Origin: Thiomicrorhabdus immobilis
Lineage (GTDB): Bacteria > Pseudomonadota > Gammaproteobacteria > Thiomicrospirales > Thiomicrospiraceae
Direction of reading: 5' to 3'
Length of the DNA stretch: 64,000 nucleotides
Assembly: GCF_021654855.1 (NCBI RefSeq)
Contig: NZ_AP024202.1
Span: forward strand, 2,418,001-2,482,000
A model generated the notes under the pieces. The model did not search any database and was not told the origin of the DNA. It was given only the letters and a program-made list of their open reading frames with translations. Below, one piece after another: positions 1 through 64,000 of this stretch. Position numbers and translations under genes: made by a program. How positions within the stretch are numbered: the stretch's first letter is position 1; each line of letters opens with the position of its first letter.

Positions 1-34
1 CGACAGAGGTATTAACAGCGGTATCAGCAGACAT
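1..34 (-). CDS. 5' end of an unidentified gene, cut by the window edge
   Basis: An ATG at 34 reads leftwards for 11 open codons (MSADTAVNTSV) and runs off the window. It starts directly after the TAG stop of the chalcone-isomerase-like gene, and an AGGA ribosome-binding-like sequence lies inside that gene's end. It is therefore probably the next gene of the same operon. Too little is visible to name a product. Confidence 0.4.
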   Translation of the reverse strand, partial: MSADTAVNTSV

Positions 35-589
35 CTAAGTTCCTAAATTTTTCAGAAGACGGTTTTTTAAATCTTCAGAGAGCGGATTTTCTCCCAACCA
101 AATGCCAAAATACAGCGCCTTAAATCCACCAACCTTTGAAGTGAATAATGGGATTTGATTGAGTTTTAACTGGGTGCCAATTTGTGGTGTATATTCTAAT
201 TCATAACAATCACCCGGTTTTACTGGCTGATACGATTGATGCAGCCGGCTGACTTCCGATTTTAACGGCTCACTCATCTCTTTAGGCAACACCTTATTGG
301 CACCTTCGATAAAAAGACCGGGAGAGATAGCTTGCAAATAACACAAGCTCAACTTCAACGGCTGCGAGTCCGCTAAAAAATCTTTAGGCAATTTCGGTTG
401 TGGGTTGGCACGCTCGGCTTTGCCGTCCACATACAAACTTGCATTGTAGACATCCAACCACAACCAAGTCGCCTTGCCTTGCGAGACTTCTTGCCAAACC
501 ACATCCTTTGAATCAGATGCATTTGCCAAACAACCGTTTGAAAAAACCACGCCAAAAACACTTAACGCAAAATATACCGCAAGCTTCAT
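35..589 (-). CDS. Chalcone-isomerase-like exported protein
   Basis: A 184-residue protein that begins with a hydrophobic signal segment (about residues 1-24). The rest resembles the bacterial chalcone-isomerase-like family, in particular the C-terminal part with GGFKALYFGIWLGENPLSEDLK. Bacterial members are not known to act on chalcones; fatty-acid-type ligands are plausible for the fold, but the function is unknown. It is the fifth gene of a minus-strand operon that includes a Cfa-like methyltransferase, so a role at the membrane lipid or envelope is inferred. The family is recognised by eye from the overall pattern and the neighbours. Confidence 0.7.
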   Translation of the reverse strand: MKLAVYFALSVFGVVFSNGCLANASDSKDVVWQEVSQGKATWLWLDVYNASLYVDGKAERANPQPKLPKDFLADSQPLKLSLCYLQAISPGLFIEGANKVLPKEMSEPLKSEVSRLHQSYQPVKPGDCYELEYTPQIGTQLKLNQIPLFTSKVGGFKALYFGIWLGENPLSEDLKNRLLKNLGT

Positions 590-602
590 CTATCTGGCCA
601 AT

Positions 603-1148
603 CTACAAGGGGGTTTTACTAAAAAACAGCGTGACTTCGCCAACATTAAACCCCCATTTAGTGACACTGGCGCGATTTATCATGCTGCTGTCACTCTGCA
701 AAAACATCCAATCGTTAAATTGCACATGGATACTACCGTCTTTGTAGGGTAGGTCTAGGGTATAACGCCAATTCAAGGCGTTGCCAGCCGATTCACCAAT
801 CGCCTCACCCACGACATCATCGGCTTTGCCGGTATAATGCCCCTCTGCAGTTTGGGTGATTTGCCAAACACGCTGCTGTTTTTCACCATCGTGGTACACA
901 AAACGTTCATCCAAGGTCAGTTGCTGGCCATCAACGGTACCGTTGATATCTACCGTAAAACGCCGCAGAACCTTGCCAGACCGATCTTGAAATTGACCTT
1001 GGGCGAAGGTTTTACCCTTGAAATATTCAAACAGTTCAAGCTGTGGTGTTTCATTTTGGTAATCTTGGATTTTCACTGAACTGCATCCTGAAATCAGGGT
1101 TGATGACATTAAACCCATCGCTAAAAATAAACCTTTAAACAGCATCAT
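603..1148 (-). CDS. DUF3833 family lipoprotein
   Basis: A 181-residue protein with a lipoprotein signal peptide ending in the lipobox ISGC (Cys near residue 22), so it is probably anchored to a membrane facing the periplasm. The body matches the DUF3833 pattern (FEYFKGKTFAQGQFQDRSGK and a later NDWMFLQ). Its ATG overlaps the TGA of the cfa-like gene upstream, so the two are probably translationally coupled; a second ATG follows directly at 1145. DUF3833 genes commonly accompany Cfa-like, DUF1365 and FAD-oxidoreductase genes. No enzymatic role is established. Confidence 0.8.
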   Translation of the reverse strand: MMLFKGLFLAMGLMSSTLISGCSSVKIQDYQNETPQLELFEYFKGKTFAQGQFQDRSGKVLRRFTVDINGTVDGQQLTLDERFVYHDGEKQQRVWQITQTAEGHYTGKADDVVGEAIGESAGNALNWRYTLDLPYKDGSIHVQFNDWMFLQSDSSMINRASVTKWGFNVGEVTLFFSKTPL

Positions 1149-2389
1149 AACGCCTCCTCGACCCGCTCTTGCTTTGAAAGCGTTAACTGCACCACGCTAC
1201 TGTGTTGGGTTTCAAAACCAACCGTGCAGTAATCCAGGTAATAGTTCCACATTTTTTGAAACGACTTGTCGTAACCTTGTTCCAATAAAGTTTGGCTATG
1301 TTTATTAAAGTCTTGCTTCCATAACCGACAGGTTTTGGCGTAATCCTGACCAAAATCGAAGACATTATCGACCTTGAAGCCATGCTTTGTCGCCAATTGC
1401 TTCAATTGAGTTAAACTTGGCAAAAGTCCGCCAGGGAAAATATAGGTTTGGATAAAATCCACATTATCCTGATAAAGCTCGGCAAACCGTTCGTTGATGG
1501 TAATCACCTGCAAAGCCACTTTGCCATGGTCTTTCAAGCACTCATTGAGTTTGGCAAAATAAACATCCCAATACTCCTTGCCCACCGCTTCAAACATCTC
1601 GATGCTCACAATATGGTCGTACTGCTGCACCTCATGACGATAATCTTGCAGAACCACTTCAAACTGACCATCAACCGCCTGGTTTTGTAAACGTCGTAAC
1701 GCAAAATCTCTTTGCTCTATTGATAAAGTTAACCCCTTGATTGCAGCGCCCTTATGTATCGCGGCCTCCATGAACCCACCCCATCCGCAGCCGATTTCCA
1801 ATACATCTTGACCGGCTTTGAGGTCAATCTCCTTAATCAGGCGCTGATATTTTTGTTGCTGGGCCTCTTCTAAAGTCTGGTCATCACGACTGAAGATGGC
1901 ACTTGAGTATGACATGGTCTTGTCTAACCACATTTGATAAAAATCGTTACCTAAGTCGTAATGATAAGAGATGTTTTTACGGCTATTCTCAATCGAATTA
2001 TGACGTTTTTTGTGCTGCCAAAGATGCCAGAGATTGAACTTGGTATTGGCCAATAAATCATCGAGCACCGCTTGGTTCTGATAAACCAAGTGCATTAACT
2101 GGTACAGCGAATGGGAATCTACCGCGTGTTCAAAATAGGCTTGGGCAAACCCGAGTTCGCCTTGAGTTTTCATTAGCAAGTAGGCTCTAAACGGTTTTTT
2201 GAGCACCAAATCTGCATGATACCCCGGCTCTACCCCCTCAAAACGGTGTGTTGCACCAAACAACTCAAGGGTTAAGCTACCCTTTTGTATTTGATTGAAC
2301 GGCAGTTTTAAAATCATTTTTTGAATGAACGAGCGGGTGACCAGTTTTTCAAGCAAACTGAATCCACCATTTGAAATCGCTTTTAACAT
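1145..2389 (-). CDS. cfa: Cyclopropane-fatty-acyl-phospholipid synthase family methyltransferase
   Basis: A 414-residue SAM-dependent methyltransferase. The SAM-binding motif VLEIGCGWGG lies near residue 197, and the family features ISYHYDLGNDFY and MSYSSAIF lie just before it. The family adds a methylene or methyl group to the double bond of unsaturated acyl chains in membrane phospholipids. An N-terminal region of about 130 residues precedes the catalytic domain, as in Cfa. It overlaps the DUF1365 stop by a few bases. In alpha-proteobacteria, related FAD-oxidoreductase/Cfa-like clusters belong to a singlet-oxygen response and can make modified (for example furan) fatty acids. The exact product here cannot be told. 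Confidence 0.9.
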   Translation of the reverse strand: MLKAISNGGFSLLEKLVTRSFIQKMILKLPFNQIQKGSLTLELFGATHRFEGVEPGYHADLVLKKPFRAYLLMKTQGELGFAQAYFEHAVDSHSLYQLMHLVYQNQAVLDDLLANTKFNLWHLWQHKKRHNSIENSRKNISYHYDLGNDFYQMWLDKTMSYSSAIFSRDDQTLEEAQQQKYQRLIKEIDLKAGQDVLEIGCGWGGFMEAAIHKGAAIKGLTLSIEQRDFALRRLQNQAVDGQFEVVLQDYRHEVQQYDHIVSIEMFEAVGKEYWDVYFAKLNECLKDHGKVALQVITINERFAELYQDNVDFIQTYIFPGGLLPSLTQLKQLATKHGFKVDNVFDFGQDYAKTCRLWKQDFNKHSQTLLEQGYDKSFQKMWNYYLDYCTVGFETQHSSVVQLTLSKQERVEEAL

Positions 2390-3168
2390 AAGTGCATCTC
2401 CGTGTGACTGTAGTCAATGCCTACTTGCTGTTCAGGGGTGCGATGGAACCGACCGCCTTTCACCCAAATTTTGATGGCCCACCAATGAATCATCCAAAGC
2501 ACTTTTAAGCTATTGAAGGGATGTTTTAAGGCAGCTTTAAGTAGGTTTGAATCGTTTAAATCTTGTGCCTGACCAACTTGAGTGGCCGTTAAAACCTGTT
2601 GGCTGTTTTCAGTTTGATAAATACCGATTTTGTAGTGTGCCGATGGCTTGTTAAAGCGAAACTGATATTGGCAGTCCATGCCGATAAACGGCGATACATG
2701 AAAATCTTTTTTGGCTTGGGCTTTGATGCTATCCGCTAAAGGTCGGCCTTTATCGGTAAGCACATAATGATGCCACTGACCAAAGGTATTGCTTACTTCA
2801 CCGATGATGGCAATCATTTTCCCCTGTTGGTCGTAGGCATACCACATAGCAAGCGGATTGAAGGCGATGTTCATAAAACGCGGGAAACAGACCAATTCAA
2901 TCTTATGTGCCGGTTCCGGCAGTCCATATTCCGCCAGCAAGCTGTCCGCCCAGATTCGCCAGGCCTGGTCGGTTTGACGAGCGCCATAATCTTTAAAATG
3001 CAGGCTGAACAGATTGAACCGATTCAGCGATAGCCAAGTCGATTTTTTGGCTTCGGTTTCAATCTGATCGATATCCACCCTTAAACTCATGACACCATAA
3101 CGAAACTGATACTGCATCGGAAAAAACCGTTGATGCATGACCTGACCCAAATAGATTTGACTAGGCAT
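2383..3168 (-). CDS. DUF1365 family protein
   Basis: A 261-residue protein starting MPSQIYLGQVMHQRFFP, with the family pattern FNPLAMWYAY and a conserved F-GQWHHYVL region. I choose the ATG at 3168 because an AGGA sequence sits about 8 bases upstream and the start overlaps the end of the FAD oxidoreductase gene; a longer reading to 3273 would lie inside that gene. The function of DUF1365 is not known, but it almost always sits between an FAD-dependent oxidoreductase and a Cfa-like methyltransferase, as here. It contains one exact CCAGGCCTGG palindrome. Confidence 0.85.
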   Translation of the reverse strand: MPSQIYLGQVMHQRFFPMQYQFRYGVMSLRVDIDQIETEAKKSTWLSLNRFNLFSLHFKDYGARQTDQAWRIWADSLLAEYGLPEPAHKIELVCFPRFMNIAFNPLAMWYAYDQQGKMIAIIGEVSNTFGQWHHYVLTDKGRPLADSIKAQAKKDFHVSPFIGMDCQYQFRFNKPSAHYKIGIYQTENSQQVLTATQVGQAQDLNDSNLLKAALKHPFNSLKVLWMIHWWAIKIWVKGGRFHRTPEQQVGIDYSHTEMHLC

Positions 3169-4567
3169 TTTTACAATCCTGTTCAACAACCGATACCGCC
3201 ATCTCGCCATCAACAAGATTGGCTTGAACACTCTGCCCAGCTTGCTCTGTTTGCTCATCCCAGGGCAGAGCAATATCCCAAAGTTTGGCTAGGTTCACCG
3301 AGCTGGTTAAGCCATCTTCATGAAAGCCATAACCAAAATAACTGCCGCAGAACCATAAGTTATCTTTACCCTGCAGTTCCACTAACCGTTTTTGTGCAGA
3401 CATGGCCGCTTTGTCAAAGACAGGGTGCTGGTAGACGATGCGATGATGCGTTAGATGCATGGCTGGCAACGCACTTGGATTTAAAGTCACTAATAATGGC
3501 GTTTTGGTTTCTAGGTTTTGTAACAGGTTCATCCAGTAAGTAACGGCAACCGGGCTCTCATTTGAGGTGGTGTCACGCAGATAATTCCATGCTGCCCACG
3601 CCAACTTTCGCTTTGGCATCAAGCTTAAATCACTGTGCAAATAGGCGATATTTTCCTGGTATTTAAAATTAGCCAGCAACTCAAAATCAGGTTGCAATTT
3701 TTCATCCAACATCGCGTAGGTTTGGTCGGCGTGCGATGCAAAAACCACATCATCAAACAAAGCTTCATCGCCGTTTTCAATCCGCAGCGCCATGCCAAAA
3801 TCGGTTTTATAGACCTTACTGACCGGGCTAGATAACTTAACCGTAAACGGATTGTCTGCCATAATCGCTTTGATATATTGTTCGGAACCGTTAACGACCG
3901 ATTGCCACTGCGGCCGATCTTCAATATTCAACAGACCATGATTTTCAAAAAACTGCAAAAAGCTGCCAACTGGAAACTTCATCATGGTTTCCAATGGGCA
4001 AGACCAAATGGCGGCGGCCATCGGCAATAAATAATAGTCGCGCATACGCTGGCTAAAACCATGCCGATTCAAATAATCCCCTAAACTCAAGGAAACAGGT
4101 GCCGCTAAACCAAAACCTTTCGCTTCCAAATCCTGTTTGGCTTGCTTATTGAAACGCAAGATTTCCGCAATCATCTTCCAATGAGCCACGGACAACAGAT
4201 TGCTACGCTGGGCAAACAAGGTATTGAGGTTATTACCGGAATATTCCAACACCCCCTTATCGACACTCACTGAAAAGCTCATCTCAGTCTGTTGGGTGTT
4301 GACCTGTAAATGTTTGAACATAGCCGTGAGATTTGGATAGTTGGGGGTATTGAACACAATGAAACCGGTGTCTACCGGCTGTTTTTTACCGTTCAAACTC
4401 AAGGTGATGGTATTGGTATGGCCGCCCAACTTTTCATTTTTCTCAAAAAGTGTGACGTCATGCTTCTGACTTAAAAACCAAGCCGCACTGATACCGCTGA
4501 TGCCACTGCCGACAACCGCGACTTTTTTGCGCTGGATCGTATTGTCTAATTTTGTAGAACGTTTCAT
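3161..4567 (-). CDS. FAD/NAD(P)-binding amine-oxidase-like oxidoreductase
   Basis: A 468-residue flavoprotein. The N-terminal Rossmann dinucleotide-binding motif VVGSGISGISAAWFL is followed by FEKNEKLGGHTNT, typical of the amine oxidase / phytoene desaturase-like superfamily. The C-terminal FCGSYFGYGFHEDGLTSS is the second flavin-binding segment. It is the first gene of the minus-strand operon leading to DUF1365 and Cfa-like genes, so it probably dehydrogenates or saturates an acyl chain in the same pathway. I prefer the ATG at 4567 over a GTG nine bases upstream. The promoter region is shared with the divergent SDR operon. Confidence 0.85.
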   Translation of the reverse strand: MKRSTKLDNTIQRKKVAVVGSGISGISAAWFLSQKHDVTLFEKNEKLGGHTNTITLSLNGKKQPVDTGFIVFNTPNYPNLTAMFKHLQVNTQQTEMSFSVSVDKGVLEYSGNNLNTLFAQRSNLLSVAHWKMIAEILRFNKQAKQDLEAKGFGLAAPVSLSLGDYLNRHGFSQRMRDYYLLPMAAAIWSCPLETMMKFPVGSFLQFFENHGLLNIEDRPQWQSVVNGSEQYIKAIMADNPFTVKLSSPVSKVYKTDFGMALRIENGDEALFDDVVFASHADQTYAMLDEKLQPDFELLANFKYQENIAYLHSDLSLMPKRKLAWAAWNYLRDTTSNESPVAVTYWMNLLQNLETKTPLLVTLNPSALPAMHLTHHRIVYQHPVFDKAAMSAQKRLVELQGKDNLWFCGSYFGYGFHEDGLTSSVNLAKLWDIALPWDEQTEQAGQSVQANLVDGEMAVSVVEQDCKNA

Positions 4568-4592
4568 GACTCTCACACATTTAATTGTTTCG

Positions 4593-4621
4593 TTGACTAT
4601 AATTTATACAATACTTATACA
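4593..4621 (+). promoter_or_regulatory. Sigma-70-type promoter for the SDR operon
   Basis: TTGACT (4593-4598), a 17-base spacer and TATACA (4616-4621) form a good promoter reading towards the SDR gene at 4672. A repeated TTATACA element lies in the spacer and over the -10 box, which suggests that a regulator binds here and controls both divergent operons. Confidence 0.6.
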
Positions 4622-4647
4622 TATTGCAACTATAAAGTTATACAATA
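4604..4647. repeat. Three direct TTATACA repeats in a divergent promoter (operator candidate)
   Basis: TTATACAATA at 4604-4613, TTATACATA at 4615-4623 and TTATACAATA at 4638-4647. Starts are 11 and 23 bases apart, close to one and two helical turns, so a protein could contact one face of the DNA. The repeats overlap the promoter of the SDR operon and lie upstream of the FAD oxidoreductase operon. No regulator gene is adjacent in the window. Confidence 0.45.
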
Positions 4648-4671
4648 ATTCCAGAAAGGGGGATGAAAATC

Positions 4672-5490
4672 ATGCAAACTGTGACAGAATTTTCAAAAAG
4701 TGATACAAAACGCTACTGGTTGGTCGGCGGTTCAGAAGGAATTGGCCTGGAGCTTGTCAAGCTATTGCTTGCTGAGAACCATCAGGTAGTGGTATCGGCA
4801 CGCAATGCGGAGAGCAACCACAACCTGTTAAGCCTGCAACGGCAATATCCAAAAACATTGATGTTACTGGATTGTGATGTCCGTCAAACGGACTGTTTGG
4901 CTGATAAAACCCACCAGGCCTGGTCGTTTTTTAATGGTTTAGACGGTTGGATATACAATGCGGGGGTTTATCATCCAATGACATTGGATGAATGGGATAT
5001 CGCCGCTTTTGAAAGCATGAATCAGGTCAATTATTTAGGTGCGGTACATTTAATGAACCTTTTGCTACCTTATTTTAAAACCAAACTTAAATCCAAAGAT
5101 TTGATCGAGTCGCAATCCCCCCCTTTATGGTTATGGAATATCAGCTTAGCCTCCGACTTTGGTTTGCCTTACGGCGGGGGTTACTCCGCACCTAAAGCGG
5201 CTTTACAAAACTTAGCCGAATCTCTCAAGCCGGAGTTGGAACAAAGCGGAATCGAGTTGAAAGTGGTCAACCACGGATTTGTAAAAACCCGTTTAACCGC
5301 TCAAAACGACTTTGCCATGCTTGGCCTAATGACACCCAAAGACGCCGCACAAAAATTGCTCAAAGCCTTATATAGCCCAAATTTTGAAAGCCGTTTTCCC
5401 TTCAATTTGGCTTTTGTTTTAGGCTTAATCAAACGCCTGCCAAAATCTTGGGCATTAGCCATTACCAAAAGGATGCTGAAAAATGGTTAA
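4672..5490 (+). CDS. Short-chain dehydrogenase/reductase
   Basis: A 272-residue SDR. The cofactor motif is WLVGGSEGIGLEL near the N-terminus; NAGVYHP follows, and the active-site Tyr and Lys sit in YGGGYSAPKAAL. The family oxidises or reduces an alcohol or ketone with NAD(P)H; the substrate is not predictable. I take the second ATG (4672) because the GGGGG ribosome-binding sequence directly abuts the first ATG at 4663. The end overlaps the NTF2-like gene by 8 bases. The divergent Cfa/FAD operon points to a role in the same lipid or stress pathway. It carries an exact ACCAGGCCTGGT palindrome at 4913-4924. Confidence 0.85.
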   Translation: MQTVTEFSKSDTKRYWLVGGSEGIGLELVKLLLAENHQVVVSARNAESNHNLLSLQRQYPKTLMLLDCDVRQTDCLADKTHQAWSFFNGLDGWIYNAGVYHPMTLDEWDIAAFESMNQVNYLGAVHLMNLLLPYFKTKLKSKDLIESQSPPLWLWNISLASDFGLPYGGGYSAPKAALQNLAESLKPELEQSGIELKVVNHGFVKTRLTAQNDFAMLGLMTPKDAAQKLLKALYSPNFESRFPFNLAFVLGLIKRLPKSWALAITKRMLKNG

Positions 5491-5917
5491 AAACGCCAAC
5501 TTAACCGCCTACATTGAAGCCTTTGAACAGCTTTCTCCGGAAACTTTGCCACAATTGGCGGAACGGTTCAGTGAAAGCGTACTGTTTAAAGACCCGTTTA
5601 ATTGTGTAACCGGCAAGTCGGCCACCTTAGCGATTTTTGAACATATGTTTGCCACCACCCAATCACCCCAGTTTATTGTGATTGATGCCGCCATGGACGG
5701 CGACATAGCCTTACTTTACTGGAAGTTTTACTTTGTATTGCCCTCCAGTCAGAAGCAACAATGCATTGAAGGCATGAGTCGTGTGCAATTCAACGAGGAA
5801 GGACTGGTCACCGAACACATAGACCACTGGGATGCCGGTGAACAGGTCTATGGCAAAATCCCCTTGCTTAACTGGCTCATCAAGCTAGTCCGTAAACGTT
5901 TATCGGCCAGGCACTAA
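5483..5917 (+). CDS. NTF2-like / SnoaL-like small protein
   Basis: A 144-residue protein with the NTF2/SnoaL pattern: a helical start (YIEAFEQLSPETLPQLAERF), then FKDPFN, and a C-terminal EHIDHWDAGEQVYGKIPLL typical of the cone-shaped fold. Such proteins serve as small hydrolase- or isomerase-like enzymes or as ligand binders. It overlaps both neighbours, the SDR gene by 8 bases and the MFS gene by 1 base, so the three are co-translated. This SDR-NTF2-MFS group recurs with DUF1365/Cfa clusters. No catalytic residues can be assigned. Confidence 0.75.
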   Translation: MVKNANLTAYIEAFEQLSPETLPQLAERFSESVLFKDPFNCVTGKSATLAIFEHMFATTQSPQFIVIDAAMDGDIALLYWKFYFVLPSSQKQQCIEGMSRVQFNEEGLVTEHIDHWDAGEQVYGKIPLLNWLIKLVRKRLSARH

Positions 5918-7173
5918 TGGCAGAACAGCGGCTTTCTACCCCTCTGTTATTGCGTTATGGCTGGTTGGGCTTTGCCTTAGCGATGTTGGGGATTCCATTG
6001 TATGTCTATTTGCCCACCTATTACGCACAGCAAAGTGCATTGAGTTTTAGTGCCGTGGGTGCGGCGCTGTTATTTGCACGCACTTCAGATGTGATTACCG
6101 ACCCTTTAATCGGTTGGTGGAGCGACCGCATGCTACATAAAATATCACGCAGCGTGCAGATTGCTTTAGCCAGCCTGGTGCTAGCCGTAGGTGTCTATCA
6201 ACTTTGGCTTCCTGATTTGAATGGTTTAACTAGCCTTTATCTGTTTTTTTGGAGCTTCATCACCTATTTGGCTTGGACATGGATGACGATTCCCTACCTT
6301 GCCCTTGCCGCAGAAATCAGCACCCAAACGCACGCTAAAACCCAGCTATCGGCATCCCGAGAAGGCTTTGCCATAATGGGGGTAATCAGCGTTCTACTGT
6401 TACCCATTGCCAGTGGCTTGAGTGCGCACAGTCCCGATTTTTATGGCCTGCTATTCATCCTGTTCTTGATTGCGTTATTTAGCGCGAGCCTATGGCTAAT
6501 CAAACTCCCTACTTTATCCAGCCCATTCGCCAAACCAATTGCTCCATGGGTTTTACTCAAAACCCTTAAAGACCAGCATCCCAATAGCTTTAGCATTATG
6601 CCCAGCTATTTTTTAAACAACCTGGCCAATGCGTTACCTGCCACCCTGTTTTTGCTGTTTGTCGCTGACTATTTGCAACTTGAAAGCCAAACCGGGTTAT
6701 TCTTGATGAGCTACTTTTTAGCCGGTCTGATGGCTTTGCCATTTTGGATGAAACTGTCCAAAAAAATCGGCAAACAAACCACCTGGCAAATCTCAATGCT
6801 GTTAGCCAGTGTGAGTTTTATCGGGGTGTTTTTCTTACAAGCGGGTGACAGTAGCGGGTTTTTATTGGTGAGTATATTGACGGGCTTGAGTTTAGGCGTT
6901 GATGTGGCCATGCCCGCTTCCATACAAAGTGATTTAACACAACAAGTCACACAGCAAAATAACCAAGCCACCGGGCTACTTTTCGGAATTTGGGGCATGC
7001 TCACTAAGTTAGCCTTAGCGTTAGCGGTGGGATTGGCCTTTCCAATACTCGACTGGAGCGCCAGCATAAATGGTCAAGGCCAAGCATTACTGTGGATGTA
7101 TGCCGGCCTGCCAATTGTATTGAAACTCATCGCTTGGCGGTTACTCGTCCAATCAAAAGCCAAGCTGTTTTGA
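5917..7173 (+). CDS. MFS transporter of the GPH (sugar:cation symporter-like) type
   Basis: A 418-residue membrane protein with about 12 hydrophobic segments. The segment RTSDVITDPLIGWWSDRM (residues about 49-67) is the signature of the glycoside-pentoside-hexuronide:cation symporter group (MelB-like). The start codon overlaps the stop of the NTF2-like gene by one base. Many GPH members in lipid-modification clusters have no known sugar substrate, so a lipid-related or small-molecule substrate cannot be excluded. It is the last gene of the plus-strand operon and converges on the cbbR gene at 7215. Confidence 0.8.
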   Translation: MAEQRLSTPLLLRYGWLGFALAMLGIPLYVYLPTYYAQQSALSFSAVGAALLFARTSDVITDPLIGWWSDRMLHKISRSVQIALASLVLAVGVYQLWLPDLNGLTSLYLFFWSFITYLAWTWMTIPYLALAAEISTQTHAKTQLSASREGFAIMGVISVLLLPIASGLSAHSPDFYGLLFILFLIALFSASLWLIKLPTLSSPFAKPIAPWVLLKTLKDQHPNSFSIMPSYFLNNLANALPATLFLLFVADYLQLESQTGLFLMSYFLAGLMALPFWMKLSKKIGKQTTWQISMLLASVSFIGVFFLQAGDSSGFLLVSILTGLSLGVDVAMPASIQSDLTQQVTQQNNQATGLLFGIWGMLTKLALALAVGLAFPILDWSASINGQGQALLWMYAGLPIVLKLIAWRLLVQSKAKLF

Positions 7174-7187
7174 GCCTTTTCAAAAAG

Positions 7188-7203
7188 TTACCAGGCCTGG
7201 TAA
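7188..7203. repeat. 16-bp palindrome TTACCAGGCCTGGTAA between convergent genes
   Basis: A perfect palindrome between the stop of the MFS gene (7173) and the stop of the cbbR gene (7215). It is an extended copy of the recurring CCAGGCCTGG element. It has no U-tract, so it is not a classical terminator. Confidence 0.85.
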
Positions 7204-7214
7204 GTTCGTTTTTG

Positions 7215-8171
7215 TCATTTCGGTAGTTTAATGAAATCCATGCCTTTATCCAACAAAAACGATAAAAATTCATTGGCAATCACAGAGAGTTGTTTGTTTT
7301 TTGGGTAGACGATATTCCACTGTTTTTCAATTGGAAACCCTTCAACATCCAAGATGGCGAATGGGCTGTCATTTGAGTGGAGTTGCAGGGCGTGTTTGGA
7401 TACACAAGCCACACCTAGCTCGGCATTCACACATTGTTTAATGGCTTCATTGGAGTCTAAGACTAGACGCTGATTGACTTTCAAATCCTGATTGGCAAAA
7501 CGTTTTTCAACCGCCAAACGGATTCCCGAACCCTCTTCACGCATTAAAAACGGTTCTTTGGCTAAACGCTTTAAGCTCACTTTTTGTCCAACCAAAGGGT
7601 GTTCTTTATGGGCGATGATCACCAATGGGTTGGGCGAAAAAGGGATCACATTTAATTCCATGTCACTGGGTGGAATTTGCCCCAAAATATAGAGGTCATC
7701 CATATTACGCATAATGCGTTTGAAGATGTTTTCGCGGTTGATGATTTCAAGTCCCAACTCGGTTTTAGGGTATTGTTTACAAAACTCGCCCAAGACCAAA
7801 GGGGCAAAATATTTGGCGGTTGAAATCACCGATATTCTCAAACGCCCACGTTTTAACCCTTTAAATTCGTCCAAGGTGGTTTCCAAGTTGGACAGCTGAC
7901 GCATAACATCTCGGCAACTGCACGCCACTTGTTCGCCCACTTCGGTTAAGTGGATTTGGCGACCTAACTGCTCATACAAAGGCATTTCAATGGCCTCGAC
8001 CAAACTTTTAACCTGAGCAGAAACCGTAGGCTGGGTAAGAAACAATTCTTCTGCCGCACGGGTAAAGCTCAAATTACGTGCCACCGATTCAAAAATTTGA
8101 ATTTGACGTAACGAGGCATGTCGAATCAGAAAGTTGGTGCTATTTGCGTTTTCAAAAGTTTCTTCTGTCAT
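7215..8171 (-). CDS. cbbR: CbbR-type LysR family transcriptional regulator (copy 2)
   Basis: A 318-residue LysR regulator. The N-terminal winged helix-turn-helix covers LRQIQIFESVARNLSFTRAA and LTQPTVSAQVKSL (about residues 19-62); a substrate-binding domain follows. CbbR regulators control Calvin-cycle and carboxysome genes in response to metabolites such as RuBP or NADPH. The gene lies at the end of the minus-strand carboxysome locus and is a close paralogue of the gene at 8327-9280, about three-quarters identical by eye. The two have a 155-base gap between them with a 16-bp palindrome. Confidence 0.85.
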   Translation of the reverse strand: MTEETFENANSTNFLIRHASLRQIQIFESVARNLSFTRAAEELFLTQPTVSAQVKSLVEAIEMPLYEQLGRQIHLTEVGEQVACSCRDVMRQLSNLETTLDEFKGLKRGRLRISVISTAKYFAPLVLGEFCKQYPKTELGLEIINRENIFKRIMRNMDDLYILGQIPPSDMELNVIPFSPNPLVIIAHKEHPLVGQKVSLKRLAKEPFLMREEGSGIRLAVEKRFANQDLKVNQRLVLDSNEAIKQCVNAELGVACVSKHALQLHSNDSPFAILDVEGFPIEKQWNIVYPKNKQLSVIANEFLSFLLDKGMDFIKLPK

Positions 8172-8303
8172 AAAATCACCTTAAGTTAGGGTGGTTCTAT
8201 CTTAACTAAAAATACAATTATTGCCGTTTATAAATTGAAGAAATTTGGCCTAACAGTATTGAGATATCTCAAGATTGTTGCATGTAAACATGACCTAAGG
8301 TCT

Positions 8304-8319
8304 TTACCAGGCCTGGTAA
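8304..8319. repeat. 16-bp palindrome TTACCAGGCCTGGTAA between the two cbbR genes
   Basis: Identical to the palindrome at 7188-7203. It sits just after the stop codon of the first cbbR gene, in the gap before the second. Confidence 0.85.
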
Positions 8320-8326
8320 AACGGAT

Positions 8327-9280
8327 TCAGTGTTTTTCTAAACTAATATAGTCGTTGCCTTTTTCCATTAAAAACTTAAGGAACTCGGCCGCAATGACCG
8401 AAAGATGTTTGTTTTTGGGGTAGACAATATTCCATTGCTTTTCAATCGGAAACCCTTCTACATCCAAAATAGCCACCGGTCCATCGTAGCTGTGTAGCTG
8501 TAAGGCGTGTTTAGAAACACAAGCCACGCCCAGTTCGGCCACCACACATTGTTTAACCGCTTCATTGCTGTCTAAAGTAAGACGTTCATTGACCTTTAGG
8601 CCTTTATCCTCAAACGCTTTTTCAACGGTGAGACGAATCCCTGAACCCTTTTCTCGCATTAAAAAAGGTTCTTTGGCCAAACGTTTCAAACTGACTTTTT
8701 GCCCCACTAAAGGGTGGTTTTTGGGAGCAATAACCACTAAAGGGTTGGGCGCAAACGCGAGCGTGTTCAAGCTCAACTCTTCTGGCGCAATGTGACCTAA
8801 AATATATAGGTCATCCATATTTTGCTCAATACGTTTAAAGACGTTTTCGCGGTTGGTGATCTTTAAACCCAGCTCAATTTTGGGATAGGTTTTACAAAAT
8901 TCACCCAAGACCAAAGGGGCAAAATATTTGGCGGTTGAAATTACCGATATCCTTAAGCGCCCACGTTTCATGCCTCTGAAATCATCCAACATGCTCTCTA
9001 GGTTTGACAATTCATTAATCACATCTCGGCAAGCGCAGGCCACCTGTTCGCCCACTTCGGTTAGATGCACTTGACGGCCAATTTGTTCATACAACGGCAT
9101 ATCAACGGCTTCAACCAAACTCTTTACTTGCGACGATACGGTGGGTTGGGTTAAATGCAACTCTTCGGCGGCACGGGTAAAACTTAAGTTACGCGCGACC
9201 GATTCAAAGATTTGTATTTGCCTCAATGAAGCGTGACGAATTAAAAAATTCGAGGTGTGGGTTAAATGAGAATCTGTCAT
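8327..9280 (-). CDS. cbbR: CbbR-type LysR family transcriptional regulator (copy 1)
   Basis: A 317-residue LysR regulator with the helix-turn-helix at SFTRAAEELHLTQPTVSSQVKSL and a C-terminal effector domain (FAPLVLGEFCKTYPKIELGL). It starts only 20 bases after the stop of csoS1D, so it is probably cotranscribed with rdgB-csoS1D. The linkage to Rubisco and carboxysome genes supports the CbbR call. The two paralogues differ mainly in the far N-terminus and in scattered effector-domain positions, which would allow different ligands or target promoters (the cso operon versus dab). Confidence 0.85.
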   Translation of the reverse strand: MTDSHLTHTSNFLIRHASLRQIQIFESVARNLSFTRAAEELHLTQPTVSSQVKSLVEAVDMPLYEQIGRQVHLTEVGEQVACACRDVINELSNLESMLDDFRGMKRGRLRISVISTAKYFAPLVLGEFCKTYPKIELGLKITNRENVFKRIEQNMDDLYILGHIAPEELSLNTLAFAPNPLVVIAPKNHPLVGQKVSLKRLAKEPFLMREKGSGIRLTVEKAFEDKGLKVNERLTLDSNEAVKQCVVAELGVACVSKHALQLHSYDGPVAILDVEGFPIEKQWNIVYPKNKHLSVIAAEFLKFLMEKGNDYISLEKH

Positions 9281-9300
9281 TGGCTTGTTCCACCTAAACG

Positions 9301-9921
9301 CTATGAACCGTTACAACGCAAACGGCTTAATGCATCGTTGGCCGCTCTGGCTGCTTCGTTTACATTGGCTTCGGTACCGCACATGATCAAACGACCGTAA
9401 GCCCCCACGGCACGCGCTTCCACCAATGTCACATTGGCGGCTTTTTCGGCTTCATTAGCGGCGTACACCACATATCCGGCTGGCTGGGTTTCAATAATCA
9501 GCATGCTTTGCCCCGGCAAGATCATTGAGCCACGGCGGTTGTCTCGGTTAATCAATACCGCATGATCTGGGGTGACTCCACGAATGATTTCGCTCCACAT
9601 CACCATACATTGCTGGCGTGAGTATTCATCGGTTTCAAGGTGTCTCAATACGTGTTCGCCAGAGGTCAATACATCACTTTGGTCGCGGTGGTGAATAACC
9701 ATTGAGCCATAAGCTCGCTCGACCACCTGCTGACCCAAATGCACATTGGAGGCTTTAAGGGCCACATCGGACAAGCGGTGGACCGCCATCCCCGGAGCCA
9801 CTTCTATCCATAAGCAGGAGTCACCTGGCACAGGTAAAAAGCCCATGGCGGCGGTTCCCATATAAGAGGCCAGTTGCGGTTGTAACGAGTCCAAAAAGAC
9901 ATAGGTTCTCAGTTCAATCAT
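9301..9921 (-). CDS. csoS1D: CsoS1D, tandem-domain (BMC-T) carboxysome shell protein
   Basis: A 206-residue protein with two BMC-like halves; the second half ([42 protein letters not shown]) is a typical BMC fold. BMC-T proteins form pseudohexameric trimers with a large gated pore, thought to pass RuBP and 3-PGA. It is shorter than the roughly 250-residue cyanobacterial CsoS1D and lacks most of the N-terminal extension. Its ATG overlaps the rdgB stop (ATGA). It is on the same strand as the main operon but separated from it by a terminator, so it is probably a separate transcript with rdgB. Confidence 0.85.
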
Positions 9922-10529
9922 AAAGCGGCCTTTTCTAGTTGCGTAATCACTTGTTTTAAAGCTTGAGCACGGTGACTCAATTGGTTTTTTACCGCCATTG
10001 GCACCTCAGAGGCACTCTTAACCAGCTGCGGTAACCACATAATCGGGTCATAACCCACACCGTAAGCGGTTCGGGGTTGCATTAAAATTTCGCCGTGCCA
10101 TTGCCCCATACCAATAATCGGCTTGGGGTCATTGGCACTGTGTACCAATACCATCACGCAAACATAGCTGGCTTTACGCTGTGAATAAGGCAAACCCTGC
10201 AAGGCATTCAACAGTTTTTGATTGTTCAGTTCATCAGAGGCCTTTTGCCCTTGATAACCTTGCGAGTAACGCGCCGAATAAATTCCCGGGCTATCGCCCA
10301 GTGCCGCTACCTCAAGACCTGAATCGTCAGCCAAGGCTGGCAAGCCACTTTTTTGGCTTGCATAGCGTGCTTTTTTTAGGGCGTTCTCTAAATAACTTAA
10401 ACCGTCCTCTTCAACCTCTTCGGTAAAGAAATCGGTTTGTAAGGCAAATTCGATATCATAGCCCTGCAACATCGCACCGATTTCAACGACTTTATGAGGG
10501 TTGCCAGTAGCCAGTACAAGCGATTTCAT
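9918..10529 (-). CDS. rdgB: RdgB/HAM1 family non-canonical purine NTP pyrophosphatase
   Basis: A 203-residue protein starting [17 protein letters not shown], the SxNxxK-like signature of the family (here ATGNPHK), with DDSGLEV and the C-terminal SHRAQAL segment. It hydrolyses ITP, dITP and XTP to monophosphates and so cleans the nucleotide pool. I choose the ATG at 10529, which has GAGGAT upstream; an in-frame reading to 10640 has no support. It is translationally coupled to csoS1D. HAM1-type genes also sit beside cso operons in marine alpha-cyanobacteria, so the linkage may not be random. Confidence 0.85.
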
Positions 10530-10576
10530 AAACCATCCTCTATCTGTTTGTTTTGGACTTTGGTGTTTTTTTATTT

Positions 10577-10633
10577 CTACTGAAGTTATGGTATTGAATT
10601 CAAACTCAGAAGAAAAATTGATAATTTCAGTAG
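10577..10633. promoter_or_regulatory. Long spaced inverted repeat upstream of rdgB-csoS1D
   Basis: CTACTGAAGTTAT at 10577-10589 and ATAATTTCAGTAG at 10621-10633 are inverted repeats with 12 of 13 matching positions. Their centres are 44 bases apart, about four helical turns. Located 48-104 bases upstream of the rdgB start, they could be two half-operators for a regulator such as CbbR. This is inference from symmetry and position. Confidence 0.35.
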
Positions 10634-10723
10634 TATCCATAGAGCGCAGTGAATAGGTTAAGGTTCAGTATTCAAACTTTTCTTGGATACTTTTTATGGC
10701 AAAGATAAATTTAGGGTTAAACA

Positions 10724-10752
10724 TAAAAAAAGAGGGTACTTAAAGCACCCTC
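10724..10752 (-). terminator. Rho-independent terminator of the main carboxysome operon
   Basis: On the minus strand GAGGGTGCT, loop TTA and AGTACCCTC (one G-U pair) are followed by seven U residues. It lies 29 bases after the stop of the McdB-like gene and ends the cbbL-to-mcdB transcript before rdgB. Confidence 0.85.
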
Positions 10753-10780
10753 AATGGCTAAGTTGGTGGTGCGTTTTGTA

Positions 10781-11182
10781 TCAGTCCGGCCAAACTCTTC
10801 GGCGTGCAAATGCATTGATTTTATCTGCAATATGCTGCGATTCGTTGCTTGCTTCAGGCTGGCTTGCCGATGCGGTTTTTTTAGCGGCATTGGCTGGCGC
10901 ATTTTTGGTTTGAGCCGCCCGATTTGCAGTGGCTTTAGCCGGAGCTTTTGTCTCTGCTTTGGTTTCCGCTTTTTTAGCGGCCGCCACTTTGCGAGCCGGT
11001 GTTTTTTTAACCGGTGCCGTTTTGGTAACAGGGGGTTTTGCGGTTGTTGTGGCCGATTTACCCTCTGTTTGCAATTCGGCCTTAACGTTAGGGTTGGCCG
11101 AATTGCTTGAGGCTTGTTCTTTGACGGTGTTATCGTCTGCCGCAATCACCCACGTTTCATGGACTTCTTCTTTTTCAATCAT
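10781..11182 (-). CDS. McdB-like carboxysome-positioning protein (disordered, C-terminal Trp)
   Basis: A 133-residue, low-complexity protein rich in Ala, Lys and Thr and probably disordered over residues 15-110. It ends RRRVWPD, with a single Trp three residues from the C-terminus. Alpha-McdB proteins are disordered, encoded next to acRAF and the ferritin-like gene, and carry an invariant Trp near the C-terminus needed for carboxysome association. This fits all three criteria. Normally the ParA-type ATPase McdA is encoded beside it, but no ParA gene is present in this window. The ATG overlaps the acRAF stop (ATGA), with AAGGAG eight bases upstream. It is the last gene before the terminator. 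Confidence 0.6.
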   Translation of the reverse strand: MIEKEEVHETWVIAADDNTVKEQASSNSANPNVKAELQTEGKSATTTAKPPVTKTAPVKKTPARKVAAAKKAETKAETKAPAKATANRAAQTKNAPANAAKKTASASQPEASNESQHIADKINAFARRRVWPD

Positions 11183-11454
11183 GCCCAGGCTCCTTGCTTC
11201 ATATTGGTTACTCGGTGATAGCCTTCGTCAATGCCTTTTGCCAAGGTAAAGTCTATGGTTTCAATCTCTTGTGATTTGGGGTAAATCACCACCGAAACAT
11301 GCCCTCTACCAAAACTGATATTGGGGTGGTGGTCTAATAAATCCGCCTGCTCGGCTAACTGATCCAAAAAGGCACGTAGTACGCCGAAATCGTCAAATTC
11401 AAAACGGGCATCTAGCGAGGCCGGTGTCTTTTTTATTTTCCAACGTTCGTTCAT
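11179..11454 (-). CDS. acRAF: pterin-4a-carbinolamine dehydratase-like Rubisco assembly factor
   Basis: A 91-residue protein starting MNERWKIKKTPASLDARFEF, of the PCD-like fold, with DLLDHHPNISFGRGHVSVVIYP. In alpha-carboxysome operons such proteins act as Rubisco chaperones (acRAF) rather than as pterin enzymes. I choose the ATG at 11454, which has AAGGAGG about six bases upstream and overlaps the stop of the ferritin-like gene. The stop overlaps the start of the McdB-like gene, so ferritin-like, acRAF and McdB-like form a tightly coupled trio. Confidence 0.8.
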   Translation of the reverse strand: MNERWKIKKTPASLDARFEFDDFGVLRAFLDQLAEQADLLDHHPNISFGRGHVSVVIYPKSQEIETIDFTLAKGIDEGYHRVTNMKQGAWA

Positions 11455-11999
11455 ACAAAGCCTCCTTTTGGATAATGATGGGCATTCATAGACTGATAAT
11501 ATTCGGCTAACCAACCATTCACACGCATGAGTTGGGTTTGCTCTTCTTCAAAGAGTCGGCTAAACAGTGCCTGATCTTCTAGCGCCCCCACATTGGCACA
11601 AAATTGTGCCGCCTCGTCATACAGTTGAATTAGCGCAAGCTCTCTCGCTTCACAGCTTCTTAGAGCCTCAACAATTGAATTGGCTGGCGTTGCTGGGTTT
11701 AAAACACTGCCTGCCGGTAACGCCCCTTGAGCCACCATACGGTCGGTTAGTAGGTTGGCATGTTGAAACTCCTCATTAGCCAAAGTCACAAAACCTTGTG
11801 CAAAGCTGATTTCGTTTCTGAATTTAGCCAATGAGGCTTGTGCCAAATAGTGCTGACCGGCAGAGAATTCCAAACTTAAGGCACGACCAAGGTAGCCCAA
11901 AATGATGGCATTACTCTGTGAAGGTTCAGGCGTTTCAAAACGAGGATAACTACCCGCACCCGGCATAACACTGCCTTGCATACGTGGTTGATAACGCAT
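11451..11999 (-). CDS. Ferritin-like (bacterioferritin-like) protein of the carboxysome operon
   Basis: A 182-residue four-helix protein with ferritin-type carboxylate motifs: ALSLEFSAGQHY (helix 1), ANEEFQHANLL (helix 2) and LFEEEQTQLMR (helix 4). Bfr-like genes follow csoS1 in many proteobacterial cso operons, but their role is not established; iron or redox control near Rubisco is guessed. An AGAGGAG ribosome-binding site precedes the ATG. A UUCG-capped hairpin separates it from the last csoS1 gene, which may lower its expression relative to shell proteins. Confidence 0.75.
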   Translation of the reverse strand: MRYQPRMQGSVMPGAGSYPRFETPEPSQSNAIILGYLGRALSLEFSAGQHYLAQASLAKFRNEISFAQGFVTLANEEFQHANLLTDRMVAQGALPAGSVLNPATPANSIVEALRSCEARELALIQLYDEAAQFCANVGALEDQALFSRLFEEEQTQLMRVNGWLAEYYQSMNAHHYPKGGFV

Positions 12000-12017
12000 A
12001 ATCTACTCCTCTTTATA

Positions 12018-12035
12018 TGGGGGTCGAAACCCCCA
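12018..12035 (-). terminator. UUCG-capped intercistronic hairpin after the csoS1 array
   Basis: On the minus strand TGGGGGT, tetraloop TTCG and ACCCCCA form a perfect, very stable 7-bp stem. No U-tract follows; instead the ribosome-binding site of the ferritin-like gene comes next. It probably stabilises the upstream shell-protein mRNA against 3' exonucleases or attenuates downstream expression. Confidence 0.6.
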
Positions 12036-12040
12036 CTCCT

Positions 12041-12352
12041 TTAACGAATCTTCGCCGGTGTCGCGCCTGCCATTTCCAGAACAGGCTCAACTTCTTTGTG
12101 AGGACGTGCGATGATGTGTGCCGCAACTAAACCGTCGCCAACTCGTTCGCAAGCATCGGCTCCGGCACGTACCGCCGCGTTTACCGCCCCGGTTTCACCA
12201 CGGACCATTACCGTTACGTAACCACCGCCGACAAATTCACGACTCACTAATCGTACTTCTGCCGCTTTGGTCATGGCATCGGCCGCTTCAATCGCAGGCA
12301 CTAATCCGCGGGTTTCGATCATTCCTAAAGCTATTCCATATTCTGTACTCAT
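12041..12352 (-). CDS. csoS1: CsoS1 BMC-H shell protein, copy 4 (extended C-terminus)
   Basis: A 103-residue BMC-H protein forming the hexagonal facet tiles of the carboxysome shell. Core motifs GMIETRGLVPAIEAADAMTKAA and GGYVTVMVRGETGAVNAAVRAG are identical in all four copies. It differs only at the C-terminus, where VLTIEKA is replaced by VLEMAGATPAKIR. This tail lies on the hexamer surface in known structures and may tune packing or cargo contacts. It starts MSTEYG, as does copy 3. It is the last of four tandem copies. Confidence 0.95.
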   Translation of the reverse strand: MSTEYGIALGMIETRGLVPAIEAADAMTKAAEVRLVSREFVGGGYVTVMVRGETGAVNAAVRAGADACERVGDGLVAAHIIARPHKEVEPVLEMAGATPAKIR

Positions 12353-12385
12353 GGCTCTTCTCCTAAGGTTCTAAAGATGTGCTAA

Positions 12386-12679
12386 TTACGCTTTTTCAAT
12401 GGTTAATACAGGTTCCACTTCTTTGTGTGGACGTGCAATAATGTGTGCTGCAACTAAACCGTCGCCAACTCGTTCGCAAGCATCGGCTCCGGCACGTACC
12501 GCCGCGTTTACCGCCCCGGTTTCACCACGGACCATTACCGTTACGTAACCGCCGCCGACAAATTCACGACTCACTAATCGTACTTCTGCCGCTTTGGTCA
12601 TGGCATCGGCCGCTTCAATCGCAGGCACTAATCCGCGGGTTTCAATCATTCCTAAAGCTATTCCATATTCTGTACTCAT
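12386..12679 (-). CDS. csoS1: CsoS1 BMC-H shell protein, copy 3
   Basis: A 97-residue BMC-H hexamer subunit, starting MSTEYG and ending VLTIEKA. Apart from the extra Thr it is identical in sequence to copies 1 and 2. The spacer between copies 3 and 4 is nearly identical to that between copies 2 and 3 (12680-12712), so this gene arose by a recent duplication of gene plus spacer. A ribosome-binding AGGAG precedes the ATG. Confidence 0.95.
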   Translation of the reverse strand: MSTEYGIALGMIETRGLVPAIEAADAMTKAAEVRLVSREFVGGGYVTVMVRGETGAVNAAVRAGADACERVGDGLVAAHIIARPHKEVEPVLTIEKA

Positions 12680-12712
12680 GGCTCTTCTCCTAAGGTTCTA
12701 AAGATGTGCTAA

Positions 12713-13003
12713 TTACGCTTTTTCAATGGTTAATACAGGTTCCACTTCTTTGTGTGGACGTGCAATGATGTGCGCTGCAACTAAACCGTCGCCAACTCGT
12801 TCGCAAGCATCGGCTCCGGCACGCACTGCCGCGTTTACCGCCCCTGTTTCACCACGGACCATTACCGTTACGTAACCGCCGCCGACAAATTCACGACTCA
12901 CTAATCGTACTTCTGCCGCTTTGGTCATGGCATCGGCCGCTTCAATCGCAGGCACTAATCCACGGGTTTCGATCATTCCTAAAGCTATTCCATATTCACT
13001 CAT
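12713..13003 (-). CDS. csoS1: CsoS1 BMC-H shell protein, copy 2
   Basis: A 96-residue BMC-H hexamer subunit, identical in protein sequence to copy 1 but with scattered synonymous base differences (for example cgcactgccgcg in place of cgtaccgccgcg on the plus strand around 12822). Identical proteins with some silent drift suggest purifying selection or gene conversion. A 50-base spacer separates it from copy 1. Confidence 0.95.
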   Translation of the reverse strand: MSEYGIALGMIETRGLVPAIEAADAMTKAAEVRLVSREFVGGGYVTVMVRGETGAVNAAVRAGADACERVGDGLVAAHIIARPHKEVEPVLTIEKA

Positions 13004-13053
13004 GATAGTTCTCCTAAGTTCTAAAAAAATTTCTCAGCTCACTGCGTAATTCA

Positions 13054-13344
13054 TTAAGCTTTTTCAATGGTTAATACAGGTTCCACTTCTTTGTGTGGAC
13101 GTGCAATGATGTGTGCTGCAACTAAACCGTCGCCAACTCGTTCGCAAGCATCGGCTCCGGCACGTACCGCCGCGTTTACCGCTCCGGTTTCACCACGGAC
13201 CATTACCGTTACGTAACCGCCGCCGACAAATTCACGACTCACTAATCGTACTTCTGCCGCTTTGGTCATGGCATCGGCCGCTTCAATCGCAGGCACCAAT
13301 CCGCGGGTTTCAATCATTCCTAAAGCTATTCCATATTCACTCAT
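13054..13344 (-). CDS. csoS1: CsoS1 BMC-H shell protein, copy 1
   Basis: A 96-residue BMC-H subunit (MSEYGIALGMIETRGLVP to VLTIEKA). Six copies form a hexamer with a small central pore for bicarbonate, and hexamers tile the shell facets. It is the first shell-hexamer gene after csoS4B, with AGGAGAACT upstream of the ATG. Several CsoS1 paralogues are usual in alpha-carboxysomes (often three); four is above the usual number. Confidence 0.95.
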   Translation of the reverse strand: MSEYGIALGMIETRGLVPAIEAADAMTKAAEVRLVSREFVGGGYVTVMVRGETGAVNAAVRAGADACERVGDGLVAAHIIARPHKEVEPVLTIEKA

Positions 13345-13409
13345 GATAGTTCTCCTATTACCTTAATTTTCAGTTTGTTATTGACTGTTAGTTTGCTATT
13401 AATTTGTTG

Positions 13410-13664
13410 TTATTCGGTTTGTGTTGGCCAGTTATCAATGATTCCAGCAACCGTTAAATCCGTTAATATCTCATCGTCACCGGCAGCGGTTCTTGCTGCT
13501 GAGTTGGCTATGGTAAAAACCCAGTCGCCGTTTTTAACACCAATCGGATCAAGCGCCACTAAAGTTGAACCTGATACGCTTTGCAGTACTTTGATGGGTA
13601 GGTGGCCTAAGCCATCAAGTCGACTGGTCATAATTAATCTTTGTTTAACTTGATGTATCTCCAT
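13410..13664 (-). CDS. csoS4B: CsoS4B pentameric vertex protein
   Basis: An 84-residue BMC-P protein that caps the icosahedral vertices. Motifs: ALDPIGVKNGDWVFTIANSAAR and LTDLTVAGIID, parallel to CsoS4A. I choose the second in-frame ATG (13664, MEIHQV), which has GGGAGG at nine bases; the first ATG at 13670 lies only three bases from it. It overlaps the 3' end of csoS4A by 20 bases. Confidence 0.9.
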   Translation of the reverse strand: MEIHQVKQRLIMTSRLDGLGHLPIKVLQSVSGSTLVALDPIGVKNGDWVFTIANSAARTAAGDDEILTDLTVAGIIDNWPTQTE

Positions 13665-13917
13665 TGGCATTTACCTCCCATTTATCAATGATTCCCACTA
13701 TGGTCAAATCACTTGGGTAGCCCTTAATTCCGCTGGCATCTCGTGCCGCCGAACTCCCTACACATAACACCCAGTCTCCAGGCTTGCAGCCCACCGGATC
13801 TACCGCAACTTGGGGAGTTCCCCCTGGTTTTTCGGCTACCACCAGTAGGGGCTTATGCTCCATAGAGGCGATACGATTGGTGGAGACCAGTGTTTTTTCT
13901 ACGGTATAAATTTTCAT
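13645..13917 (-). CDS. csoS4A: CsoS4A pentameric vertex protein
   Basis: A 90-residue BMC-P protein with the family features VAVDPVGCKPGDWVLCVGSSAAR and PSDLTIVGIIDKW. Pentamers close the shell vertices; without them carboxysomes leak CO2. It begins 18 bases after csoSCA, with GGAGGG before the ATG. CsoS4A and CsoS4B are paralogues. Confidence 0.95.
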   Translation of the reverse strand: MKIYTVEKTLVSTNRIASMEHKPLLVVAEKPGGTPQVAVDPVGCKPGDWVLCVGSSAARDASGIKGYPSDLTIVGIIDKWEVNANGDTSS

Positions 13918-13934
13918 CCGATCCCTCCTCTTTG

Positions 13935-15452
13935 TTACGGCGCTACCAGGCCTGGTAATCTTTCTGCAGCTTGGTTGCCGGTGTTATCTCTTAAAGTACA
14001 TAGCGTTTGTAATTGACCTTTGGCGGATAATTCGCTGTATCGGTCATGCAATGCTTGCTCTATACGGTTGGCTTTCTCTTGCGCTCGGTCTTTTGAACCG
14101 GGGACTCTTCCGTCATAATCACAGCGGATAATGATGGGAATTGGCCAACCTTTTTTTAGATTAAGACCGGTGAAGATCTTAATCCCAACATTGACATCAT
14201 TCAGCCCCTCTTCAACCGTATCTAAATAGCTGTAATAGGTTAGGTTACGCAGTTGAACTTCTTCAAAACCGTTACCAATGCCAATAAATCTTTCTGCATG
14301 TCCAATGTCTGAATAACAACCGTTTTCATACGTTTTGACATACGCTATTTGAGAAAAATTGTTCTCAATAAACCAAGCAATCAGTTTGTTCATTGATTCA
14401 GCCGGTGCGGTGGAACCCACTTGTTGGTTACAACCGACTACCGCTTGCTGAATGAAGTCTCTGGCTTGCTCAGCGTTCATATTGTTTGTTTGGTGGTAAA
14501 GTGTGTCGGTTTCTACAAAACGTTTTAGACACACTTTGCCTTGTTGGTTTGGAACATGTACTTTCAGACTGTCGTCGTCGGTATTGATTCCAATCAGTAG
14601 CGTTTGTACGGTTGAACCGCACCCAAAACGGTTTTCAATGGCCTGTCTAAAATCTTTCAATCTTGATAGGGCCGCTTCTGCCGCTTTGTCATCATCACTG
14701 CCATGTGCCGCACATCCTTGATGATGTGGATCGGACTTGGAGTAGTGATAAACCGCCATTTTTAAATAACGTGTTGGCTCTTCAATTGAATTGGGTACCG
14801 CGTCACGAAAACGGCTGTGCTCAATGAAGACCCAATTACGTACACTTTCACTCACATCAAATAGAGCACCGGCGTGCGCCTTTCTTCTGGTTACCAAATA
14901 AGGTAGTCGCAAAACATAACTAATAAAGTGTGCTAAACGCCCGTCGGCACACGGTGCGACACCCACCGCATGAAACCCCGCTTCTCTGAAGATACGCTCA
15001 GCGTGTTGTTTGCTTTGACCACGCAATGGATCTTGTTCAAAAAACTCCTTAGACATCGCCATAAACTGTGCAAATACACACTGCCCGTATAAAACCTGGC
15101 TGTCGAACCCATGGCTAATAAATTCTTCAACCTGTTTTTGGCTGAATGTAATGCCTAGTTTTTGGCTGATTGTCTGTTGAGACCAGTAAACAAAATCACT
15201 ACGTTTTTGTTGTACAGTTAATAACTCTACAACCGACTTGATCTCATCAAACCCCGCTTTAATACGCATTTCATAGTCGCGTAACTGAACATTTTGTTGC
15301 GTATTAACCAGCGCATGTTGGCCAGTTGCTGCGTTAGAAAATGTTCCGTTAAAATCAGGTGAAGCCACTTCTTTGGAGCGATTCACAATATGTGCTGGCG
15401 GAGGTATTTGACGCCAGAACATTGATTTTTCACGATAGTTTGCGTTTAACAT
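13935..15452 (-). CDS. csoSCA: Carboxysomal carbonic anhydrase CsoSCA (epsilon/beta-type)
   Basis: A 505-residue enzyme that converts bicarbonate to CO2 inside the shell. The zinc-site region has VAPCADGRLAHF (Cys-Asp/Arg) and HHQGCAAHGSDD (His and Cys). The N-terminal part of about 60 residues (NANYREKSMFWRQ) is the variable segment that binds Rubisco in homologues. I prefer the ATG at 15452 with GGTGAT upstream, over a GTG nine bases earlier. It lies 21 bases after csoS2. The last codons (LPGLV) carry the ACCAGGCCTGGT palindrome. Confidence 0.95.
   Translation of the reverse strand: MLNANYREKSMFWRQIPPPAHIVNRSKEVASPDFNGTFSNAATGQHALVNTQQNVQLRDYEMRIKAGFDEIKSVVELLTVQQKRSDFVYWSQQTISQKLGITFSQKQVEEFISHGFDSQVLYGQCVFAQFMAMSKEFFEQDPLRGQSKQHAERIFREAGFHAVGVAPCADGRLAHFISYVLRLPYLVTRRKAHAGALFDVSESVRNWVFIEHSRFRDAVPNSIEEPTRYLKMAVYHYSKSDPHHQGCAAHGSDDDKAAEAALSRLKDFRQAIENRFGCGSTVQTLLIGINTDDDSLKVHVPNQQGKVCLKRFVETDTLYHQTNNMNAEQARDFIQQAVVGCNQQVGSTAPAESMNKLIAWFIENNFSQIAYVKTYENGCYSDIGHAERFIGIGNGFEEVQLRNLTYYSYLDTVEEGLNDVNVGIKIFTGLNLKKGWPIPIIIRCDYDGRVPGSKDRAQEKANRIEQALHDRYSELSAKGQLQTLCTLRDNTGNQAAERLPGLVAP
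13944..13957. repeat. TACCAGGCCTGGTA palindrome at the 3' end of csoSCA
   Basis: An exact copy of the iterated palindrome, extended by one base pair on each side and read as Leu-Pro-Gly-Leu-Val in csoSCA. Confidence 0.85.
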
Positions 15453-15473
15453 CTTTATCACCTATTTCATTGA

Positions 15474-17549
15474 CTACGCTCTGGCACCGCCAGATAAAGT
15501 CACTTTTGCACCTTGTCCGGTGTTACCAGATGACCCGGTAATTGGGCTTTGTGGTACTTCTTCCATTGCGGTTGGCCTAAAATTAGCCGCCCCCATTGGA
15601 GTCTGTCCCGCTACCCCTCTTACCGAAGGATTACGTTGTGTCGCAAAAGGCCCGTCAACGCCGGTCACTTTGCTGCCCCTATCCCAACCGTCGCCGGTGA
15701 TTCTGCTGCTCTTAGGAGCAGGTTCAACACTGGCTAAAGGTTGTGACATATCCACCGCTGTGGCTTGCCCCATCATAATCGGAAAATCCGACTCTCCCGG
15801 AGTGGCCGCTTGAGCGGTTTGGCACAATGCACTCATCTGATCAGTACCCTGGTAATGGGTACCAGAAACCAGTTCACATGCCCCTTTTTGAGCGCCAGTC
15901 AACCCCATTGGTCCAGGCTGAATACCCGTTAATGGGTAGCCAAACTGTCGGTCACTAGGCTGAGTTTTTTTTTGAACCTGCGCTTGTTCTTCAACGGAAC
16001 AACTGCTGGCAAAAGACTCTTTACCCATATAAGGTGTGCCGCTTACCGATTTACAACGTCCCGCTTCGCCGCCAGTAATATGACTACTGCCGCCACTGCG
16101 ATCGCCGGTTACTCTTTGCCCGCCGAATGTGCCTGAAATATTGACCTTTTCCGGCACTTTGTTTGGCGCGCTTGTTTGGCAAAGGGTTTCAACTTCTTCC
16201 CTGCCCTGGTATCCGGTGCCGCTCACGTTTTTACACGAGCCTCTATCCGCACCCGTTACCGCTTTGGGTTGACCTACTTGGGTACCGGTAGTGGTGGTGC
16301 CTGCAAAAGTGGTCGACATCAACACTTTTTTAGGCGCTTCATTATTTGAACCACTTGGCTTGATTGAACCCGACATAGCCGGAAAATCATTGCCACCACT
16401 TACTTTACGCTGGCTGCCTTCAAGTGAGCCTTTGCTTGCTGTAGTCGTTTTTGGCGATGGCCCCGGTTGGATGGAAAACCCACCTTTTGAGGTTGCTGCT
16501 TTGTCTGACTGAGCGCCACAAATCAAATCACTTTGATCAGCCGGTAAGTAATCTGTACCGGTTACCGCTTTGCATTGACCGGCACGATCACCTGTCACGC
16601 TTTTGGCTTGACCCATTTTGTTTCCACTAATGGTTTGTCCTTTAGTGGTTTGCGTGGATGTTACTTTTGCTGGTGCGGCTTTAGGAGTGTTTGAGCAATG
16701 TGTTTTAAACTCTTCCATCCCTAAATATTCCGTACCACTCACTAATTTACAGGCGCCTTTTTCCGTTCCGGTTGTAGCACCTTGACCTACCGCTGTGCCA
16801 GAGACATCTTGCCCACTCAAGGTTTGTGATAACGCCACCTTTTCGGGTGCGTTATTAGCACGACTTTTTGAGTTTTGACGTTTTTTTGAAGTATCGGTGG
16901 CGACTGCGCAACCACTTTTACCTTTACTACAACGTTGTGCTCTTACTGAGCGAGCAATCTCTCGAACTGACGCATCTGGGTTTGTCATTTTGGCCATAGA
17001 ACCGCTTTGTCCACTTTGCGATTTAAAAGCCATTTCACCTGACTTACCTTTAGCCAGTGCTTTACGCCATGCTTTAGACAACTTTCGTCCACTGTTGTCG
17101 GCAACTTGAGTTGCCACAACCGTGTTTCTACGACCAGAAGCATCGGCACGTTGTGTTTTTGCTTTGGTCTCTGTCTTAGCACGAGGTTCAACAATCGGCT
17201 CGGGCTTTTTCTTTTCCCTCGCCTTGGCTGCCGGTTGAGGCTGGTTACTCGCAGCTTGCCCACGTGTCATTTGCTTTCTTCTTTGTTTAGCGGCCTCTCG
17301 TCCTTCTGCAACCTTGATAGGTTGAGCGGGACGAACCGGTCTGCTAACAGAAGTCTCTACCACCTCTTGTCTTGGCGAGCTCGGCGTGCTGATAGCACTT
17401 GGAGAGGCTTCAACTTGAGCGGGAATGCTTGAAACAGCACTCTGCGCTCGAGTCGGTATCGCTGGTGCATTATTCTTACCAGAAGCTCTTGATTTGCGGT
17501 GTGCCATAGCTTGTGTGCGCCCACTCGGGGTATTTGTCATTTCACTCAT
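15474..17549 (-). CDS. csoS2: CsoS2 carboxysome assembly scaffold
   Basis: A 691-residue, basic, disordered scaffold. The N-terminal domain holds short Rubisco-binding repeats (RRKQMTRGQA, GRKLSKAWRKALAKGKSG, REIARSVRAQRC). A middle region repeats VSGTxYxGxE and AGQCKAVTG-like units several times, most with paired Cys. The C-terminal domain, after about residue 530, interacts with the shell. GGAGG lies eight bases before the ATG. An A9 run at codons 526-528 is a strong frameshift site: the -1 frame ends after three codons, predicting a 531-residue short form lacking the C-terminal domain. Two isoforms made by frameshifting are established in Halothiobacillus neapolitanus. Confidence 0.95.
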   Translation of the reverse strand: MSEMTNTPSGRTQAMAHRKSRASGKNNAPAIPTRAQSAVSSIPAQVEASPSAISTPSSPRQEVVETSVSRPVRPAQPIKVAEGREAAKQRRKQMTRGQAASNQPQPAAKAREKKKPEPIVEPRAKTETKAKTQRADASGRRNTVVATQVADNSGRKLSKAWRKALAKGKSGEMAFKSQSGQSGSMAKMTNPDASVREIARSVRAQRCSKGKSGCAVATDTSKKRQNSKSRANNAPEKVALSQTLSGQDVSGTAVGQGATTGTEKGACKLVSGTEYLGMEEFKTHCSNTPKAAPAKVTSTQTTKGQTISGNKMGQAKSVTGDRAGQCKAVTGTDYLPADQSDLICGAQSDKAATSKGGFSIQPGPSPKTTTASKGSLEGSQRKVSGGNDFPAMSGSIKPSGSNNEAPKKVLMSTTFAGTTTTGTQVGQPKAVTGADRGSCKNVSGTGYQGREEVETLCQTSAPNKVPEKVNISGTFGGQRVTGDRSGGSSHITGGEAGRCKSVSGTPYMGKESFASSCSVEEQAQVQKKTQPSDRQFGYPLTGIQPGPMGLTGAQKGACELVSGTHYQGTDQMSALCQTAQAATPGESDFPIMMGQATAVDMSQPLASVEPAPKSSRITGDGWDRGSKVTGVDGPFATQRNPSVRGVAGQTPMGAANFRPTAMEEVPQSPITGSSGNTGQGAKVTLSGGARA
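15952..15974 (-). other. Predicted -1 ribosomal frameshift site in csoS2
   Basis: The mRNA reads C followed by nine A (A9 at 15965-15973), in frame as CAA AAA AAA ACT. The heptamer A-AAA-AAA fits the X-XXY-YYZ slippage pattern. In the -1 frame it continues AAC TCA GCC TAG TGA, two adjacent stops. A 5-bp hairpin (TACCC/GGGTA, 15923-15938) begins 26 bases downstream, further than usual. Transcript slippage on the A run could give the same result. Confidence 0.65.
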
Positions 17550-17597
17550 GCTAAAGGCCTCCCTTTATTCATTGCTTACGTTCATTACAACCTTGGC

Positions 17598-17942
17598 TTA
17601 CATGCCTCTTGGGCGGTAAACCACAAAGTTGTGACCCTGACACTGCGTGTAGTTGTCATAACCAATTACACGAATAAGATGATCAGGATAAGCCTGACGA
17701 CAGGCGTCAATTTCGGCTAATACTTGGTTTGGATCACGCATTCCAAAGAACGGCAATTTCCACATCCCCCAGTAATGGCGAGAGGCTTTTTCTGGCACTT
17801 CGTGCTCTAGCGCAGGTGTCCAACCTTGGTTAATGATGTATACAATTTGGTCATAAATTTCGTCTGCATTCATATCAGGCAAAAATGAAAATGTCTCAAG
17901 CGTATACTTAGTACGATAGTCATCAGTCATTAAGTTACTCAT
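17598..17942 (-). CDS. cbbS: Rubisco small subunit, form IA
   Basis: A 114-residue small subunit with [22 protein letters not shown] and [20 protein letters not shown]. Eight copies cap the L8 core of Rubisco and contribute to the CsoS2 binding groove. It is the second gene of the operon, 47 bases after cbbL. Its length is standard for form IA. Confidence 0.97.
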
Positions 17943-17989
17943 TTGTAATCTCCTACAATTTCAATAATCTGCTTTGCGTTAACCCATCA

Positions 17990-19405
17990 TTAACCGGCAT
18001 CTAACTTATCAACCGTGTCATATTCAAACTTGATCTCTTTCCAAGTCTCTAAAGCCACAGCCAACTCTTTACTGCTACGGGCTGCGTCACGTAAGATGTC
18101 ACCACCTTCTCGTTCAAGATCACGCCCTTCGTTTCGTGCTTTAACACACGCTTCTAAAGCCACACGGTTAGCGGCAGCACCGGCTGCGTTACCACCTGGG
18201 TGACCTTGCGTACCCCCACCAAACTGCAGTACAGAGTCATCACCGAAGATGTTTACCAGAGCTGGCATGTGCCAAACGTGGATACCACCTGAAGCGACCG
18301 CAAATACACCTGGCATTGACGCCCAATCTTGGTCAAAGAAGATACCGCGTGAACGGTCTTCTGGAACAAAGTCTTCGCGTAGTAAATCAACAAAACCTAG
18401 GGTAGAAGCTCTATCCCCTTCTAACTTACCGACTACCGTACCGGTATGTAGGTGGTCACCCCCTGACAAACGTAAACACTTAGCCAATACACGGAAGTGA
18501 ATACCGTGTTTTGGGTTACGGTCAATTACGGCGTGCATCGCACGGTGAATGTGTAATAACATGCCGTTTTCACGACACCAGTTAGCCAAAGTGGTATTGG
18601 CGGTAAAACCAGCGGTTAAGAAGTCGTGCATGATGATCGGCTGGCCAAGTTCTTTGGCAAATTCAGCACGTTTCATCATCTCTTCAACCGAACCGGCAGT
18701 AACGTTCAAGTAGTGACCTTTACGCTCACCTGTCTCTTCAGTCGCTTTGTTAACCGCTTCAGCAACAAACTCAAAACGGTTGCGCCAGCGCTGGAAAGGC
18801 TGCGAGTTGATGTTTTCATCATCTTTGGTTAAATCTAGACCACCGCGTAAACATTCATAAACCGCTCGACCGTAGTTTTTAGCGGAAAGACCTAATTTAG
18901 GTTTGATGGTACAACCCAACATTGGACGACCATATTTGTTTAGCTTGTCACGCTCAACCTGAATACCCGCTGGCGGTCCACCACACGTTTTAACAAACGC
19001 AACCGGAAAACGGATATCTTCTAAACGTAAAGCACGTACCGCTTTAAATCCGAATACGTTACCTACCAATGAGGTTAAAACGTTGACCACTGAACCTTCT
19101 TCAAAAAGGTCTAGCGGATAGGCAATAAATGCGTAAAATGATTCTTTATCACCTGGAACATCTTCAATTCGGTAACAACGACCTTTGTAGTACTCCATAT
19201 CAGACAGTAGATCTGTCCATACGGTGGTCCAAGTTCCGGTTGAACTTTCCGCGGCTACCGCAGCAGCCGCTTCTTCACGTGGAACACCCGCTTGTGGTGT
19301 TACCTTGAAGCACGCTAATAAATCTGTATCTAGTGGTGTATAGTCAGGTGTCCAATAGGTCAACTGATAATCCTGTACACCGGCATCAAAAGTTTGTGTA
19401 GACAT
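17990..19405 (-). CDS. cbbL: Rubisco large subunit, form IA (carboxysomal)
   Basis: A 471-residue catalytic subunit that carboxylates ribulose-1,5-bisphosphate. The carbamylated lysine is in [11 protein letters not shown], loop 6 in TVVGKLEGD and the other substrate-binding motif in [21 protein letters not shown] choose the ATG at 19405 ([15 protein letters not shown]), which has AGAGGAG upstream; an upstream in-frame extension has no ribosome-binding site. First gene of the operon; its promoter lies in the AT-rich divergent region shared with dabB. Confidence 0.98.
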
Positions 19406-20010
19406 AGAATTTCTCCTCTTAGGGTTTGGAGTTGCATTAAATTCGAGCTCAATGTTATAGAGCCACCAAACCATTGACTAATTGAAAGAAACGATAGGAA
19501 ATATTGAGCAAACTCTATATATTTGAGAAAAACAACAAAATAAACCAATGCAACACGTTGTTTTTAAATGCTTTTTATTTTTTTAGAAATTAAGCGATTT
19601 TTTTAACAATTTTTTCAAAAAATGTTTTTTTAGCTACAAAAATTATTTTTCATTGAGCATTTTTAGTGTTTTTGAACACCTAAAAAATAAAAAACAGACA
19701 AATATTCCTTAATTCTTAATCCTTATTTTTTGATAAACCAAAAAGTCATAAGTCATAAGCCATAATTCAAAATCCACAACCAATCACTATCGACTAACGT
19801 CTATTTTCTTAACTGTCCACTGCAAACTAAAAACCAATCCAATCCCCCTTATAAACAGAGAGAGTTTGTTTGCCCATTTTTGTATAAATAGGTATCTCTC
19901 TATGATAGTTATTGGATTTATCAATTATTCATCCGCATCAGAGTTGTCTAAGATTTGTCTCAAAGATGCACTACTGCATTGGTTTTTAATTTAAGGATAG
20001 GAGCGGTTTT
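19406..20010. promoter_or_regulatory. Divergent regulatory region between cbbL and dabB
   Basis: A 605-base gap with no gene, extremely AT-rich from about 19560 to 19740 with long T and A runs. AATATTGAG (19500-19508) and CTCTATATATT (19513-19523) form an imperfect inverted repeat about 95 bases upstream of cbbL, of the T-N11-A type LysR proteins favour; it is a CbbR operator candidate. On the minus strand a weak TTAGTC-N16-TATAAC promoter lies nearer cbbL. On the plus side, TATAAA near 19884 could be the dabB -10 box. A TTTTTAG/CTAAAAA imperfect hairpin lies near 19661-19690. All site calls are tentative. Confidence 0.5.
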
Positions 20011-21573
20011 ATGAATACTCCGATGATTTGGTCACTCTCTCTATATGCCATACCGCTGCTCTTTTTAATGGGCGCAGCGGCAAATTTAAGCCACGTAAAT
20101 TGGCGTGCGACTTTATGGGCGTCGCAAGGAGCATTATGGATAGCGGCGGCTTCAGCACTTTTGACTTTATTTGGCAATGTGCCGCTAGCGGATCTCCAAG
20201 GTGCTGGCTGGATTAATCCCTCTGCCAGCAGTTTGGTGATGTTACTGTTAATTAGCTTTATCGCTTTTGTGAATGTGCGTTTTTCTCATAACTATATGGC
20301 GGGGAACCGCGAAGAAGAGACACGCTATCTTCGCTGGTTAATGCTGACTTTAGGTTCGGTTACCTTAGTGGTAATCAGTAATCATCTATTGGTGTTTATG
20401 GCGGCGTGGATTTCTATCAGCATGAGCCTGCACCAATTGCTGGTTTTCTACCCACAACGTCAAAGAGCGGTGTTAGCGGCCTATAAAAAATTCATTTTTG
20501 CCCGCTTAGCAGAGGTCACATTATTTACCGCCATTATGTTGCTTTACTACGATACCGGCTCTTGGTTGATTAGTGATGTTTATGTCGCCATGGCTAAAGC
20601 CAGCCAGCTTAATGGCGTGCAAGAAACCGCGGCAGTACTGTTGGCGCTAACCGCCTTAATTAAATGTGCGCAACTACCATTGCATGGTTGGCTAATTCAA
20701 GTGGTAGAGGCTCCGACACCGGTATCGGCACTGTTACATGCCGGCATTATTAACCTGGGTGGTTTTTTGATGATTTTATTTGCGCCACTGATTATCCAAT
20801 CAGCCATCGCACAGTGGTTATTACTGATTGTGGGTGGATTGACTACAGTGGTGGCGGCGTTGATTATGATGACTAAAATCAGTGTCAAAGTGCGTTTGGC
20901 TTGGTCAACCATGTCGCAAATGGGCTTAATGCTGGTTGAATGCGGTTTAGGCTTGTATGAGTTGGCGCTATTACACCTGGTGGCGCACTCTTGTTACAAA
21001 GCTTATGCGTTCTTAAACAGTGGTTCAGAGGTGGAGTCCGACCTAAAACGTCGACTCGCCTTACCGAAAATGCCCCGTGCTCCGCAGTGGTTAAGCAGTT
21101 TTTTGATTGCCGCGGCATTTGTGGCAGGCATGATCTGGATTTTTGATATTTCTGGGCCATACAGTCCGTGGCTATTATTGGGTATTGCCATGATGATTTT
21201 AGTGGCCGAACGCGACAGCCGTTTACAACGCGGTGGTTTGTTTGGGGTACTGAGCATGGCCTTGATTTTAGTGGCGGCATACTCTTTACAAAAATATGGA
21301 GCAGGCCTGGTGGTTCAATCGTTACCTGATGCCGTTGGTGTTTGGGGCGACCTATGGATGAGCGTTCTATTCATTGGCTTTATTGCACTCTACTGGGTAT
21401 TAAAGTACTGGCCCGAGCACCCAAAAGTGATGCACTTTAGAGTGGCGTTATATGCTGGATTTTATTTGGATGAGTGGGTCACTCGCCTGAGTTTAAACTT
21501 GTTTCCTAAACAGTTACCCGTGCGTTTTAACCCTAAACAATTGCAAATTGCACCGAGGGAGATGATTCAATGA
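20011..21573 (+). CDS. dabB: DabB: NuoL-like membrane subunit of the DAB inorganic-carbon pump
   Basis: A 520-residue, multi-pass protein of the proton-antiporter (NuoL/MrpA) family. The conserved proton-channel region is LTALIKCAQLPLHGWLIQVVEAPTPVSALLHAG, around residues 210-245. DabB pairs with DabA to accumulate bicarbonate, coupling cation flow to vectorial CO2 hydration. AGGAG lies upstream of the ATG. The stop overlaps the dabA start (ATGA). The location, divergent from the carboxysome operon, supports a role in the CO2-concentrating mechanism rather than in complex I. Confidence 0.92.
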   Translation: MNTPMIWSLSLYAIPLLFLMGAAANLSHVNWRATLWASQGALWIAAASALLTLFGNVPLADLQGAGWINPSASSLVMLLLISFIAFVNVRFSHNYMAGNREEETRYLRWLMLTLGSVTLVVISNHLLVFMAAWISISMSLHQLLVFYPQRQRAVLAAYKKFIFARLAEVTLFTAIMLLYYDTGSWLISDVYVAMAKASQLNGVQETAAVLLALTALIKCAQLPLHGWLIQVVEAPTPVSALLHAGIINLGGFLMILFAPLIIQSAIAQWLLLIVGGLTTVVAALIMMTKISVKVRLAWSTMSQMGLMLVECGLGLYELALLHLVAHSCYKAYAFLNSGSEVESDLKRRLALPKMPRAPQWLSSFLIAAAFVAGMIWIFDISGPYSPWLLLGIAMMILVAERDSRLQRGGLFGVLSMALILVAAYSLQKYGAGLVVQSLPDAVGVWGDLWMSVLFIGFIALYWVLKYWPEHPKVMHFRVALYAGFYLDEWVTRLSLNLFPKQLPVRFNPKQLQIAPREMIQ

Positions 21574-23993
21574 AAACAACTCAACTCAAAACTCAAAACA
21601 CCGCTGCTTTAAGCGAAACTCAAAAGACGGCGCTACAAACCGCCTGCGGTTTTATTGCCCCAACTTGGCCATTAGACCAATGGATTGCGGTTAACCCATG
21701 GTGGGAATTACGTGATCGCCCCATTAAAGAAGTGGCTGCCGATTTAGCCGCCTTGGCGCAAGTACAAGCTACGCCAAGTAAAAGCTATTTTGAGCCTTTA
21801 TGGATGAGTCGCATTCAACCGATTCACATTGAAAAAGCGCTTAAGGAAGCCAATGTAACGGCCGATATCAGCGACTGCGAATCGCACCTATTGTCTAACG
21901 ATGAAACCGCACACTGGCACAATGTGAGCGACTTAATGGACAGTGGTCGTGACCGCTTACATACCATGGCGTGGCGTGATGAAATCACCCATCAAGTGAG
22001 CCAGTTTTGCGCTTTTTACTTTCATGATTCTGAGGTCTGCAGTCAGTTCAGCAACGGTATTGAAGGTTTTTACCCAAGCTGGTTGCAAGCGACTCAAGCT
22101 GACCAGGGCATTGAAATCATTATGGGTGAACCCGGTCTAACGGAGCTGTTTTTTCGACTTCCCAAAGAACCCGAAACCCTCATTGCACAAGCCTTGGCAG
22201 AGCTTCAAGTGCCTGACCAATATGTGCAAGACTATGCTCACGCCCTATTATTAGATATGAATGGCTGGGCATCTTGGGTGGCGTATGAACGCTGGCAAGA
22301 TCGATTAAATGGTCAAGAAAACCACTTGATGCTTGAACTTTTGGCCATACGTATGGCTTGGGATTTAGTGCTTTGGCAATACCAACAGCTCAAAAGTAAA
22401 AGTGTGTTTGGTGAACTCAAATTCCTGTGGCGTCATCAGTTATCCAGATTGCCTGACCTAAAAAACTCGCATGCCAAGGCACAAGAGTTGACCTGGGTAT
22501 GGCAACGTGCGGCTGAAATCGCCTATCAAGAGTCGATTCAACAGCAACTCAACCAACCCGCGTCCACAAAGCAAACAAAACCCATTGTTCAAGCGGCATT
22601 TTGTATTGATGTACGCTCGGAGGTTATTCGTCGTGCTTTAGAGTCACAAGACAGTCGTATTCAAACCATCGGTTTTGCCGGTTTCTTTGGCTTACCCATT
22701 GAATATCAAGCACCTGGGAGCTCTTTGGTTCGTCCACAGTTACCAGGCCTGCTAAAACCGAGTGTGCGCTTAATGCCGATTTTAGCGCCCGAACAAGAAC
22801 AAAAACAGAAAGCCATTTTTAACCGTAAAGCACGTTGGTTAGATTGGGGAAGTGCCGCACCCGCGACCTTTAGTATGGTTGAGGCTAGCGGTTTGTTGTA
22901 TGCATTTAAGCTTTTAAGCAATACGCTGTTTCCAGATCCACACCAACATCCGGTTAACGACTTAGAAGTTGGCAAAACCTGGGAACTCACCCAAGACCAA
23001 CAACCGTTAACTGTGCCACAGTTGGTCGATTTGGCCTCAGGTATCTTAAAAGCGATGGGGCTAAGCAAAAATTTGGCGCAATTTGTTCTGCTGGTCGGTC
23101 ATGGTAGCCAAACCTGCAACAACCCACATGCAGCGGGCTTGGATTGCGGGGCTTGTGGCGGACAAACCGGTGAATTAAATGTGCGGGCTTTAGCTTATCT
23201 ACTTAATCGACCGGATATTCGTAAAGGCCTAGTGGAGCACGGCATTGAAATACCCGAAACCACCGAGTTTATTGCCGCTTTGCACAATACAACTACGGAT
23301 GACATCTTCTGCTACGACATTGAAATCATGGATGAGCAGTTGGAGTTTTGGTTGGATAATGCGGCGGATTTATGCCGTCAAGAGCGAGCCTTACGTTTGG
23401 GAATACCCGATGCCAGCACAGCTCATTTAAATCAAGCCATCAGAGCACGTTCAAAAGATTGGTCGCAAGTTCGTCCAGAATGGGGCTTGGCCAATAACGC
23501 GGCGTTTATTGTTGCACCGCGCCAGCGAACGCAACATCTAAACCTGCAAGGGCGAAGTTTCTTGCACGACTATCAAGCAAAAGAAGATACCGACTTTAGC
23601 TTGTTAGAACTGATTATGACCGCACCGATGGTGGTAACGAACTGGATTAACCTACAATATTATGCGTCGGTTTGCGACAACTACAAATACGGTAGTGGCA
23701 ATAAGGTACTGCATAATGTGGTGGGCGGGAATATCGGTGTGTTTGAGGGTAACGGCGGCGACCTACGCATTGGTTTAGCCATGCAATCACTTCACAACGG
23801 TGAAGAGTGGATGCATGAACCTCTACGCTTAAGTGTTTATATTGACGCGCCGCAAACGGCTATTGAAGAGATTGCCCAACGCCATGAAACCGTGGGCAAC
23901 CTGATTAAAAATGAATGGTTATTTCTATTCCATTGGGGTCAAGATGGTCAAATTCAACGCTTTACTGGGTCTGAATGGATTAAGACTGACTAA
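21570..23993 (+). CDS. dabA: DabA: zinc carbonic-anhydrase-like subunit of the DAB pump (DUF2309)
   Basis: An 807-residue protein of the DUF2309 family. The beta-carbonic-anhydrase-like zinc ligands are visible: Cys345 and Asp347 in FCIDVRSE, and the His and Cys of LVGHGSQTCNNPHAAGLDCGACGG near residue 510. It is a peripheral cytoplasmic subunit that hydrates CO2 to bicarbonate, driven by DabB. Both genes are coupled by an ATGA overlap. Length is typical. It contains a one-mismatch copy of the iterated palindrome near 22743. Confidence 0.93.
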   Translation: MKTTQLKTQNTAALSETQKTALQTACGFIAPTWPLDQWIAVNPWWELRDRPIKEVAADLAALAQVQATPSKSYFEPLWMSRIQPIHIEKALKEANVTADISDCESHLLSNDETAHWHNVSDLMDSGRDRLHTMAWRDEITHQVSQFCAFYFHDSEVCSQFSNGIEGFYPSWLQATQADQGIEIIMGEPGLTELFFRLPKEPETLIAQALAELQVPDQYVQDYAHALLLDMNGWASWVAYERWQDRLNGQENHLMLELLAIRMAWDLVLWQYQQLKSKSVFGELKFLWRHQLSRLPDLKNSHAKAQELTWVWQRAAEIAYQESIQQQLNQPASTKQTKPIVQAAFCIDVRSEVIRRALESQDSRIQTIGFAGFFGLPIEYQAPGSSLVRPQLPGLLKPSVRLMPILAPEQEQKQKAIFNRKARWLDWGSAAPATFSMVEASGLLYAFKLLSNTLFPDPHQHPVNDLEVGKTWELTQDQQPLTVPQLVDLASGILKAMGLSKNLAQFVLLVGHGSQTCNNPHAAGLDCGACGGQTGELNVRALAYLLNRPDIRKGLVEHGIEIPETTEFIAALHNTTTDDIFCYDIEIMDEQLEFWLDNAADLCRQERALRLGIPDASTAHLNQAIRARSKDWSQVRPEWGLANNAAFIVAPRQRTQHLNLQGRSFLHDYQAKEDTDFSLLELIMTAPMVVTNWINLQYYASVCDNYKYGSGNKVLHNVVGGNIGVFEGNGGDLRIGLAMQSLHNGEEWMHEPLRLSVYIDAPQTAIEEIAQRHETVGNLIKNEWLFLFHWGQDGQIQRFTGSEWIKTD

Positions 23994-24030
23994 GCGCCCC
24001 TTAATAAAAGTAAATCAACTTTAAAACCCG

Positions 24031-24070
24031 CTCACTTAGGCTAGCGATGATAACCGCTAGCCTAAGTGAG
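24031..24070 (+). terminator. 16-bp perfect hairpin after dabA
   Basis: CTCACTTAGGCTAGCG (24031-24046), an 8-base loop and CGCTAGCCTAAGTGAG (24055-24070). It begins 38 bases after the dabA stop. There is no U-tract on either side, so it is more likely an mRNA 3'-end stabiliser or protein-binding site than a simple intrinsic terminator. The rest of 24071-24282 shows nothing else I can identify. Confidence 0.6.
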
Positions 24071-24282
24071 GCTTAACATTAGTAAACTTAAACAATTGGT
24101 CTGGTGGTGTTTCAATATTGAGTTATCTGTCAACTAAGCAAATCATCTCAAAAAACAAACACCCACCAGAGCAATTACAGCGGGCCATATTTATTGGCCT
24201 TTTTATATATAAACAGTGGCGATAACACCGCCAATATTCTGTATAAATCGAGATAAGACAATCCGTCAAATTTAAGCCAAAA

Positions 24283-24306
24283 AAAACCCCGTAAAACGGG
24301 GTTTTG
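24283..24306 (-). terminator. Rho-independent terminator of the 108-residue unknown gene
   Basis: On the minus strand AAAACCCCG, TTTTA loop and CGGGGTTTT are followed by further U residues. It lies 17 bases after the stop of the minus-strand gene. Confidence 0.85.
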
Positions 24307-24322
24307 GAGTAAAAAATCGGAG

Positions 24323-24649
24323 TTATTCAACCAGGTAGTCCATAAGATTCATGTACAAACTTTCCAAGCGTTTAATGTTTTCTGCCGTCACGTGGTGATC
24401 GCAATCGGGGTGTTTCAATGCATCTTGGTTCAGTTGCCATAAACGCTTACAGGTTGCAATAGTCATACGCAATTCATAAGGAGAAGGGTTACCCGTTTCT
24501 TGCCAATCGCCCGGCATCATATCAATCTCTTTTTGAGCAAACTCAATTACCCTAGATGCACTTGTCGCGTCGGTTTTTTGGACGGGCCCATTTACAGTGT
24601 GAGCCGTTCTTTTAGTTTGTTGAACTAAAGGCGAAGATTGAATGGCCAT
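24323..24649 (-). CDS. Conserved-looking protein of unknown function
   Basis: A 108-residue protein I do not recognise. Residues 1-30 look disordered (Ser/Thr/Gln rich); the remainder (ASRVIEFAQKEI, SPYELRMTIATCKRLWQLNQDA, ENIKRLESLYMNLMDYLVE) is helical with regular hydrophobic spacing. It contains a CxxxxxxHPDCDHH-like stretch. It has its own terminator and sits between dabA and the tRNA genes, so it is a monocistronic unit. Base usage resembles its neighbours. Confidence 0.65.
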   Translation of the reverse strand: MAIQSSPLVQQTKRTAHTVNGPVQKTDATSASRVIEFAQKEIDMMPGDWQETGNPSPYELRMTIATCKRLWQLNQDALKHPDCDHHVTAENIKRLESLYMNLMDYLVE

Positions 24650-24847
24650 AATGCGTTTCCTCTACTTAAAATCTAGTAACGATTTTGATTATAGAGAGCC
24701 ATACCCATTGATAATAATTGGAGTTTTCTATAAGTAACTGCGAAGGTTCTCTATGGATTAAAAAAACGCCTCAACAACCAATTCAAATGAAATATCATCT
24801 ATCTATGACGATAGCGTTCAAAAAGGCTAGTCTTACACTCCTATTTA

Positions 24848-24859
24848 CAGACCGGTCTG
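24848..24859. promoter_or_regulatory. CAGACCGGTCTG palindrome upstream of the tRNA-Phe promoter
   Basis: A 12-bp perfect palindrome located 31 bases upstream of the tRNA-Phe -35 box. AGACCGGTCT-type dyads are typical operators of TetR-family repressors, but no TetR gene lies in the window. The surrounding gap (24650-24890) shows nothing else. Confidence 0.4.
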
Positions 24860-24890
24860 ACAAATATCTCTTAATTTTTCAAAATAACAT

Positions 24891-24919
24891 TTGACAGTCG
24901 CAAAACCCATCTATACAAT
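24891..24919 (+). promoter_or_regulatory. Strong sigma-70 promoter of the tRNA-Phe/tRNA-Leu unit
   Basis: TTGACA (24891-24896), an exact 17-base spacer and TACAAT (24914-24919). The following ACGCCC resembles the GC-rich discriminator of stringently controlled stable-RNA promoters. Confidence 0.85.
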
Positions 24920-24935
24920 ACGCCCATTCTATTTT

Positions 24936-25011
24936 GGCCACATAGCTCAGTCGGTAGAGCAAGGGATTGAAAATCCCTGTGTCCCTGGTTCGATTCCAGG
25001 TGTGGCCACCA
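24936..25011 (+). tRNA. tRNA-Phe (GAA)
   Basis: A 76-base cloverleaf: acceptor GGCCACA pairing with TGTGGCC, D-arm GCTCAGTCGGTAGAGC, anticodon arm GGGATTGAAAATCCC with GAA at 34-36, T-arm CTGGTTCGATTCCAG, and an encoded ACCA end. Confidence 0.97.
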
Positions 25012-25041
25012 TATTTTATAGGTTGTTTCGGCAACTTATTC

Positions 25042-25125
<84 letters not shown>

Positions 25126-25132
25126 ATTCAAA

Positions 25133-25165
25133 AACCTCGATTGATTCGTCAATCGGGGTTTTTTT
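25133..25165 (+). terminator. Terminator of the tRNA-Phe/tRNA-Leu unit
   Basis: AACCTCGATTGA, a TTCG tetraloop and TCAATCGGGGTT (one G-U pair) followed by TTTTT. It lies eight bases after tRNA-Leu. Confidence 0.9.
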
Positions 25166-25548
25166 ATGCCTAAAATTTATTAAACCGAACATCATTCTCT
25201 GTGCACAAACACACTCTTTACAGGTATTTGCTTTTTTCACCTGCCATTTCTAAAACCATACCCCCATCACTTTCTACTTGACCTCACGCTTACTATGCAA
25301 TTAAGCTTGAAGGTACGATTTTCCAGGATTTTTGTCTCAATTTTATTGGGCTTGCCATTTTTACGGTTCTAAAAGCCATAGACTAACTGGAGAAATAGGT
25401 TGCGTGGAGATAAAAACACACCGTTATCTAGTCAATAACCCGTGGCAATATTTTGGTAACTATCAAGCTATACACTCGAGAGCAAAAACCGTGAATAACA
25501 CTGACCTTAAAACAAATTCGGTAAGAATAAAACGAATCGAAATACACC
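25166..25548. other. Gene-free stretch before the histidine kinase
   Basis: No convincing gene or structure. A 74-codon open frame (25332-25556) lacks a ribosome-binding site and family resemblance. The stretch presumably holds the kinase promoter, but I cannot place boxes with confidence. Confidence 0.4.
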
Positions 25549-26961
25549 ATGCATAGATTGTTAAAAAGACAACTTACTCGTATATTCGGCAGAGATTTTG
25601 ATATCAATACATTCTCTGATGAGCAAAAACAATTCATAGAAAAGGTCGATGAAACCTATGCTGAAAACGACTCCGAAAGGAAGTTTTTAGAAAACACCTT
25701 GGAAATCAACTCTACCGAACTAAATAGCGCCAATGCCGAAATTAAAAAACAAAATGACTCTTTGAACGAGTTGGTGGAGGAGCGCACCCAATCTTTAAGA
25801 GAAGCGCTCATAAAAGCTGAACAAGCGACCCTCGCCAAAAGCGATTTTTTAGCCAATATGAGCCATGAAATCCGTACCCCTCTAAACGGGATAACCGGAA
25901 TGATTCATTTAACTTTGCAAACCCAGCTCAATGAGGTTCAAAAAGAGTATTTAGACAAGATTAATAGCTCTGCGGAACTCTTATTGGGCATTATTAACGA
26001 CATCCTCGATTTTTCGAAAATTGAAGCGAATAAAGTCGAGCTTGAAGAGATCACTTTTGAAATCAAACAAGTGGTAGACAATGTCATTAACCTCACTCAA
26101 TTGAAGGCTGAAGAAAAGGCCATTCTGTTCAAGATTGAAGTGGAGGATGCTGTTCCGGCACTGTTGAAAGGCGATCCTCTACGTATTGGACAGGTGCTGA
26201 TCAATTTAACCAATAACGCAGTTAAATTCAGTCAATCGGGAGATAGTGTTGAGGTCAACATCTCCCTAAAAGAGCAAGAAGACAAGCAAATCACTTTACT
26301 TTGCTCAGTGAGAGATACCGGCATAGGAATGTCATCCGAGCAACAAGAAAAACTCTTCAAACCTTTCAGCCAAACCGATAGTTCAACCACACGCAAGTAT
26401 GGCGGTACCGGACTTGGCCTGGCAATATCAAAACGTCTTATTGAGATGATGGAAGGTCAGATTTGGGTTGAGAGCCAAGAAGGCGTAGGAAGCACTTTTT
26501 ACTTCAGCATTCCACTGCAAAAAGGCAAAAACGAGACACTTACACAACATCACGATTACAATGAATCTCAACTCGAAGAGGCGATTGCTCGCTTGAAAAA
26601 CAAGAAAATACTGTTAGCGGAAGACAATCAAGTTAATCAACTGGTTGCGAAAAAACTACTCGCTCACTATGACATACAGGTAGTGATTGCCGAAAATGGT
26701 CAACAAGCACTTTTAGCTCTCGAAAAAGAAACGTTTGATGGCGTCCTTATGGACTGTATGATGCCCATTTTGGATGGCTATGAGACCACTCGACAAATAC
26801 GTTTGCAAAAACAATATGCCTCCCTGCCGGTTATCGCCATGACGGCCAATGCCATGAAACATGATATAGAGAACGTCTTAGCATGCGGAATGAACGACCA
26901 TATCGCTAAACCTGTCAATCCAAAAACCATGTTGATGACCATGGCAAAGTGGATCGGTTAA
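25549..26961 (+). CDS. Hybrid histidine kinase with C-terminal receiver domain
   Basis: A 470-residue cytoplasmic kinase without membrane segments. Order: a short N-terminal helix region (residues 1-45), a coiled coil (about 45-95), HisKA with phospho-acceptor His106 (SHEIRTPLNG), HATPase with DTGIGM and GGTGLGLAIS, and a receiver with acceptor Asp402 (LMDCMMP) and conserved Lys in HIAKPVN. There is no separate sensor domain, so the signal may come through the N-terminus or a partner protein. No response-regulator gene is adjacent. Possible partners and output are unknown. Confidence 0.9.
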   Translation: MHRLLKRQLTRIFGRDFDINTFSDEQKQFIEKVDETYAENDSERKFLENTLEINSTELNSANAEIKKQNDSLNELVEERTQSLREALIKAEQATLAKSDFLANMSHEIRTPLNGITGMIHLTLQTQLNEVQKEYLDKINSSAELLLGIINDILDFSKIEANKVELEEITFEIKQVVDNVINLTQLKAEEKAILFKIEVEDAVPALLKGDPLRIGQVLINLTNNAVKFSQSGDSVEVNISLKEQEDKQITLLCSVRDTGIGMSSEQQEKLFKPFSQTDSSTTRKYGGTGLGLAISKRLIEMMEGQIWVESQEGVGSTFYFSIPLQKGKNETLTQHHDYNESQLEEAIARLKNKKILLAEDNQVNQLVAKKLLAHYDIQVVIAENGQQALLALEKETFDGVLMDCMMPILDGYETTRQIRLQKQYASLPVIAMTANAMKHDIENVLACGMNDHIAKPVNPKTMLMTMAKWIG

Positions 26962-27214
26962 CCTGTTGATAACGCCTTTTTGATAGACAGGGCTAACCCG
27001 CCGTTTTTGAAGCCAAAAACATCCTACTAACACGCCCCCTTTACATCCAGGTTTAGTCTCGAAATTTTTGCTGAAAATTGCATATTTTTTATTTGCTTTT
27101 TCGCAAAATCTCTATAAAGTTCGCTTTGCGGACCAGACAAAATGTAGCGTCCTTTTTTGTATCGATTTTGAGCAAATTCAAGATCTTTTTGTTCTTATCT
27201 GGAGAATAAAACCG

Positions 27215-28318
27215 ATGAAAACCTGGCTTTCACCTATTAAAACATTAGTGGCTGTAGCCGCTCTTGGATGCGCATTAACGGCACAAGCGCAAGAAGAGCT
27301 ACATATCTATAACTGGTCTGACTATATTGCAGAAGACACCATCAAAAACTTTGAGGCTAAAACCGGCATTAAAGTGGTTTACGATGTCTATGATTCCAAC
27401 GAAGTGCTTGAGGCGAAATTACTTGCCGGTAAAAGTGGCTATGATTTGGTGTTCCCAACGGCACGCCCGTTTGTTGACCGCCATATCAAAGCCAATATCT
27501 ATCAAAAACTGGATAAGACTAAGTTGACCAACTATGGCAATTTAGATGCGGAAATCCTCAGCTCACTTGCTGATATCGATAAAGGAAATGCCTATGCGGT
27601 GCCTTATATGTGGGGAACAACCGGGATTGGAATCAACGTTAAAAAAGTCAAAAAAATTCTAGGTGATGACTATCCGTTAGATACTTGGGCACTGCTTTTT
27701 GACCCTAAAGTTGTGGCTAAATTATCTAGTTGCGGAGTGTCGTTGATGGATGACGTTACCGAAGTGTTTGCCGCGGCACACGCTTATAAAGCGGAATCGA
27801 CCAATGACTTCAGTAAAGCGTCCATTCAAAAAGCGGTGGATACGGTAATTGCCGTGCGTCCAAATATTCGTTACTTTCACTCATCGCAATACATTAACGA
27901 TTTAGCCAATGGCGATACTTGTGTAGCACAAGGTTATTCAGGGGATATCTTGCAAGCTCGTGACCGTGCCGATGAAGCTAAAAATGGTGTAGAAATCGCC
28001 TATTTAGTACCCAAAGAAGGCGCGGTAGTATGGACCGATGTTATGGTGATTCCGGCTGACGCACCAAACCCTTCGGCTGCGCATAAATTCATCAACTACA
28101 TTTTGGAGCCAGAAGTGATTGCGCCAATTTCCAACTATGTGGCTTATGCAAATGCGAACAGCAAGTCAACGGCGTTATTGGATGAAGAAATCCGTAATGA
28201 TGCCGGTATCTATCCGCCAGCTGAAACCCGTGAAAAATTCATGGTATTGAAGAGCCCAACGGAAAAACAGTCACGTAATATGAACCGCGCTTGGACTCGT
28301 ATCAAAACCGGTCAATAA
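27215..28318 (+). CDS. potF: Periplasmic polyamine-binding protein of an ABC transporter (PotF-like)
   Basis: A 367-residue solute-binding protein with a signal peptide (TLVAVAALGCALTAQA, cleavage near residue 25). The mature start LHIYNWSDYIAEDTIKNFEAKTG is the PotD/PotF family signature (family 1 extracellular binding proteins for spermidine or putrescine). I choose the ATG at 27215, with GGAG ten bases upstream and a signal peptide immediately following. It heads a four-gene unit with ATPase and two permeases. A 19-bp hairpin separates it from the ATPase gene, which fits higher expression of the binding protein. Confidence 0.9.
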   Translation: MKTWLSPIKTLVAVAALGCALTAQAQEELHIYNWSDYIAEDTIKNFEAKTGIKVVYDVYDSNEVLEAKLLAGKSGYDLVFPTARPFVDRHIKANIYQKLDKTKLTNYGNLDAEILSSLADIDKGNAYAVPYMWGTTGIGINVKKVKKILGDDYPLDTWALLFDPKVVAKLSSCGVSLMDDVTEVFAAAHAYKAESTNDFSKASIQKAVDTVIAVRPNIRYFHSSQYINDLANGDTCVAQGYSGDILQARDRADEAKNGVEIAYLVPKEGAVVWTDVMVIPADAPNPSAAHKFINYILEPEVIAPISNYVAYANANSKSTALLDEEIRNDAGIYPPAETREKFMVLKSPTEKQSRNMNRAWTRIKTGQ

Positions 28319-28377
28319 GCCTTTTTATACAAACGGTAAGTGAGTTAAGTATTCACTTGCCGTTAATGAAAATGCAC

Positions 28378-28426
28378 ATCGCAATAACCTATTCATGGTG
28401 TTGTTCAATGAATAGGTTATTGCGAT
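28378..28426 (+). terminator. 19-bp perfect intercistronic hairpin between potF and potG
   Basis: The left arm (28378-28396, starting ATCGCAATAACC) and right arm (28408-28426) are exact inverted repeats of 19 bp with an 11-base loop. A weaker hairpin (ACGGTAAGTGA/TCACTTGCCGT) precedes it near 28332-28363. Probably they protect the potF message from 3' decay and partly terminate transcription before the ATPase gene. Confidence 0.7.
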
Positions 28427-28462
28427 TTATTGTTTTAACACCCTGTGCTGCAAGGTAACCTT

Positions 28463-29593
28463 ATGCTCGATTCGAATAAACCGTTTGCCCAAGTCAATAG
28501 TTCCGAAAGCGAACCGATTGTGCAAATTGAAAACCTGACGAAAACATATGGCGATGTCTACGCGGTGGACGATGTCAGTTTGAAGATTTATCAGGGTGAA
28601 TTCTTCTCTTTATTAGGTTCTTCGGGCTGCGGAAAATCCACACTTTTAAGAATGTTGGCGGGGTTTGAGCAACCTACTGGCGGGCGAATCTTTCTGGATG
28701 GTCAAGATGTGACCGATCTGCCTCCCTACGAACGTCCGTTAAATATCATGTTGCAATCTTATGCGCTGTTTCCACACATGAGTGTAGAAGACAACATTGC
28801 TTTTGGCTTAAAGCAAGAAGGCATGCCTAAAGCGCAACGTGCTGAACGTGTCGCCGAGATGATGCATTTGGTGCAGATTGAAAAACTAGCCAAACGTAAA
28901 CCGCATCAACTTTCTGGTGGGCAAAAACAGCGTGTGGCGCTCGCACGCTCCTTAGCCAAACACCCTAAAATCTTGTTACTGGATGAGCCGCTTGGTGCTT
29001 TGGATAAAAAACTGCGTGAACAAACCCAGTTTGAATTGGTCAATATTCAAGAGCGTTTAGGCATTACTTTCATCGTGGTCACCCATGACCAAGAAGAAGC
29101 CATGACCATGTCATCGCGTATTGCCTTGATGAATGAAGGCCGCGTCATGCAGGTGGACACCCCACGCCGCATGTACGAATATCCGTCTAGCCGTTATGCC
29201 GCCAGTTTTATTGGTCTTATCAATTTATTCACTGGCACTGTCATTTCGCAAGACGGCGACGATGTATTGATTGATTCCGAAGAAGCCGGTGGCCAGCTGC
29301 TGGTGCGCCATCCACAGCCTTTGGTGGCCGGCATGGATATCACCGTAGCCGTGCGGCCGGAAAAGGTCAGGATTGCACCTAAAATTGCATCGCAACCTAA
29401 TCAACTGCAAGGCATCATCAAAGAGATCGCTTATTTGGGTGATGTGTCTATCTACCATGTGGACTTACCCAGCGGTAAACGAGTGCAATTCACCCAATCC
29501 AACATTCAAGCGTTGGCGGAACAACCGATTACCTGGGATGAGCAGGTTAACCTCACCTGGCAAGCCAACTCTTGCAGCATTTTAGTTGAATAG
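28463..29593 (+). CDS. potG: Polyamine ABC transporter ATP-binding protein (PotG/PotA-like)
   Basis: A 376-residue ABC ATPase. Walker A is GSSGCGKST, the signature is LSGGQKQRVALARS, Walker B is ILLLDEPLGALD and the switch His is in VVTHDQEEA. A C-terminal TOBE-type regulatory domain follows (VRPEKVRI). I choose the ATG at 28463, which has AAGG about eight bases upstream; the earlier in-frame start at 28445 lacks a ribosome-binding site. It energises uptake through the two permeases that follow. Confidence 0.92.
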   Translation: MLDSNKPFAQVNSSESEPIVQIENLTKTYGDVYAVDDVSLKIYQGEFFSLLGSSGCGKSTLLRMLAGFEQPTGGRIFLDGQDVTDLPPYERPLNIMLQSYALFPHMSVEDNIAFGLKQEGMPKAQRAERVAEMMHLVQIEKLAKRKPHQLSGGQKQRVALARSLAKHPKILLLDEPLGALDKKLREQTQFELVNIQERLGITFIVVTHDQEEAMTMSSRIALMNEGRVMQVDTPRRMYEYPSSRYAASFIGLINLFTGTVISQDGDDVLIDSEEAGGQLLVRHPQPLVAGMDITVAVRPEKVRIAPKIASQPNQLQGIIKEIAYLGDVSIYHVDLPSGKRVQFTQSNIQALAEQPITWDEQVNLTWQANSCSILVE

Positions 29594-29605
29594 CGGTCTA
29601 AGCAA

Positions 29606-30511
29606 ATGATTACCTGGATCAAACAAATCAACTGGGGAAAAACCGCCATTATCGGCACACCTTGGCTGTGGTTATCACTGTTTTTCTTGCTACCGTTTTT
29701 ATTTATTCTAAAAATCAGCCTGTCCGAAGCGGCCTTGATGCAACCGCCTTACTTACCTTTTATTCGCGGTGTCGAAGACGGCTTGGTGACTATCGCCATC
29801 AATCTCAGCAACTACTCTCTGGTTTTTGAAGACCCTCTGTATGTTAATGCGCTCATCAACTCAATTGAGATTGCCGGAGTGTCGACCGTGCTTGCCTTGA
29901 TTATCGGCTACCCCATGGCGTATGCCATCGCCAAAGCACCGCAACACTGGCGTTTACCGCTGTTGATGCTGATTATTTTGCCGTTTTGGACTTCGTTCCT
30001 GATTCGTGTCTATGCCTGGATTGGCATTCTCAAAAACAACGGCTTGATCAATAACTCCCTGATGTCTTTGGGTGTTATCGACCAACCTTTAGAGATTCTC
30101 TACACCCCAACCGCGGTTTATATCGGCATAGTTTATTCGTACTTACCGTTTGTGATATTACCGCTCTACGCCACCTTAATCCGCATGGATGACTCGCTTT
30201 TGGAAGCCGCTTCTGATTTAGGCTGTAAACCCTGGAAACAGTTTCTGACCATCACCCTACCGCTTTCCATGCCGGGAATTGTGGCTGGAGGTATGTTGGT
30301 GTTTATTCCGGTCATGGGCGAATTTGTCATACCCGACCTACTCGGAGGGCCTAACTCACTGATGCTCGGTAAACTGATGTGGACCGAATTCTTTAGCAAC
30401 AAGGATTGGCCGGTGGCATCGGCTTTGGCCGCGGTATTATTATTGGTATTGATTGTACCGTTTGTACTTTGGCAACATTATGAACGCCGCCAGGAGGAAA
30501 ACGCAGAATGA
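29606..30511 (+). CDS. potH: Polyamine ABC transporter permease (PotH/PotB-like)
   Basis: A 301-residue inner-membrane permease with six predicted membrane segments. The EAA loop that docks to the ATPase is EAASDLGCKPWKQFLTITLPLSMPG, around residues 198-222. It follows potG by 12 bases and overlaps potI by 4 bases (ATGA). Confidence 0.92.
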   Translation: MITWIKQINWGKTAIIGTPWLWLSLFFLLPFLFILKISLSEAALMQPPYLPFIRGVEDGLVTIAINLSNYSLVFEDPLYVNALINSIEIAGVSTVLALIIGYPMAYAIAKAPQHWRLPLLMLIILPFWTSFLIRVYAWIGILKNNGLINNSLMSLGVIDQPLEILYTPTAVYIGIVYSYLPFVILPLYATLIRMDDSLLEAASDLGCKPWKQFLTITLPLSMPGIVAGGMLVFIPVMGEFVIPDLLGGPNSLMLGKLMWTEFFSNKDWPVASALAAVLLLVLIVPFVLWQHYERRQEENAE

Positions 30512-31335
30512 GAAAGAATCGCTTCCCTCTGCTGATGACCATACTGGTGTTTGGTTACGCGTTTTTATACGGGCCGATATTAAGCCTGATTATCTACTCA
30601 TTCAACGAGAGTCGTTTAGTCACGGTTTGGGGTGGTTGGAGCACCAAATGGTATGGCGAACTGCTACAAAACCAAGCCATTTTAGACGCCGCCGCTTTAA
30701 GTTTGAAAATCGCCGCCATCAGCGCGACTTTTGCGGTCATCTTGGGCACTTTGGCGGCCTTGGCTTTGGTACGTTTCAAACGCTTTAAAGGTCGCTATCT
30801 GCTCGATATCATGGTCGCCGCCCCGCTAGTGATGCCGGAGGTCATTTTAGGACTCTCCCTGCTGCTGCTGTTTGTCGCCATGGAAGATGTATTGGGTTGG
30901 CCGGATGGTCGTGGACAAACCACAATTGTGATTGCCCACATGACCTTTGCCATGGCGTATGTCACGGTGGTGGTGCGCTCACGCATCGCCCATTTAGACC
31001 AAAGCTTGGAAGAGGCCGCCATGGATTTAGGCGCCAAACCCCTTAAAGTCTTTTTCAGCATCACCCTACCGATTATCGCCCCGGCCTTAATGGCAGGTTG
31101 GCTATTGGCCTTCACCTTATCTTTGGATGATTTAGTGGTCGCCAGTTTTGTCTCAGGCCCTGGCGCCACCACGCTGCCAATGGTGGTTTATTCAAGTGTA
31201 CGTTTAGGCGTTAGCCCGCAAATCAATGCCTTAGCAACCTTAATCGTGGTATTGGTGACGATTGCAGTCGCCATTGCGGGTTATGTGATGTACCGACAAG
31301 AAAAGCTACGGCAATTAGAGATGAACAGCAAATAA
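30508..31335 (+). CDS. potI: Polyamine ABC transporter permease (PotI/PotC-like)
   Basis: A 275-residue permease with six membrane segments and the EAA loop EEAAMDLGAKPLKVFFSITLPIIAP. It forms a heterodimer with the preceding permease. It is coupled to potH by an ATGA overlap. A perfect 11-bp hairpin spans its stop codon. Substrate (putrescine, spermidine or another cationic compound) cannot be told from sequence. Confidence 0.92.
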   Translation: MRKNRFPLLMTILVFGYAFLYGPILSLIIYSFNESRLVTVWGGWSTKWYGELLQNQAILDAAALSLKIAAISATFAVILGTLAALALVRFKRFKGRYLLDIMVAAPLVMPEVILGLSLLLLFVAMEDVLGWPDGRGQTTIVIAHMTFAMAYVTVVVRSRIAHLDQSLEEAAMDLGAKPLKVFFSITLPIIAPALMAGWLLAFTLSLDDLVVASFVSGPGATTLPMVVYSSVRLGVSPQINALATLIVVLVTIAVAIAGYVMYRQEKLRQLEMNSK

Positions 31336-31352
31336 CTCAATGTTATTTGCTG
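31326..31352 (+). terminator. Hairpin over the potI stop codon
   Basis: CAGCAAATAAC, loop TCAAT and GTTATTTGCTG form an 11-bp stem followed by a weak T-rich stretch (TTTGAAAATTTT). It is a possible terminator. Confidence 0.5.
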
Positions 31353-31390
31353 TTTGAAAATTTTACCCTATTTATACAAAACATAGATGG

Positions 31391-31422
31391 CATAGGTTTT
31401 ACCAGGCCTGGTAAAACCTATG
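31391..31422. repeat. 32-bp perfect palindrome centred on CCAGGCCTGG, between convergent operons
   Basis: The palindrome extends 16 bases on each side of the centre (arms start CATAGGTTTT), the longest extension of the iterated element in this window. It lies between the stop of potI (31335) and the stop of amylosucrase (31501). No U-tract follows on either strand, so it may be a bidirectional transcript end of another type, or a protein-binding site. Confidence 0.85.
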
Positions 31423-31500
31423 GCAGAGCCTATATTTGTAAGCAAGGATAATTTGATTTTTGAGGGAAAATAGACAGCATCTTCTTTTAGACTTAAGCGT

Positions 31501-33456
31501 TTATATCTCACTCAGCCAGTAGAAACCAAAACCTGGAATAACTAATGAATTATTAAAAATTTCTGGTTTCTTGCGGCTTTGCAAGTCAAACAATTCGCCT
31601 TGATTGTAACTACCCCAGCTATTGACATCTTCTAAGTCTAACTTTTGTGGTTGATTGTTAAAGTTCGCAACCACCAACACCCGATCATTTGATTTTAGTG
31701 GGTTAAATCGACTAAAAACAAATAAATTTGGATTGCCAACATCCACCAATTCACGGTTATTGAAATCGGCAAATACATTGACCTCTTTACGAACCGAAAT
31801 CATCTTCTTAATACCGTTAAATATTTCGTATTCGATAGTCCCTGTCGTATGACGTTGCTCTGTTTTTTCCCAATCGATACAAGGGCGATGCACCCAGCGG
31901 TTATCATCAACCTTATTGGGGTCATCCAGATAGGAGTCATCGTTCAAGGTACCGATTTCATCACCGTAATAGAGTAATGGAATACCACCAAAAGAGAGAA
32001 TCATGCTGTTTAAAAGAAGTATTTGTTTAACCGCATTTTCTTGGGCTTCAATATCCCCTGAATCAACCGCATACTGTAAGCCAATCAATGAAGCGAGTGA
32101 GCCAGAAATGCGCGAATCGCCCGTTTTATTGTTCTCCGCAAATGGTAAGCCACGAGCGTGAGAACCTTGGTAACGCCCAGTTAAATAATCAATTAAAAAG
32201 CGGCGGTGTGAGAGTGGTTCATATCCGGCTTGAAGAATATCTTTATCATCAAACCCTAAACCAATATCATCATGACAGCGAATGTAGTTTAACCAGGTTG
32301 CACGCTCTAACTTACTTGGTAAGCTTTTAATACCTTGGGTTAATAGTTTGGCATTTTTAGTGGCCACGGCATCCCACAGTAAGGCCATATAAGTGGCGTT
32401 ATAGGCAATCTCACACTCTTTGGCAATAACGGCGTCTTCACCAAAATATTTGGTTACTTCTGAGGGTGCCACTATGGCCTCGGCAATAAACAGAACCCCT
32501 GGAGCCACCACCTGGCAACAGTCTTTAAGCAATTGTAGGATTAAGTGAGCTTCATGTTCATTTTGACAAGTACTGCCAAGTTTTTTCCAAAGAAAGGCAA
32601 CCGCATCTAAACGTAAGATATCGGCACCTTGGTTAGCCCAGTAAAGAATCACATCAAGCATTTCAATAAAAACAGATGGATTGCTGTAATTTAAATCCCA
32701 CTGGTAGTTATTAAATACCGTCATAACCCAACGCTGCATTTTTTCATCCCAGGTAAAGTTACCTGGTGCGGTTACTGGAAACACCTCCAACATACTTTGC
32801 TCAAACATGTCTGGAATATTACGACTCTCAAAAGTGTAATAGTAATCGCGATAAACCGGATCACCGGCACGGGCTTTTTCTGCCCATTCGTGTTCATCTG
32901 ATGTGTGGTTTAAAACCACATCTAACGCCAGTAACATATCGCGTTCACGCATATCTCCAGAGAGATTTTTTAAATCTTCTAAAGAACCAACGCGATCATC
33001 AATTTCCCTAAAATCACTTACCGCATAACCACCATCACTCTGACCTTCTGGGCATTTCATAATCGGCATAATATGCACAAGATTAACACCTAGCTCTTGC
33101 AGGTAACTTAAATGCCCTTGCATGTCATTTAAGTCTTTAGCAAAGCCATTAGCATACAGAGCCATGCCTACCCATTTTTGGTTTAAAAACCAGTTGTAAT
33201 CTCTTTCTCGCTCAATGTCTTGCTGTTTTAACTCATCGGAACGTTTGATGTATTTGCGAGCCATGGTTTCAACTAGCTTTAAAGCCTGTTGGTCAAAGTC
33301 TGGACGATTACCGTACAACTTAGAAAATAAACCGTGAATCGCATAAAAATTTGCACCTAAGCGAGTATAAAAATGGCGTAAATCTTTTTGATAGATATCA
33401 GGTTTGATTTGATTAAGGATATCGTTCAACAATGAATGGGAGATTTCTTCGTACAT
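31501..33456 (-). CDS. ams: Amylosucrase (GH13 family)
   Basis: A 651-residue GH13 enzyme. The family catalytic residues are visible: nucleophile Asp in DILRLDAVAF, acid/base Glu in FIAEAIV and the third Asp in IRCHDDIGLGF. The N-terminal helical region of about 100 residues and the total length match amylosucrase, which splits sucrose and builds an alpha-glucan or recycles glucose. It is the third gene after sps and the phosphatase/fructokinase fusion. In halophilic methanotrophs the same order (sps, spp, fruK, ams) makes and turns over sucrose as an osmolyte. Confidence 0.88.
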   Translation of the reverse strand: MYEEISHSLLNDILNQIKPDIYQKDLRHFYTRLGANFYAIHGLFSKLYGNRPDFDQQALKLVETMARKYIKRSDELKQQDIERERDYNWFLNQKWVGMALYANGFAKDLNDMQGHLSYLQELGVNLVHIMPIMKCPEGQSDGGYAVSDFREIDDRVGSLEDLKNLSGDMRERDMLLALDVVLNHTSDEHEWAEKARAGDPVYRDYYYTFESRNIPDMFEQSMLEVFPVTAPGNFTWDEKMQRWVMTVFNNYQWDLNYSNPSVFIEMLDVILYWANQGADILRLDAVAFLWKKLGSTCQNEHEAHLILQLLKDCCQVVAPGVLFIAEAIVAPSEVTKYFGEDAVIAKECEIAYNATYMALLWDAVATKNAKLLTQGIKSLPSKLERATWLNYIRCHDDIGLGFDDKDILQAGYEPLSHRRFLIDYLTGRYQGSHARGLPFAENNKTGDSRISGSLASLIGLQYAVDSGDIEAQENAVKQILLLNSMILSFGGIPLLYYGDEIGTLNDDSYLDDPNKVDDNRWVHRPCIDWEKTEQRHTTGTIEYEIFNGIKKMISVRKEVNVFADFNNRELVDVGNPNLFVFSRFNPLKSNDRVLVVANFNNQPQKLDLEDVNSWGSYNQGELFDLQSRKKPEIFNNSLVIPGFGFYWLSEI

Positions 33457-33462
33457 AGGCTC

Positions 33463-35217
33463 TTAACTAGTTTGTATTGAATCAGCGAGTAGCGACTGAT
33501 AAAAGGATTTATTATTGGGTGTGGCACCACGAATGCCAATGATTTTGCTAGCGAGCGACTGTGCTGTAGCGAGTGTTTGTTGAGTTGACCAGTTTTTTAT
33601 TAAACCATGCATATACACTGCGGTAAAGGCATCACCCGCACCCACCGTATCAATAAATTGATTAATTTTGTCTGGAGTTTCTTTAAAAAAACCGTCTGCT
33701 GTCAAAACGGTAACGCCTTGAGCACCTTGAGTAACAATCACCTGCTCATTACCAAATTCCATTTGAAATGCTTTGATTGCGGTTTCAAGGTTGGATTGCA
33801 CAAATCCTAATTCACGCAATTCATCAATATTCAGTTTGACCCATTTTGCCTGTTTGATCCATTGAATTAGGCTGTGTTTATCCCACCAAGGTGCTCTTAA
33901 ATTCACATCCAGAAAAATATCCCAATCGCCAGAATCAACCAATTTTTGAAACTGTTTTTTTGCTGCATCCGTTCGTAACGCAAGCGACCCATGATAGAGA
34001 ATACCTTTTGGATTTGGTAACGACGTTTCAGCTTGATTGATGAAATCGTAAGCACTGTTAATTTTAATATCGTAGTGCGGCTCATCCTCAATAAATGTCA
34101 CTTGCACCTGGCCTGTTGGATGCTGTTCATCAACTTGTATATTGTCTGTAGAAATCCCCCAATCTATGGCTTGTTGAATAATCTTTTTACCAAGAACATC
34201 ATCACCCACTCGTGAAATAAAAATAGGGTTATCACCCAAAGCCTGCAGATGCCAACAGATATTAAAAGGGGCTCCGCCCAGAACTTGCATCTCTTGACCT
34301 TGCTGACTAAAGCAGTCAAAGAGAACTTCACCAAATAAGGTAATTTGTGTTTCAGCCGATTGGCTAACATTATGAATTAGTTGGGTAAATTCTGGCAGGT
34401 AATGCATAACGCCTTGCAACACACCTGAGCTGTAGTTTCCGTTATTATGGCTAGTATTAATGGCTTGATAAAACTGTTGTTCAGTGCCACGTTGTTTTAC
34501 CAATTCTAACGCTTGTTGTTTTAGCTCAGCCGTGGCATTGGCGACCAAAACCGATTGAATTGGGCTGATTAATACTTCAAGGTCATTGCCACTATCACCT
34601 GCAAACACCACTTTTTGGGCGGCATAGCCTAAATAATGCTGTAAAAATTCTATAGCGTGAAGTTTATTGGCTTTGGGTGGCAAAATATCAAGTAAACCGG
34701 TATGACTGGTTTCATCAATACTCCAAATTAAATTGGTTTGGATATTTAACGGGGCAAGTTGTTTTTTAACTTGAGTTAAACAGGCTTGTTCATCGAGTTT
34801 TTTAAGGTCAATATAAAAACTGATTTTATGTGAGTTCTGCTTTTCAAACTCTTGTAGTGACAGGCCTGGTATTGAACTAAGCAAATCATAAATTTGTTTT
34901 GGTTCAACCTTTAAGTCGCTGTTTTGCCAATCTTGATCAATCTCTTTTTCCCACGCAGTTATGGGGTGCCATTGATGGTTTTGGTAATGGTAAATTCGAG
35001 TACCGACATCGGTAATGGCATAGTCTGCTTGCGGCAATTGATATTCCCTAACCGCTTGTTGCATTAATGCCAAATGACGGCCTGTCACATAAACTAAATT
35101 TACCGTTGGCAAATCACAAAAGTGGGTAAACGTCTTACGGGCATCAACGGCTTCTGTTTGCATGCCATTGGGAATAACCGTACGGTCCATATCCGTACAA
35201 AGTAGCAATTTCACCAC
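33463..35217 (-). CDS. Fusion of sucrose-6-phosphate phosphatase and PfkB-family fructokinase
   Basis: A 584-residue, two-domain protein. Residues 1-about 255 are a HAD phosphatase of the sucrose-phosphate phosphatase type (DMDRT with both motif I Asp, later VVFAGDSGNDLEVL). Residues about 285-584 are a PfkB sugar kinase (LFGEVLFDCF, LGGAPFNICWHLQALG, and the active-site DTVGAGDAFTA). Together they would complete sucrose synthesis and rephosphorylate fructose released by amylosucrase. These are usually separate genes. The start is a GTG that overlaps the sps stop by one base, with GAGGAGG upstream. Confidence 0.88.
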   Translation of the reverse strand: MVKLLLCTDMDRTVIPNGMQTEAVDARKTFTHFCDLPTVNLVYVTGRHLALMQQAVREYQLPQADYAITDVGTRIYHYQNHQWHPITAWEKEIDQDWQNSDLKVEPKQIYDLLSSIPGLSLQEFEKQNSHKISFYIDLKKLDEQACLTQVKKQLAPLNIQTNLIWSIDETSHTGLLDILPPKANKLHAIEFLQHYLGYAAQKVVFAGDSGNDLEVLISPIQSVLVANATAELKQQALELVKQRGTEQQFYQAINTSHNNGNYSSGVLQGVMHYLPEFTQLIHNVSQSAETQITLFGEVLFDCFSQQGQEMQVLGGAPFNICWHLQALGDNPIFISRVGDDVLGKKIIQQAIDWGISTDNIQVDEQHPTGQVQVTFIEDEPHYDIKINSAYDFINQAETSLPNPKGILYHGSLALRTDAAKKQFQKLVDSGDWDIFLDVNLRAPWWDKHSLIQWIKQAKWVKLNIDELRELGFVQSNLETAIKAFQMEFGNEQVIVTQGAQGVTVLTADGFFKETPDKINQFIDTVGAGDAFTAVYMHGLIKNWSTQQTLATAQSLASKIIGIRGATPNNKSFYQSLLADSIQTS

Positions 35218-37442
35218 TAAACCTCCTCGTTTTCTGGGGAGTCATTTTCTAGAGAGTGATTTTTTTCGGTTTCAGCATTTGATTTGGCTGCTGTTTGTAA
35301 ATCTGGAGGGCAACATTTACCAAAAAAATCAAAGTGTTCAATAGCTTCTAAAATACCCTCTTCATAACTTTTCTTGGCGTAGTAAATTTTCTCGAGTTCT
35401 GGAAGATGCGAAAGCTCTTCTTTGTGACGGTTGGCGACCACCACAGCAAGAGTGTTACCGCGCATCATATTCTCATCTGCACCAGAACCTCCTATCACCA
35501 AGATATTTTCTAATGGTATTTGCCAACGGTCTGCCACATAGCGTAAGGCCATGCCTTTAGAGGCTCGCATAGGCAATATATCTAGGTATTTATCAAATGA
35601 GAGCTGAGTATTTGCGGACTCATCTTCTTGGTGAAGAATACCGTTAATATGATCAAGATCGGTTACATCCTCATTAAGGTAATAACTGATTTTAAACGGC
35701 GATTGTTCTGATTTTGGCTGCAAAGATAAACCCGGGTGGCCGTCTAAAAGGTCTTTAATTTTATGCCTCACCCAATGAAAATCGATGTGTTTTGTCCAAT
35801 ACTTATCTTTATTGAGTTTAGGGGCATAGTAAATTTCGGTTCCCGAGCTGGTAATTAAGGTATCGGGTTCTGGAAGCTTGTAATGTTTGAGTAAACGCAG
35901 AGCCGAATCCATTCTTCTGTTGGTTGCTACAATAAATAAGGTGGATTTACGATGCTCTTTCAACAACGCAATGAGCTTACTTAAGGCCTCTGGATTACCT
36001 ATCAAGTTATGGTCAAGACTGGTTACTAAAGCACGGTCTCGATACATGGCCGAACGTCTTGAAATTGGCGTTCTAGGTAATCGCTCTGATTTTTCAACAA
36101 TTGGGGTGATTAACTTTAAATAGGTTTCTGCATGGGCTTTCCATGCGTAGTGTTGTTTTACCCCTCTCAAGCCGTGTTCAATCATTTTATTTTTCATTTC
36201 AGGCTGATTAAACATATCAAGTAATGCCTGGGTAATCGTTTGCGGCTCTAATGGATCGATGAGAATGCCGTTTTGACAGTTTTCAATAATATCTCTTGGT
36301 CCACCATCTTCAGTTGCCACAATGGGTAATCCTGATGCTGATGCCTCAATTAAGGTTAATCCAAACGGTTCAGTTAAAGCCGGGTTAACAAAAACGCCGC
36401 CTGATGCGGCCGCAATGCGATAAATAAATGCCACGTCATTACGACAATGATGTTTGGGCAAAGAGACCTTGCCATACAAATCATAACGGTCAATCATTGC
36501 CCAGATTTCATGAAACACTTCTTGTGCTCCAGATTCTAAATCATCCACATCATCTCGATTACCCGCAATAATCAATAAATTGGCTTTTTCTTGAAGCTCG
36601 GGTGATTGACCGTAAGCCTCGATTAACGCAGAAATATTTTTACGCGGGTCAGGTCTAGAAAGGGCAAGAATAATTGGTTTATTTGTATCTGTTAGAGAAT
36701 AAGTTAACTGTTGATAAAGCTCTGAACTAAGCTCGTCGCCACGTGGTGGCTGAAATTGATTTAGATTGGTTCCTGGAGGAATAACTCGCATTTGCTCAGG
36801 CTGATAAAAATCATATATTTCATACTGCTCTTCAATTTCTTGATGGGTACTGGTAATGACTCTTTCTGCTGTCGCCAAAACATGCTCTTCGGCGTTAATA
36901 CGCCTAGACATGTTGTACTGACTTTCAATCTCTTCGCTAGACACACCGTTGGCAAACAGCCTTGCTCGTTTTACACGACCTAACGAATGACCAGTATGAA
37001 TAAGGGGAATGGATAATTGATTGGCTAACTGACTACCCACATAACCGGCATCGGCATAATGGCTGTGGATAATGTCTGGGTAATGTTCCTGATTGCGAAA
37101 ATATTCCATCATATCATCGGCAAAGATATCAAGATAATCCCACAACTGCTCTTTAAAAACATACCCTTCTGGGCCCGCTTCCATTCTAACAATAGACAGT
37201 TTATCGTTTATCTTTTCTATTGGTTGCGCATATTCAGGGTCAATCGAGTCATCTTTAACTAATCGGGTAAAAAGCTCGACTTTAGCAACTTCTGGTCTTT
37301 CTGATAAGGCCTGTGCGAGTTCAAGAACATAGAGGGTTTGGCCACCTGTATCCGCATCCCTTCCTAACTCCAGGTTATTTCCACGGATAAGACCGTGAAC
37401 ACTAATCAGGACGATATACACATCAGTTTGTTCTTCGTTCAT
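35217..37442 (-). CDS. sps: Sucrose-phosphate synthase with C-terminal phosphatase-like domain
   Basis: A 741-residue GT4 glycosyltransferase transferring glucose from a sugar nucleotide to fructose-6-phosphate. N-terminal: SVHGLIRGNNLELGRDADTGGQT (acceptor loop), HTGHSLGRVKRARL, and EPFGLTLIEASASGLP for the donor. Residues from about 460 resemble the phosphatase, but motif I reads TSLDHN instead of DLDNT, so the nucleophile Asp is replaced by Ser and this domain is probably inactive. It is the first gene of the sucrose operon, preceded by a 198-base gap with no terminator visible after pgl. Confidence 0.9.
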   Translation of the reverse strand: MNEEQTDVYIVLISVHGLIRGNNLELGRDADTGGQTLYVLELAQALSERPEVAKVELFTRLVKDDSIDPEYAQPIEKINDKLSIVRMEAGPEGYVFKEQLWDYLDIFADDMMEYFRNQEHYPDIIHSHYADAGYVGSQLANQLSIPLIHTGHSLGRVKRARLFANGVSSEEIESQYNMSRRINAEEHVLATAERVITSTHQEIEEQYEIYDFYQPEQMRVIPPGTNLNQFQPPRGDELSSELYQQLTYSLTDTNKPIILALSRPDPRKNISALIEAYGQSPELQEKANLLIIAGNRDDVDDLESGAQEVFHEIWAMIDRYDLYGKVSLPKHHCRNDVAFIYRIAAASGGVFVNPALTEPFGLTLIEASASGLPIVATEDGGPRDIIENCQNGILIDPLEPQTITQALLDMFNQPEMKNKMIEHGLRGVKQHYAWKAHAETYLKLITPIVEKSERLPRTPISRRSAMYRDRALVTSLDHNLIGNPEALSKLIALLKEHRKSTLFIVATNRRMDSALRLLKHYKLPEPDTLITSSGTEIYYAPKLNKDKYWTKHIDFHWVRHKIKDLLDGHPGLSLQPKSEQSPFKISYYLNEDVTDLDHINGILHQEDESANTQLSFDKYLDILPMRASKGMALRYVADRWQIPLENILVIGGSGADENMMRGNTLAVVVANRHKEELSHLPELEKIYYAKKSYEEGILEAIEHFDFFGKCCPPDLQTAAKSNAETEKNHSLENDSPENEEV

Positions 37443-37640
37443 ACTCTTTCACTTTATTGACTATTCTTGTTGGCTTAGAAATCAATTTTGTTAAAAGGCT
37501 AATTGAGTTTTTCACTCTCTCATTTATAACATACTCTAAAAGAGGAATCTTAGATTTAATAAATACTTAAGTTGTGGTTAAGGTACCAAATTGAAAATTT
37601 AAAACCAAAATTAAATCGCTGAATTTCTATTATCTAGAAC

Positions 37641-38369
37641 TTAGATTGGCAAAGCCTCTTGGCTAATATATACCTTGGTTTGTTTACCTTTAACTTTTTG
37701 AATTGGGAGTTCAGCCCCTTCTGTTAACCATAGCTGTACGGCTTCACGTTTACCATCCCCTGTAATTAACTTAATGACTAAATCACATTTATTAAAAGCA
37801 AAGTAACTTAAACTCACTCTTTGAGAAGGCGGCTTAGGGGAGTTATTTTCGATAATAATGAGAGATGGTTGATTATGAACCTGTTCCGTAAACACCTCTT
37901 GAACACTTTCACAGTCCTTGTGCCCTGGAAACAAACTTGCGGTATGCCCATCTTCACCCATGCCCAATAAACAGACATCAAAATGATCAACAGATGCAAT
38001 TAATTTTGCATAGGCTTTAGCAGATTTTTGAGCGCCTGCCTCGGTATTAATAAAGTGAATATTTTTGACGGGTATAAGATTGTTCTTCAACCAGTGGTTG
38101 AGTAGCGCTTGAGAGTTACGTTCGGGATGATTAAATGGCAATACCCGTTCATCTCCCATATAGATATGCCAATATTGCCAGTCGGCTTGCGCCTGACTGA
38201 GCAGTTGATAACACCGATTTGGGGTTGAGCCGCCAGCGGTCACAAAATGAAACGCTCCTTTTTGTTGAATCGCTTGCTGGGCGATTTGCAAAATTTCCGA
38301 CGTTAGCTTTTGAGCGAGTTGCTCGGCCTCATCAAACACAAGCCAATTCTCAGGTAAAGTATTCGCCAT
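37641..38369 (-). CDS. pgl: 6-phosphogluconolactonase
   Basis: A 242-residue member of the Pgl/NagB-like family. Motifs: FVTAGGSTPNRCYQLLS, YMGDERVLPFNHPERNS and LLGMGEDGHTASLFPG. It hydrolyses 6-phosphogluconolactone in the oxidative pentose phosphate pathway. I prefer the ATG at 38369 over a GTG at 38378, as a GAGGTGAGG ribosome-binding stretch lies in between. It follows zwf by 15 bases; gnd, zwf and pgl form one operon supplying NADPH. Confidence 0.92.
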   Translation of the reverse strand: MANTLPENWLVFDEAEQLAQKLTSEILQIAQQAIQQKGAFHFVTAGGSTPNRCYQLLSQAQADWQYWHIYMGDERVLPFNHPERNSQALLNHWLKNNLIPVKNIHFINTEAGAQKSAKAYAKLIASVDHFDVCLLGMGEDGHTASLFPGHKDCESVQEVFTEQVHNQPSLIIIENNSPKPPSQRVSLSYFAFNKCDLVIKLITGDGKREAVQLWLTEGAELPIQKVKGKQTKVYISQEALPI

Positions 38370-38384
38370 CGGCCTCACCTCAAC

Positions 38385-39869
38385 TTACTCTTTACAGTGC
38401 TGGTTGATATAGGTTCGCCAGTATTGATCACTATGATCAAACAGTTTTTGCGAACCTTCCGGCCCCCAACTGCCTGATGGATAGGTATCAATAAAGTCGG
38501 TTTGACTGGCCCATTCGGTCAATACAGGATCCACCACATCCCAGGCCGCTTTGACTTCGTCAAAACGCAAGAACAGTGAACGGTCGCCTTTGATGACATC
38601 CAGTAACAGTTCTTCATAGGCATCGATTTTAGAGTTTTCATCGTATTTCATCGCCGCATCCAAACTGATTTGCTCGGTGTTAATCTCCAGGCCTGGTTGT
38701 TTGGCAATCATCTCGATTTTAATCGACTCATTTGGCTGAATCCCAAAGATAATCCAATTAGGTTCCATCTTTTTAACCTGGGAATCTCTAAAGAACTGCT
38801 TGGGAGGGTGTTTAAAACAGATGGACACCAAGGTCTTGGACTGCTTCATATTCTTACCAGTTTGAATATAAAACGGCACACCTTCCCAACGCCAGTTGTC
38901 GATATACAACTTTAAAGCCGCATAGGTTTCGGTTACCGAGTCTTTGGCCACCCCCGGTTCATCCAAATAACTATGCATGGCATTACCATGAATAAAGCCA
39001 TCGGTATATTGCGCTCGATATGCTTGACCCTTGACCTGTTTCTTTTGAATAGGACGTATCGACTTAAGTAGCTTGACCTTTTCATCACGCAGCGATTCGG
39101 CATCCATTGAAGCCGGAGGTTCCATGGCCACCAGAGCCAATAACTGCAATAGGTGGCTTTGAATCATATCGCGCAAGGCACCGCTGTGGTCATAATAACC
39201 CGCTCGCGTACCGACACACTTATCTTCGGCATGGGTGATTTGAATATGGTCGATGGTATTGCGGTTCCACAACGGCTCCATCAAGGCATTGGCAAAACGG
39301 AACACCATTACGTTCTGCACCATGCCTTTTCCAAGGTAGTGGTCAATACGGTAAGTTTGCTCTTCCGATAACGCCTTACTGATTTTATTTTGCAACGCCT
39401 TGGCACTTTCCACATCGTAACCGAATGGTTTCTCTAAAACGACTCTACGCCAGCCTTTGATCTCATCCAGTAAACCATGCTCTTTTAATTGGCTGGTGAC
39501 CCCCCCGAACAGGTCGGGGCCTAATGACAGATAAAAGGCGATATTTGGCGAGTATTTTGGGTTGGTCAAGGTTTCGGCCAGCATGGTGTAGGCTTCCGGC
39601 TCGGAAATATCCATTTGCACATAGTCCATGCGTTCCGCAAAGGCGTCAAACACCTTATGGTCAATCCCGCCACGCGCGATGGGCTCAATATATTTTTGCA
39701 CCTCTTTTTGCCAATCGGCCTGTTGCCATTCGCGGCGACCGATTGCGACTATTCGCATGCCTTTCGGTAAACGACCTACCGCTTCCAAATGGTAAAACGC
39801 GGGCATTAATTTGGTCAGAGATAAGTTCCCCGTCGCCCCAAAAACCACGTATGTATTGGCTTCAACCAT
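38385..39869 (-). CDS. zwf: Glucose-6-phosphate 1-dehydrogenase
   Basis: A 494-residue enzyme with the NADP motif [16 protein letters not shown] and the active-site [13 protein letters not shown]. It oxidises glucose-6-phosphate to 6-phosphogluconolactone. Two adjacent ATG codons (39872 and 39869) overlap or abut the gnd stop (TAATG); the second has GAGG at seven bases and is preferred. A longer reading into gnd is not supported. An exact CCAGGCCTGG palindrome lies inside at 38687-38696. Confidence 0.95.
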
Positions 39870-39871
39870 CA

Positions 39872-41329
39872 TTAAACCTCGTAAGTCGTTGAGCTGACAT
39901 TCCCACCCGACTGAATCCAATCGGTGTGGAAAAACTCTCCACGTGGAGCATCAACACGTTCATAGGTGTGCGCGCCAAAGTAATCACGCTGCGCTTGCAA
40001 TAAGTTTGCCGGCACTACCGCACTGCGATAGCCGTCAAAGAACGCCAATGCCGAACTTAAGGTAGGCGTAGGAATCTGCTGTTCAATACCAAACACCACC
40101 GCTTTACGCCAATGGTGCTCAGCACCTTTAATGGCTTTTTCAAAGAATGGAGCTTGTAATAAATTCGCCAGGTTGGGTTCCGTTTGATAGGCCTGTTTAA
40201 TCTCTTCTAGGAAACGGCTGCGGATAATACAACCGCCGCGCCACATCAATGCGATTCCGCCATAATTCAAGTCCCAGCTGTAGGCTTTGGCCGCTTCGGC
40301 CATCAACATATAACCTTGCGCGTAAGAGATGATTTTTGAGGCATAAAGAGCATCGTGAATCGAAGCGATAATCGCTTGTTTCTCGTCATCCGAATAGGTC
40401 TTTGCTTGCGCAGTACGAGGATAGATTTTTGAAGCCTGCACACGCTCAGATTTTAACGCCGACAAACAACGGGCATACACCGATTCGGTAATCAAGGTCA
40501 CAGGAATCCCCAGCTCTAATGAACTGATTCCAGTCCACTTGCCAGTGCCTTTCTGGCCAGCCGCATCTAAAATCTTATCGACCAGCGGTTCACCGTCACT
40601 GTCTTTGAAGGTTAGGATTTCTGCAGTGATTTCAATCAAATAAGAGTCCAACACACCTTTATTCCATTCGGCAAACACCGCTTGGCATTCATCGGCACTC
40701 ATGCCCAAGCCTTCACGCATCAGCTGATAGGCTTCTGAAATCAACTGCATATCGCCGTATTCGATACCGTTGTGTACCATTTTCACATAGTGGCCCGCAC
40801 CGTCATCACCTACCCAGTCACAACACGCCTCTTCACCGGATTTAGCGGCAATCGATTGAAAAATCGGTTTGACACTTTCCCAGGCCTGCTTGTTGCCGCC
40901 CGGCATAATCGAAGGACCAAAACGCGCCCCCTCTTCTCCCCCGGAAACCCCGGTACCAATAAAGAGGATGCCTTTCTCGGCAAGCGCCTTGGTTCTACGG
41001 TTTGAATCGGTGTATAAAGAATTACCGCCATCAATAATAATATCGCCCTCATCCAGCAATGGTACAAGCTGCTCAATAAAGCTGTCGACCACCTCACCCG
41101 CTTTGACCATCAACATGACTTTACGCGGCGCGGCTAAGGAATCGACCAACTCTTGTAATGAATAAGCGGCACTGATTGGAAAACCAGCTGCTCGATTTTC
41201 GATGAATTCATTGGTTTTTTGTTCTGAGCGGTTATACACACATACATGAAAACCATGCTCCGCCATATTCAAAACCAAGTTTTGACCCATAACAGCAAGT
41301 CCGATTAAACCAATATCTGCAGCTGACAT
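39872..41329 (-). CDS. gnd: 6-phosphogluconate dehydrogenase, decarboxylating
   Basis: A 485-residue enzyme of the long (Gnd) type. N-terminal cofactor motif [21 protein letters not shown] and VYNRSEQKT; active-site region [21 protein letters not shown] with the catalytic Lys in [15 protein letters not shown]. It makes ribulose-5-phosphate, CO2 and NADPH. AAGGAA lies upstream of the ATG. First of gnd-zwf-pgl; the stop overlaps the zwf start. Confidence 0.95.
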
Positions 41330-41409
41330 ATGCGATTCCTTATTTCATTCTTTATCAATGAAGTTGATTGTTATTTAAAATTCTTAAAAAGAGGTGGATG
41401 GTTTTTGCT

Positions 41410-43167
41410 TTACCAGCGGTTAGTAATCCATACCGTTTGATATGGCGCCAACTCAATCTCTCCATAGAGATCGGTAATCATTTCATCGGTAATAATCTCT
41501 TTCCACTCGTCCATATCAATCAAGTTTAGCTGAGCCAAATTTAATATTTGTGATTGATTCGTGACATTATTCACCACAAAGATACTCTGATGACGCATCA
41601 AACTCTGACGCCAAAACCCGAACAAAGCATCATCCAAATGCAAGGTAAATTGTGTGGCATTAGGGTGAAATGCGGCATGTTGTTTACGCAACGCGATTAA
41701 GCGGTTTAAACCGTTTAACACAGCGTAATGCTTGGAACGGCTATCTTCTAATAAGGCAGTTAATTCACTCTCTTGCCATTGGTGACGGTTGATATCACGA
41801 TTATGCTCTGTTTTTGCCAAACTGTCATAATCATTTTCAGTTGCAAAGAAAGAATGTATATAAATCGCCGGCACGCCCTCTAATGCAATGGCAATCGCAT
41901 GGGCGCATAACATGCGGGCCACCTGATACTCATCCTCACCCTCACACGTTCCTTTAAAAGCATCAATCAAGGCGATATTAATCTCATAAGGATGCTTTTC
42001 ACCGTTTAAACCGGTTCGCCAAGAGACTTTTGCTCCAAAGGATTGTAAGGCATAAATCATGTTTTGAAGTTCTTCTGGATCAAGAATCCCCTCTGCCGGA
42101 CGCACACCAATGCCATCATGGCTGGCAATGAAGTTCAAAAAGGTGGTTCCCATCTGCGCCGGCGGCATCGACATCAACCAGGTCTTTAAGTGTTTGGCTG
42201 ATCCGGTCAACAGCGAATTAATCAACAACGGCGGTAAAGAGAAGTTGTAAACCATATGCGCTTCGTTAGCGTTACCAAAATAGGTGAGGTTCTCACGTTT
42301 GGGTACATTGGTTTCGGTGATGATAATGGCATCGGCCAAACGATATTCAATCAAGGCTCGCATCAACTGAATCGCTTGATGGGTTTCTGGCAAATGCATA
42401 CAACTGGTGCCGATAATTTTCCACAAGAAGCCAATCGCATCCAATCGGAAAATACTCGCGCCTTTATCGATATACATCGAAATCAGACGCATCACTTCTA
42501 GAAACACCTCTGGATTGGAAAAATTTAAATCGATTTGATCGTGGCTGAAGGTACACCAAACGTATTTCTCGCCCCCTGGAGTCATGGTCGGTCTTAACAA
42601 TGGCGTAGTTCTTGGCCGAACGACTTGCGATAAATCGTCTTCTAAACTGGCCTGCACAAAATAGTTTTGGTATTTAGGGTCACCCGCCATAAAGCCCTTA
42701 AACCAGGCATGCTCACTTGAACAGTGGTTAATCACCAAATCCGCCATAATTCGATATGAGTGGCTGATTTCAGTAACTTCATCCCAGGTGCCTAAACTTG
42801 GATTGATGATTTCATAATCGGAAACCGCAAAACCACCATCCGAGGTGTAAGGGTAATAAGGCAGAATATGCACCATCGAGAGACTCTCTTTTAAAAACCG
42901 ATCCAACGTTTTCTTGAGTGTTGTTAACGGCTTTTCGCCGTCAGTGACGATGGAATCACCATAAGTAATGACCATCACATCCTGCTCATTCCAATGCGAT
43001 TGATGGGATAACGGCATCTCACAATGACTTTTATCAATGCCGGTCTTTTCTATGAATTGCTGTGCCAGTTCAAGCGTGTCCTCATCAGGATACAGAGATT
43101 GAATTAACGGCGATATGCGCTCAATTAACGCATCGTAAGCTTGCTGGCTGGCTTGCACTGTTTTCAT
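41410..43167 (-). CDS. ggaP: GH13 sugar phosphorylase, probably glucosylglycerate phosphorylase
   Basis: A 585-residue GH13 subfamily 18 protein, in the sucrose phosphorylase family. Catalytic Asp is in SIFRLDAIGFLWK, Glu in IIITETNVP and the third Asp in FIASHDGIG. Its genes upstream (gpgP, gpgS) make glucosylglycerate, so phosphorolysis of glucosylglycerate to glucose-1-phosphate and glycerate fits better than that of sucrose. Sucrose phosphorylase remains possible because a sucrose operon lies nearby. AGAGG ribosome-binding site is present; 27 bases separate it from gpgS. Confidence 0.75.
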   Translation of the reverse strand: MKTVQASQQAYDALIERISPLIQSLYPDEDTLELAQQFIEKTGIDKSHCEMPLSHQSHWNEQDVMVITYGDSIVTDGEKPLTTLKKTLDRFLKESLSMVHILPYYPYTSDGGFAVSDYEIINPSLGTWDEVTEISHSYRIMADLVINHCSSEHAWFKGFMAGDPKYQNYFVQASLEDDLSQVVRPRTTPLLRPTMTPGGEKYVWCTFSHDQIDLNFSNPEVFLEVMRLISMYIDKGASIFRLDAIGFLWKIIGTSCMHLPETHQAIQLMRALIEYRLADAIIITETNVPKRENLTYFGNANEAHMVYNFSLPPLLINSLLTGSAKHLKTWLMSMPPAQMGTTFLNFIASHDGIGVRPAEGILDPEELQNMIYALQSFGAKVSWRTGLNGEKHPYEINIALIDAFKGTCEGEDEYQVARMLCAHAIAIALEGVPAIYIHSFFATENDYDSLAKTEHNRDINRHQWQESELTALLEDSRSKHYAVLNGLNRLIALRKQHAAFHPNATQFTLHLDDALFGFWRQSLMRHQSIFVVNNVTNQSQILNLAQLNLIDMDEWKEIITDEMITDLYGEIELAPYQTVWITNRW

Positions 43168-43194
43168 AATGAAGACCTCTGATATCTATTTTTT

Positions 43195-44433
43195 CTATTT
43201 GGCTTTGTACTCTTCCATATCGGCAGCGACGGCATCGGTAATTTCTTGCATGATTTCTGGAAATGCCGAAGACACTCGGTTCCAAGAAGGAATGAAAGGC
43301 GTTTCCATCGGCGCGTCTAAAAAGTGATTACCCGCTTTAATGATGTTTTCAGCAAACATTTCTACCGCAATTTCCTCTTTATGCACATCCAGTTTTAAGC
43401 CATTCATAATGGCATCATTACGGTAAGACTCGATCAAGTCTAAGGCAATACGGTAATAAGTTGCCTTCAGGGTTCTAAAGCCCTCTTGAGTGAAGGTTAC
43501 TCCCTCGGCGGCCAACTTACGGAAAAACGCCTTGCTGATATCAATCGACATTTTAGAAAGCCCTTTTTGTGCATCATCGGCCGATAAATCCTGGTGTTTA
43601 TGGTCGTAAATATCGGCAATATCCACCTGACAAATTCGATTAGAACTGATGTTTCTTTTCATCTCCGACAACACACCAATCTCCAATCCCCAGTCAGAAG
43701 GAATTCGTAAATCGGAAATCACCCCGGTTCTAAACGCAAACTCGCCTGCCAACGGATAACGATAAGAGTCGATATGACTGAGATACTCATCGGCACGTTC
43801 ATTTTGTTCACCTGCGGTTTTCTGCAATGCTCTGATCAATGGCGTGACCAATAAACGGGTCACACGGCCGTTCATGGTCTGGTTGGCAATTCGGGTATAA
43901 AACCCTTTGGCAAACGCATAGTTAAACTGCGGATTGGCCACAGGATAAATCAACCTCGCCAATAACGAGCGGTCATAGGTGACGATATCGCAATCGTGTA
44001 ATGCAACCGACTCGACCTTATCCGAACCCAATACATAACCGATCATATACCAGACATTCCGTCCCTTACCCGGCGCTTCTGGAGCGATCCCTTCTTCTAC
44101 CAGTTTTTTGTGAATCGCTTTCATTCTAGGGCCATCATTCCAGATGACTTTAACGTTTTGCGGCAATACAGAAAAGAACTCTAAAGCATGTCGATATTCC
44201 GCCTCATTGGCTCTATCCAACCCAACAACGATCTCCTCCAAATAAGGAACCGATTTTAACTCTTCAACGATTCTGCTTAATGCGGGGGTTTGCAGTTCGG
44301 AGTATAAACTTGGCAATATCAAACCTAATGGCCTGGTTTTACTGTATTTAAGTAAATCAGATTCCATATCCTCGATGGATCTGTCTACAAGATTATGTAA
44401 AGTTGTGATAATGCCGTTTTGATAAAAGTCCAT
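43195..44433 (-). CDS. gpgS: Glucosyl-3-phosphoglycerate synthase (GT81)
   Basis: A 412-residue retaining glycosyltransferase. It carries the donor-binding start GLILPSLYSEL, the GKGRNVWYMIGYVLG segment and the metal-binding DCDIVTYD. It joins glucose from NDP-glucose to 3-phosphoglycerate, the first step of glucosylglycerate, a compatible solute. 3-phosphoglycerate is the direct product of Rubisco, which links the pathway to CO2 fixation. AAGGAG lies upstream of the ATG. Located between the phosphatase and phosphorylase genes. Confidence 0.9.
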   Translation of the reverse strand: MDFYQNGIITTLHNLVDRSIEDMESDLLKYSKTRPLGLILPSLYSELQTPALSRIVEELKSVPYLEEIVVGLDRANEAEYRHALEFFSVLPQNVKVIWNDGPRMKAIHKKLVEEGIAPEAPGKGRNVWYMIGYVLGSDKVESVALHDCDIVTYDRSLLARLIYPVANPQFNYAFAKGFYTRIANQTMNGRVTRLLVTPLIRALQKTAGEQNERADEYLSHIDSYRYPLAGEFAFRTGVISDLRIPSDWGLEIGVLSEMKRNISSNRICQVDIADIYDHKHQDLSADDAQKGLSKMSIDISKAFFRKLAAEGVTFTQEGFRTLKATYYRIALDLIESYRNDAIMNGLKLDVHKEEIAVEMFAENIIKAGNHFLDAPMETPFIPSWNRVSSAFPEIMQEITDAVAADMEEYKAK

Positions 44434-44476
44434 AGTTACTCCTTCCCTGCTTTGGGAAATTTAAATTCTTGATTCC

Positions 44477-45346
44477 TTAATCTAACTCAAGCCAATCTAA
44501 CACTGCTTGATTCCACCCTTTTGGGCCGTTCTCTTGCGTGACAAAAACCTTGTTATGTTTTACCAGTGGCGCAGGATTAACAGGAGAGGAAATGATGACC
44601 GGGTTATCACTCGCTTCCAGTAAGCTGATATCGTTATCACCATCTCCTAAAGCCATGGTTTCAATCTTGGATTGCCAGGCCTGCTGGTAATAGTCCTCCA
44701 AGACCTTGAGAGCTAAACCTTTATTGCTTAACCCCATCAAATGCACAAACCGTCCACCTTTAAGCACCTGTAAACCTTGCCGACTCATGGCACGTTTAAA
44801 TTCGATTGACGCCTGTTCACTGTCTTTCCAAAGTAGCGGTTCTGAAAAGTTACGCTGTTTGGCTTTAAGTGCATTTTCAAAAGACAATCCGGTACACCCC
44901 ATCACTTGTTGAGCGTCCATTTCAGAAAAACCAAGATAATCGATTCCATGCTGAGTTTTATAATCTCTAGCCAGTTGTAAAATTTGTGGCAATGAAACCA
45001 GGTTTAAACTCAAATACTGAAAACCATCCCCCCAATTTTCAATGTTTGCATGAGCCGACATTGAAGCGTTGTTTGATACCAGGCTTTTCAGCAACAAATC
45101 ACAATCTAGCGACTCTTTTGACCAAAAAATACCCGCACCATTCTCAACAATAAAAGGATAGGGATTATTCAGCTCCGCTTTTAGCTCAACTACCTCTGCC
45201 GCCGTTTTACTGGTGGTTAAAATCCACGGTATTTGCTCAGAGTTCAACCTCTGCATCGCAGGCATGGCGGATGAATAATCGTAATCATGATGATTCAACA
45301 ATGAGCCGTCTAGATCGGTAAACAGCAATTTCTTTAAACTCAACAT
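44477..45346 (-). CDS. gpgP: HAD phosphatase, glucosyl-/mannosyl-3-phosphoglycerate phosphatase
   Basis: A 289-residue HAD-IIB phosphatase with motif I FTDLDGSLL and motif IV ALGDGDNDISLLEAS, of the MpgP/YedP type. With gpgS next to it, it would remove phosphate from glucosyl-3-phosphoglycerate to give glucosylglycerate. I choose the ATG at 45346 (MLSLKKLL), which has AAGGAG close upstream and places the HAD motif near the N-terminus; a longer reading to 45403 is less likely. Confidence 0.85.
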   Translation of the reverse strand: MLSLKKLLFTDLDGSLLNHHDYDYSSAMPAMQRLNSEQIPWILTTSKTAAEVVELKAELNNPYPFIVENGAGIFWSKESLDCDLLLKSLVSNNASMSAHANIENWGDGFQYLSLNLVSLPQILQLARDYKTQHGIDYLGFSEMDAQQVMGCTGLSFENALKAKQRNFSEPLLWKDSEQASIEFKRAMSRQGLQVLKGGRFVHLMGLSNKGLALKVLEDYYQQAWQSKIETMALGDGDNDISLLEASDNPVIISSPVNPAPLVKHNKVFVTQENGPKGWNQAVLDWLELD

Positions 45347-45801
45347 TGACTCCTTGAAACCTGCATAGCGGCCATTAAAAAACATTGCACCGAAAACAAG
45401 CAAAAATCGGCTATTCCCATTAAGCGATGCAACTAATGTGCCAAGAAAAACAACAAGGCTATAAAACCTTTCGTAATATAAAGCATATTTTCATTTAATA
45501 TCAATTAGTTAACAATATGTTAAAGAGGAGAAACCCACTGTTTGTGGCAGAATTATTTTGCGACCACAATACTCCAAAAACAACATAAAAGCCTTGTATT
45601 GGTGCAAAAACTAGGAAAGCAATACAAACAACCATCAACACCTCAAAACCATTACCTTTTCCTGATCAGGCCAACTTATTGGCCTCCCTGAAACGATAGA
45701 ATCCAAAACACCAGGCCAGGCGGTTTGTGGTATGCTTTATCTTTTAAAAATGAGTCGGTAATCACTCAATTCATTGTCAGGACTTATCGTTAGGAAACCT
45801 T
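45347..45801. promoter_or_regulatory. Divergent gap between gpgP and the lipoprotein gene
   Basis: About 450 bases without a convincing gene. It holds an AGGCCAA-CTTA-TTGGCCT hairpin near 45673-45690 and a degenerate copy of the iterated palindrome (CACCAGGCCAGG, near 45709). Promoters for both directions must be here, but I could not place boxes reliably. An AGAGGAG at about 45525 precedes only a 15-codon open frame. Confidence 0.4.
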
Positions 45802-46266
45802 ATGTTAAAAGCCAAATCCCTGTTCTCTCAATCGCGTTTTATCGCTCTCATTTTTGCATTAACTCTATCTTTAAGCGGCTGCCTGGGCATCACTCAACCT
45901 TCCGAGAGTGACATAAAGTCTATGGCCGCTGAACGCTTCGATTCCGAACTTAAAGGCCTTTTTGTCGCCAGCAATGTAGTGAAGAAAAACGGTTATAAAC
46001 AGAACGACACTCACTATGTCGCCGAACTCACCATAACCGGAACCGCTCAACAAAGCCTAGAAGAGTATGCTAAAAGCATGATGAATGATTCCTCATTATC
46101 GAGCCTCGAAAAAATCACCAATAGCATGGCAATCGGCCTGCTGAAAATGACCCTTCCTGAATTTCAGGCAGGCGACCAACTTGAATTTGAAAAGAACTAT
46201 CTATTTATTAAAACCGACAATGGCTGGCAGCTTAAAGATGAGCTCAAGCCTGATGACCAATTATAA
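45802..46266 (+). CDS. Putative lipoprotein of unknown function
   Basis: A 154-residue protein with a lipoprotein signal (ALTLSLSGC, Cys at about residue 27). The mature part is a small alpha/beta domain with no family I recognise. AGGAAA precedes the ATG. It is followed after 14 bases by luxS, so it is probably cotranscribed with luxS and mtnN, although a functional link is not obvious. Confidence 0.7.
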   Translation: MLKAKSLFSQSRFIALIFALTLSLSGCLGITQPSESDIKSMAAERFDSELKGLFVASNVVKKNGYKQNDTHYVAELTITGTAQQSLEEYAKSMMNDSSLSSLEKITNSMAIGLLKMTLPEFQAGDQLEFEKNYLFIKTDNGWQLKDELKPDDQL

Positions 46267-46280
46267 AAAGGACGTAAACC

Positions 46281-46802
46281 ATGCCATTACTAGACAGCTT
46301 TACCGTTGATCACACGATCATGAACGCCCCTGCGGTACGTGTTGCCAAAACGATGACATCACCTTCTGGCGACACCATCACTGTGTTTGACTTGCGCTTC
46401 AATAAGCCAAACGAATCGATGATGGGTGAAAAAGGTATCCATACCTTAGAACATCTTTTTGCCGGCTTCATGCGTAACCATCTAAATGGTAACGGAGTTG
46501 AAATCATCGATATCTCACCTATGGGTTGCCGTACAGGATTCTACATGAGCTTACTGGGTTCACCAGCTGAAGATAGAGTCGCGGAAGCCTGGCTGGCCTC
46601 GATGAAAGACGTGCTGAACGTGCAACGTATGGAAGATATTCCAGAGCTTAACGAATATCAGTGCGGCACTTACGTGATGCACTCTTTAGAAGAAGCCAAA
46701 GAGATTGCTCAAGACATTATCGACCACGGAATTGGTGTCAACAAGAATGCCGATATCGCCTTAAGCGAAGACACTCTTAAGTCACTGGGTAACGAAGTTT
46801 AA
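46281..46802 (+). CDS. luxS: S-ribosylhomocysteine lyase LuxS
   Basis: A 173-residue metalloenzyme. The iron-binding HTLEH motif lies in [17 protein letters not shown] and the catalytic Cys in MGCRTGFY. It splits S-ribosylhomocysteine into homocysteine and DPD, the precursor of autoinducer-2. It is directly upstream of mtnN, so the two complete detoxification of S-adenosylhomocysteine. In this setting a metabolic role is at least as likely as signalling. Confidence 0.97.
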
Positions 46803-46815
46803 GGTTGGAATTTTC

Positions 46816-47508
46816 ATGAAAATAGCCATTATTGGAGCGATGGAAGAAGAAGTCTCTCTTCTTCGTAGCAAACTCGATAACCAAACCACGGAAACACACG
46901 CTGGGTTTGAATACTATCTAGGACAAATCGACGGTACCGAAATTGTTTTGTTGCGTTCGGGGATTGGTAAGGTCAATGCCGCCATCAGTACCACGATTCT
47001 GCTCAACCTTTATAATCCGGACTACGTTATCAATACTGGTTCAGCCGGTGGATTTCATACCGATTTGAATGTCGGCGATATTGTGATCAGCAGTTCGGTA
47101 TGTCATCATGATGTGGACGTGACTCCATTTGGCTACGACCTGGGACAAGTACCAGGCTTGCCGGCATGTTTTCTGCCAGATGAAAATTTGGTAAAAGCCG
47201 CACAACAGAGCATTGAAGCCCTGCAAGAAGTGGTGCATATGCATGGCCTGATCGCCACCGGTGATCGTTTTATGCATCAACCGGCCGATGTGACCAATAC
47301 CCGTAAGAACTTCCCGGAAATGATTGCCTGTGAAATGGAAGCCGCGGCGGTAGCGCAAGCGTGCCATACCTTTGAAAAACCGTTTGTGATTATCCGATCA
47401 TTATCGGATATTGCCGGAAAAGAGAACGCAGTGACCTTTGAAAAATACCTGGAACAAGCCGCGACCCATTCGGCTAAAGTGATTTTAGGCATGCTGGATC
47501 GTATTTGA
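46816..47508 (+). CDS. mtnN: 5'-methylthioadenosine/S-adenosylhomocysteine nucleosidase
   Basis: A 230-residue nucleosidase (Pfs). Motifs: IIGAMEEEVSLL with the catalytic Glu, NTGSAGGF, and the catalytic Asp in IRSLSDIAGK. It removes adenine from SAH, giving the LuxS substrate, and from methylthioadenosine, a by-product of polyamine synthesis. It follows luxS by 13 bases. A strong terminator lies 41 bases after its stop. Confidence 0.96.
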   Translation: MKIAIIGAMEEEVSLLRSKLDNQTTETHAGFEYYLGQIDGTEIVLLRSGIGKVNAAISTTILLNLYNPDYVINTGSAGGFHTDLNVGDIVISSSVCHHDVDVTPFGYDLGQVPGLPACFLPDENLVKAAQQSIEALQEVVHMHGLIATGDRFMHQPADVTNTRKNFPEMIACEMEAAAVAQACHTFEKPFVIIRSLSDIAGKENAVTFEKYLEQAATHSAKVILGMLDRI

Positions 47509-47549
47509 TTACAGCAAATCAGTTCTATTAACCACCAATCCACAACCCA

Positions 47550-47587
47550 AAACGCCCGCTAATCAACAGAATCAGCGGGCGTTTTTT
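47550..47587 (+). terminator. Rho-independent terminator of the luxS-mtnN operon
   Basis: AACGCCCGCT and AGCGGGCGTT form a 10-bp stem with a 13-base loop, followed by TTTTAT. Confidence 0.9.
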
Positions 47588-47728
47588 ATTCCACTCAAGA
47601 AAACGGGTTTACATTGGGCGAATTGGTAAATCTGAAAACTTCATTCAGTAATGGACTTCATTAAGTAATAAATCTTATTAAGCAATAAAATTTATTAGCT
47701 AAGTAAACCTCACACATATAATGAAAAG

Positions 47729-47855
47729 CTGATACACTTCGATTCAAAGCTTATTACTCTGATCAATTCAATAAGCTTGGATCTTTCCTCCATGGCGCTT
47801 TTAATCGAGTGCCTATCTTGCCTAGGAATCACTCATTCCTTTCCTAGGTTTTTTT
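47729..47855 (+). ncRNA. Candidate small RNA with own promoter and terminator
   Basis: A perfect -10 box TATAAT lies at 47717-47722 (the -35 ATTAGC is poor). From about 47729 the transcript would contain a 9-bp hairpin AAGCTTATT/AATAAGCTT (47747-47755 and 47770-47778, 14-base loop), an unpaired linker (47779-47820, with TTTCCTCC), and a terminator hairpin CCTAGGAA/TTCCTAGG (47821-47848) followed by seven U. No open frame fits, and the terminator faces away from both neighbours. I do not recognise a known RNA family. Confidence 0.5.
47821..47855 (+). terminator. Rho-independent terminator in the 47.5-47.9 kb gap
   Basis: CCTAGGAA, loop and TTCCTAGG followed by TTTTTTT. It is on the plus strand but lies over 310 bases after mtnN, which already has its own terminator; hence it probably ends a separate transcript. 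Confidence 0.85.
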
Positions 47856-47875
47856 ACCTCCCCTCAACAAAACAC

Positions 47876-48493
47876 TTATTTAGAAAACCTTGCCAGCTGC
47901 CTATTATGCATTTTTGTCAAAAGGACAATGGCTGAAATCGCGCCAAACAAAGCATATCCCATATCTGATTGGGTATCCCAAACATAACCTTGAGTGCCTA
48001 AAAAAGCTTCGGCCGCCTCTTCTGATGTTAAAGCCACCCACCACTCAATCAGTTCATAAAAGGCACTGAAAGCTAAGGCAATAGAAACACTGAGGAAATT
48101 TGTCCAGGCCTGGCCGTTGACCACCTGCTTACGAATAAGCACTTCTCTGGCAATTAAAACAGGGATAAAACCTTGGGCTAAGTGGCCAACCTTATCGTAG
48201 TTGTTTCGTGACCAATCAAAGGTGTGTTTCAAAGTGTCAAAAAATGGCACTTCGGCATAGGTGTAATGCCCGCCAATCATAAGAATAATACAGTGAATCA
48301 AAATGAGAACATATAACAGTGGCGTTAAAGGAAATGTTCGAAACGTATATGCCAATACCGCAAAACCGATTAAAGCCGGCAACACTTCCAAAAACCAGGT
48401 CAAGTTGTCTTTAGGGTGAATCGCCGACCAAATAAGCGCAATAAAAAAAATGGCAATCCATAAAAAATGGTTCAGCTTGAGCTCTTTTAACAT
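47876..48493 (-). CDS. DUF2238 (YjdF-like) inner-membrane protein
   Basis: A 205-residue protein with about six membrane segments. The conserved family residues are YDKVGHLAQGFIPVLIAREVLIR and SAFYELIEWWVAL, with His, Asp and Glu positions on the membrane face. The function is unknown. I choose the ATG at 48493, with GGAGA about ten bases upstream, over an upstream start at 48520. It contains an exact CCAGGCCTGG palindrome (48114-48123), read as Gln-Ala-Trp. Confidence 0.85.
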   Translation of the reverse strand: MLKELKLNHFLWIAIFFIALIWSAIHPKDNLTWFLEVLPALIGFAVLAYTFRTFPLTPLLYVLILIHCIILMIGGHYTYAEVPFFDTLKHTFDWSRNNYDKVGHLAQGFIPVLIAREVLIRKQVVNGQAWTNFLSVSIALAFSAFYELIEWWVALTSEEAAEAFLGTQGYVWDTQSDMGYALFGAISAIVLLTKMHNRQLARFSK

Positions 48494-48592
48494 GCTATCT
48501 ATTCTCCATTGACCCGGCATACTTCAATCGTAACCATTGAACCAGACGGGGTCAATCAAAACCCCAAGAAAGCAAACAGCCAGGCTATAAAC

Positions 48593-48617
48593 AAAAAAAG
48601 CCCCGTTTATGGAGCTT
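48593..48617 (-). terminator. Terminator of the GGDEF-EAL gene
   Basis: On the minus strand AAGCTCC, loop ATAAAC and GGGGCTT (one G-U pair) are followed by five further U residues, 42 bases past the stop. Confidence 0.8.
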
Positions 48618-48658
48618 AATGTAACAATGTTCGGTAATTTAGTTGGCTTACGGCCTGT

Positions 48659-50197
48659 TTATGCAATCACAGGCAGTTGCTGCTGGATTTGCTGCTGAAA
48701 CGTTTCAGCCGCAATCGGTGCCGACCAATTGTCACCTTGAGCCATTGAGCAGCCCATTGCTTTATACTCTGTCGCCTGCTCATTCGATTCAACACCGGTC
48801 ACAATCACACACACATCCAAAGTTTTGGCCATTTGCACTAAAGCCTGCACCCATTTTTGACCTTTTTGGTTACTCATATTGTCTTGCAACCAATCGCGAT
48901 TCAATTTCAGTTCCTGGAGGTTTAATTGTGTTAATAACGCCAAATCCAAAGGCGATTTACCAATTTCGCTTAAAGTGATTTGATAACCAGCGGCGGTCAA
49001 CGCATTTAAAATCGCATGTAATTGGGTATTTTCGTTTAATGAGGTGAGGGAGAACTCTAACTGAACTTGAGAAGCCGACACACCATAATGCGCAAAACGT
49101 TCATTTAACACGCTGACCAAATCCTGCTGTTGCCATAGAGCGTCAACCACGGGGATAGAAACCATCATCTCATCATTAAATTGCTGCCACTGCTGTAGGT
49201 AATATAAACCTGAATCCATCAACCAAGCACCTACGCTATAAGCTGATTTACTGTCGTTTAACAGCTCAATCCAGTTGGTTAGATATGGGTTTTCAATTTC
49301 TGTTTCAGCCCACTTTGCGGTAATGCTTGCGCCAACGATACAACCTGACTTTAAATCGATTTGTGGTTCAAACACACTTTCAATTTCGCCATTATCTACC
49401 GCTGCTTCTAAACGATTCACCAATTGGTGTTTTTGCGAGATAACCCGCTCACCAATATCAGAGAAAAAACGGTAAGTGCTACGTCCAGCGTGTTTTGATG
49501 CATATAGCGCTTGGTCGGCACGCTCTACCAATTCGGTAGAGGTTTTTCCATCTTCTGGAAAACAGGCGATACCAATGCTGGTCGAAATATCCACTTCATT
49601 GCCGTTGATCCAGTAGGCACGACTGACTTCTGTGATAATGCGCTGGCTAATGCCTTCAATCAACTCTTTGTCGTTAACATCGGCAATCAACACCACAAAT
49701 TCGTCACCCCCTAAACGGCTTACGATATCACCTTCACGAACAGCAGACATTAAACGGGCGCTGACATTTCGCAATAATTCATCGCCGGCTTGATGTCCTA
49801 AATTATCATTGACCGCTTTGAAACCATCCAAATCTAAAAACAACAGTCCAAATTGAGTATTCGCATCTTCAGCCTTAATAACCAAGGTCTCTAAAGTGCT
49901 ATTGAAATATGAACGATTTGGTAGATGCGTTAAGTCGTCATAGTTTGCTTGACGAAACAGTTCACGAGTACGCTGCTGAACCTGTGCCTCGACCATTTTT
50001 GCAATTTCGCTAGAGATATCACCCGTATGAGAAAAACGAGTTTGCAACGCACGCATCATTTTTTTAACACTAAAGCCGTCATCTTTTTCCTGACGATCAG
50101 CAGATAGTTGCGAGCGGTTACGTTCAGACTGTAAAAAACGAGCCACTTCATCAGAAGTTTTGGTGTCTTTTTCTACTTGGCTGCTTAACTCTAACAT
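48659..50197 (-). CDS. GGDEF protein with a degenerate EAL domain
   Basis: A 512-residue cytoplasmic protein. Order: a helical N-terminal region (about 1-80), GGDEF domain (about 80-245) with intact RLGGDEFV and FLDLDGFKAVND, and an EAL-type domain (about 255-510). The EAL signature is lost: EPQIDLKSG is kept, but GASITAKW replaces the GxEALxRW motif and the downstream metal ligands are not evident. It is therefore predicted to make c-di-GMP but not to cleave it; the EAL-like part may bind c-di-GMP or a partner. ATG at 50197 is chosen because GAGG lies eight bases upstream. Confidence 0.88.
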   Translation of the reverse strand: MLELSSQVEKDTKTSDEVARFLQSERNRSQLSADRQEKDDGFSVKKMMRALQTRFSHTGDISSEIAKMVEAQVQQRTRELFRQANYDDLTHLPNRSYFNSTLETLVIKAEDANTQFGLLFLDLDGFKAVNDNLGHQAGDELLRNVSARLMSAVREGDIVSRLGGDEFVVLIADVNDKELIEGISQRIITEVSRAYWINGNEVDISTSIGIACFPEDGKTSTELVERADQALYASKHAGRSTYRFFSDIGERVISQKHQLVNRLEAAVDNGEIESVFEPQIDLKSGCIVGASITAKWAETEIENPYLTNWIELLNDSKSAYSVGAWLMDSGLYYLQQWQQFNDEMMVSIPVVDALWQQQDLVSVLNERFAHYGVSASQVQLEFSLTSLNENTQLHAILNALTAAGYQITLSEIGKSPLDLALLTQLNLQELKLNRDWLQDNMSNQKGQKWVQALVQMAKTLDVCVIVTGVESNEQATEYKAMGCSMAQGDNWSAPIAAETFQQQIQQQLPVIA

Positions 50198-50374
50198 GGT
50201 GTAAACCTCGTATTCCGTTTGGCGATTTTGCAATTCAAATGCCGTATAATATGGGCTGTTATTTAATTGCCGGTCGTTTAGCGGTTTTATAAAAACTTTT
50301 CTAAAGTTTTGTCTAAAGTTGCCGATAAATTGGCTCTTTGTTTTTCTTAACTACCTCTTAGCAAAGGAGATGCC

Positions 50375-51565
50375 ATGTCTAGCATTGGTACACCATTTTC
50401 ACCCACTGCAGTTAAAGTACTATTATGTGGCGCAGGCGAATTAGGCAAAGAAGTTGCCATTGAATTACAACGTTTTGGGGTAGAAGTGATTGCCGCTGAT
50501 CGTTACCCAAATGCCCCAGCCATGCAGGTTGCAGACCGTAGTCATGTCATTGACATGCTAGATGGAGAGGCTCTGAGAAAAATCATTGAACTGGAAAAAC
50601 CGCACATGGTCGTGCCGGAAATTGAAGCCATTGCCACTGACACCTTAGCGGCCATGGAAAAAGAGGGTGTCAAAATAATACCAACCGCACGTGCCACCCA
50701 ATTGACAATGAACCGTGAAGGAATTCGTCGCTTAGCCGCTGAAGAATTGAATATCCCGACATCACCTTATGAGTTTGCCGACACCTTGGAAGACTTTACC
50801 GCTGCCGTTGAGCGTATTGGTATGCCGTGTGTAGTAAAACCCATTATGAGTTCATCAGGTAAAGGCCAAAGCGTCATTAAAACCGCTGCTGATATCCAGT
50901 CTGCTTGGGATTATGCTCAGGAAGGTGGTCGTGCCGGCAAAGGCCGCGTGATTGTTGAAGGGTTTGTGGATTTTGATTATGAAATCACCTTATTAACCGT
51001 GCGCCATGAAAATGGCATCAGCTTCTGTGAACCAATCGGCCACCACCAGGAAGATGGCGATTACCGCCAATCTTGGCAACCTGCCGCCATGAGCCAACAA
51101 GCGATTGCCACCTCAAAAGAGATTGCCGAAAAAGTCGCCGACAACCTTTGCGGTGAAACCGGACGCGGTTTATTTGGGGTTGAATTATTCATCAAAGGTG
51201 ACCAGGTTTACTTCAGTGAAGTGTCCCCTCGCCCGCACGATACAGGCCTGGTTACTTTAATGTCACAAGACTTATCCGAATTTGCCCTACATGCACGCGC
51301 AATCCTTGGCTTGCCGATTCCCAACATCACCCAACATGGCTATTGTGCTTCCAGCGTGATATTACCAACCGGGAAATCCACCCAAACCAATTTTTCCAAC
51401 TTAGAAGAAGCCTTAGCGGATACAGATACCCAAATTCGCCTATTTGGAAAACCCGATATTGATGGACGTCGCCGAATGGGAGTCGCCATTGCCAGAGCGG
51501 AAAGCATTGAAAAAGCGATTGCTAAAGCCAATAAAGCGGCCGCGAGTGTAAAGGTCAGCTTTTAG
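50375..51565 (+). CDS. purT: Formate-dependent phosphoribosylglycinamide formyltransferase
   Basis: A 396-residue ATP-grasp enzyme. Motifs: [57 protein letters not shown] and [20 protein letters not shown]. It formylates GAR in purine synthesis using formate and ATP, without tetrahydrofolate. AAAGGAG precedes the ATG. Monocistronic, with its own terminator. It carries a one-mismatch copy of the iterated palindrome near 51243. Confidence 0.97.
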
Positions 51566-51601
51566 TCCATCCCTCTTACACCTCTTGCCATAAAACAACT
51601 C

Positions 51602-51652
51602 GCCCCGTTTATCCCTTTATCTTTAAGAGCTGTGATAGACGGGGCTTTTATT
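51602..51652 (+). terminator. Terminator of purT
   Basis: GCCCCGTTTATC and GATAGACGGGGC form a 12-bp stem (one G-U pair) with a 20-base loop, followed by TTTTATTT. Confidence 0.85.
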
Positions 51653-51750
51653 TATCTAAAACGCCTGGAATGACAAATTATTAACCCGCTGGCAACACGC
51701 CAGGAATCCATCAAATTATTAACCGCTATTTTTTGACACTTCAATAAGTT

Positions 51751-51762
51751 ACCAGGCCTGGT
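51751..51762. repeat. ACCAGGCCTGGT palindrome in the purT-fliS gap
   Basis: An exact 12-bp copy of the iterated element in non-coding DNA, about 100 bases after the purT terminator and 130 bases before the sigma-54 promoter. Confidence 0.85.
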
Positions 51763-51891
51763 GATTTATTCGGTCCATTTCTAAAAATCAGTTTAAATCC
51801 ATTTAACACCTTATATATCAATAAGTTAACAAATAAAAACCCCACCCAAAACGCTTTATTTACCACCCTCCACCGTTCGCTGTTTTATTTT

Positions 51892-51908
51892 TTGGCACAG
51901 CTTATGCT
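51892..51908 (+). promoter_or_regulatory. Sigma-54 (RpoN) promoter upstream of the FliS-like gene
   Basis: TTGGCACAGCTTATGCT: the -24 GG and -12 GC are 12 bases apart as required, and the whole element differs from the TTGGCACGrNNNTTGCW consensus at only two positions. It predicts transcription from about 51919, leaving a 90-base leader before the ATG at 52009. Confidence 0.7.
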
Positions 51909-52008
51909 GAACGACAGGCAAAGCAAAAACTTGAGTCTGAATTTAAGTTTTGCAAAAAAACAAAAAGCCATTGCCAGCTAAACACACATTACTTAAAGGG
52001 GAAACCTG

Positions 52009-52440
52009 ATGACTTTGAATAACACGACAGCACATGACGTTAAAGCACCAATCTTAGAAGAGTACCGCCGCAATCAAGAAGCGGAGCAACAATTAGCAGA
52101 GAACCCACGAAAAACCGTTTTATTACTGCTACAAGGCGCAGTTGATAAAGGCAACTTAGCGAAAGTTTGCCACCAGAGCCAAGCATTAGTGGAAAAAGGC
52201 TTTCACCTAGGGCGCATGACCACCATCTTGGATGCTTTACGCGACCGCTTGAATCTAACGCAAGACACTCCGCTTGCTTATGATTTGGAGGAGTTATATC
52301 GTTACGCGGATCAAAGCATCCAAGAAGCCGTTTTTGAAAAAGATACCTTCTACCTTGATAGCTCGATTGAAATCTTGACCGAACTACGCGATGCGTGGAT
52401 GGAGATGATGCAACAAACAGGGCAACTACCACAAAATTAA
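52009..52440 (+). CDS. FliS-like flagellin export chaperone
   Basis: A 143-residue helical protein whose middle and end follow the FliS pattern: VLLLLQGAVDKGNLAK, then HLGRMTTILDALRDRLN, LEELYRYADQSIQEAVFEKD and SIEILTELRDAWMEM. FliS binds flagellin and prevents early polymerisation. No other flagellar gene lies in the window, so this is an isolated copy. The N-terminus (residues 1-30) differs from typical FliS. AAAGGGG precedes the ATG. The predicted sigma-54 promoter fits a motility gene. Confidence 0.7.
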   Translation: MTLNNTTAHDVKAPILEEYRRNQEAEQQLAENPRKTVLLLLQGAVDKGNLAKVCHQSQALVEKGFHLGRMTTILDALRDRLNLTQDTPLAYDLEELYRYADQSIQEAVFEKDTFYLDSSIEILTELRDAWMEMMQQTGQLPQN

Positions 52441-52460
52441 TTGCCTATGAATACAAAAAA

Positions 52461-52484
52461 ACCGAGTTTATCTCGGTTTTTTTG
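52461..52484 (+). terminator. Terminator of the FliS-like gene
   Basis: ACCGAG, loop TTTAT and CTCGGT followed by T6, 20 bases after the stop. A-runs upstream make it potentially bidirectional. Confidence 0.85.
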
Positions 52485-52873
52485 TTTGCACGTTTTTTGA
52501 GGCGAACCCTCTCTATCCATCAACTTTCAAACTTATCTTCCACTGCCTTATAATTATTATTATCAATATTCTCTATTGGTTCAGCAGTTCAAAACCTCAA
52601 TCAGATTGACAAATAAATAAGTCAGCCACAGCGGTCATTTACTCCCTAAAACACGCAAGAAAACAGGCTCTTTGTGGCGACACAAGCTAGCCCAATCAAC
52701 TCGCCAAGTCATAGCCTTAAGTTAAGCCATAGAATAAAGTTCAGGCACAAAAAAACCATCATCATGATGGTTAGATGGATACGCTCGTAAATTTATCGAT
52801 ACTTTATCTATATTGAACATACCCCATAAAAAACGCCGCAACTAGGTACGGCGCATTAAATTAATGGATAACC
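52485..52873. other. Gene-free stretch between fliS-like and chemoreceptor genes
   Basis: No gene is visible. A short palindrome AACCATCATCATGATGGTT lies near 52755-52773. At 52828-52855, on the minus strand, a CGCCG...CGGCG hairpin with T6 forms the probable terminator of the chemoreceptor gene. The remainder shows nothing I can identify. Confidence 0.5.
52828..52855 (-). terminator. Terminator of the chemoreceptor gene
   Basis: On the minus strand GCGCCGTAC, CTA and GTTGCGGCG (one bulge) are followed by TTTTTT, 19 bases past the stop codon. Confidence 0.7.
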
Positions 52874-55339
52874 TTAAAACTCTGACCACTCTTGGCTATC
52901 ATCACCTGAGGTGATTTTAGGTTTGGCAGGCTTGACAGGTTCAACAGCTTTTATAACCGGTTTTTTAGGTGAAGCTACCGGTGTTTGCTTTGCAGCTTCC
53001 GGCTTAACCGTTTTAACAGGGCTAGCCACTTGAGCTGGCTTATTGACCCCTAGGTTCTTCTTAGCTTGGTCGATAAATTGACGTGAAATATTAAATTGCT
53101 GCATTCTTTCGACAAGCTGCTGAGCTTCGCGAGCAATCGCTAAAGTACTGTTGGCGGAAAGCTCGACCAAGCTCGCGTTTTCTTGGGTATTCTTATCCAT
53201 GGAAACGATTGCCTGATTCAACTGCTCGATACCTTGAGATTGTTCAAGAGAAGAGGATGCGATTTCACCCACCATTTCGGTAACATGGGTGATTGCCTGG
53301 TTTATCTGATTTAAGGAGTCACCAGACTGCTCCGCTAATTGTGTACCGTGTTCAACTTGTGAAACCGAACGATCAATCAATACTTTGATCTCTTTAGCCG
53401 CATCTGCCGACTTACCGGCTAAGTTACGAACCTCTGAAGCCACCACGGCAAATCCACGACCATGCTCACCCGCACGCGCCGCTTCAACCGCAGCGTTCAG
53501 CGCCAATAGATTCGTTTGGAAAGCAATGGAATCAATCAAGCCGATAATCTGCTCAATCTGATTGCTCGACTCTCTAATCTGTTGCATGGCCTCGATGGTT
53601 TGTGTCATTACCTCCGCACCCTCGGTGGTCTTCTCACTGGCTTGCAGAGTCAACTCATTGGCTTGTTGCGCATTGGCCGCGTTATTACGCACAGCCGCCG
53701 TCATCTCTTCCATGGTGGATGCCGTGTCTTCAATCGATGCCGCTTGCTGATGAATACGCTGCGATACATTTGAATTACGTTCGGAAGTTGCTTGAATATC
53801 ACCTGCTATATGCTCGATTGAGACAATTACCTGGGCATTGATTTGTGACAAATTATCCAATGAATGATTTATGGCATTTTTAATATCACCCAGCATCCCC
53901 TCATATTCACCATCCACACGCTGTGTCAAATCACCATTGGCAAGACCTTGAATGACGTTTGAAATCTTAGTATTAGCTTCATAAATAGCAAGGGACATGG
54001 TGTTGATCTGCTCTCCCAAATCGTGCACGAAACCTTCCAGGGTAGAAACATCGATTTGCTCACCAATATGGCCACGAGAGGCCTTCTCCACCATCACTTT
54101 TAGGTTTTGCTCAACGGCCGTTTGCATTTTTTCTAAACGGGCCGTTTGCGTCACATCACGCCATTCGGTAACAAACCCGACACGCTCACCTTCTCTACCC
54201 CAAATCGGATTGACGATGATTTCTAGATGCAGCTCACCCAATGTCAATTTGGCGGTATAGGTTGATTTCAAACTACCCAACAGATGACGCTGATGCGCTG
54301 GGTTAACATGGAAAATATCGATGTTCTGACCAACTAATTTAGCCGTTGAGAAGTGAGGTAGTAATTTTTGAATATCTTTTTCCACCGTTTTCAAAGTCTT
54401 GACAATCGCGTCATTCATATAGGTGATATTCAAATCATTATCAGCCAACATCACATTTGACGAACTCTGATCAACAACCGTTTTAATATTGTTAATCTCA
54501 TCCAGGTGATCACCGACCGAATCCAATAACCAATGTAAATCCTTGCCTAATAGCTGCACTTCACGCGCACCTTTTACCGGGTTTTCGCTGGTCCTTTTTA
54601 TATCACCCGTCGATTCATCAATCGAGTTTTTGATGACCCGATGCAATTTCGTCATGGGTTTTATCAATGCACGGCGAATGAAAACCTCAAAGGCGATAAG
54701 ATTTAAAAGGATCAATAACAGTAATACCGTACCCAAATTAATCGTTTGAGCCCTTTGATCCTGTTTTTGCAGTGCCAGCAATTGCCTTCTAGAGTCAGCC
54801 TCTAGATATTGATACCCTGCTTCCATCGCATCCATAGCGGGTCTGTCGTCAACGATAACTTGCTTATCAATCTCTTCGACACTCATGCCTTGCTGATGCA
54901 TTTGTTGGATTTTTTTCGCTTGGATTAGGTAATTCCCAATGACTTTTCCCACCTCATCTAACGCTTTAACCTCTAGAGGATGCAAATCACCTAAGCCACG
55001 ATAGGTTTCAATATCTTGCTGGATGGAGTCATGATTTTCCTGAATCTTCTGTAGATAACTTTGAGTACGGTAATCGGACTCTCCGCGGATAACAAAGTTT
55101 TTAAAATCATGAATAAAATGCCCATACCCCATCTTTCTTTGTAAATCATGAGTAATGCCACTTTTTTGATCTATCTTTAACTTTAATACTTGAAGTTGTG
55201 TGACACTACGCTCTTGTAGAGTTAAAAAGGAAGCAAAGCCAACAGCGTTGATAACTAAAAACAACACAAAATAAATCGCAACACTTTGTGAAGTACTTAG
55301 CCCTTTGACGGCTATTTGTTTAGTAGGATGATGACTCAT
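52874..55339 (-). CDS. Methyl-accepting chemotaxis protein with PAS domain
   Basis: An 821-residue receptor. Membrane segments lie at about residues 15-37 and 200-222, bounding a helical periplasmic sensor domain. Next come a HAMP-like region, a PAS domain (about 290-405, [16 protein letters not shown] to [10 protein letters not shown]), a second HAMP, and the signalling domain with the tip [25 protein letters not shown] Pro/Lys-rich linker leads to the C-terminal pentapeptide EWSEF, which fits the xWxxF tether for CheR/CheB. The ATG at 55339 is preferred over a TTG two codons upstream. Its ligand is unknown. Confidence 0.92.
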
Positions 55340-55384
55340 TGGCAATGACCTCTCAAATTAATAATCCCAGTCCCTAAAAGAAAC

Positions 55385-55423
55385 GATTTATAGCTATGAT
55401 TTATAGCTATGATTTATAGCTAT
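55385..55423. repeat. Three exact tandem copies of a 13-bp repeat upstream of the chemoreceptor gene
   Basis: GATTTATAGCTAT at 55385-55397, 55398-55410 and 55411-55423. On the minus strand each unit contains ATAGCTATAAATC, so three TATAAA-like -10 boxes lie in register 46-84 bases upstream of the chemoreceptor start. Copy-number change by slippage could shift promoter spacing. The remainder of the gap up to 55680 shows no gene. Confidence 0.8.
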
Positions 55424-55683
55424 ATTATATTCAAATAAGTAATCAATATAGCCACACTTGCTTAATTACTTAGTATATGCTGTTAAAATAAGCAACATTA
55501 AGGCCATAAAGCCGAGCTGCATATCAAGATAGTCAAGACAAAATCACGACCGATTTACAACGGCTCGCTTATACGAGCCAACTATTGATTTGTCACTCTT
55601 TAATCACTTTACCCTTTACAATAATTTACTGATTTTGCTGTTTTTTCTTAAAGCCCAAGAGTATTGATTAATCATGAACATAT

Positions 55684-55710
55684 CTAGCACTCTCTTGCAA
55701 AGAGTGCTAA
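55684..55710. promoter_or_regulatory. CIRCE element (HrcA operator) over the rpoH promoter
   Basis: CTAGCACTC (55684-55692), nine bases, GAGTGCTAA (55702-55710). This matches the CIRCE consensus TTAGCACTC-N9-GAGTGCTAA at 17 of 18 arm positions with the exact spacing. The repressor HrcA binds CIRCE and releases under heat stress. The promoter's -35 box lies in the 9-base spacer. Confidence 0.9.
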
Positions 55711-55724
55711 AAATAATGTATATT
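55695..55724 (+). promoter_or_regulatory. Sigma-70 promoter of rpoH
   Basis: TTGCAA (55695-55700), 18-base spacer and TATATT (55719-55724), 36 bases before the rpoH start. The -35 box is inside the CIRCE element, so HrcA binding would block polymerase. Confidence 0.8.
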
Positions 55725-55759
55725 AAATTACATAAAGAACAAGTTAATGGAGTGTGTTT

Positions 55760-56644
55760 ATGTCTATTACAACTTACCCACAAGGAACACAGGCTCAAGG
55801 CCTACCTTCAGTGCATGCGTTGTCTAGTCAGCTAGTTCCAGGCCAAAACCTGGAGTCTTACTTGCACACAATTCAAAGTGTGCAAAAACTGACCGCAGAA
55901 GAAGAGTTTGCTCTGGCTGAAAAACTATATTATCAAGACGATGTTGAAGCAGCACGTCAGTTGATTTTATCTTCGCTACGTTATGTTGTGCCAGTTGCCC
56001 GTTCATATAGCGGCTATGGTTTGCCACTAGGTGACATTATCCAAGAAGGTAATATCGGTTTGATGAAAGCGGTAAAACGTTTTGATCCTAAAGAAAACGT
56101 ACGTTTAATGACGTTTGCGGTTCATTGGATTCGTGCTGAAATCAACGAGTATGTCATCAAAAACTGGCGTATCGTGAAAACGGCCACAACCAAAGCGCAA
56201 CGTAAATTATTCTTCAAACTTCGCAGTACCAAGCAGTCTTTAGAGTGGTTTAGTGATAAAGATGCCGATAGCGTTGCCGCAGAGTTAGGTGTCACTCGTA
56301 AAGATGTTTTGGAGATGGAAACTCGTCTATACGGTAAAGATTTACCCGTGGATATGTCTGCCGATGACGATGAAAACGTGACATTTCCGGTTTTAATCAG
56401 CCAGGAAGCCGATCCGGAAACCGCGCTGGTACAGCAAAACCAAGCCGATTATGAAATGGCACGTATGCAACAAGCATTAGCGACCCTTGATGACCGTAGC
56501 CGTGATATCTTGCAACAACGCTGGTTATCAGAAGATAAAGCTGGCTTAAAAGCCTTATCAGAACAATATGGCGTGTCGATGGAGCGTATCCGTCAGATTG
56601 AAACCCAGGCTTTAAACAAGCTTAAAAATCAGCTGGTCGCTTAA
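55760..56644 (+). CDS. rpoH: RNA polymerase heat-shock sigma factor RpoH (sigma-32)
   Basis: A 294-residue sigma-70-type factor. Region 2 has GDIIQEGNIGLMKAVKRFDPKENVRLMTFAVHWIRAEI; the RpoH box is QRKLFFKLR, diagnostic for sigma-32; region 4 ends with the helix-turn-helix around LSEQYGVSMERIRQIETQALNKL. It directs transcription of chaperone and protease genes. The ATG at 55760, with GGAG upstream, is preferred to an in-frame GTG two codons before. The CIRCE element in the promoter indicates HrcA repression in addition to usual post-transcriptional control. Confidence 0.95.
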   Translation: MSITTYPQGTQAQGLPSVHALSSQLVPGQNLESYLHTIQSVQKLTAEEEFALAEKLYYQDDVEAARQLILSSLRYVVPVARSYSGYGLPLGDIIQEGNIGLMKAVKRFDPKENVRLMTFAVHWIRAEINEYVIKNWRIVKTATTKAQRKLFFKLRSTKQSLEWFSDKDADSVAAELGVTRKDVLEMETRLYGKDLPVDMSADDDENVTFPVLISQEADPETALVQQNQADYEMARMQQALATLDDRSRDILQQRWLSEDKAGLKALSEQYGVSMERIRQIETQALNKLKNQLVA

Positions 56645-56703
56645 AATCAATCAAAATATTATTTAATTGTTGAAGAACATTTAAATATCCATCAAATAAC
56701 TCA

Positions 56704-56731
56704 AAAGGCCTGTTTACTCACAGGCCTTTTT
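56704..56731 (+). terminator. Terminator of rpoH
   Basis: AAAGGCCTG, loop TTTACTCA and CAGGCCTTT followed by more T residues, 60 bases after the rpoH stop. Its arms contain AGGCCTG like the iterated palindrome, but here as a true stem with a loop. Confidence 0.85.
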
Positions 56732-56747
56732 GTTTTTTAATGATGGT

Positions 56748-57440
56748 ATGCCATATCCCATCAAAGAAACGGAATTCCGTAAACTGCCTGTATTCATTAT
56801 CGCCGCATTGATGGCGAGCATTGCCGGCTATGTTAACAGCGCCATGCTCATCGAATTTGCCATGCCGGTTAGCCAAATGACCGGGATTGCTTCTCGCCTC
56901 AGTGATGCCATGTTTCACTCCAATCTAGATTACCTATTGAACGCCTGCCTTGTGCTCTTCGGCTTTTTATTCGGAGCGATTATTTCCGGCTTAATGATTG
57001 GCCAACGCCAATATCGCCAAGATAATGCTTATGGATATGCACTGCTTTGCATCGGTACATTGTTGTCGGCTTCCGCTTTATTCTCTTACATTGAGTCCAC
57101 CACTTCGGTACTTCTGGCCGCGATCGCTTGTGGTTTACAAAACGCACTGATTGCCAGTTACCGAGGTCTGCAAATTCGCACTACTCACATGACCGGAATC
57201 GTGACCGATATAGGGGTTTATATCGCCGGCTTCATCAAAAAACGTACTCCATGGAACTGGCAAGCATACTTATTGGTTGTGCTATTTCTGAGTTTTATTA
57301 TTGGCGGCATTATCGGTATTTTGGCCTATCAACACTTTCCAAATCGAGCGATGATCCTCCCTGCGGTCATTATGTTCATTCTCGGTTTTGCTTACTTGAA
57401 AACCAACGAACATAAACCAGACATACCTATCTCACCGTAG
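56748..57440 (+). CDS. DUF1275 (YoaK-like) membrane protein
   Basis: A 230-residue protein with about six membrane segments. The family pattern is clear: ALMASIAGYVNSAMLIEF, then VSQMTGIASRLSDA and TTHMTGIVTDIGVYIAGF, the repeated MTG motifs of DUF1275. The function is unknown; a small-molecule transporter is suspected. The start is uncertain: ATG at 56748 has no clear ribosome-binding site, and an in-frame TTG lies at 56730 inside the rpoH terminator. It is followed by the DUF3095 gene after 19 bases. Confidence 0.8.
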   Translation: MPYPIKETEFRKLPVFIIAALMASIAGYVNSAMLIEFAMPVSQMTGIASRLSDAMFHSNLDYLLNACLVLFGFLFGAIISGLMIGQRQYRQDNAYGYALLCIGTLLSASALFSYIESTTSVLLAAIACGLQNALIASYRGLQIRTTHMTGIVTDIGVYIAGFIKKRTPWNWQAYLLVVLFLSFIIGGIIGILAYQHFPNRAMILPAVIMFILGFAYLKTNEHKPDIPISP

Positions 57441-57459
57441 CGCACAACAGAGATCACTC

Positions 57460-58611
57460 ATGAAACCATTTTCAGCAAACACTGCCGCTCTTGTTAAATT
57501 GGAAGATACTCTAAAACCTGAGTCTTATAGTGAACTTGCTAAAGATTGGTACATTATCGTGACCGATGTTCAAAACTCAACCCAGGCGATTGAAGCGGGT
57601 CTATATCGGGAAATCAATGCCATTGGCGGCAGTACCATCGCTGCGGTGTTGAATGCGCTAAAACCGAATCAAGTGCCCTATGTTTTTGGTGGCGATGGCG
57701 CATCATTTTGTGTACCGGCTAACTCCCTTGAGAAGGTCAAACAGGCTTTAAAAGGCTGTCAGGAAATCGCTCAACAGATCCACAACTTGAACTTGCGTGT
57801 GGGTTTGATCGCTTATCAAGAACTGACATCCCCCATTCATTTATGCAAATATCAAGCCTCAGAAAACCTCCATCAATACTTTTTCATGGGTGGCGGGATG
57901 GAAGAAGCGGATTCTAAAATCAAAGCTTCAAGCCATTACCATCTTGATCCAAGCACGCTTGCCAATGCGGATTTTTCCGGCTTTGAGTGCCGCTGGAATA
58001 GTGTTCCAAGTGCTAAAGAAATCACCTTTAGCTTATTGGTCAAAGCCCGCACTTCATCAGAAATGGAAGCGCTTAAAACCTATGACGCTCTAATTGAAAA
58101 GATTCACCTGTTGTTTGGCGATGTCCAGGATTACCATCCTTTAAACACCAAAGGTTTAAGCCTCTCCTTATCTGCTGATAAGCTCAATGTTGAGCTTTTA
58201 ACCAAAACCCAACACCAAAACCTTTGGCAACGATGGTTTACTTTACAAAAACTACGGATGCAAAACTTGATTGCCACCTACTTGATGAAATTTGGCAAAA
58301 TCGCAATGGGTAGCAATTGGGGGGAATATAAACAAGATTTGGTGATCAATTCAGACTTTATCAAAATTGATGATACCTATCGCACGGTGATGTCCGCAGA
58401 GCAAAAAACCTTAAATGAGCTCATTGAATGGCTAGAAGGACAATACCAAGCAGGTCGGCTATTTTACGGCTACCATACCAGTCATTCGGCGATTATCACC
58501 TGTCTCATCAATAAAACGGGGATTGACCACATTCACTTTGTCGACTGCGCCGAGGGCGGCTACACCATGGCTGCCAAGCAACTTAAAACTCAAATTAAAT
58601 CGACAGTTTAA
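57460..58611 (+). CDS. DUF3095 family protein, class III cyclase-like
   Basis: A 383-residue protein. Residues 28-75 (YIIVTDVQNSTQAIEAGLYREINAIGG) and YVFGGDGASFCVP resemble the metal-binding and GDG segments of class III adenylate/guanylate cyclases; the first Asp and the GDG Asp could bind two metals. The C-terminal half ends FVDCAEGGYTMAAKQL, typical of DUF3095. Activity is not established. No transmembrane segments. It follows the DUF1275 gene by 19 bases and precedes ovoA by 124 bases. Confidence 0.75.
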   Translation: MKPFSANTAALVKLEDTLKPESYSELAKDWYIIVTDVQNSTQAIEAGLYREINAIGGSTIAAVLNALKPNQVPYVFGGDGASFCVPANSLEKVKQALKGCQEIAQQIHNLNLRVGLIAYQELTSPIHLCKYQASENLHQYFFMGGGMEEADSKIKASSHYHLDPSTLANADFSGFECRWNSVPSAKEITFSLLVKARTSSEMEALKTYDALIEKIHLLFGDVQDYHPLNTKGLSLSLSADKLNVELLTKTQHQNLWQRWFTLQKLRMQNLIATYLMKFGKIAMGSNWGEYKQDLVINSDFIKIDDTYRTVMSAEQKTLNELIEWLEGQYQAGRLFYGYHTSHSAIITCLINKTGIDHIHFVDCAEGGYTMAAKQLKTQIKSTV

Positions 58612-58735
58612 TTCGATTATTTAGTTGGACGCCATTCAATAGTGAACGGAAAAAAGTGTTCATAAAACCGTTAAAAACAGGCTCGTTTATTTAATATTCA
58701 TACAATAATCTTTTGCACTCGAACTTGGAGTTTTC

Positions 58736-60865
58736 ATGTTACATAAAGAGGATTTTATCGCCCAGCCTTTAATTATCAATCGCGGAGATATTGAGGAAAA
58801 ACGCCGTGAGATAAAGGCTTACTTCAATCAAACCTACGATAGCTATGAGACCCTGTTTGAAACCTTAAAATCCGATTCCGCGTTTTATGAGCGGCCTTGC
58901 TCCCTACGACATCCATTAATCTTTTATTTTGGCCACACCGCGACCTTCTTCACCAATAAACTCGTCCTGGCAAAATTACTGCCCGCTCGCATCGACCCGA
59001 AAATTGAATCGATGTGTGCCATTGGTGTGGATGAGATGTCTTGGGACGATTTGGATGAAACCCATTATGACTGGCCCAGTGCGGATGCGGTTAGACACTA
59101 CCGACACCAAGTTAGAGAAGCGGTCAATCAACTCATTGACCAGATTGAGTTTAGCTTACCCATTACCTGGCAAAGCCCGATGTGGCCAATTTTGATGGGT
59201 ATTGAACATGAACGCATTCACTTAGAAACCTCTTCGGTGTTGATTCGCCAATTACCGATTAGTTCCGTAAAGCCTCATCCTTTGTTTCCGGTTTGCCCTA
59301 AGCACGGTTTAGCGCCAGAGAATCGTTTAGTGGAGGTGCCTGCGGGGGAAATCAATATCAACCATCAAGACCCAGCCGAATTTTATGGCTGGGACAACGA
59401 ATACGGCCAACACCACGCCACCGTTTCGGCATTCAAAGCGGCGACCTTTTTGGTTTCCAACCAGGAGTATCTGGTTTTTGTGGAGGATGGCGGATATGAC
59501 AAACCTGAATACTGGAATAACGAAGGCAATCAATGGCGTAAATACACGCCATTAAAACACCCAAGCTTTTGGGTAAAAAAGCAACAGGCCTGGTATCTTC
59601 GTTGCATGACCGATGAAATCCCTATGCCTTGGAATTGGCCTGTGGAAGTCAACCAGCTTGAAGCCCACGCCTTTTGCCAATGGAAAGCACAGCAAACCGG
59701 TAAACCAATTCGACTGCCAAGTGAAGATGAATATCTCCGCTTACGTGAGCATAGCCATGTTTTAGACTTTAAAGAACAAGCCAACTTAAACTTACAGCAA
59801 TACGCCTCATCCACCCCGGTAGACGCCAACCAAATGGGGGATTTTTTTGATGTAATCGGTAATGTTTGGCAATGGACAGAAACCCCCATTTACCCTTATG
59901 AAGGCTTTAAAGTCCATCCGCTATATGATGACTTCACCATGCCGACCTTTGACAATAAACATAACATCTTCACCGGCGGAAGCTGGATATCCACCGGTAA
60001 TGAAATCAATGGCCATTCCCGTTACGCGTTTCGCCGCCACTTCTTTCAACACGCGGGCTTTCGTTATATAGAATCCGCAGCGTCGGTACAAACCGAATAC
60101 TTGACCTATGAAACCGACCGCTCTATTGCTGAATACTGCGAGTTTCATTACGGCGCTGAATATTTTGGGGTAACGAATTTTGCCCAACGTTACGCCGAAA
60201 TTGCGATCAATGCCATTCGGCAAGATACCGATTTTAAAAATAGAGAGGATTTGTCGGTGCTTGAACTCGGTTGCTCGGTGGGACGAGGTTGTTTTGAATT
60301 AGCCAAGCATTTTAGCCAAGTGACCGGACTTGATTTCTCGGCACGCTTTATTCAAATTGCCAATCAGCTTCAGGAACAAGGATCCATTCGCTATAGCATT
60401 CCCATCGAAGGCGAAATCATGGACTTCAAATCGCAATCATTAAAACAGTTAGGCTTAATTGATTTTGCTGCACGCTGTCAGTTTTTGCAGCAAGATGCCG
60501 CCAACTTAAAACCGCATTTTAGCGGCTACGATATGGTGGTGGCGATCAACCTGATTGATCGCCTTTACGAACCCGCCAAATTCTTGGAAATGATTCATGA
60601 ACGCATTAATGACAATGGCTTGTTGCTTATCGGCTCACCTTATACCTGGCTCGAAGAGTTTACCGATAAGTCACGTTGGATAGGGGGTTACAAAGATAGC
60701 TCCAGTGGGGAAAACATCACTACTTTAGAAGGCCTACACGCTATCTTGGATGAAAATTTTAGCCGGGTTGCAGCCCCATTTGATGTGCCTTTTGTCATCA
60801 GAGAAACGCAACGCAAATATCAACACACACTATCGCAATTCACAATATGGAAAAAAGTTACATAA
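58736..60865 (+). CDS. ovoA: OvoA: 5-histidylcysteine sulfoxide synthase with N-methyltransferase domain
   Basis: A 709-residue, three-part enzyme. An N-terminal DinB-like domain carries the non-haem iron HX3HXE motif (His158, His162, Glu164 in EHERIHLE). A formylglycine-generating-enzyme-like domain (about 200-455) has FLVSNQEYLVFV, NVWQWTE and GGSWISTGNE. The C-terminal SAM methyltransferase has VLELGCSVGRGC. It oxidatively joins cysteine to C5 of histidine, and the last domain methylates the product to ovothiol A. ovoB follows, overlapping or within 70 bases depending on start choice. Confidence 0.92.
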   Translation: MLHKEDFIAQPLIINRGDIEEKRREIKAYFNQTYDSYETLFETLKSDSAFYERPCSLRHPLIFYFGHTATFFTNKLVLAKLLPARIDPKIESMCAIGVDEMSWDDLDETHYDWPSADAVRHYRHQVREAVNQLIDQIEFSLPITWQSPMWPILMGIEHERIHLETSSVLIRQLPISSVKPHPLFPVCPKHGLAPENRLVEVPAGEININHQDPAEFYGWDNEYGQHHATVSAFKAATFLVSNQEYLVFVEDGGYDKPEYWNNEGNQWRKYTPLKHPSFWVKKQQAWYLRCMTDEIPMPWNWPVEVNQLEAHAFCQWKAQQTGKPIRLPSEDEYLRLREHSHVLDFKEQANLNLQQYASSTPVDANQMGDFFDVIGNVWQWTETPIYPYEGFKVHPLYDDFTMPTFDNKHNIFTGGSWISTGNEINGHSRYAFRRHFFQHAGFRYIESAASVQTEYLTYETDRSIAEYCEFHYGAEYFGVTNFAQRYAEIAINAIRQDTDFKNREDLSVLELGCSVGRGCFELAKHFSQVTGLDFSARFIQIANQLQEQGSIRYSIPIEGEIMDFKSQSLKQLGLIDFAARCQFLQQDAANLKPHFSGYDMVVAINLIDRLYEPAKFLEMIHERINDNGLLLIGSPYTWLEEFTDKSRWIGGYKDSSSGENITTLEGLHAILDENFSRVAAPFDVPFVIRETQRKYQHTLSQFTIWKKVT

Positions 60866-60933
60866 ATTCTGTTACAATTTCGCCCAACGAAAATACATCA
60901 CCTAATTTGGTGACCCAAACTGAAGAAGCGAGC

Positions 60934-62121
60934 ATGTTTAACTTTAACCAACCCATCTCTCGTATTGGCACACATGCCGAAAAGTATGAATTGCGTAAAA
61001 CTGTTTTTGGAACGGAAGACGTCTTACCTATGTGGGTGGCCGATATGGACTTACCCACACCCCCGTTTGTGCTCAATGCAATCAAGTCACGTTTAAACCA
61101 CTCTTTACTTGGCTACACCCATACACCTGACTCTTTGTATGAAGCGATCATCAATTGGCAAAAACAGCATGACTACCAGGTAGACCAATCACACATCGTC
61201 TTTACCCATAATGTTGCCAACGGCTTTTTTATGGCGGTTTCAGCTTTGACCAGGCCTGGTGCATCCATTGTCGTTCAACTGCCAATCTACCCTCCATTTC
61301 TAGCAGCGCCTAAATTACATGACCGAAAACTGATAGAAACCCCGCTGCAATTGATCGATAACCGCTATGAAATCGACTTTGAGGCATTTGAAAAAGCCAT
61401 TGTGGATAACTCTGTAAAACTTTTTTTATTCTGCAATCCGCAAAACCCTTCAGGCCGCGTTTGGCGCTTGGAAGAGCTGCAAAAGCTGGCCAATATTTGC
61501 TTGAAACACAAGGTCATAATTGTGTCTGACGAAATCCATTCGGACATGGTATATGCACCGAACAAACACATTCCCATCGCCTCACTTTCTGAAGAGATTG
61601 CCAATATCACCGTAACCTTGAATTCACCGGGCAAGACCTTTAATTTGGGAGGTTTACAAATTGGCTATGCGATTATCGCCAACCCAAAACTAAAAGAACA
61701 ATACCTAAAGGTTTGCCAACAGAACGCCATTGACAGCCTGAACCTTTTTGCACAAACCGCCCTAAGCGCCGCCTACACAACCCAAGGCCAACAATGGCGT
61801 GATGAGCTTTTGAATCATTTCACCCAAAACATCGACCTGTTGGAAACTTTTTTTGCCAAAGAGTTCCCTAAAGTCAAAGTGATGCGGCCGGAAGCCTCTT
61901 ATCTGGTTTGGTTGGATTTCAGAGAGATGTTCAGTTCACACCAAGCCCTAAAGGATTGGTTGATCCACACAGCCAAACTGGGCTTAAATGATGGACAAAC
62001 ATTCGGTGGAGAAAGTCATGCAGGAACAGGCTTTATGCGCATCAATTTGGCCGTTGCCAAAATGGAACTGGAAAAAGCCTTAAGACAAATGAAGCAGGCA
62101 AAACACTTTTTACCCGCCTGA
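60934..62121 (+). CDS. ovoB: OvoB: PLP-dependent C-S lyase (PatB/MalY type)
   Basis: A 395-residue aminotransferase-fold lyase. The pyridoxal-phosphate Lys is in NSPGKTFNLGG, with FCNPQNPSGRVW and VSDEIHSDMVY upstream. It cleaves the sulfoxide made by OvoA, giving 5-thiohistidine, the methylation substrate. I prefer the ATG at 60934 (MFNFNQPISRIGTHAEKYE), which matches the usual PatB start; an ATG at 60847 inside ovoA has no ribosome-binding site, though the frame is open from there. It contains an exact ACCAGGCCTGGT at 61249-61260. Confidence 0.85.
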   Translation: MFNFNQPISRIGTHAEKYELRKTVFGTEDVLPMWVADMDLPTPPFVLNAIKSRLNHSLLGYTHTPDSLYEAIINWQKQHDYQVDQSHIVFTHNVANGFFMAVSALTRPGASIVVQLPIYPPFLAAPKLHDRKLIETPLQLIDNRYEIDFEAFEKAIVDNSVKLFLFCNPQNPSGRVWRLEELQKLANICLKHKVIIVSDEIHSDMVYAPNKHIPIASLSEEIANITVTLNSPGKTFNLGGLQIGYAIIANPKLKEQYLKVCQQNAIDSLNLFAQTALSAAYTTQGQQWRDELLNHFTQNIDLLETFFAKEFPKVKVMRPEASYLVWLDFREMFSSHQALKDWLIHTAKLGLNDGQTFGGESHAGTGFMRINLAVAKMELEKALRQMKQAKHFLPA

Positions 62122-62124
62122 ATG

Positions 62125-62200
62125 TGGTACAGCCACGAGGACTCGAACCCCGAACAGCCCCTTAGGAGGGGGCAGTTATATCCTGTTTAACTATGGCCGC
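62125..62200 (-). tRNA. tRNA-Arg (CCT)
   Basis: A 76-base cloverleaf on the minus strand: acceptor GCGGCCA pairing with TGGCTGT (two G-U pairs), D-stem GTTA/TAAC, anticodon stem GCCCC/GGGGC with loop CTCCTAA giving anticodon CCT, T-loop GGTTCGAGTCC, and encoded ACCA. It starts three bases after the ovoB stop on the opposite strand. tRNA-Arg(CCT) is a frequent integration target, but I see no integrase or repeated 3' end nearby. Confidence 0.93.
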
Positions 62201-62212
62201 ATTGTAATAAAA

Positions 62213-62749
62213 CTAAGGTTGGTCAAGCGCACCCAAGCGTGCTGTTTTGTACTGACCTGTTTGGGTGTCTAGTTTATAAATATTGAAGTTGGTGTCAATA
62301 TCAAACCCATCTAAACGCGAAGCATAATTGGTTGACAAACTCCCTTCAGGCGAATGCACCCTATGAAAGACGTGTTGTGGCCAACCTAATATGGCCGCAC
62401 CCTCAAAGATTTTTTGACTATTGTGATAAATCGCATCGGCTGTGACTTCAAAGTTTTCAACTTGACCATGCTTTTGTGAATAAAGCTGTACCAAACGGCG
62501 TCCTTGATGCACCAACAGTTTATCTTCTTGGTCGGTATGCATATACCAATACCAAGTGTCATCCCCTTCGATTAATGGGCTTTTGCCACCAGGTTCATGC
62601 ATGACCAAATCAATACCAGAAAGATCATCAACCACCCCTTCAAGCGCAAAAAAGTCCACTTTTGGCGTGCTTCGCAAGGTTTTTAGAGGCAAAATAAAGC
62701 ACAAATTTTCAATATAAATATTTTTACGGCCAGCGTCTAACGAAAGCAT
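62213..62749 (-). CDS. Unknown protein, possibly cupin-like
   Basis: A 178-residue protein I do not recognise. It has no signal peptide. The sequence (VDFFALEGVVDDLSG, MHEPGGKSPLIEGDDTWYWYMH, LLVHQGRRLVQLYS, VFHRVHSPEGS) is beta-rich with scattered His and Glu, suggestive of a cupin or jelly-roll domain, possibly metal-binding. GAGGTAACGA precedes the ATG. It is on the same strand as the hexose-6-phosphate epimerase gene upstream (100-base gap), so it may be cotranscribed. Confidence 0.6.
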   Translation of the reverse strand: MLSLDAGRKNIYIENLCFILPLKTLRSTPKVDFFALEGVVDDLSGIDLVMHEPGGKSPLIEGDDTWYWYMHTDQEDKLLVHQGRRLVQLYSQKHGQVENFEVTADAIYHNSQKIFEGAAILGWPQHVFHRVHSPEGSLSTNYASRLDGFDIDTNFNIYKLDTQTGQYKTARLGALDQP

Positions 62750-62788
62750 TCGTTACCTCATCATCCAATCAATAGAGTTTAAACAAAT

Positions 62789-62812
62789 AGGCGAGCCATA
62801 TCGCTCGCCAGT
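62789..62812 (-). terminator. Possible terminator after the hexose-6-phosphate epimerase gene
   Basis: GGCGAGC, loop and GCTCGCC form a 7-bp stem; on the minus strand it is followed by TATTTGTTT, a weak U-tract. It lies 41 bases after the stop of the epimerase gene and may only partly stop transcription. Confidence 0.5.
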
Positions 62813-62851
62813 TAATGATACGCCGCCGTTGACGCATAGAGCTAAAACAGG

Positions 62852-63748
62852 TTATGCCAAAGGTTCAATCGAATATTGCACACTCAACATATGTTCGGCT
62901 TTACTTGGTAGGGTAATGAAGTTGTCCAACACATTGCCGCTTTCTACACAGGCAAATTCCAACCAGGCCTGGTCGTCTATATCGGCAAAACCTTTAACGA
63001 TTTCCGGGCCAGGATTCCAAACCACACTGGATTGCGAGTTACGCTTTTCGATGATAATCTGACGATTATTATCGGCATCTATAATGGCTACGGTGCCAGT
63101 TTGATTTAAATAAACCGAATCTTTAGGGGGATTCAACACCACAATCTCGTTTTGAATTTCAGCAGGTGCATCACTGGCTAATTTATCCAGATGTGTACTC
63201 TTTTCAAGACCTTTAATCTGCATACCAACTGGATTCGCTACCGCAAAATAGGTGTGTAAAGCTTCTGTGATATCAATGCTTTCATCACTTAAGTTGGCGC
63301 TGATTAAGGTGAGGATCAAACTTTCACCGATTTCGATACAGAGCTTCAAGCTAAAAGGGTGCGGCCATTGCGCCATGGTGTTTTCATCGGATTCACAAGC
63401 CAATAAAACCCGTGTTGCCCCGGTATCCAGGTGCACGGCTTTTTCCACATTCCAAACCATGCTGCGCACAAAACCATGAGCTGGCAGGCCTGCTTGTTTT
63501 GCCGCACCAAACCACGGCCAGCAAACCGGAACGCCACCTCTAACCGGTTTAGAGCCGTCATAAACCGCAGTATCGCTTACCCACAAGAGGTCTTTTTGTC
63601 CCTTGGGCATAAAACTTAAAACCGAGCCACCTAATGTGGTGATGGTCGCCTTGGCAAAAGCATTGTCAATTTCAATTAACTCTACCTTTTCACGGTGTGT
63701 AAATTTAATCCCTTCAACAGAAAATTGTTCTTGATAACGACTCGTCAT
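62852..63748 (-). CDS. D-hexose-6-phosphate mutarotase (glucose-6-phosphate 1-epimerase, YeaD-like)
   Basis: A 298-residue aldose-epimerase-fold protein. Motifs: LGGSVLSFMPKGQKDLLWVSD, RGGVPVCWPWFG, EALHTYFAVANP and VVWNPGPEI, as in YeaD. It interconverts alpha and beta anomers of glucose-6-phosphate, useful where both Zwf (beta) and glucan or sucrose synthesis (alpha) draw on the pool. An exact ACCAGGCCTGGT lies at 62962-62973, read Asp-Gln-Ala-Trp. Confidence 0.85.
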   Translation of the reverse strand: MTSRYQEQFSVEGIKFTHREKVELIEIDNAFAKATITTLGGSVLSFMPKGQKDLLWVSDTAVYDGSKPVRGGVPVCWPWFGAAKQAGLPAHGFVRSMVWNVEKAVHLDTGATRVLLACESDENTMAQWPHPFSLKLCIEIGESLILTLISANLSDESIDITEALHTYFAVANPVGMQIKGLEKSTHLDKLASDAPAEIQNEIVVLNPPKDSVYLNQTGTVAIIDADNNRQIIIEKRNSQSSVVWNPGPEIVKGFADIDDQAWLEFACVESGNVLDNFITLPSKAEHMLSVQYSIEPLA

Positions 63749-63801
63749 AATCTAAATCCTCTAAACATCAAATAAAACACACCATCTTGAAAACAGAGCA
63801 C

Positions 63802-64000
63802 TTAACGCCAGTCGGTTAAGGTTTTCTCCAATAATTCTTGTGGATAGTCACCGGTCACATAAGCCTGGCCGATCGATTTCAATAAAACCAAACGAATCGT
63901 CCCGGCTTGAACCTTTTTATCCCCTGCCATCAGTCCCAAAAACTTATCATTGCTCATCTCGGCAACTGATGGCGGTAAAATCGGCAATTTTGCCCGCTCA
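63802..64000 (-). CDS. aroB: 3-dehydroquinate synthase, C-terminal end (cut by window edge)
   Basis: The last 65 residues of a protein that continues beyond 64000. The segment DKFLGLMAGDKKVQAGTIRLVLLKSIGQAYVTGDYPQELL matches the AroB C-terminus, including the conserved DKK. AroB makes 3-dehydroquinate in the shikimate pathway. It precedes the epimerase gene on the same strand by 53 bases. Confidence 0.85.
   Translation of the reverse strand, partial: ERAKLPILPPSVAEMSNDKFLGLMAGDKKVQAGTIRLVLLKSIGQAYVTGDYPQELLEKTLTDWR

Follow-up and report, generated by a model that had tools for sequence, protein, structure and literature searches.

CsoS2 is the scaffold protein of the alpha-carboxysome, and in Halothiobacillus neapolitanus it is made in a long and a short form. 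As described in excerpts of three papers, frameshifting in the sixth middle repeat of H. neapolitanus csoS2, in the company of a 3' stem-loop, adds three residues from the -1 frame and has an efficiency of about 50% (PMC5009743, PMC11365436, PMC12918739). The C-terminal domain, which the short form lacks, binds the shell near the pentamers; short CsoS2 roughly equals the long form in abundance and is not essential (excerpts of PMC11365436). According to part of PMC5009743, a 2016 study (Chaijarasphong) predicted frameshifting in 79 of 162 species, among which the present host species or its relatives may figure.

A different device is described for dnaX of Thermus thermophilus, in which slippage of RNA polymerase on a run of nine As (A9) leads to about half short product (excerpts of PMC1088944 and PMC5009743). 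Genomic avoidance of such runs is a sign used for slippage-prone genomes (Baranov 2005, part of PMC1088944). Our search of the CsoS2 literature, conducted largely at title level, found neither an A run nor transcriptional slippage in csoS2. The general idea of a short CsoS2 is known from another species; the site described here, in Thiomicrorhabdus immobilis, and its probable mechanism differ.

The csoS2 gene and its A9 run

In the window, by which we mean the whole 64-kb stretch of DNA that was analysed, csoS2 occupies 15474..17549 on the minus strand and encodes a protein of 691 residues. The product matches PF12288 (E 2.8e-92) and NF050161 (CbxsomAssCsoS2Hyd), the latter with 992.4 bits over residues 7-691 (curated cut-off, 850). 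The gene belongs to a one-strand cluster of cbbL, cbbS, csoS2, csoSCA, two pentamer genes and four BMC genes. The Rubisco genes cbbL and cbbS lie upstream of csoS2 (17598..19474, minus strand). csoSCA, identified by its CsoSCA Pfam domains and the ORF list, follows at 13935..15461 (minus strand), with its listed GTG start 12 nt past the csoS2 stop codon. The shell genes (12041..13917, minus strand) comprise two ORFs of the EutN/CcmL (pentamer) type and four of the BMC type; the scan covered both of the former and two of the latter, and the remaining two BMC ORFs are near-identical according to the ORF list. The host genome is a single contig of 2.54 Mb. Among the genes compared, the closest csoS2 is that of Thiomicrorhabdus chilensis DSM 12352 (76-77% identity).

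Read from its sequence, CsoS2 consists of N-terminal repeats, middle repeats (VTG..C..VTG.Y..C) and a C-terminal domain that starts at LTGIQPG. The A9 run (15965..15973, minus strand; nine T on the plus strand) falls in codons 526-529, CAA AAA AAA ACT, and contains the in-frame heptamer A_AAA_AAA. It lies in the linker, past the last full middle repeat (..CKSVSGTPYMGKESFASSC) and ahead of LTGIQPG. In the -1 frame, or with one extra A, translation would continue through AAC TCA GCC to the tandem stops TAG TGA (15952..15966, minus strand), giving a product of 528 + 3 = 531 residues, compared with 691 at full length, that ends in ..QVQKKNSA. In the +1 frame, or with one A lost, 11 sense codons (LSLVTDSLATH) are followed by TAA at 15931-15929 (15929..15964, minus strand), for a predicted C-terminus of ..QKKLSLVTDSLATH. 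Codons 529-691 (15474..15965, minus strand), which by the repeat layout and by comparison with relatives encode the remaining linker and the C-terminal domain, are absent from both slipped products. The predicted truncation in either frame thus spares the N-terminal domain and all full middle repeats. The stops are reached at the fourth codon in the -1 frame and at the twelfth in the +1 frame, so both frames close nearby; the corresponding base rates within csoS2 are 0.28 (-1 frame, at most three codons before the stop) and 0.49 (+1 frame, at most 12).

A first-pass annotation of this DNA had proposed the A9 run with its in-frame heptamer, a -1 product of 531 residues ending in Asn-Ser-Ala before TAG TGA, a +1 frame closing at a TAA in the twelfth codon, and the loss of the C-terminal domain from the short form. 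Direct reading agrees with it on coordinates, frames and sizes, and the position of the run between the middle repeats and the C-terminal domain agrees with the last claim. The annotation had also raised the worry of a sequencing artefact. Given that the run does not interrupt the long frame, it is not in itself a sign of sequencing error, and an identical A9 is present in two other genomes.

Comparison with slip sites in other csoS2 genes

We read 120 csoS2-bearing loci from the family and the class, two of which (L078 and L120) are one cut gene. csoS2 is carried by 47 of the 62 family genomes and by 72 of the 369 sampled class genomes. A search at the order level gave the same result as the family search, and the family search around genome G087 gave two genomes.

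Twelve csoS2 genes contain C_CCA_AAR at one place inside a middle repeat. We infer that this is the H. neapolitanus heptamer, that species having been compared by its published description only. The -1 stop comes after three codons in 11 of the 12 and after one in L040, and the 50 nt downstream rank within the most stable 1-20% of their gene, again in 11 of the 12 (L094 is at 53%). These features agree with the published account of H. neapolitanus, with its three -1-frame residues, 3' stem-loop and location in the sixth repeat. L091 has the site as well and was omitted from the twelve (N's). A_AAT_TTT is found in 16 csoS2 genes that fall into three groups, namely Thiomicrospira (eight genes), a Thiomicrorhabdus MAG clade (four) and other families (four). 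In Thiomicrospira, this heptamer is followed 5 nt on by a GCCTG-TTA-CAGGC stem, the outer pair of which shows a compensatory change in L003 and is disrupted in L015.

The window site resembles that of H. neapolitanus in affecting the same gene, in having a near -1 stop that adds three residues (NSA, then TAG TGA), and in predicting a product without the C-terminal domain. However, the H. neapolitanus site is located in the sixth middle repeat and has a 3' stem-loop, whereas the window site lies in the linker that follows the last full middle repeat and is an A run (A_AAA_AAA) with no conserved stem-loop and with both other frames closed. The sequence downstream of the run is at 19% of the within-gene stability ranking, with no stem common to the clade, and synonymous constraint at the site is lacking (see below). 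The first-pass annotation had described the site as a mirror of Halothiobacillus CsoS2A/CsoS2B. The comparison holds for the CsoS2A-like predicted product, and relatives do carry the run; it fails for the place of the site, the heptamer, the hairpin and the constraint.

Conservation of the run

The A run is found in a clade of four species, two of which (L006 and L007) are 96% identical. csoS2 has A9 in the window, L006 and L007, and A7G (A_AAA_AAG) at the corresponding codons in T. chilensis (L008); A9 is thus present in three of the four members, two of them near-copies. The slippery heptamer is common to all four genes, each of which has a -1 stop within four codons. In T. chilensis this stop comes after a single codon, and GAGGAG, which is found in none of the other three clade genes, lies 13 nt before the run. 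T. chilensis csoS2 resembles Escherichia coli dnaX in its heptamer (A_AAA_AAG), in the single codon to the -1 stop and in GAGGAG, which we take to be the counterpart of the upstream Shine-Dalgarno-like element of E. coli dnaX. The window site is not of the E. coli dnaX type: its heptamer is A_AAA_AAA, it has no clear hairpin, and the search for an upstream Shine-Dalgarno element in the window found just AGGU two bases before the run, which we judge too close and too short.

In a protein tree of 113 csoS2 rows (quick method, SH-aLRT support only; L049, L050, L055, L078, L091, L118 and L120 omitted), the four A-run genes form one clade with a support of 92. Within it, the window gene pairs with T. 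chilensis (99) and L006 with L007 (100). Between the two branches that carry A9, only about half of the codons for conserved residues are the same. The slip-site run is the sole run of six or more As common to all four clade genes, and in T. chilensis it is the gene's only such run. Among 48 family csoS2 genes of useful length, the longest A run is nine in the three A9 members of the clade and at most seven in the rest; the 67 csoS2 genes outside the family include one A9, at another place (L112), and one A8. KK occurs in the linker of 4 of 42 csoS2 genes. As basic residues are common in the linker of the relatives, KK may be retained for the protein's sake.

Downstream structure and synonymous constraint

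Single folds, a sliding comparison within each gene and RNAalifold on the four-member alignment revealed no conserved stimulatory hairpin. The single folds started 3 nt past the run in the window, 13 nt past it in the A9 relatives and further in the fourth gene, and gave z values of -1.1 for the window (at two lengths) and of -0.6, +0.7 and -0.8 for the other clade genes. At equal offset, the downstream 50 nt are at the 19th within-gene percentile of stability in the window and at the 29th, 11th and 36th in the others. RNAalifold predicted 19 pairs, two of which show two-sided change, with a covariation term of -0.19. An Rfam scan of 15000-18000 with E values up to 1 returned no match.

Synonymous conservation in the window clade has no peak at the site, which ranks 132-306 of 571 nine-codon windows. 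By comparison, the site ranks 1 of 113 in eight canonical C_CCA_AAR genes, and 1 of 311, tied first of 637 and 1 of 587 in the three A_AAT_TTT groups. This contrast is the clearest difference between the two kinds of site, and it argues against a ribosomal cassette with extended signals, not against slippage on A9. Polymerase slippage on A9 needs neither structure nor constraint, and their lack fits such a mechanism.

A runs in the genome and in dnaX

The csoS2 site is the only run of nine or more As or Ts within the 64-kb window. The whole genome, counted on both strands, contains 34 runs of nine or more (35 nonamers). Seven of these are A-sense in ORFs of at least 100 aa: five are gene-internal (DUF5666, LppC, a histidine kinase, dnaX and csoS2), one lies ahead of the first Met, and one falls within the final codons of dciA. 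We estimated avoidance from 341 mechanical ORFs (376.7 kb; ATG start, at least 120 aa) in the window and 20 other stretches, so that sample and finding are not independent of each other. A run of at least nine As was observed once, at the csoS2 site, compared with 9.5 +/- 1.9 expected from synonymous codon shuffles. The corresponding numbers are 17 versus 29.7 for runs of eight or more, and 37 versus 61.1 for in-frame A_AAA_AAR. Thus, A9 is avoided about tenfold in the sampled genes of the host genome, which is the sign associated with slippage-prone genomes.

By itself, the csoS2 site is weak evidence, because Gln-Lys-Lys and codon use make it a 27% event; it is the company of the site that matters. 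Given the protein, A_AAA_AAR with a -1 stop within four codons arises at the site in 27% of shuffles of the window gene, in 42% for L006 and in 14% for L008, for a joint frequency of 1.3% over three lineages at a place that was picked after the fact. A slippery heptamer with a near stop anywhere in the window csoS2 is ordinary (p 0.345). Conservation of the heptamer was considered as proof of selection and rejected as weak on the basis of the codon shuffles.

Of the five gene-internal runs, those in dnaX and csoS2 are the only ones to recur in the congeners G031 and G049. LppC and DUF5666 have orthologues without the run in congeners, and the histidine kinase has no good orthologue. The reverse search from G031 started from 13 A-sense runs in ORFs of at least 100 aa and found three clear orthologue pairs that share a run with the window genome (G000): csoS2, dnaX and the end of dciA. 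One further pair, of 20% identity, has its runs at unrelated places. The shared A9 of dciA lies in the last codons and adjoins a terminator stem, and is explained by the terminator.

dnaX, long known for its programmed shorter product, was identified by Pfam in the host, and 31 of the 32 genus genomes were matched. Among the matches listed are 30 congeneric loci, at least two of which are cut ORFs unable to show the run; eight have A9 and two have A10, at the gamma/tau boundary. All ten have a -1 stop within six codons and a +1 stop within three, the arrangement described for T. thermophilus dnaX. The three genomes with A9 in csoS2 all have A9 in dnaX, and T. chilensis, which has A7G in csoS2, has a dnaX without the run. 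Counting against the slippage reading of the csoS2 run, a run in dnaX is accompanied by a csoS2 without one in G023, G026, G027, G029, G033 and G048; G032 has the dnaX run and no csoS2 match. The congeneric A9/A10 dnaX genes are thus like csoS2 in run length, in the genomes concerned and in truncation at a domain boundary, but the dnaX run is present in 10 of the 30 loci listed and the csoS2 run in three species only.

The csoS2 run also has the main features of the T. thermophilus dnaX site: at least nine As in the sense strand late in the gene, the full-length product in the zero frame, both other frames closed, and a shorter product without the C-terminal part. The differences are that the gene is another one, that the +1 stop of csoS2 is 11 codons away, and that slippage in csoS2 is predicted from sequence.

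Proposed polymerase slippage and alternative explanations

Taken together, the A9 run looks more like a transcriptional-slippage site of the Thermus dnaX type than like a ribosomal cassette. We assign a probability of roughly 0.5 to the reading that A9 is a slippage site that splits csoS2 into a full-length form and a form of about 531-540 residues, mainly by slippage of RNA polymerase. Of the parts of this reading, a short CsoS2 isoform is likely, and we lean towards the view that the site is maintained for it; polymerase slippage has an even chance of being the main route of a maintained site. The occurrence, level and use of slippage in csoS2 are what we infer from the patterns described above. 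The first-pass annotation had named transcriptional slippage as a mere alternative. We retain the mechanism and revise its rank: since dnaX of the same genomes has a run of equal length with both frames closed, polymerase slippage is the more promising first hypothesis.

The A:T hybrid over the run would let RNA polymerase realign in transcription. Transcripts with 9 (or 12) As would yield full-length CsoS2, and mRNAs with 8, 10 or 11 As would meet near stops and yield proteins of 531-540 residues. Ribosomal -1 slippage on A_AAA_AAA would probably add to this, and the -1 product, ending in ..QKKNSA, would be the same by either route. The short protein would still hold Rubisco and, via its repeats, shell proteins, and would lack the C-terminal domain. 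Slipped ribosomes would leave the mRNA some 480 nt short of the csoS2 end, so that translation of csoSCA might drop. The site is probably maintained, and in this lineage would stand in for the ribosomal cassette found in other csoS2 genes. The A7G of T. chilensis, which is shorter than the nine As tied in the literature to efficient polymerase slippage, counts against the slippage reading, as do the codon-shuffle frequencies, the small clade of four species with its two near-copies, and the possible retention of KK for the protein.

The same data bear on two other accounts of the run. If programmed -1 ribosomal frameshifting on A_AAA_AAA were the main route and polymerase slippage minor, the heptamer rather than A9 should be what the clade has in common, as is the case (A_AAA_AAA in three genes, A_AAA_AAG in T. 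chilensis). The -1 stops within four codons in all four genes, the single codon to the stop and the GAGGAG 13 nt before the run in T. chilensis, and the avoidance of in-frame A_AAA_AAR in the sampled genes also suit this route. We nevertheless consider it unlikely, as the clade has no conserved hairpin and no synonymous constraint at the site, where the four other slip-site csoS2 sets peak, and as A_AAA_AAA is reported to be less shift-prone than A_AAA_AAG in E. coli (part of PMC5009743). It is also doubtful that the run is incidental, a side effect of encoding Gln-Lys-Lys in the linker when the genome is rich in AAA and CAA, with any slippage unused. This account agrees with the codon-shuffle controls (27%; p 0.345), with the absence of local synonymous constraint, with the basic linker of the relatives and with the three other gene-internal A9+ runs in the genome, which are unconserved. 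It sits poorly with the roughly tenfold avoidance of A9 in the sampled genes, with the recurrence in congeners of the csoS2 and dnaX runs alone, and with a run placed at the very boundary where truncation yields a CsoS2A-like protein.

Nine As are short for a contingency tract, and all three long-run genomes have exactly A9, in frame. Both observations speak against replication slippage making csoS2 phase-variable, with a long/short switch at the DNA level in the population, and we regard this as very improbable, even though homopolymer tracts slip in replication too (part of PMC1088944). An intrinsic terminator for plus-strand transcription, with T9 as its tail, is barely credible. A weak terminator-like stem of six pairs (15948..15963, plus strand) does precede T9, and the shared A9 of dciA is explained in the same way. 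However, the stem has three G-C pairs only and is probably due to chance, its flank is only partly conserved in the clade, and 15450-17600 contains two terminator-like sites compared with 3.6 expected in shuffles.

Possible recurrent truncation of CsoS2

In a set of 114 csoS2 genes (six of the 120 loci were omitted for N in the gene or a length below 600 aa), we counted heptamers with A or T in the second triplet and a -1 stop within four codons. There are 66 such heptamers compared with 26.7 expected, and 52 of the 114 genes have at least one. The twelve C_CCA_AAR and sixteen A_AAT_TTT sites account for 28 of the 66. We tentatively suggest that the split of CsoS2 into a long and a short form may have been re-invented several times, by different devices and at different places: C_CCA_AAR with a hairpin in a repeat, A_AAT_TTT in three groups, whether or not a hairpin follows, and, in this Thiomicrorhabdus clade, polymerase slippage on A9 where the repeats meet the C-terminal domain. 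In that case, a single property of the polymerase would determine the subunit ratios of both the dnaX clamp loader of the replisome and the carboxysome scaffold in the same cell. If unrelated lineages do arrive again and again, by different means, at a truncation ahead of the C-terminal domain, selection acts on the short form, and species without any slip site would be natural controls. A polymerase-level device, if true, would make the isoform ratio responsive to transcription rather than translation.

Group g3 (eight genes, with Hydrogenovibrio sp. JE_KL2) has no A run longer than seven and one isolated G_GGA_AAC, near a -1 stop. Thiomicrospira crunogena is presumably now classed as Hydrogenovibrio. 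A single form of CsoS2 has been reported for its carboxysomes (part of PMC4499774). This counts against polymerase slippage at A9 as the best explanation, tempered by the fact that the presumed genus of T. crunogena is without the site.

Further sites observed among the csoS2 genes are G_GGA_AAC, G_GGA_AAG and stray C_CCA_AAR at other places, for example in L099, L108 and L111.

Candidate slippage sites in other csoS2 genes

The heptamer A_AAT_TTT occurs in csoS2 of the Thiomicrospira group at codons 439-443 (loci L002, L003, L004, L010, L015, L017, L022 and L026), where a stop in the -1 frame follows after 0-1 codons and a stem, GCCTG-TTA-CAGGC, lies 5 nt downstream. Synonymous conservation in these genes peaks at the heptamer (rank 1 of 311). 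The same heptamer is found at codons 526-556, at the boundary between the repeats and the C-terminal domain, in csoS2 of four further loci (L061, L063, L064 and L071). In nine-codon windows at the slip site, residues shared by these four loci are always encoded by the same codon; codon identity there is 1.00, whereas the gene averages 0.47. The stability of the downstream 50 nt, compared within the gene, revealed no stable hairpin behind the heptamer in any of the four.

In G021 (L039) and G001 (L040), both from the window's family, csoS2 is a distant version and contains C_CCA_AAG. In L039, the 50 nt behind this heptamer are the most stable among the 32 slip sites compared. Because both genes cluster with other families in the csoS2 protein tree, the carboxysome genes at these loci were possibly gained by transfer.

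A 1135-residue ORF at another locus (L112, 733-4137, minus strand) fuses the Rubisco activase CbbX to CsoS2. The CbbX part (residues 22-301) matches TIGR02880 and the CsoS2 part PF12288, both over cut-off; the NCBIfam models for CsoS2 score below theirs. An in-frame A9 at codon 316 directly follows the CbbX part. Passages from one paper on the topic contain no description of such a protein.

A runs in other genes and the BMC array

dnaX of the window's genome contains an A9 (L144, G000:C1:1950979-1950987, minus strand). Among the matches listed, a run of nine or ten A's marks the gamma/tau boundary in 10 of 30 dnaX loci of the genus (L281-L310), and in these ten the -1 and +1 frames are both closed at once behind the run. 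The arrangement is of the Thermus dnaX type, here in Gammaproteobacteria.

The end of dciA (L141, 1501-1530) also contains an A9, in the last codons of the gene, common to the window's genome and its congener G031. It is adjoined by CGCCTC-TGAGT-GAGGCG-TTTT, which resembles a two-way terminator that overlaps the dciA end.

In the window itself, the ORF list includes a tandem array of four csoS1-type BMC genes (12041-13344, minus strand) that are almost identical to one another.
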